From: a virus
DNA length: 35,006 nucleotides
Direction: 5' to 3' (one strand)
IMG/VR virus record: IMGVR_UViG_3300046683_000365
Coordinates: 1-35,006 of that record
This document shows positions 1 to 35,006 of the stretch, in pieces (the stretch's first letter is position 1; each line of letters opens with the position of its first letter). A model generated the notes under the pieces. The model was not told the DNA's origin. It saw only the letters and a program-made list of their open reading frames with translations, and ran no database searches. A program made the translations under genes and the position numbers.

Positions 1-31
1 GGAGTCAACCGGGTCCAAACCGGCTGGCTCC
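1..31. other. Inverted repeat at the left window edge
   Basis: Bases 1-12 pair with 20-31, with one mismatch and one G-T wobble, around a 7-base loop. The right arm is followed by a pyrimidine-rich, C-heavy run rather than a T-run. It could be the 3' end of a structured RNA or a terminator-like hairpin of a gene outside the window. The truncation prevents a decision. Confidence 0.3.
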
Positions 32-61
32 TCCCCCCATCACGCAAGAAGGACGCCCGAC

Positions 62-289
62 ATGATCGAGTTCGACGGCTGTCCGCATTGCCGCGGCGTT
101 CGCTTCCTGGCCGGACCGCGCGGCGGTTCGTCTCAGAATGTCGTCTGCATGGGTTGCTCAGCGCGGTTGAATCTAGTGATCCCACCGCTCCCTGGACCGT
201 TCCTTTTGCTCAACGAGCTGAGCGGCCCGACGGGCCAGCCGCCTGACACGGCAAGCGCGAATTACATCATCGAACTGACCCGCGAATAG
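62..289 (+). CDS. Small protein with two Cys pairs (zinc-ribbon-like)
   Basis: This encodes 75 residues and the start is supported by AAGGA eight bases upstream of ATG. Two Cys pairs, CPHC near residue 7 and CMGC near residue 29, have the spacing of a small zinc ribbon. A proline-rich, uncharged stretch follows, with a short acidic end. I do not recognise a family; metal binding is inferred only from the Cys spacing. It is the first of a plus-strand row of small genes (12-base gap to the next) that converges on the minus-strand tail and lysis unit. Such rows of small accessory proteins are common beside phage lysis regions, but the sequence gives no specific role. Confidence 0.6.
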   Translation: MIEFDGCPHCRGVRFLAGPRGGSSQNVVCMGCSARLNLVIPPLPGPFLLLNELSGPTGQPPDTASANYIIELTRE

Positions 290-301
290 CTCGCGTAAGG
301 C

Positions 302-511
302 ATGATGACCTTGTTCTGGCACTTTCTAGCGGGCTATTGCGGTTCTAGCCTCGCCGTCATGATACGCTTCCGCTACGGCGAGCGAGCCGAAATTATGGCG
401 CTGACGGCGTGCTGTGTCGCTGTTGCACTGAGCGGTGCGCCAGCGGCGCTTTACGACGCGCTGGGGCTGCTGACCAGCTACATGCTGATCCGCTGGCTGG
501 TGTTTCGCTGA
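302..511 (+). CDS. Small two-helix membrane protein
   Basis: This encodes 69 residues with two hydrophobic segments (roughly residues 3-21 and 31-62, the latter possibly two short spans) separated by a charged stretch, FRYGERAE. The start is ambiguous. Two ATGs are adjacent (302 and 305), and AAGG lies one base from the first and four from the second, so 305 is slightly better placed. Size and topology would fit a holin, and the convergent neighbour cluster encodes a lysin, but there is no family signature. The gene follows the Cys-pair protein by 12 bases and precedes the next ORF by 3, so the row is probably co-transcribed. Confidence 0.5.
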   Translation: MMTLFWHFLAGYCGSSLAVMIRFRYGERAEIMALTACCVAVALSGAPAALYDALGLLTSYMLIRWLVFR

Positions 512-514
512 TCG

Positions 515-772
515 ATGGGCAATTACGGCATCCGCTGGGAGAACGGCTACTGGGTACTTCACATCCTGTGGATGGAGCCGCTCGGTCAGCGCCGCTGGTG
601 TTCCAACTCCCGAATGCTTAAGCGCCGATCACGATCGCTGGATCGGCTGCTGGCGAGCATGACCGGCGTCGAGGCGGTGATGCTGTTTCCAACCTGCTCG
701 CACATGCCCTCGCAACAATGCGCGATGCCGGTGCCGCCACAGTCGAGGCAGATGACCGGCGGCGGATGCTGA
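515..772 (+). CDS. Small ORF of unknown function, uncertain
   Basis: This 85-residue ORF starts 3 bases after the membrane protein and ends 18 bases before the next plus-strand gene, which fits the row. The first 60 residues look protein-like (aromatic N-terminus with NGYWVLHILW, then a basic stretch and LDRLLASMTG). The last 25 are rich in Cys, Met, Pro and Gln and look like the antisense of the minus-strand ORF at 586-792. No ribosome binding site is clear before 515. It may be a real gene read through translational coupling, a decayed gene, or partly a shadow of the opposite strand. Confidence 0.4.
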   Translation: MGNYGIRWENGYWVLHILWMEPLGQRRWCSNSRMLKRRSRSLDRLLASMTGVEAVMLFPTCSHMPSQQCAMPVPPQSRQMTGGGC

Positions 773-792
773 TAGCGGCAAGGGCAAATCAT
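586..792 (-). CDS. Possible small Cys-rich protein, antisense to the plus-strand row
   Basis: This 68-residue minus-strand ORF reads CPCRYQ, then CLDCGGTGIAHCCEG. The pattern resembles a DnaJ-type zinc-finger motif and the short CGGTG/CC proteins seen in alphaproteobacterial phages and genomes. Such a motif is unlikely by chance. Against it, no ribosome binding site precedes the ATG at 792, the C-terminal third is low-complexity Arg/Ser, and its start abuts the well-supported plus-strand gene at 791. Either this or the overlapping plus-strand ORF at 515-772 is probably the true gene here. Metal binding is inferred only from the Cys pattern. Confidence 0.4.
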   Translation of the reverse strand: MICPCRYQHPPPVICLDCGGTGIAHCCEGMCEQVGNSITASTPVMLASSRSSDRDRRLSIRELEHQRR

Positions 793-970
793 GGCAAAAA
801 CGTTCTATTGCACACCGGAAACTCCTTGGCATGTCGGATTACCGACGCCGGTTCAGCATAGTGATGTCCACGAAATTGGAGAGCAAGAAGACGGTTGGCC
901 GGGTGGAGATATCGTAACCTATGAATGTCGCGTTTGCGGGCACCGCTGGCGATCGGAGATCCCGCAATAA
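791..970 (+). CDS. 59-residue protein with C-terminal CxxCGHRW motif
   Basis: A short gene below usual ORF length cut-offs. ATG at 791 is preceded by AAGGG six bases upstream, and the frame runs 60 codons to TAA at 968-970. The product begins MAKTFYCTPETPW, has an acidic middle (EIGEQEDGW) and ends in a CRVCGHRWRSE segment. The CxxCGHxW pattern resembles half of a rubredoxin or zinc-ribbon knuckle; an early Cys at residue 7 and nearby His residues could complete a site. No family is assigned. It is the last plus-strand gene before the shared terminator, whose stem begins 4 bases after the stop codon. Confidence 0.65.
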   Translation: MAKTFYCTPETPWHVGLPTPVQHSDVHEIGEQEDGWPGGDIVTYECRVCGHRWRSEIPQ

Positions 971-973
971 AAT

Positions 974-1009
974 AAAAGCCCCCGGCACGCTGCGGAACCG
1001 GGAGCTTTT
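974..1009. terminator. Bidirectional rho-independent terminator
   Basis: Bases 974-985 (AAAAGCCCCCGG) pair with 998-1009 (CCGGGAGCTTTT) over 12 positions, with one wobble or mismatch, around a 12-base loop. The A/T ends of the stem give a U-tract to transcripts from either direction; reading minus, a further T-rich ATTTTATT follows. It sits between the convergent gene sets ending at 970 (plus) and 1059 (minus), so it can end both. Confidence 0.85.
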
Positions 1010-1058
1010 AACGCCTTCACCCTGTCTGACGGAGTTGAGCGCGGGTCGGATTTTAAGC

Positions 1059-1214
1059 TCAGATCGCGCCGAGCAGCAAGAGGACGAGCAAAATAATCAG
1101 CACGGTTCCCAGGACGCCACTGGGGTAATAACCCCAGCCGTAGCGGGCATTATATGGTGCCGGGAACGCGCCGATGACCATCAACAGCAGGATAATGACA
1201 AGGATCGTGATCAT
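1059..1214 (-). CDS. DUF3309-like small membrane protein
   Basis: A 51-residue gene below usual ORF length cut-offs. ATG at 1214 has AGGAG six bases upstream and lies 9 bases after the previous stop. The product has the layout of the DUF3309 family: a hydrophobic N-terminal helix (ITILVIILLLMVIGAFP), a central aromatic/Gly loop with RYGWGYYPSG, and a second hydrophobic helix ending LLLLGAI. DUF3309 proteins are short, two-helix, and known mainly from Rhizobiales and related bacteria; their function is not established. Placement at the end of the lysin cluster makes a role in membrane disruption possible, but that is inference from position. It is the last gene before the bidirectional terminator. 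Confidence 0.8.
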   Translation of the reverse strand: MITILVIILLLMVIGAFPAPYNARYGWGYYPSGVLGTVLIILLVLLLLGAI

Positions 1215-1223
1215 CGGTTGCTC

Positions 1224-1424
1224 CTAGCAGGAATCGGTAGTCGCATACATGCCGTCAGTTCTCTTCACCGCCGGGACCGGGTTAAAGTAAATGTGTTCAT
1301 CGATCGGCATCTTGTCTTCGACCACATAAGAAATCCTGCTCTGGCACTCTTCGATCAGGACGCAATCAACCTGTGCGGCGAGCTGCACCGACACGCCCAG
1401 GATAAACGCGACCTGACTGATCAT
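1224..1424 (-). CDS. Small protein with hydrophobic N-terminus, unknown function
   Basis: This encodes 66 residues from ATG at 1424. An upstream in-frame TTG at 1439 overlapping the lysin stop would add five residues, but the ATG has a GA-rich stretch (AAGGCGGGA) just upstream. The first 20 residues (ISQVAFILGVSVQLAAQ) look like a signal peptide or a weak membrane helix, followed by two Cys residues and an acidic/polar tail. Its position directly after the lysin is where spanins or lysis helpers are often found, but the Cys context (QVDC) is not a good lipobox. I do not recognise a family. Confidence 0.55.
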   Translation of the reverse strand: MISQVAFILGVSVQLAAQVDCVLIEECQSRISYVVEDKMPIDEHIYFNPVPAVKRTDGMYATTDSC

Positions 1425-1435
1425 CGGTCCCGCCT

Positions 1436-2032
1436 TCAAGCCTCGTTGGTCGATACCGTGCCGGACGCCGACACGAAATAGGGTTTGCAGCTCGGCGGCG
1501 ATGCCTGAAGCACCCGCCGTACCGCGATGCAGCGCGCCTTCGCCACCCGCGTGATCGTCACACTGTCGCTCTGATTGCCGCCCAAGGTGTGATAGTGGGC
1601 GTCGTCCTCCGCGACGTAGAACCCGACATGCCCGCCGCCCTGCCGGACGTAGACCAGCACGTCGCCCAAGCTCGCGGCGCGGCCTTCGGCAAAGCGCAGG
1701 GTCGGGTTGCTCTCATTTCCGATATTGCCCGCCACCGATCCCCCGAACTGCGCCCAGTTGCGCGCCCAAAGCGGGTTGGTAACCAGCTTCTCGCCCGCCC
1801 GATGCACAACGATCGCGGCGAAGAGGCCGCACCACGGCACCGAATCGTCGCTGAAGCCCTGGACCGTGCGCGGGTGCGCTTCGTTGATCTCGTCGGCCCA
1901 CGCATCGATCACCGCGTTGGATGCGCTACCGGGTAGCTCGTTCGTTCCCAGCAGCGCGAGCGCGTGCAGGATCGTCGGCGGGTGAACGCCCACCGTATTA
2001 AGAAAGGCATATTTGGCTGGGATGCCCGCCAT
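1436..2032 (-). CDS. Endolysin candidate, TIGR02594-type Cys/His peptidase
   Basis: This encodes 198 residues. ATG at 2032 has a strong AGGAGG seven bases upstream. The fold looks like the NlpC/P60-CHAP-related TIGR02594 group: Cys68 in VPWCGLF, His135 in GGGHVGFY, and a GGNQSDSV segment with Asn153 that usually completes the active site, followed by VTITRVAK. The LGTNELPGS segment near residues 29-37 matches the conserved N-terminal helix region of that family. Enzymes of this type cleave peptide bonds in peptidoglycan. There is no signal peptide, so release would need a holin. It lies between a one-TM protein and a small hydrophobic protein, forming a lysis-like cluster at the end of the late operon. 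Confidence 0.8.
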   Translation of the reverse strand: MAGIPAKYAFLNTVGVHPPTILHALALLGTNELPGSASNAVIDAWADEINEAHPRTVQGFSDDSVPWCGLFAAIVVHRAGEKLVTNPLWARNWAQFGGSVAGNIGNESNPTLRFAEGRAASLGDVLVYVRQGGGHVGFYVAEDDAHYHTLGGNQSDSVTITRVAKARCIAVRRVLQASPPSCKPYFVSASGTVSTNEA

Positions 2033-2043
2033 CGTGATCCCTC

Positions 2044-2685
2044 CTACTGATCAAGCTTTGCCGCGATCTCGCGCGCTGCCTGAACCGCGACATCCTCGAC
2101 GCTGGGTTCGGTCGGCTTTACCCAAGCCAAGTAGATGATCCCGACAAAAGCCTCGGGTCCAGGCGGGATCGGCACGGCGCAGCCTCTTTTAAATCCGCGC
2201 TCCGCAAGCCGCGCGACAACCGGAGAATGTGTCGCGGACGATAGGTCGGCGCAGGCCGGATGGCCCGCGAGGATGTCCACTACAGCCTGCACATCGGATC
2301 GCGCGGTGATCACCGGCAACCGTCTCGGTTCTGGGATCACCGGACGATCGCCATCATGCCGACGAGCACCGATGAATCTCTGCACGTTCGCGCCGAGGTC
2401 GACCTCCCAAATCTGCACCAGATCGGCCCCGGTCAGCTCGACCAGCTTCTCCAGCGCAGCCGGAACCTCGCTGGTTTTCAACGACACGGCTGAAGGCGTC
2501 AGCCACGATTCCAGCAACTGCTCACGCTTCTCGTAGACGATCCAGCCTGCGCCGCCGACGACGAACAAGATGACGACCGCAGCAACTTTCCACGGCTTAT
2601 CGATAAACGACAGCACCTGGCCGAGCAGACCGGACGTACCAGCCTGCTCATGCGCTGGCGGGCGCGATGGCGGCTGCTCGGACAT
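2044..2685 (-). CDS. Membrane-anchored GAF-like domain protein
   Basis: This encodes 213 residues with GAGG seven bases before ATG. The N-terminus is Pro/Ser-rich and soluble, followed by one clear transmembrane helix (about residues 32-51, WKVAAVVILFVVGGAGWIVY). From about residue 70, LEKLVELTGADLVQIWEVDL and the later GCAVPIPPGP...FVGIIYLAW resemble a GAF fold: alpha-beta elements, an aromatic strand and the alternating terminal strand. No enzyme residues are obvious. It precedes the lysin by 11 bases, so a role in membrane permeabilisation or timing of lysis is possible, yet a GAF-like domain on a holin would be unusual. The domain call rests on pattern recognition only. Confidence 0.55.
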   Translation of the reverse strand: MSEQPPSRPPAHEQAGTSGLLGQVLSFIDKPWKVAAVVILFVVGGAGWIVYEKREQLLESWLTPSAVSLKTSEVPAALEKLVELTGADLVQIWEVDLGANVQRFIGARRHDGDRPVIPEPRRLPVITARSDVQAVVDILAGHPACADLSSATHSPVVARLAERGFKRGCAVPIPPGPEAFVGIIYLAWVKPTEPSVEDVAVQAAREIAAKLDQ

Positions 2686-2697
2686 GATCTTACCTCA

Positions 2698-3285
2698 TCA
2701 AGCTGGAGCGATGACCACGACCCCGTTCGACGGTGGACCCTGCGTCGTCCCGATGGCGTTGGTTGCCGACACGGTACAAGAGATCGTCGTGCCGACATCG
2801 GCAAAGGCGATGGGATAGGTCGCGGTGGTGGGGCCGATGATCGGCGTCCCGTCACGCAGCCACTGATAGGAATAGCTCGACGGCTCGCCATCCCAAGTGC
2901 CGGTGTCGCAAATCAAGTTCGGGTCGTCTTGCTCGACCACCGGAGCCGTCGTATTGCTCGGCGGATCGGTGACCGGGGGCGGCTGCGGGCCGACCCCGAG
3001 ATCGGTCAGGCTCTGGGCGATCTCGCCGTCGCGCTCGACCAGTTGCGCTCTCAGCGCCGACATCGTCTCCGGTGCCACCGTGCCGATAGTCATAATGCGG
3101 ACATCCATCATCATGGTCTGTGATGGTGGCGTCGGGTTCGCCGGGTCGTAGGGCGGCGGTGCCGGTGGAGCAATAGTAAAGGCGGTCAGCGTCCCACCGT
3201 CATCGATGTGCGAAATCGCCATCTGAATCTGTTGCTGCTCTTGGTAAAGCGTATTGACCTGTGGAACGTCGTTATAGTTCGTCAC
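2698..3285 (-). CDS. YNDV-family fibre-associated protein with C-terminal Ig-like domain
   Basis: This encodes 195 residues. The first 100 are a paralogue of the product of 9435-9743: both start MT(N/D)YNDV, share a QxQxxIxxI helix, a Pro-rich IAPPxPPP linker, and an ending helix with L(V/L)xRDxxIxQxLxDLGV. This copy carries an extra C-terminal domain of about 80 residues with the Ig-like pattern Cys (ICDTGTW), Trp (YSYQWLRDGTPI) and Cys (TISCTVSATNAIG), typical of phage surface Ig-like modules that bind carbohydrates weakly. It follows the EAQ-type small protein by 12 bases. It may be a fibre accessory or assembly factor; function is inferred from its repeated position behind an S74 fibre. 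Confidence 0.65.
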   Translation of the reverse strand: MTNYNDVPQVNTLYQEQQQIQMAISHIDDGGTLTAFTIAPPAPPPYDPANPTPPSQTMMMDVRIMTIGTVAPETMSALRAQLVERDGEIAQSLTDLGVGPQPPPVTDPPSNTTAPVVEQDDPNLICDTGTWDGEPSSYSYQWLRDGTPIIGPTTATYPIAFADVGTTISCTVSATNAIGTTQGPPSNGVVVIAPA

Positions 3286-3297
3286 TGAACCCTCCTC

Positions 3298-3552
3298 TTA
3301 GTTCACCGGACGGTCGAATTCGCCGGGAGGATGATTGTCAAGGCCGTTGCCTTCGGTTCGACCAGCTTGTCCTCCGACTTGGCCCGCCGCCGTCTGAAGC
3401 TGCTCCATCATCAACGGGATCAAGGTCGCCGATATCCGATAAGGTAACGGCGTATCGTTGAGCGTCTGCATGATGAAGTTCCAATGCTGCGCCTCTAAGG
3501 TCAGGGTCAGCTTGGTGTCGGGATTTACCGGAGTCGGCGTTTGTGTGTTCAT
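3298..3552 (-). CDS. EAQxWN-family small protein
   Basis: This encodes 84 residues whose ATG overlaps the stop of the large fibre gene by 4 bases (ATGA). The core LTLEAQHWNFIMQTL followed by a PLPYR...LIPLMMEQLQ helix matches the paralogue at 9743-9955 (KLEAQEWNTIIEIL...APLIDKVGRQMQE). The N-terminus is Thr/Pro-rich and the C-terminus is Gly-rich and polar. Predicted mostly helical. Each paralogue sits directly after an S74-type fibre gene and directly before a YNDV-type gene, so a dedicated fibre partner or assembly helper is a reasonable inference. No database family is recognised. Confidence 0.65.
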   Translation of the reverse strand: MNTQTPTPVNPDTKLTLTLEAQHWNFIMQTLNDTPLPYRISATLIPLMMEQLQTAAGQVGGQAGRTEGNGLDNHPPGEFDRPVN

Positions 3553-6500
3553 GTCAAGCTCCTCTGTGACAAGTTACGAACAAGGTCTTCAAGTTCCTCG
3601 ACGCGAGCAGCAAGCTGCTGCATCGCGCGAAAAAGGTATGGAGTGAGTTGCTCATCAAGAATGCAGCGCATACCCTCACTTGCAAGGTCGCCAATAACCG
3701 GCACTATAGTAACCGCGTCAGGTATCAATTCTTCTAGCTCCTGCGCGACAAAACCACAAGAAACCGAAGAAACTTTACGGGGCATCAGCTTGCGCCCTTC
3801 TTCGGTCCATTCAAAGGCTCGTACAGATATCGCGCCGATTACCGCCAGGGCGTCGATCTCGCTGTCGCGGATGTTGAGCTTCAATCGCGCGTCGGACCAA
3901 GAAGCGTTGGGAGTGTAGTTGAAGCCCGAAGCACCTTGATCTGGACTAACCCCAAGATAGCCACCGCTGATTATAGCAAACGCCATCCAATCCCAACCGC
4001 TGCCAGCCCAGTTCCCGATGCGCGCACCTCCGTTCCCACCGCTTCGATACACCCCATAGGCGGTCATGTCGTTCCCCGCCCACGCATTCCCGTTGCATCG
4101 CATATCGCCGCTGCTACTGACGTAGCCACCGTGGCACTCGTTGGGTGTGTAGATACCGCCGTTTGGCGCATAAACCGACCAGCCGCCGCCGTTGGCTACC
4201 AGCCCGTTGCCGGCGGTGATGTTCCCAGCGTTCCAGATGTCACCCCGCGAATAGACGCCAGCAGCGTGCAAAGTTTGATCGAAGTACATGTAGCCGCTGT
4301 TGTTATACATCCGACAGCCGCCGACATAGAAGTCATTGCATTGGATGGCGCTGTCAGTGTGAACGGGGTTCGGCGTCCACCACCAGCCACCGTTATTCCA
4401 CCACTGAACGCCATGACAAAAAAAGCTGCCTTGAGTCGTTATGTTGGCACATTGCATGTCGCTGTCGGTATGGATCGGTGAACCCGTCCACCACCAGCCG
4501 CCGTTGTTGGTGAACAGCAAGCCGTTGACGAAAAGACCACTGCTACAATGAACATCCCAGGCGGTGAAGATACCACCAGTGCTGATGTTGCCGCCTCGAT
4601 CGATCGTCACTCGATCGCCATCGGCGCTCGACCATAGCCGAGCGACACTGCCGGTCGCGTACCACTGCCAATCGAACCCGCCGTTCCGGTCTTGAAAGAT
4701 CATCCCGGCACTGCCGCCGGTAGAGTACACTTCATTATTGCAGTAAATACGCCCAGAGCTTCGGATGTAGATGAGCCGCTCGTTGTTTCCAAGGTAGATG
4801 TTGTTGTCATTCCACAGGCTGACGATCCACCGAGGCGTTCCGCCCGTGTCCTTGCCGTAGAGCAGCCCGGTGTTGGCGAGATAGATCGTGGGAGTGACGA
4901 CGTTGTTGGCGTAAATCCACCCGGCATTGCTGATATCGCCGTTATTGCCAACGGTGAAGAGTGTGCCAGCGCCGTAGTTCCGCACCGCGAAGCCGCCCGA
5001 GCCGTTGCCGAGCTTGGCGATGATGTAGTTGCCATCGCCGTAGATGAACGGCCCACCCGAACCGTTGACGCTGGCAAAGTGAGTGTTCTGGAAGTAGAGG
5101 TAGTTGCCCGACATGAGGATCGAGCCGCCAGTGGCGTAGACGTTGCCGCGCGACCCGAAGTCACCGACGTTGAGATAGCCGCCCATATAGACTTGCGAGC
5201 CGGTCACGTAATTGATGTAGAGCGTGCCGTTCTGAACTTCGATGTGGCCCTGCGTGTCGTCGTAGATTCGCAGGTAGTGACCGTTGGCGTTGGCGACGTA
5301 AAACCCGTTCTGGTTGGAGTTGTAACAGACGATCTGACCGCCAGATGCCGAGAAGCTGCCGCCGACATCCATGCTGCCCAGAACATTGCAATAATTGTCG
5401 ACCTTAAGGTGATCCCAGACGTGGACCCAGCGACTGCCCCCTACCCCAGCCCCGTTGATGCAGAGCGCGCCGCCATCAAAGGTACGGTAGCCGATGTATC
5501 CAGCGTTCGCCTCGTCGCCGGAATTGATCTGAAAACGTAGCACCCGGCTGGTGAACGAGCCAAAAGTGGTACTACCGCCCCAATCGCCACCACCCTGTAT
5601 TCGTACACTCCCACCGATCAGAAGGTTGCCGAGGAAGTAGCCGCTGCCGCCGGTATCCACGGTGAACCTGTCGCCGCCGAAATAGAGGCGAGCAACGCTA
5701 CCGCTTCCGTACCACGTCCAGTAATTCGACGACCCCTGATCGAGGAAGGTAAGGTTCTGCTGTACTGTTAATGAAAAGGCACTGAGTGCTCCCGTCGTGC
5801 TGATGGTGCTGTTGAATGTGACCGCCGCTGGACTTTGAAAGGCGATCCCGCCGCTGCCGTTGTTGACGATCTGCGCCTGACCATTCGGGCCAGGCAGACG
5901 GATGATCCGAAAGTCGAAGTCAGTCCCAGCCTGGGAGTGAAAGTCGACGTAGGAGTTGCCTGTGCCGGTGCGCCCTTGACCAAGCTCCACGGCAGCATCA
6001 CCAGCCGTGCCGGAACCGGGAAAGAGGCTCCCAGCGGTGAACAAGCTGCCGCCGCTATTGAGGTTCGCAAGCTGGGTGCCGGGGTTGTTGTACCAGTAGA
6101 ACCCACCGTTTCCGCTACCGAGCTGCGCCGTCATATTGGTGAGGTCGGCAGAGACATAAGGCCCGCCAGACGAGACGCCGGAAAAGTACAGCGTCGGCCC
6201 GCCCATGAAGATGCTGGCCCCGGTGCGGAGCGACCCCGGCGTAGCGATGCTGCCGCCGCTATCAAAGGTCACCCGATCGCCGGATGCGTTATTCCACAGA
6301 CGGGCGATCCCGCCGCTCGCGTACCAGCCCCACATCGTGCCGGTGGTACGATCCTGAAACTGGAAAATGGCATTGCTGCCGGTCGTCGAAATTGGGCCAG
6401 CGTTTGAAAACGAGCCGGTCGAGCTGATATTGCCGACACTCGAAATACCGCCGCCACCCAGGATTTGGGTGCTGCCGACCGTCAGGTTGCCCGAGACGTT

Positions 6501-6863
6501 GACGTTGTCATACAGGTTGATCTTGCGCGAACCAGCCAGCGTTCCGGCACCGACAATGCTCAGCGCATCGCTGACATAGCCCCGATAATCGATCGCCCCG
6601 GCATCCTGCTGATCGCCGGGATTGGTCCCGAACCGCCAGCGATGCGCGCCAAAGCCCGCCCATGTGCTGTACCCAGGATCACCGACCGTTTTATTGTACA
6701 AAAATCCATACATCGGATACTGGGTGCCGCCGAACACCGGCTCGTACACGCCGCCGGATGGCATCGAAGCCATCCACTTGACACCGTCCCACATCCATGT
6801 CGACCAGCCGCTGGTGAACAGTTGACCTACGGTCAGGCCGGGTCCGCTCGGAAAATCGGCCAT
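3549..6863 (-). CDS. Long tail fibre/spike with C-terminal S74 intramolecular chaperone
   Basis: This encodes 1104 residues. Residues 1-35 (FPSGPGLTVGQLF, TWMWDGVKWMAS) match the N-terminus of the fibre at 7842-9419, suggesting a common baseplate-anchoring module. The body is a beta-rich stalk in which a WY-x(4)-(I/V)ARL(W/Y)-...-GDR(V/F)T(F/V/I)D unit recurs near residues 174, 378 and 726, and a NNGGWWWT-...-HTDS unit recurs near 786 and 826. The end, from about residue 985, is a Peptidase_S74 domain: WSDARLKLN with the Ser-Asp-x-Arg-x-Lys site, then GFVAQELEELIPDAV and a final coiled coil (ARVEELEDLVRNL). In that family the C-terminal part trimerises the fibre and then cleaves itself off. 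Likely a main receptor-binding fibre. Confidence 0.85.
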   Translation of the reverse strand: MADFPSGPGLTVGQLFTSGWSTWMWDGVKWMASMPSGGVYEPVFGGTQYPMYGFLYNKTVGDPGYSTWAGFGAHRWRFGTNPGDQQDAGAIDYRGYVSDALSIVGAGTLAGSRKINLYDNVNVSGNLTVGSTQILGGGGISSVGNISSTGSFSNAGPISTTGSNAIFQFQDRTTGTMWGWYASGGIARLWNNASGDRVTFDSGGSIATPGSLRTGASIFMGGPTLYFSGVSSGGPYVSADLTNMTAQLGSGNGGFYWYNNPGTQLANLNSGGSLFTAGSLFPGSGTAGDAAVELGQGRTGTGNSYVDFHSQAGTDFDFRIIRLPGPNGQAQIVNNGSGGIAFQSPAAVTFNSTISTTGALSAFSLTVQQNLTFLDQGSSNYWTWYGSGSVARLYFGGDRFTVDTGGSGYFLGNLLIGGSVRIQGGGDWGGSTTFGSFTSRVLRFQINSGDEANAGYIGYRTFDGGALCINGAGVGGSRWVHVWDHLKVDNYCNVLGSMDVGGSFSASGGQIVCYNSNQNGFYVANANGHYLRIYDDTQGHIEVQNGTLYINYVTGSQVYMGGYLNVGDFGSRGNVYATGGSILMSGNYLYFQNTHFASVNGSGGPFIYGDGNYIIAKLGNGSGGFAVRNYGAGTLFTVGNNGDISNAGWIYANNVVTPTIYLANTGLLYGKDTGGTPRWIVSLWNDNNIYLGNNERLIYIRSSGRIYCNNEVYSTGGSAGMIFQDRNGGFDWQWYATGSVARLWSSADGDRVTIDRGGNISTGGIFTAWDVHCSSGLFVNGLLFTNNGGWWWTGSPIHTDSDMQCANITTQGSFFCHGVQWWNNGGWWWTPNPVHTDSAIQCNDFYVGGCRMYNNSGYMYFDQTLHAAGVYSRGDIWNAGNITAGNGLVANGGGWSVYAPNGGIYTPNECHGGYVSSSGDMRCNGNAWAGNDMTAYGVYRSGGNGGARIGNWAGSGWDWMAFAIISGGYLGVSPDQGASGFNYTPNASWSDARLKLNIRDSEIDALAVIGAISVRAFEWTEEGRKLMPRKVSSVSCGFVAQELEELIPDAVTIVPVIGDLASEGMRCILDEQLTPYLFRAMQQLAARVEELEDLVRNLSQRSLT

Positions 6864-6879
6864 GCTTGGGTTTCGCCCC

Positions 6880-7842
6880 CTACGCCATCACGATGATCTG
6901 CGCCAACGCCGCTGCCGATAGTATGTCCGCGTAGTAGAAGGTCTGCGTACCTACGGTGCCGTTATAAATGGGAATGACAAATCGATTATTTCCATAGACC
7001 ACGGTATAAGCGTTTACACCTGCTGGCACGGGGAGGGGTCCGCCGTTAGTATAAGTAATCCCATCCGTAGTAACTAGAACATTACCGTTGGCACCAGCGT
7101 CACCCACCGCAACAAAGTACCCACCACCAAACGCTACCATCCGCCAATTGTTGGTAAATCCTACCGTGCGGGATGTCCAATTAACCCCGTCAGGTGACGT
7201 TACTACATACCCGCCAACATTGGAGACGGCGAGATAGATACCATTTCCATAAGCGACTCCCCACCAAAATGCTGAACCACCCAACGGGGTGGTTTGCATT
7301 GTCCAGTTAAGACCGTCAGGCGAGGTCATTATTTGACCTGTTACCGCTACGGCAACAAACTGACCGCCACCATAACAAATACTGCCCCACTGACCTTGAC
7401 TGAGGCTCCGTTCGGTCCAGACAATGCCATCAGGAGAAGTCGCGGTTACAGCGGCGGTGGTAACAGCGACATATAGACCTGCACCATAAGCAATTTGACG
7501 CCACGCATATGATGGGGTTGGTGGTGTTCGCGATGTCCAGGTAATGCCGTCAGGCGAAGTCATGGCGGCATTGGTGGCAGTAGTATTACTAAGGCCTATA
7601 AACAAACCATTACCAAAGCCGCTACCTCGCCAACTTACACCACCAACAGGCGCACTTCGACCTGTCCAGTTAAGACCGTCAGGCGAGGTCATCATTGCTG
7701 TTGGTGGATTAACATCGGCAAGAGTAACAAACATACCGTTGCCGTAAGTCGAGGTGCGCCACTGACCAACCGCAGGAATTAGAGGCGTTGCAGTAAACGC
7801 CGTCATGCTTGAGGGAGTGATCAACCCATCATCAAGCGGCAT
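6880..7842 (-). CDS. SPDG-repeat beta-propeller protein, putative adhesin
   Basis: This encodes 320 residues from ATG at 7842 (TGATG overlap with the previous stop; a GTG at 7845 is the alternative; AGAGG lies five bases upstream of the ATG). The protein is built from repeats of about 41-46 residues with consensus TSPDGxxWTxRT-...-WxxxxYGxGxFVAV. SPDG or TTDG turns appear near residues 51, 94, 135, 173, 215 and 261, with partial units at both ends. This is the pattern of BNR/sialidase-like beta-propellers with six or seven blades. No catalytic sialidase residues (Arg triad) are evident. Between two anchored fibres, a carbohydrate-binding tip or fibre-attached adhesin is likely; the lack of an anchor module suggests it binds another tail protein. 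Confidence 0.7.
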   Translation of the reverse strand: MPLDDGLITPSSMTAFTATPLIPAVGQWRTSTYGNGMFVTLADVNPPTAMMTSPDGLNWTGRSAPVGGVSWRGSGFGNGLFIGLSNTTATNAAMTSPDGITWTSRTPPTPSYAWRQIAYGAGLYVAVTTAAVTATSPDGIVWTERSLSQGQWGSICYGGGQFVAVAVTGQIMTSPDGLNWTMQTTPLGGSAFWWGVAYGNGIYLAVSNVGGYVVTSPDGVNWTSRTVGFTNNWRMVAFGGGYFVAVGDAGANGNVLVTTDGITYTNGGPLPVPAGVNAYTVVYGNNRFVIPIYNGTVGTQTFYYADILSAAALAQIIVMA

Positions 7843-9419
7843 CACGTCCTCTGCGCCAGGATGGTGATGCCGATGTCGGCGAGAGTGGCGTCCTGCGTCG
7901 AAGGGGCGACCAGTTGCAAGACATCGCCCGCGACAACCGAACCGCCAACCCCCGACAGCGTGCAGGACGTGGACGATCCCGTGGTGATCACAACCGAGCC
8001 GATCGCCGTCGTCGTCCCGCCGGATATCTTGTTCAGGGTAAAGGTCGCTGATGCTGTCGCCAGCGTGCTGTCGTAGACCACTGAACCCGTCAGATTGGCC
8101 GGGATCGTCATCGGCATGGCGACCGTCAGATTAAACCTGGCACTGGCGGCGGGCTTGCCAACGACGGTGAAAGCCACCGGAAGGTTCTGAATAGACGCCT
8201 TAACAAAAGCGGTCGTCGCGACGTTTGTGCCGTTATCGGCAGCGGCAGGCGATGCAGCGAGCATCAGGCCCGACATCGTGAAGGTCGCCGCCGCACCGAT
8301 AGCCCCATTTGACACCACCCCGATGACGAATTGTCCGGTGCGGCTAGCGTCAGTCGTATTGGTCAAATTCGCCTGAAGCAGCACCGCCGTGCGTGTCTGG
8401 ACAGTAGTCATCGCCGCCAAATCGAGAGCGGCAATGTTAGCCGTAGCGACAGCAGCGGTGTTTTCGATGCGTATTCTGGCGGCACCGCCAGCGTTCTGAA
8501 CAAGCAACGGGTTTGCGGCTACCGCACCGTTGTTGATCGTCAGCGCGCCGTTAAGTGAGCCACCAGACAACAAAAGGTAAGACCCAAGACTAGTCGTTAC
8601 CGCATCAACATACTGTTTGGTCGCGGCATCCAGAGCATTGGAGGGATCGCCCGACAGCCGCATGACTTGACCCGAAGCCATCTTAAACAGGCCGGGTGAA
8701 ACTTGGTAGCTCAGTCCAAGCGAAACCGCCGCATCCTTGGTTCCGATCGGCGCCGTATAGAAGCCGAAGACACCACCGAACACGCTGTACGCCACCGCAG
8801 CGGTGTTGCCAAGGTAGCGCCAGACACCGCCTGCGTCGAAGTACGCACCGAAGGTGATGCTCGACTGCTCGGCGATCCCCACCATGCTGCGCCCGATAAA
8901 GATGTTGCCGACATCGGGGCTGGCGGGGACTACAGCCGTCCCGATCGCCAAGTTACCGGGTACGAAAATCGATTGATCGGCATTCCACCGCATCGCTTCG
9001 ACACCAGCGGTAGACATGCTGACTTGATTGGTGCCGCTACCGGACAAGCCCTTATTCGTCGCACCGACAAAAGTATGACTTGGCGCAGAAACGGTTCCAA
9101 GAGGCGCTATAATGGTGACGGCGCAGTTAAGAGAAACGGTGGTGATCGCAACGCGATTGAGTCCACCAGCGGCGAAATTGATTTGGGTAGCGGCGGCTGA
9201 AGTCCAAATGCCGGTTCCTGGCGTCCCGAAATTCAACGTCGTTGCGGCAACCGTGCCGCCGGGGATCGTCAACGGCCCGGTCATGGAGCCGCCCGCGATC
9301 GGTACAAACGGCCCCGCACCGCCCGAAGCGACCCACTTCGTACTATCCCACATCCATGACGTTCCAGCAGCCTGGAACGTCTGGCCGTTGGTACGAGGCG
9401 GGTCGGGGAAATTCAACAT
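7842..9419 (-). CDS. Tail fibre with shared anchor module
   Basis: This encodes 525 residues. The N-terminus ([25 protein letters not shown]) matches that of the 1104-residue fibre. The middle has classic tail-fibre repeat motifs: [11 protein letters not shown] near residue 261 and ATTAFVKAS near residue 398, and Ala/Thr/Gly-rich beta segments ([19 protein letters not shown]). The C-terminal 120 residues ([43 protein letters not shown]) form a compact beta domain seen at the ends of many phage fibres; there is no S74 domain. It follows the YNDV gene by 15 bases. Probably a side fibre or a trimeric stalk carrying a small receptor-binding tip. Confidence 0.75.
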
Positions 9420-9434
9420 AGCTGAATCTCGACC

Positions 9435-9743
9435 TTAGCTCCGCGAAGGCGTGTTTGTGACGCCGAGATCGATCAGTTCCTGGGTTATCGCAGCATCCCG
9501 ATCCAGCAACGCCGTGTGCAAAGCAGTAACCAATTCCGGCTGGTTGGGATTATTTAATTTAGCCGGTATCGGCATACCTGTTGGCGGCGGTACGGGATTT
9601 TCTGGATCGGGAGGAGGAACCGGCGGCGCGATCATCACCGAATCCGCGTGACCGCCGTTCGATATGTAATCGATTGCCGTCTGAACCTGTTTTTGTTCCG
9701 CGATCAACGCATTGGCCTGACCAACGTCGTTATAGTCTGTCAT
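9435..9743 (-). CDS. YNDV-family fibre-associated protein (short form)
   Basis: This encodes 102 residues whose ATG overlaps the previous stop by one base (TGATG). It starts MTDYNDVGQANALIAEQKQ, continues through a Pro-rich linker (IAPPVPPPDPENP) and ends with a helix LLDRDAAITQELIDLGV. It aligns with the first 100 residues of the product of 2698-3285 but lacks the Ig-like C-terminus. Predicted as two helices joined by an extended linker, which would suit a small adaptor. It is the third gene of a fibre/EAQ/YNDV cassette present twice in this window. Function unknown. Confidence 0.65.
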   Translation of the reverse strand: MTDYNDVGQANALIAEQKQVQTAIDYISNGGHADSVMIAPPVPPPDPENPVPPPTGMPIPAKLNNPNQPELVTALHTALLDRDAAITQELIDLGVTNTPSRS

Positions 9744-9955
9744 CAGCCGACCTCCTTCAGACCTCGGCCTTCAACCCTCTCCTGCATCTGGCGACCGACT
9801 TTGTCGATCAGCGGAGCGGTCTGAACATAGGAGAAGCCAACCGAGCGGCAGAGAATCTCAATGATCGTGTTCCACTCCTGCGCCTCTAGCTTAATATCCA
9901 GAATGGTCATCGGATCGATTGGCGGCACGGGCCTGCTCCTGTTTAGTGATTGCAT
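9743..9955 (-). CDS. EAQxWN-family small protein
   Basis: This encodes 70 residues from ATG at 9955, chosen because AGGAG lies seven bases upstream and the Pro-rich N-terminus (SRPVPPIDP) then aligns with that of its paralogue at 3298-3552. ATG at 9910 is the alternative and has no clear ribosome binding site. The chosen start overlaps the end of the preceding fibre gene by 65 bases. The core KLEAQEWNTIIEIL and the following APLIDKVGRQMQERV helix are shared with the paralogue. Probably helical; likely a partner of the upstream S74 fibre, by position only. Confidence 0.6.
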   Translation of the reverse strand: MQSLNRSRPVPPIDPMTILDIKLEAQEWNTIIEILCRSVGFSYVQTAPLIDKVGRQMQERVEGRGLKEVG

Positions 9956-10907
9956 CGTCCAACTCCTGTATGACACCGACAAAAAGAGCCATCATCGTGT
10001 TCGGATCAGAGTTCTGCACTTGCATCGCTTTTCGCATCTTAAATTCAGTTGGCTCCAGCCGGGTCTTTGGCGCACCGTCAGGGAAATCCTCATGCAGCCG
10101 CTGGGCGATAAAGCCGACCGGGATCGTCGGCGCGTCATCATCGGCGGGCTTGAGCCAACCGATGTGCTTGTGTTTCTTCCACCGATATTGATAAAGACGG
10201 ATTTTTCGTAGCGCCGCGCGGCAATCAAAATCGGACAAGTCGATGTCGGTCTTCAGCCGCTCGTCGCAAGCGTGAGCAAGACCCCAGTCAATGACACTAC
10301 CGTTATTAAGCCTCGCGAAGCACTGAGTGCCGTCCCAGGTGAATTTAAAACCGACAGCGGTTGTTATGTTGTTGAAAACTATCCCCGTAGCAGATTGCCC
10401 TAAGATAAATTTGTCAGTCGTGTAAAGGTTGCCCCATATCACAAATTGCGCCATCCCTTGCGAGAAACCAAACAGCGGGTTGTTGTCGCCTGTATAAGTG
10501 TAATATAGTAAATCGTTATTGCCAGGATTATAAAGCCAGCGCCAGCCATCCGTCGAAAACCACAACTCGTTTGAATGAAAGCTCATCGCCCAGTTGCCGC
10601 CACTGTACCAATCGAACTGTGTATCGGCGGTAAAAACCAAATTACTCTGATAAACACTCACACCATAACTACTATTCCAAAACGTGATGTGCTTTGAACT
10701 ATCGGTTGGGCCAGAGGGCGCTGCCGAATTCCAGCCGATACCGCCCTGCATCGCGCCGCCTGTCAGGGGCAGTACCGGAACCCAAGCACCCGCAGTCGTT
10801 CGCCCATTGATACCGGAAGCGGGTTCTGGGGTTACCGCCGCCGCCCCGGTCAGGCCAGTAGCGCCTTTAGGTCCGACAGGAACAACGATCGTCCCGGCAT
10901 TAGGCAT
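9891..10907 (-). CDS. Short tail fibre 3 with Cys-variant S74 domain
   Basis: This encodes 338 residues; the start overlaps the previous stop by 8 bases. The N-terminus has a short collagen-like stub (VGPKGATGLTGAA), then a region shared with its two tandem paralogues (GAWVPVLPLTGG, SSKHITFWNSSYG), an aromatic beta body, and from about residue 213 an S74-type intramolecular chaperone: ACDERLKTDI, LRKIRLYQYRWKK, IPVGFIAQRLHEDFP, and a terminal helix (NTMMALFVGVIQELDDAI). The family site is Ser-Asp-x-Arg-x-Lys; here the Ser is Cys. It is the last of three tandem paralogues and is followed by the EAQ and YNDV small genes. Confidence 0.8.
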   Translation of the reverse strand: MPNAGTIVVPVGPKGATGLTGAAAVTPEPASGINGRTTAGAWVPVLPLTGGAMQGGIGWNSAAPSGPTDSSKHITFWNSSYGVSVYQSNLVFTADTQFDWYSGGNWAMSFHSNELWFSTDGWRWLYNPGNNDLLYYTYTGDNNPLFGFSQGMAQFVIWGNLYTTDKFILGQSATGIVFNNITTAVGFKFTWDGTQCFARLNNGSVIDWGLAHACDERLKTDIDLSDFDCRAALRKIRLYQYRWKKHKHIGWLKPADDDAPTIPVGFIAQRLHEDFPDGAPKTRLEPTEFKMRKAMQVQNSDPNTMMALFVGVIQELDDAITKQEQARAANRSDDHSGY

Positions 10908-11919
10908 CGACCATCTCCGAGACTTCAGTGTCTAGCTGTTGCAAAGCTCCGCAAAGCAAGGCCATCATCGTGTTGACATCAACATTCCACATTGCCAGCG
11001 CACCCTTGCATTTTGCTGTCGGAAAGGTGGCGACGGATTCGGGAAAGTCTTCGTGCAGCCGCTGAGCGATAAAGCCGATCGGTATCGTCGGATCTGTGTC
11101 ACGCGCGAGCTTGGGGCGGATCGGATCGATGAAGTTACGCCAGCGAAACTGGTAAACCCGAATCTTACGAAGCGCCGCGAGACAGTCGAATTGCGAGGGA
11201 GCAATGTCCTGCTTTAGTCGCTCATCGCATCCGTTCACAAACGGGATTTGCACCGCGTTGTCGACGCGCCCGTAAACCCAAGTGCCGTCCCAGTTCCAAT
11301 TATAGCCGTGACCATCAACATTCGGAAAATTCATACCACGACCGTTTACAACGAGGTTTCTCGTAGTGCCGCTTGATGGCAGCGAGCCATAACCCCAGAT
11401 GGTGAACCCGCCAACACCATAATACCAACCCATCCTGGCGTTGTTGCTGGGGTCGTACCAGATCATGTTGCCGGTCGCGTTGTCGAAATTCCAACGGTAG
11501 CCACTGGCTGAGAACCATAGCTCGCGGGTCCGAATTTCAGAGGAATATCCCCCACCCGTATAAAAGGCGTGTCGCTGACCGGACACCATATTCAGCGTGC
11601 CGCCGGTAATCGCAAACCCGTAACTGCCCCCATACAAATCGAGATGATGCGAGAGATCGGTTGCGCTACCTGAAACGACGTTGCCAAAATTGATGCCACC
11701 CGTCATTGAAGTAAAGCTGTTACCAGCCGGAACACCCGTCAAAGGAAGGACGGTAGCCCAAGCTGCGTTCCGCCTTCCGCTCGCTGTTCCCGATACCGGG
11801 TTGGGCATTGCCGTTCCGTTCGCGCCTGTAGCGCCGGTCAATCCCACTGGCCCCGTTTGAACGACAGGTGTCGCTGAAGCTACATTTAGCTCGATGATTG
11901 GCGGGACAGCTTCGGTCAT
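10900..11919 (-). CDS. Short tail fibre 2 with Cys-variant S74 domain
   Basis: This encodes 339 residues; ATGA overlap with the previous gene. It has the same architecture as its neighbours: a collagen-like stub (GPVGLTGATGANG), a conserved WATVLPLTGV segment, a beta body rich in Gly/Tyr/Trp (SGYRWNFDNATGNMIWYD), and from about residue 229 the S74-type end GCDERLKQDI, LRKIRVYQFRWRN, IPIGFIAQRLHEDFPE, then a closing helix. Cys replaces the catalytic Ser. The body differs clearly from the other two copies while the ends are conserved, as expected if the stem and chaperone are kept and the receptor-binding part diverges. Confidence 0.8.
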   Translation of the reverse strand: MTEAVPPIIELNVASATPVVQTGPVGLTGATGANGTAMPNPVSGTASGRRNAAWATVLPLTGVPAGNSFTSMTGGINFGNVVSGSATDLSHHLDLYGGSYGFAITGGTLNMVSGQRHAFYTGGGYSSEIRTRELWFSASGYRWNFDNATGNMIWYDPSNNARMGWYYGVGGFTIWGYGSLPSSGTTRNLVVNGRGMNFPNVDGHGYNWNWDGTWVYGRVDNAVQIPFVNGCDERLKQDIAPSQFDCLAALRKIRVYQFRWRNFIDPIRPKLARDTDPTIPIGFIAQRLHEDFPESVATFPTAKCKGALAMWNVDVNTMMALLCGALQQLDTEVSEMVDA

Positions 11920-12869
11920 CGTAGAGCCTGCATTCTGTCATCAAGCTGCTGAACGGCACGGCAAAGGGTTGCCAGCATGACGTTACGATTAGCGGTTCCT
12001 AACCGGGTCGCGCCGCGCGCTTTGCCTCCAGGCGCATGAGCGCCGTGCGGATAGTCTTCAGCCAATCGTTGCGCGACAAAACCGATCGGTATGTGACGAC
12101 CCTTGAGCCAGCTAGAGCTAAACCGATCCTTCCAGCGATACTGATAAAGGCGAACATTGCGGAGGGCGGCGAGCGCATCGAACTCTGACGGCACGATGTC
12201 TTGCTTCATCCGTTCGTCGCATGCTTGTGCGATGGCATACTCAACAGCTTGATCGACTCGCGCGTAAATCCATGTGCCGTCCCACCGTTGGCTAAAGCCG
12301 TTAGTATAAGTAGTGAGATAAGGTTGAACGCCAACGCCGTTACATGTTAATTCTCCAGTGCAGTAAATCCCGCTCTGGCCGTACAATGTGCAGTTACTGA
12401 TACTAGTATCATATATACAAACTCCAGTCGGATGTTGTATCTGCATTGTCGTGGAGTTGGTCATGGCAAAACCGTATGAAGCATTAGACCAATTAAAAGA
12501 AATACCCGAAATAGCGAACGTTCGCGGTGCTCCGGTCAAGTTAAAGTAGACACTATTTGGCCCTACATAATTTAGCGTGCTATTGGTTATGCTAAAACCG
12601 CAGTTGGTTTGAAACGAGATATGTTTTGTAAGATCAGTTGCACTAGCTACGACAACTGTACCAAAATTAATCCCGCTGCTGACCGTTGCTCCAATCAACG
12701 GCACCACGGGAACCCAGCTTCCCGGCTGACGACCGTAGGTCTGCCCATCGCTCGGAGAGTTATCGGCCCAATTGGCACCCGAAAGCCCAGTATTTCCGAC
12801 CGGGCCGGGTAACCCTGTCGGAATAGCAGGAACGCCAGCGGCGACAAGAGGAGACGCTACCTCGGTCAT
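11916..12869 (-). CDS. Short tail fibre 1 with Cys-variant S74 domain
   Basis: This encodes 317 residues; ATGA overlap with the preceding small gene. It has a collagen-like stub (GLPGPVGNTGLSG), a SWVPVVPLIGA segment, the module ATDLTKHISFQTNCGFSI also seen in fibre 2 and, more weakly, fibre 3, and a beta body with repeated N-S-T strands (ITNSTLNYVG, AMTNSTTMQIQ). The end from about residue 216 is S74-type: ACDERMKQDI, LRNVRLYQYRWKD, IPIGFVAQRLAEDYP. The active Ser position is Cys. The first of three tandem fibre paralogues, lying just downstream of the collagen-like fibre; they may form alternative or hetero-assembled short fibres. Confidence 0.8.
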   Translation of the reverse strand: MTEVASPLVAAGVPAIPTGLPGPVGNTGLSGANWADNSPSDGQTYGRQPGSWVPVVPLIGATVSSGINFGTVVVASATDLTKHISFQTNCGFSITNSTLNYVGPNSVYFNLTGAPRTFAISGISFNWSNASYGFAMTNSTTMQIQHPTGVCIYDTSISNCTLYGQSGIYCTGELTCNGVGVQPYLTTYTNGFSQRWDGTWIYARVDQAVEYAIAQACDERMKQDIVPSEFDALAALRNVRLYQYRWKDRFSSSWLKGRHIPIGFVAQRLAEDYPHGAHAPGGKARGATRLGTANRNVMLATLCRAVQQLDDRMQALR

Positions 12870-13090
12870 ACGATGGGCGCTGGAGCAAAGCCGCCAGGAT
12901 ACATTGCGGCGACTTGATTAAGGCCCGACAACAATACAGCACAACTTGCGCGTAGCTGCCGCACCTGTCCCATCATTTCTTCGTCAATTTCCTCTCTGGC
13001 TGTCAAACCAACCGCTATTTGCGCGAACTTGAAACATAGATCGGAAAATTGCTGAAGGTCTTTTGTCGGGAAAGGGGTATCGGCCATCAT
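12866..13090 (-). CDS. Small helical protein between fibre genes
   Basis: This encodes 74 residues from ATG at 13090, which overlaps the stop of the collagen-like fibre by 4 bases; a second ATG follows immediately. An upstream in-frame start would overlap the fibre gene by about 100 bases and is not needed. The protein looks alpha-helical ([19 protein letters not shown], then [16 protein letters not shown]) with a Pro/Gly tail. Like the EAQ genes it directly follows a large fibre gene, and it could be a fibre assembly helper, but no sequence match to them is clear. Function unknown. Confidence 0.6.
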
Positions 13091-15558
13091 GCAGTCCTTT
13101 GTAGGGTCAAGGTATTTGAGGCAATACTGTTGATGACATAGAACTGACCGCCGATATAAAGCGGTAGTCCGGCTACCATCCACGTTACATTATCGACAGG
13201 GACGGCAACCGTCGCGCCAACGCCGGGAGCGGTAAACGTCGCTGTCGTAAAAGCCAGACCCGCCATCGGACCCGTTGGCCCCGGTACGGTCGAAGCTGCC
13301 CCGGTCGCTCCCGTCGCGCCGGTCGGCCCAATCGGTCCCTGCGGCCCCGGTACGGTCGAAGCGGCCCCCGTCGCGCCGGTCGGACCCGTTGGCCCCGTCG
13401 CACCTGTTGGCCCTGTCGGTCCCGGTACGGTCGAAGCGGCCCCCGTCGCGCCGGTCGCTCCTTGCGGCCCCACCGGACCTACCGGACCCGCCTGATTGGA
13501 TGCCGGAACCCACTGTGCCGATGACGAGTCGTCAAACCAAAGATAAAGCTGCGCCCCAACACTGTCCCACCAGCCCGTGCCTGGGGTCGGTGAAGCGGGT
13601 GGGGTATCGCCGATCGTAATCTTGCTGCCACCACCCGCCGCTACAGCGGTGTCGACATAGAGCTTTGTTGCGGCACTCAGATCAACAAGCGGCGGGCCTG
13701 CAAGGGTCAGCGCCCCTGTCATCGCACCGCCGGTCGTCAGTAACCCGGTTGCGCCCGAGACATCCGCAGCGGTCAGTGTGACCGCCCCCGTGCGAGTGTT
13801 AAAGCTGGCAACCCCCGCCGTACTGATGATAACCGCCGCGTCGACGTATTGCTTCGTCGCAGCGTGCAACGCTGCTGTCGGGTCAGATGACAAGGTCAAA
13901 AAATCGCTCATCACGCCGCCCGACAACGCAAGGTACGGCGTGATGACATCAATCGTTGATGGCGTCGTCGTCGCGTTGAGCGCGAGGCCGGGACCGACTT
14001 GCCAATCTGGGCCTTGTGGCCCTATCGGCCCCACCGGACCCGGCACGGTGCTATCAGCCCCGACCGGGCCTGCCGGACCCACTGGGCCTGCTGGACCGGG
14101 TGGACCCATCGGGCCATCTGCACCTACCGAACCTGGCGCTCCAGGGTCACCAGGGTCACCGGCTGGGCCTATGGGGCCAATAGGGCCGGTCGGCCCAGCA
14201 GCTCCATCGGCCCCAGCCGGTCCAGCGGGTCCGGTTGGCCCCGCAGGGCCGGGAGTGCTGACAACCGTAGCCACCGCGTCATCAACATATTGCCGGGTCG
14301 CACTATGCAGCGGTGCGGTGGGCGGGCCTGACAGGGTGAGTAACCCGGTCATCACCCCGCCCGCCAGCGCAAGCCCACCAAAATTCGCCAATGCTGCGGC
14401 TGCGGTTGTCGCATTGCTGCCGCCATTAGGGATAGAAACCGGGACTGAAAGAGCGATCGTCACGTCGCCCGATACGCCGCCGCCGATTAAGCCGGTGCCA
14501 GCCGTGACTCCGGTGATTGTTCCGCTACCGGGACTGCCGCTGCCACTGATCGGAACCCCGTTGACATAGAAGCCGCCGGTCACATTGACGGTCCCGGCAC
14601 CCATGTCACCGCCGGTCGGTATGCCACCCGCAGCCGTGGTCAGCATCAGACCCCGGTTAACCGACATCCGCAGGACGCTGATCGTCGTTCCCGGCGTGTT
14701 GGTAATGAACTCGATCGCCGCACCAGCGGCGCTGTCCGTCCAATTTTCAGTGGCGCGGATTTGCATGCCCGCCACGGCTTGGCTGTAGCCGGTCGCCAAC
14801 CGCCCATTGGCCGCAAACAGACCGACAAGATCACCGCTTTGGACCGCCGTTGGGGCCGACGCATTGCCCCGCGAGAAGCGGCACAAGTAGAACGGATTGC
14901 CGTTCGCCATATTGGCGTAGGAGTCGAGCATATGCCCGACACCTTCCGGCCCATCGTTCGATGCCAGAAACAGAACCGGGTAGCCAACCGGGGCATGCGG
15001 TCTGCCGGGATTGATCGCAAGCGCCCCCGTCAGGGTGCCGCCCGCCAACGGCAAGCCGCCGAGATTCGATAGGGCGGCGACCGCCGTCGTCGCGTTGGTG
15101 CCGCCATTGCCGATCGAAACCGGCACCGACAAGCTGATAAAGACCTGACCTTCTGTCCCACCCCCGCTTAGGCCGACGCCGGGAATAATTGCCGTAATCG
15201 TCCCGCCGCCGCCACCGTTTCCTGTTCCCGGCGGTCCCTGCGGACCCGGCTGATTTACAACAGCAACCCACTGTGCGCTGTTACCGTCGTCAAAATAAAT
15301 ATAGAGTTGAGCGCCAAAACTATCGAACCATAAAATACCGGGATATGGATTAGCGGGCGGCTGAGTGCCGATAATTGCGCGACCAATATAAGACCTACCC
15401 GGTATAGGCTCGAATATCCACTTACCGCCAACTTGAGTACCGTCGCCTACGACGATATCGCCATTGGAAACATTGATGATAACTTCGCCTTGGAGCGGCG
15501 TATAGCTCGCAAGGCTGGTATCCGTCCCTCGGATTTGCTGAAGCTGTTTGTGCGACAT
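13087..15558 (-). CDS. Collagen-like tail fibre with Mtd-type N-terminus
   Basis: This encodes 823 residues. The N-terminus ([20 protein letters not shown], then [10 protein letters not shown]) matches the small beta domain found at the start of many phage fibres, including major tropism determinant (Mtd) proteins. A GAQLY(I/L)(Y/W)FDDxxSAQWV module occurs twice (near residues 70-105 and 650-685). Two Gly-X-Y collagen-like stretches lie at about residues 433-519 and 689-765, the second with three GAASTVPG units. Three (T)K/RxYVDxAV fibre repeats occur near 417, 566 and 626. These features indicate a long trimeric, flexible fibre. The C-terminal 55 residues form a small beta domain. It is the first adhesion gene after the tail tip genes. 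Confidence 0.8.
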
Positions 15559-15561
15559 TCC

Positions 15562-16353
15562 CTACAGAACCTGTTCAAAGTCGAGAGACACTGAACTGCG
15601 GAAAAAATCGACAAAGGTCGCCATTGGCGACTGCTGGGTGAGGCGGGCCAGCATGGCGCTCTGGTTCCACCGGAGCGGATCGTCAGGCTCGGGGATCAGG
15701 ATGAACGGCACGTTCAAATCGTAAACCCGTAGGATTTCCAAATAGAAATCCGACGCTTCAGTGTCGTTCGCGTCGAAGGTTGCCTTAAGGACACGCGGGC
15801 TGGGGTATGGGCTGAAAAACTTCATGCCCGATGGCGTCTGACTAAACGCGGTTCGCATCAGCCGCCCGCGCTGCGCGCCCTGCGCCATGCCGAACCCGGC
15901 CTCGTAGGCAAAAGCGATCTCCACCCGCCCGATATCGAGATAGCCCGCAAGATTAGTGGTATCGATCAGATCGATGCGAAAGGCGCGGATCGAGTAATTG
16001 GTCCCGTTCCAGAAGAACCAGTGCGGGTCAGACAATCGATTGCCGGGGAAGACCGGCACGCTCCCAGTGTCGAGCAACGGCGTCGTCGCCATTGCCGCGT
16101 CCGACCAATAGCGCAGCCGAATATGCGCGGCTGACGTGAAGTTGATCCCGAACAGCCCGATCACGCCGACTTGGACCGCCAGCGTCGAAGTGCCGAAGAA
16201 GAAGGTGCTGGTCGTCTGCAAGTCTGGCGTGCGCGCGACTTGGGCAAGGTCATCAGTTTGCAAATTGCTGCGCGGGTATTGAGCGACATAGTTGCCGCCG
16301 CCCAACGTGAAAGCACTCATCGCGGTAGGATAGCCAAAGATGGGGTTGGTCAT
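15562..16353 (-). CDS. Tail tip beta-sandwich protein
   Basis: This encodes 263 residues from ATG at 16353, which overlaps the preceding stop by 4 bases; the longer frame upstream would overlap by over 120 bases and its translation looks out of frame. The protein is beta-rich (NPIFGYPTAMSAFTLGG, FFFGTSTLAVQVGVIGLFG, HIRLRYWSDAAM, RAFRIDLIDTTNLAGYLDIG), in the style of a jelly-roll or galactose-binding-like sandwich. It lies between the probable hub and the first fibre, where siphophages place distal tail and tip components. I assign it only as a structural tail tip protein. Confidence 0.65.
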   Translation of the reverse strand: MTNPIFGYPTAMSAFTLGGGNYVAQYPRSNLQTDDLAQVARTPDLQTTSTFFFGTSTLAVQVGVIGLFGINFTSAAHIRLRYWSDAAMATTPLLDTGSVPVFPGNRLSDPHWFFWNGTNYSIRAFRIDLIDTTNLAGYLDIGRVEIAFAYEAGFGMAQGAQRGRLMRTAFSQTPSGMKFFSPYPSPRVLKATFDANDTEASDFYLEILRVYDLNVPFILIPEPDDPLRWNQSAMLARLTQQSPMATFVDFFRSSVSLDFEQVL

Positions 16354-18206
16354 GTGATGAACTGCCTCACGATGTCCAATGTCCCGAAATCGAACGGCAG
16401 CGCCCGGTCGATACCCAGCGACAAGACCGTTCCGATACCTGTCCAGCCGACCAGAGTTGCACCGACCAGACCCCAATCCTCGACCGTGCTGGTGTTGTCG
16501 ATAGTATCGGCCAAGTCCATGACGACGCTCTCACGCCCGCCCCACGCCTCGATGGTGAGGATATTGCGCGAGGTATTGTAGATCATGCCGGTGAGCAGCA
16601 TCGGCTGACCGGCGTCATAACCATAAGCGGGGATGTACACCATGACCACGTCGCCGATGTCGATCGCGGCGATCACGTCGAAATTGAGCGATACCTCAAG
16701 CTCCAGAAAATCCCTGCGGCCCGAATACAGCGTAAGCTGCCGCTCGCACTCCTCATCCGCCGCCAGTGAATCGGTCAGCAAGCTGTCCATCGACTTTTTT
16801 ATCGCCAACGGGTTGCCGACTTTGACCCATGCCGCATCCCGAACGGTGGTGCGCCATTGGCTGCCGACAAAATTTACGAAGCTCTGGTCATCGAGCGCCT
16901 GACTCGCCAGACCATTGCCAGCCTGAACAGTGTAGTTGATACGATAATTGACGGTCTGCTCGTAAGTCGGCACGCCTTTGTCAGGGTCATTCGTCGGGAT
17001 GAATCGCACCGAGATGATGCGGATTTCACCAACGGCGAGCTTGCTACTGGTGATCGGCGCACGCAAAGTCGCCGTGACGTTTTCAGCAAGTGGCAGATTG
17101 ATCCGCCGCATCCGATAGACATCGAGCCGGTCGAACCCGCCAGCCGCGCCGATCGATGACAGGATCGCATCGACCGGGGTCTGGATGTTCGACTCGTCGC
17201 CGACGTAAATACCCACCGCATTCTGGTTAAGCCCGTCGAGCGTCGATAGGTCGGACATATCGATCTCGGAGGGGCTCAGCCCACCCTTGCTGGTAAGGAT
17301 GCGATAGGCGACCTGGCCCGCCGACCATGACGCCGCGGTCGCGCCCTCGATCGCGTCAAAGGTGATGGTCCCTTTCGGCGTGGCCCCAAGCCGGAAATAG
17401 CTGCCTTCGCTGCCGATATACGGACGAAAATAACCCGGCGCTGGAGCGGTCGCCTGCAAGTCAGCGAGCGAGCTGTAAGCCGCGGCCGGCGTCAGCAATT
17501 CGCCCGCATCGTAGACTTGCACCAGCGTGGAGATTTGGTTTTCCGCGACCTGATAGATGTCCTTGTAAGCGTTCACATTGGTCGCGGTGACGTTGAAGAC
17601 CTTGCCCCACATCAAAGGCACCGGCTTCGACTTCAGATCATCGCCGCCCTCGACGCCGTCAGGGGCGACATTGTTGCCAAGATAGCGATGGTTCTGAATG
17701 GGCAGCGAGAAATCGAGAAGCCGATCGCGGAAACGCAGCGTGACCGTGTCGGTCGTGGAATTCTGCCCGACCACCAGATCGAACAGTACCTGCTCGACCC
17801 GGCCTGAAGCCAACGGGATAAATGCAGAGTACGGGTCGAATTTATACCCGATTAGGATGCGGATCGCCTGACCACCGATTCCGTAATCCCGCAACCCGTC
17901 GAGCGCCCGGTCATTGTTCGCCATGACGACATCACCCGGCGTCACCGTATTAGCGCCAGAGGTCGCGCCAGGAGCCAGCAGGAAGCGCCCAAAGTCCGGT
18001 GGGGTCATTACCCTACGCTGATAGAAACCGGGCGCGTCAGGGGCGTTGAAGCCGTCCGTTGAATACCGCAGATGCTCGATCGCCTGGGTCGTAAAATTAT
18101 ACGCATCAACCTCGATCAAATAGATGATCGGGCCACGATCGCCGGTAATCGACCGCGCCTCTCTGAACGAGGCTTCGGGAAGAAAGGCTTCGGGACGAGA
18201 CAGCAT
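16350..18206 (-). CDS. Putative tail hub/baseplate protein
   Basis: This encodes 618 residues, starting 11 bases after the tape measure stop. The second gene position after the tape measure in siphophages is typically the distal tail or hub protein. The N-terminal third (PIIYLIEVDAYNF, IGGQAIRILIGYK, TVTLRFRDRLLDFSLPIQ) resembles hub-like beta domains that form the ring closing the tube; the middle (IDMSDLSTLDGLNQNAVGIY, DAILSSIGAAGGFDRLDVYR) and the later ECERQLTLYSGRRDFLELEV and IDIGDVVMVYIPAYGYDAG resemble the putative phage tail protein family PF13550. No lytic or peptidase motif was seen. Confidence 0.7.
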   Translation of the reverse strand: MLSRPEAFLPEASFREARSITGDRGPIIYLIEVDAYNFTTQAIEHLRYSTDGFNAPDAPGFYQRRVMTPPDFGRFLLAPGATSGANTVTPGDVVMANNDRALDGLRDYGIGGQAIRILIGYKFDPYSAFIPLASGRVEQVLFDLVVGQNSTTDTVTLRFRDRLLDFSLPIQNHRYLGNNVAPDGVEGGDDLKSKPVPLMWGKVFNVTATNVNAYKDIYQVAENQISTLVQVYDAGELLTPAAAYSSLADLQATAPAPGYFRPYIGSEGSYFRLGATPKGTITFDAIEGATAASWSAGQVAYRILTSKGGLSPSEIDMSDLSTLDGLNQNAVGIYVGDESNIQTPVDAILSSIGAAGGFDRLDVYRMRRINLPLAENVTATLRAPITSSKLAVGEIRIISVRFIPTNDPDKGVPTYEQTVNYRINYTVQAGNGLASQALDDQSFVNFVGSQWRTTVRDAAWVKVGNPLAIKKSMDSLLTDSLAADEECERQLTLYSGRRDFLELEVSLNFDVIAAIDIGDVVMVYIPAYGYDAGQPMLLTGMIYNTSRNILTIEAWGGRESVVMDLADTIDNTSTVEDWGLVGATLVGWTGIGTVLSLGIDRALPFDFGTLDIVRQFIT

Positions 18207-18217
18207 GATCGTTCCGA

Positions 18218-21200
18218 TCAGCCGAACGCCTGACGGCGAAGCGTGTTCTGGATTTGGTTCATAATGTCGGTATTCGCGCCCTGCGAACCCGCCATGAACT
18301 CGTCGAAGTTAATCGTCACCTCAGTCAAAAGATTAATGTATTCTCGGATGAGGTGAAGCTCTCCGTAAAGGTTTTGGAACCACCCGACCATGTTATTCAG
18401 GATCTCCTGCAACTTGTTTATGTGTTCATTGCTACGATCGTTCAAATTGTTGATGCTCCAAACGATCGTTCCGTTCACGTTATTTAGCCAGTTCGCCACA
18501 TTGTTATTCGTGGCGTCAACCGACGCTCGGGTCGCATTTTCATAAGCCGCGACCGTGGCGACAATGCCGTTTGCCGCGCCATAAATCGCTGCGACATCAC
18601 TGTTGGCCCAAACCGCTCCATTGGCGATGATCGAACTGGCCGCGCCCCAGACCGACCCGACAACCGCATTCTCCCAAGCTGCGATCGTCCCGACGATCGA
18701 GTCGGCAGCGGCAAAGACCGCCTGGATCGTACCCGTCTGACTACCGCCGGTCGCGGTCACGACGGCACTGAGCCAACCCGCAATCGTCCCGTTGATAGCA
18801 TTGTCCCAAGCGACCTGAGAATTGATGATCGCGCCCGACCAGGCAGCGATCGTGGCGAGAACGTACTGCGTGTTGATGTCAGCGTTCGCGGCCATCGCCT
18901 GGGTGTTGGCGACCGCCGTCGCCACGCTCTGATCAGTCGTCGCCTGCGCGGTCGCAGCAAGGATCGCCGTGTGATTGTCGTTGGTTGCAATCAGGGTATT
19001 GGTGTTTGCCGCGGCCTGAGTGACAAGGGTGTTCGCGTTGGAGGTATTGCCATCGATGATGGCGGAAGTCTGAGCCGCACCCGCCGCTTGCAGAGCTGTC
19101 GCATTGGTCGTGTTAGCGTTGATCGTGGCGACGGCATTGGTGCTATTGCTGGCGATCAGATTCGCCGCATTGGTCACGTTGTTGTCGAGCAGGGCCACGG
19201 TGCTGGTGACTATGTCGGTTCCGCTTTTGGCGACCGCAGTCGTCGTCGCGGTTGCCGCCTCGACCACCGTGCCGGTGCCGGTCATCAACGTCACGGTCTG
19301 CGCGGCAAATTGCGTGGCCGACCCGCCGACGATCGACGCCGCGCCATCCAGGGTTGCCTGAGTGATCCCGGCCCCGGTGGTGATCGTATTGCTGACGAGG
19401 TTCTCATTCGCCGCCTTGGCGGCGGAAATGACGCCTGCGGATGTCGAGATCGCGTTGTCGGTGATCTGCTTGGCCGTGTCGATCCCGGCGGTGATCAGCG
19501 AAATCGTGTTGTTGTTGCTGGTGGTGGTCGTGGTCGCCGTATCGTCGGTAATCGCATTGACCACGTCAGTCGTGGTCTTGTCCGGCGCCGTGGTAAGGCC
19601 CGCGCCGAGCAGCGCGGTCAACTGATCCTGCACCTGTTTAAAGATCGCCTGCCCCGGCGCGCTCGATGCGTAATAGTCGCTGACGTTTGTCAGTAAGGTC
19701 TGCGCTGCCGTGGTGATCTGGGACAAAGCAGTTTCATCGCCGCCCTGTGCCGCAGCGAGCGTCGTATTGTACTGCGACTGCGCCGCATCGAGTCGGCTCT
19801 TGCCCGAGGTGAACACGCTCGATTGGGTCTGAAGCTGGTTGAGGTACGCTTGGATATTCGCCTGATCCTGCAACACCTTCGCTGCGCGCGCCGAGGCGTC
19901 CGCACCGTCATTCGTCGCCTTGACAGCCGCCTCGGCCTCGTCGACCCACGCCGCGAAAGCCGGGTTCAGTTGGGCTAGGACAGCACGGGCCGATTCCATC
20001 TGATCGTTAGTCAGCGCCATCAAAATATTCAGCGCCGCGCGATGCTCGGTTTCCTGCACCTGAGCATCCTGATCGGGGCCAAGACCAAGCGACTTGTTGG
20101 TCGCTTGGGTGGCAATTCGCGCCTTGTCGAGATCGCGAAGCTGCGCCAGGAATCCTTGGTTGGCCGCCGTGTAAGAGTCCTGTTGATTTTGATAAATCTG
20201 GGCTTGCTGGTTTTGCGCGGCGATCAATGCCTCAGACGCCAAAGCCGCATCCCGCGCCGAAGCGGCCAGAGCCGGAAGGTCATTACCAAGATCACCAAAC
20301 GCAGCAATGACCGCATTAAGCTGCGTGCTGTTGAGTTGAGCAAACATCGTCTTCAAAGAAGCGTCAAATGTCTGACCCAATTTGTCGAAAACAGTAGTGC
20401 TGGCTCCGATCGCCGACGCTTCGCGAGCCATCGATGCATAATTATCCACTAAAGACTGAACACCGTTCAGGAAGTCATTTCCGGTCGCGGCGTTGTACGC
20501 CGCGTCAACCGCCTTGGCGAAATCGACATTGATCCGCTTCGTCGCCTCGGCCAACGCCGCGTTGATCGGGTCGATCGACAGCCCGTATTGCTGGGCCTGC
20601 GTGGTCAACTGAGCAAACGTATCGGTGATCTGCGACATCGCTTGTTCAAACGGCCCCGCCTGCTGGGCTCCACTCTCGATGCTTTGGAAGGCAGAGTCGG
20701 CAGCGGTTACGATGGTGTCGTAAATCTTCGAGAAATTTACAGCGGTCGTCAGTTGGGTCGTGTCTTGGATTTGGTTGATGTCGAGCGACCCGACAGCTTT
20801 TTGCAACGTCGGGCTCAAGGCGGATAGGTCACGATGCTCATAGAGGAACTTCGCGACCTCTTGAACGACAGCTCCCGCGTCCGAGCCGGTGAAACTTTTG
20901 ACCCCTTCGCCCGACGCGATGTTCACCTTGATGCCATCCCGCGACCCGGCCTGCGCGATCAACGTCGCCTGGGGCAGGACCGACGCACCAAGAATCTGGG
21001 TGATGTTAGCCAACGTCGTCGAAATCGGCTGAAGGATGCCCTGCGCCGCCTGATCGTTGGCGGCCACACCGCCGCTGGTGAACGCGCCCAATTGGCCGGT
21101 CGCCAGGTTGAGTGAACCAGAACCCGCATTGTTGGCAGGCTTGGGGCCAAAGAAGCCGCCGAGCAAGCCGCCGCCCGCGCCCCCGATGATGCCGCCGAGC

Positions 21201-24200
21201 AAGGTGCCGATACCGGGAACGATCGAGCCGATGATCGCGCCAGCCAGCGCGCCGCCGGTCGAGCCGATCATCCCGCCCGTCGACTTGCCGCCGCCGATCA
21301 TCGGGCCGATGAACATATTCGCGAGCGACCCCACGGTCGCCCCGGCACCGACGCCACCGAGAAAGCCGGTCAGCGTCGTGCCACCGAAAAGACCTGACGC
21401 GACACCGCCGCCAGCAACGTCTGACGTGACGCCCGCCGCGTTTGAAAAGATACCGGCACCGGCACCAGTGCCTTGGGTCAAACCAGTGGGCGCAAAGCCA
21501 AGCGAAGTGCCGACATTATTATTCAGGAAATTACCCAGCCCGCCGAATATCCCACCGCTGCCGCCGCCGCCAAAAAGACCCGACCCGGTATTCGCCAGCG
21601 ACCCGACGCTCGAAACGGTACTGAGCGTACCGGTGAGATTGCCCTCTTTGTCTCTTTGTTCCAGCGTGACTGGCCCACCAGTGGCACCGCTACTGCCTTG
21701 GCCCCCACCACCGAGGCTACCTCCGAAGATACCGCTCAACAAACTCGCGCCGCCGCCACCGCCGAACGTCCCGAAATTCGACGCCGCGCCGCCAAAGTTC
21801 AGCATCCCCAGTAGCGACCCGATGGCGGGCTTGATGACCGACATCGAAATAAGCTGCGACTCAAGCTGCACCAAGGCATCCTTGAAGATCGTGTGCCACG
21901 CAGTGATCTTCTTTCCGCTGAGTGCGTTCGAGACGTTCTGGGTAATCGCTTGGTCGATGGTCTGACCAACACCCACCAATACGTCATTGAGCCGTTGCGC
22001 GCTGCGCTGTTGTTCGGCAAGAGCGATGTTCGCCTCTTGCAACGAATCGACGTTCTTAAGTAAGGCTTGGGACTCCGCGCTGTTTAAATCCTTGCCCTTG
22101 CTCAAGAGGAACTGCTTCGTCTGCAACAAGGCGACTTGGCGCTGGATTTCTTCAGTGGTCTGGAAAGCGTACTGAGCCTCGACCTTGTCGATATCAATCT
22201 GATCCTTGTTCGCGTTGATCTGCTTTGCTATTTCCACTGAAGTCTGCGCCGCGTCATTCTTCTTGATGAGCGCCAGCGTCACCGCCTCAAGGTTCTTTGC
22301 TTCCGCGATATACGCCGCATTGCCGGTCGCTTCAGCCTTAGCGACCACGTCATGCGTAGCACTCGTCGCCTGGTTCTGAAGTTCCATGTCATGCTGAGCC
22401 GCTGCGCCACCTTTTGTGGCTTCAGCCAGCCGCTCAGTTTCCTTGGTTTGTAGCTGAAGACCTGGGATCGCCTTGGCGCTGGCGGTCAGCGCCTCGGCGG
22501 CTTGCTGGTTCAAAATCCGTTGGGTCTGTTGCGCGACATCGCCGCCGTGTTCCATGACATCGATACGGGCCTGTTCCGCCGCCGCCGCTTTAATGCCAGC
22601 CTGCTCACTATCTAGATAAGCATTTGCGACACCTTCCTGCCCCTTGATAGCAAGGTCAGTCTTCTGGTTGGCAGTATTAAGAGCGACTCCTTGCTCTTCC
22701 AGTGAAGTTTTGTAACGGTTAAGTCCAGCAATTTGGGCCAATTGTTCATTTTTACTGGTGGCTAGTTCTTGATTATATGCAGCGTAAGCTTCGGTTCTTG
22801 CTGTGGCGATTGGGCCGCTCAATGTTGAATTAATAGTAACACTTTGTCCGAGCAACCTGTTCTGCTCGGCGAGAACTGCATCGAGAGCCGCAACAGCTTT
22901 CGGATCTTGGCTAAGAAACGGCCCACCACTCGCACCAGCGACACTGCCACTTAGATTGGCAGCAAGACCAGTAACTGTCGGTGCGCCCCTAAACCCGATA
23001 TGACCAATATCGGGTGGCGAGGTCGCGCTGATCGGCCCACCGTTTGCCCCGAACAGCGCCCCATTTTCCATGAACGGCAGCAATGCCGGATATTTTTGCC
23101 CAATGAACGCTGCGGCGTTTTGAAACGTCTGCCCGTAAAGACCGCCAGGTGTCGTATCGGGTCCGACATTCGGGTATTCCTGCCCGGTCGTCGTATTGAT
23201 GATTTTGTAGTCGAACGCCCCGCCAGCAGCCGGGTTGTGTGCCGTATTCGAGCCGACTGAAGAATTTGACTTAGTACGACCAATGCTGGTGATGACGATC
23301 CCAAAACCAGGCGGAAGCTGAGTGACTACATTCGACATAGTGTCGATATAAGCTGGGGCATTAGGTGTCATAACCACACCCGGCCTCACCGATAACTTGT
23401 TCCCGCTGAGCAGCGTCCCGTAATCACCGCCGTAGGTTGGCGTCGTCGTTCCGAAGCCGGGTGCCGGGGCACCACTGCTAGCTACATTGCCTGTGGCTAA
23501 CGGCGCACCCTCTATCGATAGCCCATGCTTTTCCATAAATTTAGCACTGAAAATCGCACCCTTATCTATTAGGTTGGTCAGATCGATCGCCAACTGCGTC
23601 AAGTTTTCTTGCGCCAGCTTAAAGGCACTGCCTTTGGAAAGAGTGTCCAGAAGCCCGCCCCATGCGCTGCGAAACTTCTCGGCTGCCTTAGTCGAATCGT
23701 CAGTATTGCCGGCAAGAGCTTTGGCCTGATCTCTGATGTCCCTGAAGGCGCGATTCATCGCTTCAGCGCCCTTGCCCTCCTGGGCCATAGTTATCAAGTT
23801 TCCCGCTTCCGCCTTGTCGATCGCGTGAATGCTGAAGGCAAAATCAACCATCGTCTGGATGCTGCCATCCATAGCAGCTTGAAAATCTTTGATGCCTTGC
23901 GTCACATCGACGTTGCGTACCCTGGAAGTGGCAATCGCGACCTCAGTGATCTCTTTGGCATAAGCCGGATCGATCTTCGTATTGCGAGCAAGATCGGAAA
24001 CAAACTTATTGGCATCCGCCGCCGCTACACCGACGTTCTCCAACGCTTTCGCAGCCTGTTCCATCCCTTTGATGGTCGTGCTTGAATTGTCACCGACCGT
24101 GCCGAGCGCGTTATTGAACTCCTTGATCGCTGCCGTATTGGAAATGGCCCGCGCAAGAATGACCCCGAACCCGACCGCAAGAGCCGCAAGCGCCGTCACC

Positions 24201-25825
24201 GCGAGGGTGGTCGGCGTGATCATCCCCACGATGGCGTCCTTCACGCCCCTTAAGACCGGCCCGACACCGCCGCCTTGGGCGAACGCCTGGATAACCTGGC
24301 CGCCCTGCTGAACAAGGATCGTGAACGGGCTTTGACCCTGAAGTAAACCAGATGTAATATCATTGATCTGGAAACCAAGATTGGTAACAGCGGCATTAAG
24401 CTGCCCGGTTGTCTGGGTCGCCTTACCCGTTTGATTGCTAGAGTGATCTAGGTTGCTGCTGAGACTTTTAAGTGCAGAATCGTATCGCTGGGTCTCTGTT
24501 GTCAGCGCCCCTTGAAGCTCTGCTTGAGTTTTAATTGCCCCTACATTGTAAGCTTTGTTTATCGCTGCTACTTCCTTCTCATGCTCCTTTTCCATTGCGA
24601 CCAGCGGCACATATTTGAGCCGCAGCCGATCGACCTCATCGGCGAAAGCTTTGATCTGGGCATCCTGTTGTTGCGGCATCGCCAGCCCGCGCTGGGCTTC
24701 CTTGGCCGCATTGATCGACTCGATGGCGCGAGCGAACGAAGCCTGTATCTTATCGACTTCTGCGCGCCACTGATCCGCGCTAACAGCGTTCAGCGTGAAC
24801 GCTGAACCGATCTCCTTCAGCGCCGCGAGTTGCTGTTGCTCGGCGGCGTAGACCGGGTCGAACTTGGTCTTCAGCCGGTCAACCTCATCATTAAACGCCT
24901 TGATGTGATTGACGGCTTCCTGCGGGAAAATCTTGTCTGCCGTCGTGGTTGGGGTAGCCTGACCAGATGCTTTGTCTCGCGCCGCGGCCGCTTCCTGTAA
25001 CGCCTTGTTGGCTTGCTCCTGATCGAGCGCATTGGCCGTCACAAGCAGATTAACGTCGGACTGAACGTTGGCGAACCTCTTCGCCGCCTCGCCCACCTTG
25101 TCGTAAAGCGGGACAAGGCTTTCGATCTTCTTATTGTAGGCAAGGACATGAGCGTCCATGTCGCTGGTGAACGCCGCCTTGGCGTCCAGCGCCGCGCTCT
25201 GCAAGGCGACGACCTGTTTCTCGTAGGCAAGGGTCGTCTGCGCGACTGCGGTCGCATGCTCTGTCTGACTTATCGCTCCCAGGCGAAGCGCGCTATCGAC
25301 CTCCTTCATCGTCGTGGCGAATTCAGCCGCCGCCTCGGTCAACGGAGAATATTTCGCCCTAAGCCGATCGATCTCTGCGCTAAATGCCTCGATATGGCTG
25401 ATGGATTGCTCTACAGTGTTGTTGTAGACTTCAGTAGCCCCCGTAGCTTTATTAAGAGCAGCAATGTTCTGCTCCATTTTCTGAGTAACAAGCCCCATAG
25501 CTACTGATGCTTGTTCTTCATTTAGTCCGAGTTCTTTAACAAATCTATTAACGCGATCTACACTATTTGCGAACGAGAGAGCAACAGCCGACGCTTTGTC
25601 CTGACTAGCGATGAACTTGGCAAATTCATTAGTCGTCGTTCGTATTGCTCGGCTTACCTTTTCATTCTTAGCAGCATTTTGATCGCCGGCAGATGACGCT
25701 TTATTTGTCGAATCCGTCAGCTTTTTCGTCGTCACATCAAGCAAAGCGGCAGCAGCGTCGACATCAGAGAGCTTATCGGCCCCCTCGACCAGCAGCTTGA
25801 CGATTAAGGTATCGACTAAAGGCAC
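18218..25825 (-). CDS. Tail length tape measure protein with embedded M15-like peptidase domain
   Basis: This encodes 2535 residues from GTG at 25825. It sets tail length and is ejected on infection. Four helical repeats of about 80 residues share the motif (H/Q)xxA(F/Y)xxE(V/I)DRL(R/K)xK(Y/F)xP(L/V), weaker in the second, near residues 145, 225, 306 and 388. A lambda-H-like segment follows at about 470-560 (LGFQINDITSGLLQGQSPF, then a hydrophobic stretch near 537-560). Residues about 820-950 look like an M15/Hedgehog-type peptidase: His863 in NTAHNP, Asp872 in GGAFDY, and His942 in PPDIGHIGF as candidate zinc ligands. A Gly-rich hydrophobic stretch lies near 1512-1555 and Ala/Asn/Thr repeats fill the C-terminal quarter. 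Using the known ratio of about 0.15 nm per residue, the tail would be near 380 nm. Confidence 0.9.
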   Translation of the reverse strand: MPLVDTLIVKLLVEGADKLSDVDAAAALLDVTTKKLTDSTNKASSAGDQNAAKNEKVSRAIRTTTNEFAKFIASQDKASAVALSFANSVDRVNRFVKELGLNEEQASVAMGLVTQKMEQNIAALNKATGATEVYNNTVEQSISHIEAFSAEIDRLRAKYSPLTEAAAEFATTMKEVDSALRLGAISQTEHATAVAQTTLAYEKQVVALQSAALDAKAAFTSDMDAHVLAYNKKIESLVPLYDKVGEAAKRFANVQSDVNLLVTANALDQEQANKALQEAAAARDKASGQATPTTTADKIFPQEAVNHIKAFNDEVDRLKTKFDPVYAAEQQQLAALKEIGSAFTLNAVSADQWRAEVDKIQASFARAIESINAAKEAQRGLAMPQQQDAQIKAFADEVDRLRLKYVPLVAMEKEHEKEVAAINKAYNVGAIKTQAELQGALTTETQRYDSALKSLSSNLDHSSNQTGKATQTTGQLNAAVTNLGFQINDITSGLLQGQSPFTILVQQGGQVIQAFAQGGGVGPVLRGVKDAIVGMITPTTLAVTALAALAVGFGVILARAISNTAAIKEFNNALGTVGDNSSTTIKGMEQAAKALENVGVAAADANKFVSDLARNTKIDPAYAKEITEVAIATSRVRNVDVTQGIKDFQAAMDGSIQTMVDFAFSIHAIDKAEAGNLITMAQEGKGAEAMNRAFRDIRDQAKALAGNTDDSTKAAEKFRSAWGGLLDTLSKGSAFKLAQENLTQLAIDLTNLIDKGAIFSAKFMEKHGLSIEGAPLATGNVASSGAPAPGFGTTTPTYGGDYGTLLSGNKLSVRPGVVMTPNAPAYIDTMSNVVTQLPPGFGIVITSIGRTKSNSSVGSNTAHNPAAGGAFDYKIINTTTGQEYPNVGPDTTPGGLYGQTFQNAAAFIGQKYPALLPFMENGALFGANGGPISATSPPDIGHIGFRGAPTVTGLAANLSGSVAGASGGPFLSQDPKAVAALDAVLAEQNRLLGQSVTINSTLSGPIATARTEAYAAYNQELATSKNEQLAQIAGLNRYKTSLEEQGVALNTANQKTDLAIKGQEGVANAYLDSEQAGIKAAAAEQARIDVMEHGGDVAQQTQRILNQQAAEALTASAKAIPGLQLQTKETERLAEATKGGAAAQHDMELQNQATSATHDVVAKAEATGNAAYIAEAKNLEAVTLALIKKNDAAQTSVEIAKQINANKDQIDIDKVEAQYAFQTTEEIQRQVALLQTKQFLLSKGKDLNSAESQALLKNVDSLQEANIALAEQQRSAQRLNDVLVGVGQTIDQAITQNVSNALSGKKITAWHTIFKDALVQLESQLISMSVIKPAIGSLLGMLNFGGAASNFGTFGGGGGASLLSGIFGGSLGGGGQGSSGATGGPVTLEQRDKEGNLTGTLSTVSSVGSLANTGSGLFGGGGSGGIFGGLGNFLNNNVGTSLGFAPTGLTQGTGAGAGIFSNAAGVTSDVAGGGVASGLFGGTTLTGFLGGVGAGATVGSLANMFIGPMIGGGKSTGGMIGSTGGALAGAIIGSIVPGIGTLLGGIIGGAGGGLLGGFFGPKPANNAGSGSLNLATGQLGAFTSGGVAANDQAAQGILQPISTTLANITQILGASVLPQATLIAQAGSRDGIKVNIASGEGVKSFTGSDAGAVVQEVAKFLYEHRDLSALSPTLQKAVGSLDINQIQDTTQLTTAVNFSKIYDTIVTAADSAFQSIESGAQQAGPFEQAMSQITDTFAQLTTQAQQYGLSIDPINAALAEATKRINVDFAKAVDAAYNAATGNDFLNGVQSLVDNYASMAREASAIGASTTVFDKLGQTFDASLKTMFAQLNSTQLNAVIAAFGDLGNDLPALAASARDAALASEALIAAQNQQAQIYQNQQDSYTAANQGFLAQLRDLDKARIATQATNKSLGLGPDQDAQVQETEHRAALNILMALTNDQMESARAVLAQLNPAFAAWVDEAEAAVKATNDGADASARAAKVLQDQANIQAYLNQLQTQSSVFTSGKSRLDAAQSQYNTTLAAAQGGDETALSQITTAAQTLLTNVSDYYASSAPGQAIFKQVQDQLTALLGAGLTTAPDKTTTDVVNAITDDTATTTTTSNNNTISLITAGIDTAKQITDNAISTSAGVISAAKAANENLVSNTITTGAGITQATLDGAASIVGGSATQFAAQTVTLMTGTGTVVEAATATTTAVAKSGTDIVTSTVALLDNNVTNAANLIASNSTNAVATINANTTNATALQAAGAAQTSAIIDGNTSNANTLVTQAAANTNTLIATNDNHTAILAATAQATTDQSVATAVANTQAMAANADINTQYVLATIAAWSGAIINSQVAWDNAINGTIAGWLSAVVTATGGSQTGTIQAVFAAADSIVGTIAAWENAVVGSVWGAASSIIANGAVWANSDVAAIYGAANGIVATVAAYENATRASVDATNNNVANWLNNVNGTIVWSINNLNDRSNEHINKLQEILNNMVGWFQNLYGELHLIREYINLLTEVTINFDEFMAGSQGANTDIMNQIQNTLRRQAFG

Positions 25826-25843
25826 TGTTCACCGCGCTCCGGT

Positions 25844-26356
25844 TTAGCGTCGTGGCAAAGACAGGCTGCGACTCGGAGATGTACCAGCGCCGGCGCCGCC
25901 CATCCGTGGCTGCGGTGCCGGTCCTTGACGGTTGCTGCGATTATCGGCTTCAGTTTTCTCGGCCGAGATGCTGGCTCGCAGCATCCCAAGCTGCACCAGT
26001 GTCTTCGCTTCCCACGGTTCGAGCACACCGACGCCGGTCAGCCCCTGCCACGCCCGCAGAGCTTCCCAGGTGATGACCGGTGGCGCGAACCCGTTGGGCG
26101 AAAGACCAAACGAGATCTCCTCAAACCAACCCCAGAGATAATCCAGCACGCTGGGAAACTCGGGACCGTCATCGATGATCGGCACCTTGACCGGCTGATC
26201 CCGGCGACCGGCCGGGCGCAGCGCAGCAGGTATCTTCGCCCACTGGCTAGCGCCCGACTCGAGATGTTCGCGCTCAGTTGAGCCGTCTACCGTTTTGCGG
26301 TTTGCTCGGAACTCGACTTCGGCCCACTCGATGAGGTCGATGACGAGGCTGGCGTA
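25844..26356 (-). CDS. Tail assembly chaperone frameshift extension (T-like)
   Basis: This is the -1 frame read after the slippery site at 26356-26362; it has no good start of its own. A GTG at 26185 is in frame, but coding sequence clearly continues upstream of it: FYASLVIDLIEWAEVEFRA, SQWAKIPAALRPAGRRDQPV, then VPIIDDGPEF. The 170-residue extension joined to 135 upstream residues gives a fusion of about 305 residues, analogous to lambda gpGT. The segment LSPNGFAPPVITWEALRAWQ, then PWEAKTLVQLGMLRA, is typical of the second tail assembly chaperone. It binds the tape measure and delivers it for tube polymerisation; the tape measure gene follows 18 bases later. Confidence 0.8.
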   Translation of the reverse strand, partial: YASLVIDLIEWAEVEFRANRKTVDGSTEREHLESGASQWAKIPAALRPAGRRDQPVKVPIIDDGPEFPSVLDYLWGWFEEISFGLSPNGFAPPVITWEALRAWQGLTGVGVLEPWEAKTLVQLGMLRASISAEKTEADNRSNRQGPAPQPRMGGAGAGTSPSRSLSLPRR

Positions 26357-26760
26357 AAATTTCCGCGGTCAGCACAGAACAGATCGACCTGCTCCCGTAT
26401 CCAAGTGACCTTGTCGTAGACGGTCCGAGCATTCTGTGGGGTAAACGGAAGATCGAGCATCTGCCCGTCAAGCGACACCAACGACCACCCGGCAGTTAGC
26501 GCAACCAGTAGATCGGTCGCTTCCGCCTCAAGCTCTTCTGGCGTCAGCTTTAGCCGGCCGCGCGCGTTGAGCCGGCGCCGCTGGGTTTCGCGGTTCTGCC
26601 GGCGGGCAATGTCGGAATCGGACGAATAGAGATCGACATAAGCCTCTTCGCCATTCGGCCCGCGGAGCGGCTGAAGGGATTGGTAATGCAGCAACGGCAT
26701 GCGCTGCGGCCGTTCGACGTCGAGCGACAAGCTGCTCAACGCAGTATCGATGTCTGCCAT
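26287..26760 (-). CDS. Tail assembly chaperone (G-like), zero-frame product
   Basis: This encodes 157 residues; AAGGA lies nine bases upstream of ATG. The N-terminal half is a mixed domain (MPLLHYQSLQPLRGPNG, YVDLYSSDSDIARRQNRETQ), then a helical chaperone-like region (LTPEELEAEATDLLVALTAG, TVYDKVTWIREQVDLFCADR). The last 22 residues, after the frameshift point, are Ser-rich and look unselected, as expected if the fused product is also made. Its position between the tail tube and tape measure genes is the conserved place for lambda gpG and its equivalents, which chaperone the tape measure in a G/GT ratio set by frameshifting. Confidence 0.8.
   Translation of the reverse strand: MADIDTALSSLSLDVERPQRMPLLHYQSLQPLRGPNGEEAYVDLYSSDSDIARRQNRETQRRRLNARGRLKLTPEELEAEATDLLVALTAGWSLVSLDGQMLDLPFTPQNARTVYDKVTWIREQVDLFCADRGNFTPASSSTSSSGPKSSSEQTAKR
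26356..26362 (-). other. Programmed -1 ribosomal frameshift heptamer A AAT TTT
   Basis: In the chaperone frame the codons GGA AAT TTT ACG include the canonical X XXY YYZ heptamer A AAT TTT. A -1 slip gives AAA TTT TAC and enters the frame open from just after a TGA at 26369-26371 down to 25844. The zero frame stops at 26287, so the shift must happen in a window of about 80 bases, and this is the only canonical heptamer in it. Confidence 0.85.
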
Positions 26761-26814
26761 AAGTGGCGGTCCTTCTGCGGGAAAGGCGCGTCATCGCGAC
26801 GGGCCAGTGGCGGG

Positions 26815-26851
26815 AAAAAGGGGGCGCGCCACCCGCCAGCAGCGCGCCCCC
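26815..26851 (-). terminator. Rho-independent terminator after the tail tube gene
   Basis: On the minus strand a perfect 10-bp stem, GGGGGCGCGC (26842-26851 read in reverse) with GCGCGCCCCC (26820-26829), encloses a 12-base loop and is followed by TTTTT (26815-26819). It lies in the 160-bp gap between the tube gene and the chaperone gene. It would reduce read-through, so that tube protein, needed in many copies, is made in excess of the downstream genes. Confidence 0.9.
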
Positions 26852-26920
26852 CGGTAGCCAGCTACCATCCGCTCGCGCGGACGGCTCCCTGTGGCGGCAG
26901 GAATGGGTGACGAAGGCGGA

Positions 26921-28186
26921 TCAGACCGCCTCGGTGTCGCTCATAACAAAGGTGGTTTGCGGAACGCCGGGGGCGGAACCGACGTATTTCAGAGCGGTGA
27001 ACGGCATAGTGAGGGTCTGCGCCCCCAGCCCGGTTACCGCGACATCCGCATCCGAGAATTTGACCCGAGGCAGATAAATCGCGGTCGCCGGCGCGCTCGG
27101 ATCTTGCGTTGTGGTCAAATAGGCGAGGATATCGACCTCGTCCTCGTCCAAGAAATTGCGGACGAGATCCAAATCTTCCAGCATCGCCGTGACCTGGCCC
27201 GAAACCGCGGCCGAGCCAAGGAAGACTTCAGGCACGAAATCCTGCCCGACGACCGCGTCCGAACTCGGCGACATCTCAAACGTGATGTCGAGCCCGGTGA
27301 CCACACCGACCACCGAGCCGTTGACCCGCAGCATACCGTTGACCGCGGCAAAGATGCCGGTTGTGGTTTCGGGGTCAGGTGTGGTGAAAAACGGCGCCAC
27401 GATGCTCGACGCCTGATCGAACACCTCCATATCGCGACCCATCATGGTGAATTCGACGGTCGCCAACCCCGACGCCGGCAAGCCGAGCTTAAACCCACCG
27501 ACGCGAACCTCGGTGAACAGCCGGCTGACCCCGATGTCTTCGTGGAACGACTCGATCGCGAACTTGCGCGAGACGAAGCCGGTCGATGGGATGATCAGGT
27601 TCGACCCAGTCGTATCGAGGGTGAACGTCGTCTCTGGAGTGACCATCGTGAACGGCGGCGGAAAGACCTGGGCGACCCCATTGGTAGGGCCACTAAACCC
27701 GACGATGATAAAGTTCGTTCCGTTGTTGGCTGACCCGCCGCCAGTCAGACCACCAAGCCGAAAAATGCTGCCGACATGCAGCCCGAGCGCCACCGGATCG
27801 CCGCCGCCGAAGGTGATCGTCGATGCCCCGGCATCAGACGCGATGCTGGTCAGCTCGGTCGCGCTCAACGCCAACGCCGGCGTAGCGGTGCCGCGCGTTG
27901 CCGCCTCGAAGAAATCGAAGTAAGTCGCCGGCGAAAACTCCCCGGTGATCCCACCCGTGACGCGGCGCGTACCATGGCGGAAGTCCACGATCTGCCGATC
28001 GGAACGGATTTCCGTCGCCTGGTAGGTGTCCTTCGCCAACTTCAGCGTGGTCGCTACCCGGCGCAGTACCTGTGCGCCGCTCTGGCCGGGATCGGTTCCC
28101 GACACCGGCTGAGTGTTGGAATCGATCGCGCCGGTCAGGTAGGGCTTGTAAGAGATTCTGGCTGATACACCTTCTGCCAAGGACAT
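26921..28186 (-). CDS. Major tail tube protein
   Basis: This encodes 421 residues from ATG at 28186 (GGAG eight bases upstream; an upstream in-frame start at 28246 gives a basic leader unlike the family and lies in the intergenic region). The product is beta-rich: MSLAEGVSARISYKPYLTG, TATEIRSDRQIVDFRHGTRR-type strands, and late segments DITFEMSPSSDAV, VSGQVTAMLEDLDLVRNFLD and YLPRVKFSDADVAVTGLGAQ that match the tube family (Phage_tube_2-like). A central Gly-rich part (about residues 130-220, ending near FTLDTTGSNLIIP) may be an inserted or Ig-like decoration, since 421 residues is longer than a minimal tube protein. Hexamer rings of this protein form the tail tube. Strong terminator downstream and a 217-bp gap upstream suggest separate, high expression. 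Confidence 0.85.
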   Translation of the reverse strand: MSLAEGVSARISYKPYLTGAIDSNTQPVSGTDPGQSGAQVLRRVATTLKLAKDTYQATEIRSDRQIVDFRHGTRRVTGGITGEFSPATYFDFFEAATRGTATPALALSATELTSIASDAGASTITFGGGDPVALGLHVGSIFRLGGLTGGGSANNGTNFIIVGFSGPTNGVAQVFPPPFTMVTPETTFTLDTTGSNLIIPSTGFVSRKFAIESFHEDIGVSRLFTEVRVGGFKLGLPASGLATVEFTMMGRDMEVFDQASSIVAPFFTTPDPETTTGIFAAVNGMLRVNGSVVGVVTGLDITFEMSPSSDAVVGQDFVPEVFLGSAAVSGQVTAMLEDLDLVRNFLDEDEVDILAYLTTTQDPSAPATAIYLPRVKFSDADVAVTGLGAQTLTMPFTALKYVGSAPGVPQTTFVMSDTEAV

Positions 28187-28403
28187 GGTGGGCACTCCAT
28201 CAAAGGGAGGGGCGCGTCTCACGACGGGCCGGATCGCCTTGCCCAAGGGCGTTTTGGCTAGACTCGCGCGGGCGTCACGCGAGAATTCTGTGGCGGTATT
28301 GGCGGAATGAGTTCGCTGCCTGAAAACAGGCAGAGCTATCCAAGAACAGACTAAGAACCGTCATTCTTCGGCATTACGCCGCAGAAAGGCGCAGACGCTG
28401 TTG
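28187..28403 (-). promoter_or_regulatory. Intergenic gap upstream of the tail tube gene
   Basis: A 217-bp stretch without a supported ORF in an otherwise overlapping operon. It holds a 6-bp hairpin (28263-28268 with 28278-28283, loop of 9) and A/T-richer sequence around 28330-28370. It could contain a promoter for the tail tube gene or an mRNA-stabilising structure. I see no convincing -35/-10 pair. Confidence 0.35.
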
Positions 28404-28865
28404 TCAGCCGATCAAGTCGAAAAACAGATCAACTTCAGCGCTTGCCCAGAAGTAGTTGGTCACTTCCGACGGCATGCCGATCGGCTTCAGCATCGCGCCA
28501 TCGCCGCCGGGGTAAACCGTGGCGGTAGAGCAGGAGATGTCGGCATCGCGATAAGAGCGGAACAACGATGCGGCCGTCTCGGCGTAATCCGTCGCGGGGA
28601 GCAATCCCCAGCCCATCGGCACAAACACGTAGATATGCAGCCGTCCCGGCGTGCGATAGCGATTTTGGTAACGGCCGCCGCCGAACGAAGCCAGCTCAGC
28701 AGGCTCGGTGATGAATTCGGTGTAAATAAATGGCGCCGGCGTATCCGGCAGCGCCGCATTGCCGAGACTGTCCTCAGTCTGACCCTGCCAGCGCAACGGT
28801 GGCAGCGAATTCGCGGCTTCCAGACGCTCGCGCAGGATCTTGTAGGCTTGGCTGGTCGTGGTCAT
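28404..28865 (-). CDS. Tail terminator protein
   Basis: This encodes 153 residues; ATG overlaps the previous stop by 4 bases. The pattern matches the tail terminator-like family (PF13554/DUF4128, lambda gpU analogue): an N-terminal helix (YKILRERLEAANSLPPLRWQ), a Pro-rich FIYTEF strand, then GRYQNRYRTPGRLHIYVFVP and the helix ATDYAETAASLFRS, ending with beta strands. Terminators cap the growing tail tube and bind the head connector. It lies between the neck protein and the tail tube gene, exactly where expected. Confidence 0.8.
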   Translation of the reverse strand: MTTTSQAYKILRERLEAANSLPPLRWQGQTEDSLGNAALPDTPAPFIYTEFITEPAELASFGGGRYQNRYRTPGRLHIYVFVPMGWGLLPATDYAETAASLFRSYRDADISCSTATVYPGGDGAMLKPIGMPSEVTNYFWASAEVDLFFDLIG

Positions 28866-29524
28866 AGCGGCTCGAAGAAGATGGCCGGCGCACGAACCTC
28901 CGAGCCTACGATCTGCCGACGCTTGCGGAGAACCCCACCCTTGGCGATGTAATGCGAAGGCAATCTGCCCTTGATGATATAAGCGTCCGGCATGGTGACG
29001 TAGCCAAACACGACCCGCGCCGCGTTGCCGTAACGAGAACCCAGCTTCTTCGCGACCCGCTCATAGATATGGTTTGGCACGCTGATCAGGAAATCGCGAC
29101 CGCTCTCGGTCTTGCCGACCTCCAACCGGCGAGCATAGACCACCGGGTTCGAGATGAAGACGTCTTGGCCGATCGTCACCGGAGTGTTGTCCGCCACCGG
29201 ACGACCATCGATGTAGAGCCCGTGATTTGACTTATAACGACCCGATTCCGCCGGCGAAGCAGCGCGCAGCTCCTTCAAGAACTCCGAGATCATTTCCTGC
29301 AAGTAGGTGTACTTGAAGACGATAAGCTTTTGCGCGTCCTCGATCGGCTTACCCGCGACATCGCCAAACCCAGTCCAACTCGGCTCAAAGCCTGTCCGCT
29401 GTTTCTGCTCCTTAAGAACCTTGTCGTTCTCCTCGATAGCCGTGCGATACAGCGCAGCCCTGGCCGCGACATCGACCTTCTGCGCGACGACCGAGATCTC
29501 GCGCCGAAACGCGCTCAGCGCCAC
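28862..29524 (-). CDS. HK97-gp10-like neck/tail component
   Basis: This encodes 220 residues from GTG at 29524, chosen because AGGGGA lies seven bases upstream and the gene then begins 4 bases after the previous stop; a longer TTG start at 29557 would overlap by 29 bases and has no ribosome binding site. The N-terminal half is helical (LSAFRREISVVAQKVDVAA, LYRTAIEENDKVLKEQ), followed by a beta part with FISNPVVYARRLEVGKTESG and a helix IYERVAKKLGSRYGNAARVV. This order is that of gp10-type neck proteins that join head and tail. It also fits its position between the stopper and the terminator. Confidence 0.7.
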   Translation of the reverse strand: MALSAFRREISVVAQKVDVAARAALYRTAIEENDKVLKEQKQRTGFEPSWTGFGDVAGKPIEDAQKLIVFKYTYLQEMISEFLKELRAASPAESGRYKSNHGLYIDGRPVADNTPVTIGQDVFISNPVVYARRLEVGKTESGRDFLISVPNHIYERVAKKLGSRYGNAARVVFGYVTMPDAYIIKGRLPSHYIAKGGVLRKRRQIVGSEVRAPAIFFEPL

Positions 29525-29528
29525 GACG

Positions 29529-29882
29529 CTATCCCCTGACCCGAATATTGTAGGCAACCAGAGTGTCGCCGACGGTTCGGGTAGCGTTGTCGGGGAAGCT
29601 CACCGCCATCTCCCTACCTTGAAAGATTACCTTGTCCGCGGTCGTCAGCGGCAGCGGAAACCCACCCCTCTCCAAATCCTCCGCTGACACGATGCAGCGA
29701 AAAACGAACTCGGTCACGTCGCTGACCATCTGTTGCGGCCGCAGCGGGTCGGCCCGCACCCAGGCCCGACAATCAACATCGGTCGCCGTGCGGTTAGGTC
29801 CAGCCGGACCGGTATACCGGCGCACCGTCACTCGATTGGTGAGGAAACGCCGATGAAGCGACTTGGCGTAATCGACGTTCAT
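29529..29882 (-). CDS. Head closure (stopper) protein
   Basis: This encodes 117 residues; ATG overlaps the previous stop by 4 bases. Small and beta-rich (TNRVTVRRYTGPAGPNRTA, DCRAWVRADPLRPQQM, TEFVFRCIVSAEDL, KVIFQGREMAVSFP, GDTLVAYNIRVRG), as in SPP1 gp16 or HK97 gp7-like head-tail joining proteins that close the portal channel. The order connector, stopper, gp10-like, terminator is the usual one in siphophages, which is the main support. Confidence 0.7.
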   Translation of the reverse strand: MNVDYAKSLHRRFLTNRVTVRRYTGPAGPNRTATDVDCRAWVRADPLRPQQMVSDVTEFVFRCIVSAEDLERGGFPLPLTTADKVIFQGREMAVSFPDNATRTVGDTLVAYNIRVRG

Positions 29883-30514
29883 GCGAACATCATCCGATAA
29901 GGCGTGAGCAAGCCGCAGACCTGCTCTGGCGGCCCAGCCTCGCCGGCGCCGGTCGGTGTGTCTTGGTAGACCACGGTCATGACGTCGAAAATCGCTTCCG
30001 ACTTAACCGACGGATCGCGGCCGCGCGACATCCAACCACCAAACAGCCACGTTGTGGCTGCGGCCTGAACATCAGGCGGTATCGGATCAAAGCCTGCGGT
30101 GTAATCCACCACCGCACGAGCTCCAGCCCAACCATTGGTGATAAAATAAACCCGGCCGAAGTCGATATCGAGATCGTAGGTCGACGGATCAACGACGTTT
30201 CCATCAACCTTCAGAGTCAGCAGCGCTTCGCCACTATCGTCGGTCCTGATCGGAAACTGCCGAATCCGCAACGGCTCACCATAACTAAGACACGGATAGG
30301 TGATTTGATCGCGATAAGTCTGCACCGCAAAAACCCGGTCGCAGTAATGCTCGATCGCCGCCGAGATCTGAGCAATGAGCTGACCGATTGCCGAATCGTT
30401 CGTCGTATCGTCGGCAGGAATGCTCAACGCATCCTTGGCTTGGGCAATCGTGATCAGCGCCTTGCTTTTGGCCGGCGTGATCACCCGGTTGATGGCATAA
30501 AGATTAGTCGGCAT
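29879..30514 (-). CDS. Head-tail connector (adaptor) protein
   Basis: This encodes 211 residues with TGATG overlap at its start. The N-terminal helical part (PAKSKALITIAQAKDALSIP, IGQLIAQISAAIEHYCDRVF) is the Phage_connect_1/HK97 gp6-like pattern. It is followed by the conserved strand PIRTDDSGEALLTLKVDGNV, the DLDIDFGRVYF strand and AVVDYTAGFDPIPPDVQAAA with a C-terminal helix. This family forms a 12- or 13-fold ring below the portal. The C-terminal LLTPYRMMF tail is typical of such connectors. Confidence 0.85.
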   Translation of the reverse strand: MPTNLYAINRVITPAKSKALITIAQAKDALSIPADDTTNDSAIGQLIAQISAAIEHYCDRVFAVQTYRDQITYPCLSYGEPLRIRQFPIRTDDSGEALLTLKVDGNVVDPSTYDLDIDFGRVYFITNGWAGARAVVDYTAGFDPIPPDVQAAATTWLFGGWMSRGRDPSVKSEAIFDVMTVVYQDTPTGAGEAGPPEQVCGLLTPYRMMFA

Positions 30515-30867
30515 CAGTGGATCAGGCTCCCCAAGATCGTGACCAAGCCCTGCATCACCGTGGCTTCCGTGCCGCTCGCGTCGGTAACGATCAACTCATG
30601 CTGGCAAGTCAAATCACCGAGCGTGTCGGTGTCAGCCTGCTTGACGTGGATGGTCAACAAACCCTCGCCAATCGAAGTCACCTCGATCTCCGTCGGATCG
30701 CCACTGGATTTGTTGACCAACGTCGCGGTGCCGCCAACCGGACTCATCGCCCACTCCAGTTGGCAGTCGAGCAGATTGAGCGGCGTCGTCTGATCAGCCT
30801 CGAAAAGGCTCACCAGCAACCCGTAATCTCGACCCGCATCGATGGTGAAATCCTGCCGCGCCGTCAT
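30514..30867 (-). CDS. Beta-sandwich structural protein (BppU-N-like)
   Basis: This encodes 117 residues; ATG overlaps the previous stop by 4 bases. The pattern (DFTIDAGRDYGLLVSLF, PLNLLDCQLEWAMSPVGG, GDPTEIEVTSIGEGLLTIHV, LTCQHELIVTDASG, VMQGLVTILG) is the Ig-like fold found at the start of many phage structural proteins such as BppU, and in small stand-alone phage proteins near the head-tail joint. The role is not known; it may decorate the head or neck. Confidence 0.6.
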   Translation of the reverse strand: MTARQDFTIDAGRDYGLLVSLFEADQTTPLNLLDCQLEWAMSPVGGTATLVNKSSGDPTEIEVTSIGEGLLTIHVKQADTDTLGDLTCQHELIVTDASGTEATVMQGLVTILGSLIH

Positions 30868-31307
30868 AGCCCCAGCCCTCGCCGCTCCCTCATTCGCGCC
30901 TCATTCATCCGCTGCCGGACCTTTTCCGGCTCGTCCTTGTGGCCGTCCGCGTAAGCCTCAAGCACCGCATGCCGCATCGCACCGTGGATCGCGGTAACCA
31001 CAACCGGGTGTTTCGAGTTGACCGAGATACCAACCGCCCCGACCAGCTTCGGGTAGAGCCGTTCGGCCCGTGGTTTCAGGCGATCGGGTAATTGCGATGG
31101 GTAGCCGTGGTCGAGCAGCCAACAATGCGAGTAGGCGCGGAGCTTCATCGGTATCGAGTCAGCCGCCGTGCGCGCCATGTGCAGCGTCACTAAGGCGTCC
31201 GCATCATTCGGCGCCGGGAACCCAGAGCGATGCCAGCGCCAGAACCGGATGGCCCCCTCGACATCGAGGTCGATGAGGCATCGCCGAAACTCGTCAAAGT
31301 GCGGCAT
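30864..31307 (-). CDS. Conserved-looking phage protein of unknown function
   Basis: This encodes 147 residues; the ATG directly follows the previous TAA. The protein is helical and basic with SHCWLLDHGYPSQLPDRL, an SVNSKHPVVVTAIHGAMRHA segment and a charged C-terminal helix (DEPEKVRQRMNEARMRERRG). There is no recognised domain. It is embedded in the head-tail gene row with a 4-base overlap to the next gene, so a structural or assembly role is likely. Confidence 0.6.
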   Translation of the reverse strand: MPHFDEFRRCLIDLDVEGAIRFWRWHRSGFPAPNDADALVTLHMARTAADSIPMKLRAYSHCWLLDHGYPSQLPDRLKPRAERLYPKLVGAVGISVNSKHPVVVTAIHGAMRHAVLEAYADGHKDEPEKVRQRMNEARMRERRGLGL

Positions 31308-31736
31308 TTAGTCGAGCGTGATCGCCGTCGCCGTCGTCAGATGCGGCGTGATGGCATTGCCCGTAACAATGTTCGGCGTCACCGTACCTGAAAAGAGGAT
31401 CGGTGCGGCACCGCCGCCGCTCTTGCCGGTCGAGAAATTGGTCACGGTTCCGGTGCCGCCAGTACCAGCCGGAAAGTCGACCTGCGCCGCAGGGTTGGTT
31501 GACCCCACGGTCGACGCCGTCCAGCCGGTCGAACGAGCCACATTCACCCGCGCATACGAAGTGTAAGCAATCTCGCTGGTGGACATCGTTCCGGCATCGC
31601 CGGGGTCGGCGCTATGCAGGGCCACGACAATGTTGGTTTCGGGCGTGCCAGCGGCGTTGTCCGCATAGTTGGCCCACGCCGTGGCGCGGAAGATCAGGTT
31701 CAAGACCGCATTTTCGGTGGCGTCAGCAATGCTCAT
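31308..31736 (-). CDS. Gp80-like phage structural protein
   Basis: This encodes 142 residues; TGATG overlap with the preceding gene. The signature VVALHSADPGDAGTMSTSEI followed by YARVNVARSTGWTAS and a beta region with FPAGTGGTGTVTNFSTG matches the widespread Gp80-type phage protein (PF23140-like), often annotated as a tail or head fibre-like protein. The predicted fold is a small beta sandwich. It lies upstream of the connector genes, which places it with head or neck decoration rather than with the adhesion genes at the other end. Confidence 0.7.
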   Translation of the reverse strand: MSIADATENAVLNLIFRATAWANYADNAAGTPETNIVVALHSADPGDAGTMSTSEIAYTSYARVNVARSTGWTASTVGSTNPAAQVDFPAGTGGTGTVTNFSTGKSGGGAAPILFSGTVTPNIVTGNAITPHLTTATAITLD

Positions 31737-34693
31737 CAGGTGGTACTCCCAGCTAAACGTATCGACGGATTCAGCCGCCCCGTTAGAGCGATGCTCGGCG
31801 TTGCATGACCGCTTAGACTGATCCCGCCGTCACGTTGACCCGTCAGGACAGTGGCTGGCGGCAAATGCCCGCTTAAGCTAATCGGCGCGGATAGATATCC
31901 GCGCAGCTCAATCTCTTTGGCGACCGAACCAGGCTCAACCGAGAAGCCGACCGCGCTGCCTACCCCTGCGGCGAACGCCGCCGAAAACGCCTCGATGTCG
32001 GCAAACCCAAGCGTGATCCCGACCGCCAGCGAAACGCCGTTGCCGACCGCATCTGACGCCGCAACCGCCTGCGCGGTAGACGTACCCGCTGCCAGCCCGA
32101 CGACGACGAACTGAGCCTTGGCCGCGCCAGCCCCGGCAGCATTGCCGGTCGATAGAGCATCCCGCCTACCGGCACCGATGGCGGCACCGACACCGGGAGC
32201 AACCCCGGCAAGCTGGAAGTCAGCCAGACTTGCCCCGATCGCGCCCCCGGCCCCGGCAGCACTGCCTCGGGCAAAACCGATATCGGCGAGACTGATCGCG
32301 CGACCGACGCCCGCAGCATTGCCGACGCCGATACTGTCGTCGCGTCCGGTGGCGGCGGCGGTTCCGAGGCCAGCGGCATTGCCTGTAACAATCCCGTCGC
32401 CTCGACCAACCGCCGCCGCACCGCCGACAGCGTGAGCAGCTCCTGTTGCAATGGCGTCTGCCCGAACAGTCGCCAAAGCCGCTCCAACGCCAGCCGCGGA
32501 TCCGACAGCCGATGCGCCGATGCCAGCAGAACTCGCCCCTGAAGCCGTCCCTAGACCGGCACCGGCACCGACGCTTCTGACATCGGCGCGTCCGGCAGCG
32601 GTAGCAGTTCCAGTACCGGCGCTCGCCCCCGCGCCTCGATAATCGTCCTTCCCGACCGCGACCGCTGCGCCAGCACCGCTGGCCGCGCCGGTTGTCGGGC
32701 TGGAGATTGATCCAACAGCCGCGCCGGTCCCAACGCCCAGACCGGCAGCGGTGCCAGCACTCCTGACGTCCGTCGTCGCGCTGGCGAACGCGGCCCCAAC
32801 ACCGGCAACCGCGCCCGCAGCCGACACCCCCAAGCCAGAGGCGGATGCACCAAGCCCAGCACCTAAGCCCGCACCGGCACCAACGGTCCTGGCATCGCTC
32901 GTACCGACCGCCGTTGCCGTACCTACCCCGGCGCTGACCCCGACCAGTGTGTCGTCGGCCCGATCGGGCGCGTTCGCGGCCCCAATACCAGCGGCTGCAC
33001 CGACGCCCAGACTGTCGGCCCGCAGGATGCCGCTGGCGATCCCGTGGCCTGCGGCAGCTCCGGTGACCGGACTATCGAGATTGGAACTCGACGCTCCTGA
33101 CGCGGTCGCCAGCCCAGCCGCAATACCGGCACTTCGCGTATCACTCTTGCCGCCTGCGGTCGCCGCACCTAAACCGGCACCGGCACCAGCGGCTGGCGTG
33201 TCCAAGCTAGCGGACGACGAGCCGAGAACCGTGCTTGTACCGGCGGCTACGCCCGCACTTCTCGCATCGCTGCGCGCGGCAGCGGTCGCCGCACCTAAAC
33301 CGGCAGCGGCACCAGCGGCTGGCGTGTCCAGGCTGGCAGACGACGAGCCGAGAACCGTACTTGTACCGGCGGCTACGCCCGCACTTCGCGTATCACTCTT
33401 GCCGCCTGCGGTCGCCACGCCAGCCCCGGCAGCGGCGCCGACCGTGATGCTGTCGCTGCGCCCGGTCGCCGTGGCCGCGCCAGCCCCGGCAACGGTGCCG
33501 ACCGTGATGCTGTCGCTGCGCCCGGTCGCCGTGGCCGCGCCAACCCCGGCAGCGGTGCCGACCGTGATGAGGGGGGCCGTGCCTGTCGCCGACAGCGTGT
33601 CGGCAGTCTCGGTGACCGCTAGAGTGCCAGTTATACCAGTACCAGCGATCTGATACGCCGGTTGCACCGCACCGGGATGCGTATAGTTGGTAACACTGGT
33701 TGTCTGCCCCGCCCTGTGCTGCGGGAAGGCGGGGGGCCAAGCAACAGCTACCAGCCCTGTAATCGAAGGCTGCACCGCACCCGGTGCGTCAAAGTTTATT
33801 ACACCTAAACTTTGCCCTGCGCCGTGTTGCGGGAAGGCTGGGGGCCACGGGGCGACCGCTATCGGAGCCGCTGGACCTTCCGCCGTTGCAACCAGCGTGT
33901 CTGGTACTTCGCTGCGCGCCAGCGTACCGCCGACGATCGGCCCGCCAGACGCTGCCAACGTATCGGGAGCCTCAGTCTTTACCAGCGTGCCAACATAGGG
34001 AGTTCTGCCGGTCGAGACGATCGTGTCGGAAATCTCAGTAACAGCAAGCGTGCCGGTCACGGCGGCAACAAAATCAGCGGTGGTGATCGAGGTGGTGCCG
34101 ATACGGAAGAAAACGTTGTCGTTGTTACTCGATCCGGCAGTGGTTTCCTGCCACTCTACCTGAAAAAACAGATATGCGTTGTTGAGGACTATCTGTCCTG
34201 GCGAGGCGGTAATCGAACTATTTGTGTCGGCGGTAGTTGAGAGCGTGACGGTCGCGCCCGCCGTATTGGAGATAAGCTGAGTGGCAACGGCTCCGGTAAG
34301 GTTAGTTGATCGGTACATCTTCATGTTGACGTGGCCGATACAACCTGCCGTCCCGGCCCGCATGTTGAAATTGAAGGTCCAGGCCGTGGCAGCGAAGGTG
34401 CCGGTTAGCGGACCAACGACAAAACAATCACCAGCCGCACCGCCACCAGTTCCCGTTCCCAGAGTGGGACCGCTTGTCGAAGCGTTGTAACTGGCGGAAA
34501 GAGCGGGATCGGTGCTAGTCGCCGTCGCGCCAAGATGGCCGCGATAATACGGTGTGGTGATCGCAGTTTTGGCTGGTGCCCAACCAAAGGCCGAATTAGC
34601 TGCGGTCGGCGCTGAACCGTTAAGCTGAGTGTTGCCCCAGAAGTATGGGGTAACCGCCGTCGTACCCAGCAGATAGATGGTCTGAACGGCCAT
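31736..34693 (-). CDS. Large Ala/Gly repeat structural protein (head-fibre-like)
   Basis: This encodes 985 residues; TGATG overlap with the upstream gene. Residues 1-215 form a beta-rich domain (YFWGNTQLNGSAPTAANSAF, VNMKMYRSTNLTG, LFFQVEWQETTAGSSN). A linker follows with four GTL(A/V)xxExxDTLxA(S/T) units and two WPPAFPQHxAGQ units. About residues 375-900 consist of short repeats of roughly 20 residues, AAGxGxAxAxGRxDxxxxG, almost all small residues. The last 60 residues contain five (I/V)xLxGxL-type strands of 10-12 residues. The repeat body is low complexity and probably an extended filament or beta stack. It lies among head/neck genes, away from the tail fibres, so a head fibre or decoration protein is inferred. 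Confidence 0.65.
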   Translation of the reverse strand: MAVQTIYLLGTTAVTPYFWGNTQLNGSAPTAANSAFGWAPAKTAITTPYYRGHLGATATSTDPALSASYNASTSGPTLGTGTGGGAAGDCFVVGPLTGTFAATAWTFNFNMRAGTAGCIGHVNMKMYRSTNLTGAVATQLISNTAGATVTLSTTADTNSSITASPGQIVLNNAYLFFQVEWQETTAGSSNNDNVFFRIGTTSITTADFVAAVTGTLAVTEISDTIVSTGRTPYVGTLVKTEAPDTLAASGGPIVGGTLARSEVPDTLVATAEGPAAPIAVAPWPPAFPQHGAGQSLGVINFDAPGAVQPSITGLVAVAWPPAFPQHRAGQTTSVTNYTHPGAVQPAYQIAGTGITGTLAVTETADTLSATGTAPLITVGTAAGVGAATATGRSDSITVGTVAGAGAATATGRSDSITVGAAAGAGVATAGGKSDTRSAGVAAGTSTVLGSSSASLDTPAAGAAAGLGAATAAARSDARSAGVAAGTSTVLGSSSASLDTPAAGAGAGLGAATAGGKSDTRSAGIAAGLATASGASSSNLDSPVTGAAAGHGIASGILRADSLGVGAAAGIGAANAPDRADDTLVGVSAGVGTATAVGTSDARTVGAGAGLGAGLGASASGLGVSAAGAVAGVGAAFASATTDVRSAGTAAGLGVGTGAAVGSISSPTTGAASGAGAAVAVGKDDYRGAGASAGTGTATAAGRADVRSVGAGAGLGTASGASSAGIGASAVGSAAGVGAALATVRADAIATGAAHAVGGAAAVGRGDGIVTGNAAGLGTAAATGRDDSIGVGNAAGVGRAISLADIGFARGSAAGAGGAIGASLADFQLAGVAPGVGAAIGAGRRDALSTGNAAGAGAAKAQFVVVGLAAGTSTAQAVAASDAVGNGVSLAVGITLGFADIEAFSAAFAAGVGSAVGFSVEPGSVAKEIELRGYLSAPISLSGHLPPATVLTGQRDGGISLSGHATPSIALTGRLNPSIRLAGSTT
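33191..33416 (-). repeat. 126-bp direct repeat inside the Ala/Gly repeat gene
   Basis: The motif beginning GGCTGGCGTGTCC at 33191 recurs at 33317, 126 bp (42 codons) later, with only scattered differences over about 100 bp. It encodes VAAGTSTVLGSSSASLDTPA followed by the short Ala/Gly unit. The near-identity at DNA level points to a recent duplication within the gene. Confidence 0.85.
33421..33570 (-). repeat. 60-bp tandem repeat inside the Ala/Gly repeat gene
   Basis: Bases 33421-33480 and 33481-33540 are identical except at two positions, and the next 29 bases continue the pattern. Each unit encodes 20 residues of the form AAGxGAATATGRSDSITVGT. The period keeps the frame, so copy number can change without breaking the gene. 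Confidence 0.95.
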
Positions 34694-34944
34694 CAGTCAT
34701 CCTGCCACACAAAGCTGAACGTGCAGCGGTCATACTTGGCGATGTGTCTCGGATCGCTGGGCCAGACGTTGCAGCCACGCGACCAGTAGGTGTTCTGGCT
34801 GTCGTGGATCGCGCATAGCCGCTGGCCGTCCTCCTCGCGTTCGAGGAAGGGACAGGCCCCGTCCGGCTGCGCCGGGAGGTTGCCAATGCCGCCCCGGCAG
34901 CAATCGCCGCATTTACAGCATTCGCCAGAGCGGACCCACGCCAT
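34693..34944 (-). CDS. YkgJ-like Cys-cluster small protein
   Basis: This encodes 83 residues from ATG at 34944; a GTG at 34947 is an alternative. The N-terminal ECCKCGDCCRG is the CxxCGxCC signature of YkgJ-type zinc/iron-binding Cys clusters, followed by GACPFLE, QRLCAIHD and YDRCTFSF with further Cys residues that usually complete the site. The family is known from bacteria and phages, with metal chelation proposed but no clear enzyme activity. There is no good ribosome binding site; the 60 bp upstream are A/T-rich near the start. It is the first gene of the visible minus-strand unit and overlaps the next by one base. Confidence 0.75.
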   Translation of the reverse strand: MAWVRSGECCKCGDCCRGGIGNLPAQPDGACPFLEREEDGQRLCAIHDSQNTYWSRGCNVWPSDPRHIAKYDRCTFSFVWQDD

Positions 34945-35006
34945 CACTTTAACTTATAATTCTGGGTGGACTGCCCCACATAAGGGTCACTAGACAGTAC
35001 AACATC
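34945..35006 (-). promoter_or_regulatory. Right-edge upstream region, possible promoter
   Basis: These 62 bp hold no ORF. Read on the minus strand, an AT-rich AATTATAAGTTAAAG lies directly before the first gene, in contrast to the GC-rich surroundings. A start site or -10-like element is possible but the window ends too soon to judge. Confidence 0.2.

Follow-up and report, generated by a model that had tools for sequence, protein, structure and literature searches.

Receptor-binding fibres set the host range of phages, and many of them are hard to produce for lack of known partner proteins. Fibres that carry a Peptidase_S74 (S74) domain are thought to fold using this built-in chaperone alone, and the endosialidase-type S74 fibres of K1F, phi29 and T5 are not known to have dedicated small partner genes. 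Fibre accessory proteins as such are known. T4 encodes two small fibre chaperones, the general gp57A and the fibre-specific gp38, whose gene lies right behind that of the fibre (PMC7289586, PMC3004832). In Pam3 gp25 an alpha-helical domain is joined to a variable beta-sandwich (PMC9608196). The Tfa proteins of Mu and lambda can stay on the fibre tip, and T2/S16 gp38 adhesins and Hoc-type Ig decoration proteins display variable virion-exposed domains on a conserved binding part. Our search of the literature returned reports of fibre-adjacent chaperones (PMC7289586, PMC9608196) and none of dedicated partners of S74 fibres.

The stretch of DNA analysed here (the window, 35,006 nucleotides) is an IMG/VR fragment from an uncultured virus of bacteria, in which S74 fibre genes are followed by small genes of two kinds, EAQ and YNDV. 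Like those of K1F, phi29 and T5, the window fibres carry a genuine S74 domain. That YNDV goes with individual fibres and EAQ is single in a phage, as we propose below, recalls T4 gp38 and gp57A by analogy only (PMC7289586). Neither family matches a Pfam chaperone model, and the S74 fibres concerned have an intramolecular chaperone built in. V22 gp27 (DUF4376) and Pam3 gp25 resemble YNDV and EAQ in that their genes adjoin the fibre (PMC7289586, PMC9608196), but there is no sequence match; Pam3 gp24 is a TNF-like rather than an S74 fibre, and the domain order of Pam3 gp25 is reversed relative to YNDV, where the helical core comes first and the variable domain last. Tfa is alike in gene position, but Pfam gives no match for YNDV or EAQ, and YNDV minus its extra domain is about half as large as Tfa. 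The likeness to T2/S16 gp38 and Hoc lies in variable domains, which in YNDV would be exposed on the virion, borne by a conserved part; in YNDV that part is a new family. What is new, as far as sequence comparison goes, is two protein families and S74 as the partner fibre type.

The fibre module and its two small protein families

The minus strand of the window bears siphovirus-type tail genes, running from the tape measure (TMP_2) through downstream tail proteins and the fibres to an endolysin-like gene. The segment from 13 kb to 2.7 kb contains four S74 fibres, one further fibre gene, two EAQ and two YNDV genes, with another fibre gene ahead of them, all on this strand. The gene ahead (13087-15558) encodes an 823-aa fibre with a weak N-terminal match to Mtd_N (major tropism determinant) and collagen repeats after it. 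Then come S74 fibres of 317 aa (11916-12869, PF13884 E 8.8e-10) and 339 aa (10900-11919, E 2.1e-10), followed by cassette A: a 338-aa S74 fibre (9891-10907, E 2.1e-10), EAQ copy A (9743 to ~9930-9955, 55-70 aa), whose start inside the end of the S74 fibre gene is uncertain, and YNDV copy A (9435-9743, 102 aa), which has no Ig domain. Behind it are a 525-aa fibre (7842-9419) and a 321-aa protein (6880-7845) with a weak DUF6242 match below cut-off. Cassette B consists of a 1104-aa fibre with a C-terminal S74 intramolecular chaperone (3549-6863, E 1.4e-9), EAQ copy B (3298-3552, 84 aa), whose start overlaps the fibre stop (ATGA), and YNDV copy B (2698-3285, 195 aa), in which a YNDV domain of ~97 aa precedes a C-terminal Ig-like domain. 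A conserved 213-aa neighbour (2044-2685), with a weak holin-family match at its N-terminus and 93-100% identity in relatives, and the endolysin/tail-lysozyme-like gene (1436-2032, TIGR02594-like) complete the series. Pfam places Peptidase_S74 (PF13884) in both cassette fibres and the two S74 fibres upstream; in the window and its relatives all 24 C-terminal fibre domains examined match it, and the majority of these have a YNDV gene directly downstream.

The original prediction, that an S74 fibre, an EAQ and a YNDV gene occur twice here and that the small genes are paralogous across copies, is borne out: the two YNDV proteins share 47% identity over 98 aa (E 2.7e-21) and the two EAQ proteins ~43%. 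We also note an N-terminal signature, FPxxPxxGQ...WxWDGxKW, common to fibres with differing C-terminal heads, two in the window (7842-9419 and 3549-6863) and two elsewhere (L086, L096), which is probably a common tail-anchoring part.

Neither small protein belongs to a described family, again as predicted, judging by family libraries, PDB sequences and GenBank phages. Pfam, PHROGs and NCBIfam returned nothing usable; phrog_11042 (E 0.024) and phrog_30651 (E 0.36) were dropped as weak and inconsistent between family members, and PDB sequence profile matches (cytochrome, phosphodiesterase) were judged to be chance. The Pfam models for tail fibre assembly and chaperone proteins (Tfa, gp38, gp57A, DUF4376) gave no match up to E 10. 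With tblastn in 50,697 GenBank phage records, EAQ and short YNDV matched at chance level only, and matches of Ig-bearing YNDV copies were confined almost entirely to the Ig part. None of the small genes behind the fibres of Sansa, EBPR siphovirus 2, RHEph08 and Azospirillum phage Cd is related to either family. EAQ was not found in plasmids, and neither EAQ nor YNDV turned up in two scans covering 84,980 genomes of bacteria and archaea, so that no host can be named.

The YNDV core is predicted to fold as helix-strand-strand-helix (whole-protein model, mean pLDDT 86). The C-terminal tails that follow it are of four kinds: short, Ig-like (in the window, its close relatives G001 and G002, and G003, L043, L065 and L068), collagen-like with GATGATG repeats (L041, L043, L097) and proline-rich (G003, L041, L098, L113), the majority of YNDV proteins having no extra folded domain. 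For copy B the predicted Ig-like domain holds up: residues 102-183 give weak sub-threshold Ig_2/Ig_3 matches in Pfam (Ig_2 E 1.1e-4, under the curated cut-off) and match Ig-bearing PHROGs, and residues 110-193 are modelled as an Ig-like beta sandwich with Z up to 8.6 to Ig/Fn3 chains. When the whole YNDV model was compared with PDB and BFVD structures, its Ig part dominated the results and no match to the core emerged. The same type of Ig domain is present in annotated phage polysaccharidases and pectin-lyase-fold proteins. Another small protein of G002 (L025 8032-8622) has the module as well, near a portal-like gene and away from fibres.

EAQ is modelled, with modest confidence (pLDDT 70), as a short extended segment that leads into a helical hairpin; its core, L-E-A-Q-x-W-N plus a later Q, is nearly invariant, and its model had no match better than E 3 among PDB and BFVD structures. 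Between the window and its relatives dN/dS is 0.17-0.19 for EAQ, 0.10-0.14 for the YNDV core and 0.34 for the Ig part, which evolves at roughly three times the rate of the core. These low values indicate that YNDV and EAQ are real genes under constraint, with the Ig part freer. Some loci without YNDV (L087 7231-7737, L092 561-1067, L094 7198-7704) have a small gene of ~168 aa behind EAQ, with a different N-terminus and a C-terminal end that appears Ig-like.

Linkage to fibres in uncultured phages

Iterated profile searches of IMG/VR recovered 35 distinct YNDV and 50 distinct EAQ proteins. Note that loci were picked by EAQ or YNDV, so that an S74 neighbour is an independent observation while frequencies reckoned per S74 fibre come out too high. 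Of the 34 distinct YNDV cases that could be assessed, 33 belong to a block led by an S74 fibre. In 23 YNDV comes directly behind the S74 domain with a gap of 2-79 nt, where by chance ~1.6% of positions in these loci would fall within 100 nt behind an S74 end; three more follow another YNDV that trails S74, seven follow an EAQ that trails S74, one follows a non-S74 fibre (L064) and one is at a contig edge. EAQ is broader in its associations: 37 of 50 are in S74-led blocks and most of the other 13 behind non-S74 fibres, the exceptions including L111, where EAQ follows a baseplate spike with no intervening fibre, and L121, where it follows a short unknown protein. Many S74-YNDV junctions are 4-nt ATGA stop/start overlaps, and in many phages the EAQ start overlaps the fibre stop codon. 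In independent contigs, then, the two genes are mostly found behind fibres rather than mostly away from them.

Distances among S74 domains correlate with those among YNDV proteins (Mantel r 0.33, reached in 1 of 10,000 permutations), a pattern that shared ancestry could yield. Neither EAQ nor YNDV is close behind 18 of 60 distinct S74 domains, and S74 fibres in general thus need neither. As to copy number, EAQ occurs exactly once in each of the 35 other contigs searched whole and YNDV zero to three times, these being lower bounds because contigs are fragments; the window is the only contig seen with two EAQ genes. The first reading is partly upheld. Its core, a dedicated fibre accessory system of no described family, is supported by the novelty of the families, fibre linkage, overlaps and purifying selection. 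EAQ is single-copy per contig and not specific to S74 fibres, which means that EAQ and YNDV do not act as one fixed pair.

At three loci (L038 2894-4009, L040 374-1489, L042 582-1742) family 2 glycosyltransferase-type genes, a type confirmed by Pfam for L038 only, come after an S74-YNDV unit and before the fibre or EAQ gene that follows; such genes possibly serve fibre glycosylation.

What YNDV and EAQ may do

Linkage, stop/start overlap and constraint make it very likely that both genes have a fibre-related role, and they would be accessory genes of the fibre module. There are a number of ways in which they might fill it. The one we narrowly favour is that YNDV is a fibre-specific partner of S74-type fibres, translated together with each fibre and ending in an exchangeable tail, and that each phage has a single EAQ, a small helical factor common to all its fibres, which would probably be needed for fibre folding or for attachment of the fibre to the tail. 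The alpha-beta-beta-alpha core of YNDV would most likely bind a conserved part of the trimeric fibre, either the S74/coiled-coil end or the base of the shaft, leaving the C-terminus to bear an exchangeable domain at the surface, either Ig-like, collagen-like or proline-rich, or no domain at all. Between the window and G001, YNDV is 81% identical and the adjacent fibre 41% overall; in that fibre (3549-6863) the shaft has diverged from relatives while both ends are better conserved. YNDV is consequently likelier to meet a conserved fibre end than the receptor-binding shaft. What the sequences show is the gene linkage, the stop/start overlap, the purifying selection, the varied domains, the block peculiar to the window and the tree; that YNDV and EAQ may bind the fibre, be present in the virion and act in chaperoning or attachment is inferred.

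A second scenario, possible but not one we would bet on, is that both proteins are transient assembly chaperones, YNDV fibre-specific like T4 gp38 and EAQ general like gp57A, with neither in the virion. That YNDV goes with individual S74 fibres while EAQ is single-copy matches this division of labour, and the V22 gp27 and Pam3 gp25 chaperones, too, adjoin their fibre genes (PMC7289586, PMC9608196). Against it, S74 is itself an intramolecular chaperone, sequence matches to Pfam chaperone families are lacking, and tails of the Ig-like and collagen-like kinds typify parts of the virion that are exposed. The resemblance of the tails to exposed virion domains would favour YNDV remaining on the fibre, but its position and small size fit a transient chaperone equally well.

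Alternatively, EAQ might be a structural protein of the baseplate or tail tip that merely adjoins fibres. Baseplate genes often come next, EAQ lies between a baseplate spike and a gp25-like gene in L111, and there is one EAQ per contig. We consider this unlikely, given that the fibre is the constant neighbour in other tail contexts and that many phages have EAQ overlapping the stop codon of the fibre gene. More doubtful still is a role for YNDV as a distal adhesin or decoration protein, in the manner of T2/S16 gp38 or Hoc, with a variable tail for binding to the host or to what surrounds it. Exchangeable tails, the roughly threefold faster evolution of the Ig part relative to the core and the occurrence of the Ig module in depolymerase-type proteins would all suit such a role; however, most YNDV proteins lack the extra folded domain, and YNDV, far better conserved than its fibre, does not track the receptor-binding shaft.

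Keeping to our favoured reading of YNDV as a fibre partner and EAQ as a general factor, one might tentatively go further and suppose that S74 fibres in a large group of uncultured phages have a second layer, made of co-translated, fibre-bound YNDV with interchangeable surface domains and one general EAQ per phage, the whole set being mobile as a plug-in host-recognition cassette. In any case the two undescribed fibre-linked families provide named candidates for the missing fibre-partner role in uncultured phages and make it possible to test directly if S74 fibres depend on help besides their own chaperone.

The 6.4-kb block and the origin of cassette A

Why should the window have two sets? Its two close relatives, G001 and G002, with tail proteins mostly 75-100% identical to those of the window, have a single cassette, made up of S74 fibre, EAQ and Ig-bearing YNDV, behind which come the 213-aa gene and the endolysin-like one. 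By blastn, a 6.4-kb block of the window (8172-14550) is missing from both. The DNA match of G001, the nearest relative, which also lacks the 321-aa gene, runs to 8171 and restarts at 14551, with 6380 bp intervening in the window and ~118 bp in G001. The block contains three S74 fibres, EAQ and the short YNDV. Both relatives have one fibre gene that corresponds to residues 1-335 of the window gene at 13087-15558, the N-terminus of the resident fibre, joined to the C-terminal head (residues 381-524) of the gene at 7842-9419. This uninterrupted gene spans both window halves and hence places the block inside a fibre gene. Insertion in the window lineage, as a candidate event, would be simpler than two separate losses.

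In the YNDV tree copy B groups with G001 and G002 (100/99), and copy A falls in a different clade (80/85); the EAQ alignment offers too few columns for placing its copy A. In AU tests a sister relationship of the window's YNDV copies is rejected (p=0.001), and a clade uniting them with the copies of G001 and G002 is marginally rejected (p=0.04). The first reading, a tandem duplication within the phage with the Ig domain added later, is very improbable despite the shared gene order of EAQ then YNDV, since the AU test rejects sister copies, copy A belongs to another clade, the block is absent from both nearest relatives, and both already have Ig. The Ig form at the same locus in G001 and G002 makes it the resident state there rather than a derived gain of the second copy; on the YNDV tree the trait changes three times in all, each change a gain or a loss. 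Together these patterns point to acquisition of the second EAQ/YNDV set and three S74 fibres from another phage, by what would have been recombination into the fibre gene.

Low G+C was dropped as proof of foreign origin: the whole block, at 57.3%, is ordinary for the window, and only the S74 trio is low (53.3% versus 59.6% outside the block). Elsewhere in the window, 1.1 kb of a repeat-rich 985-aa gene (33566-34672) is 96.5% identical in DNA to G003 (L027 18845-19951), which suggests recent exchange of this segment with an otherwise distant contractile-tail-type phage contig.
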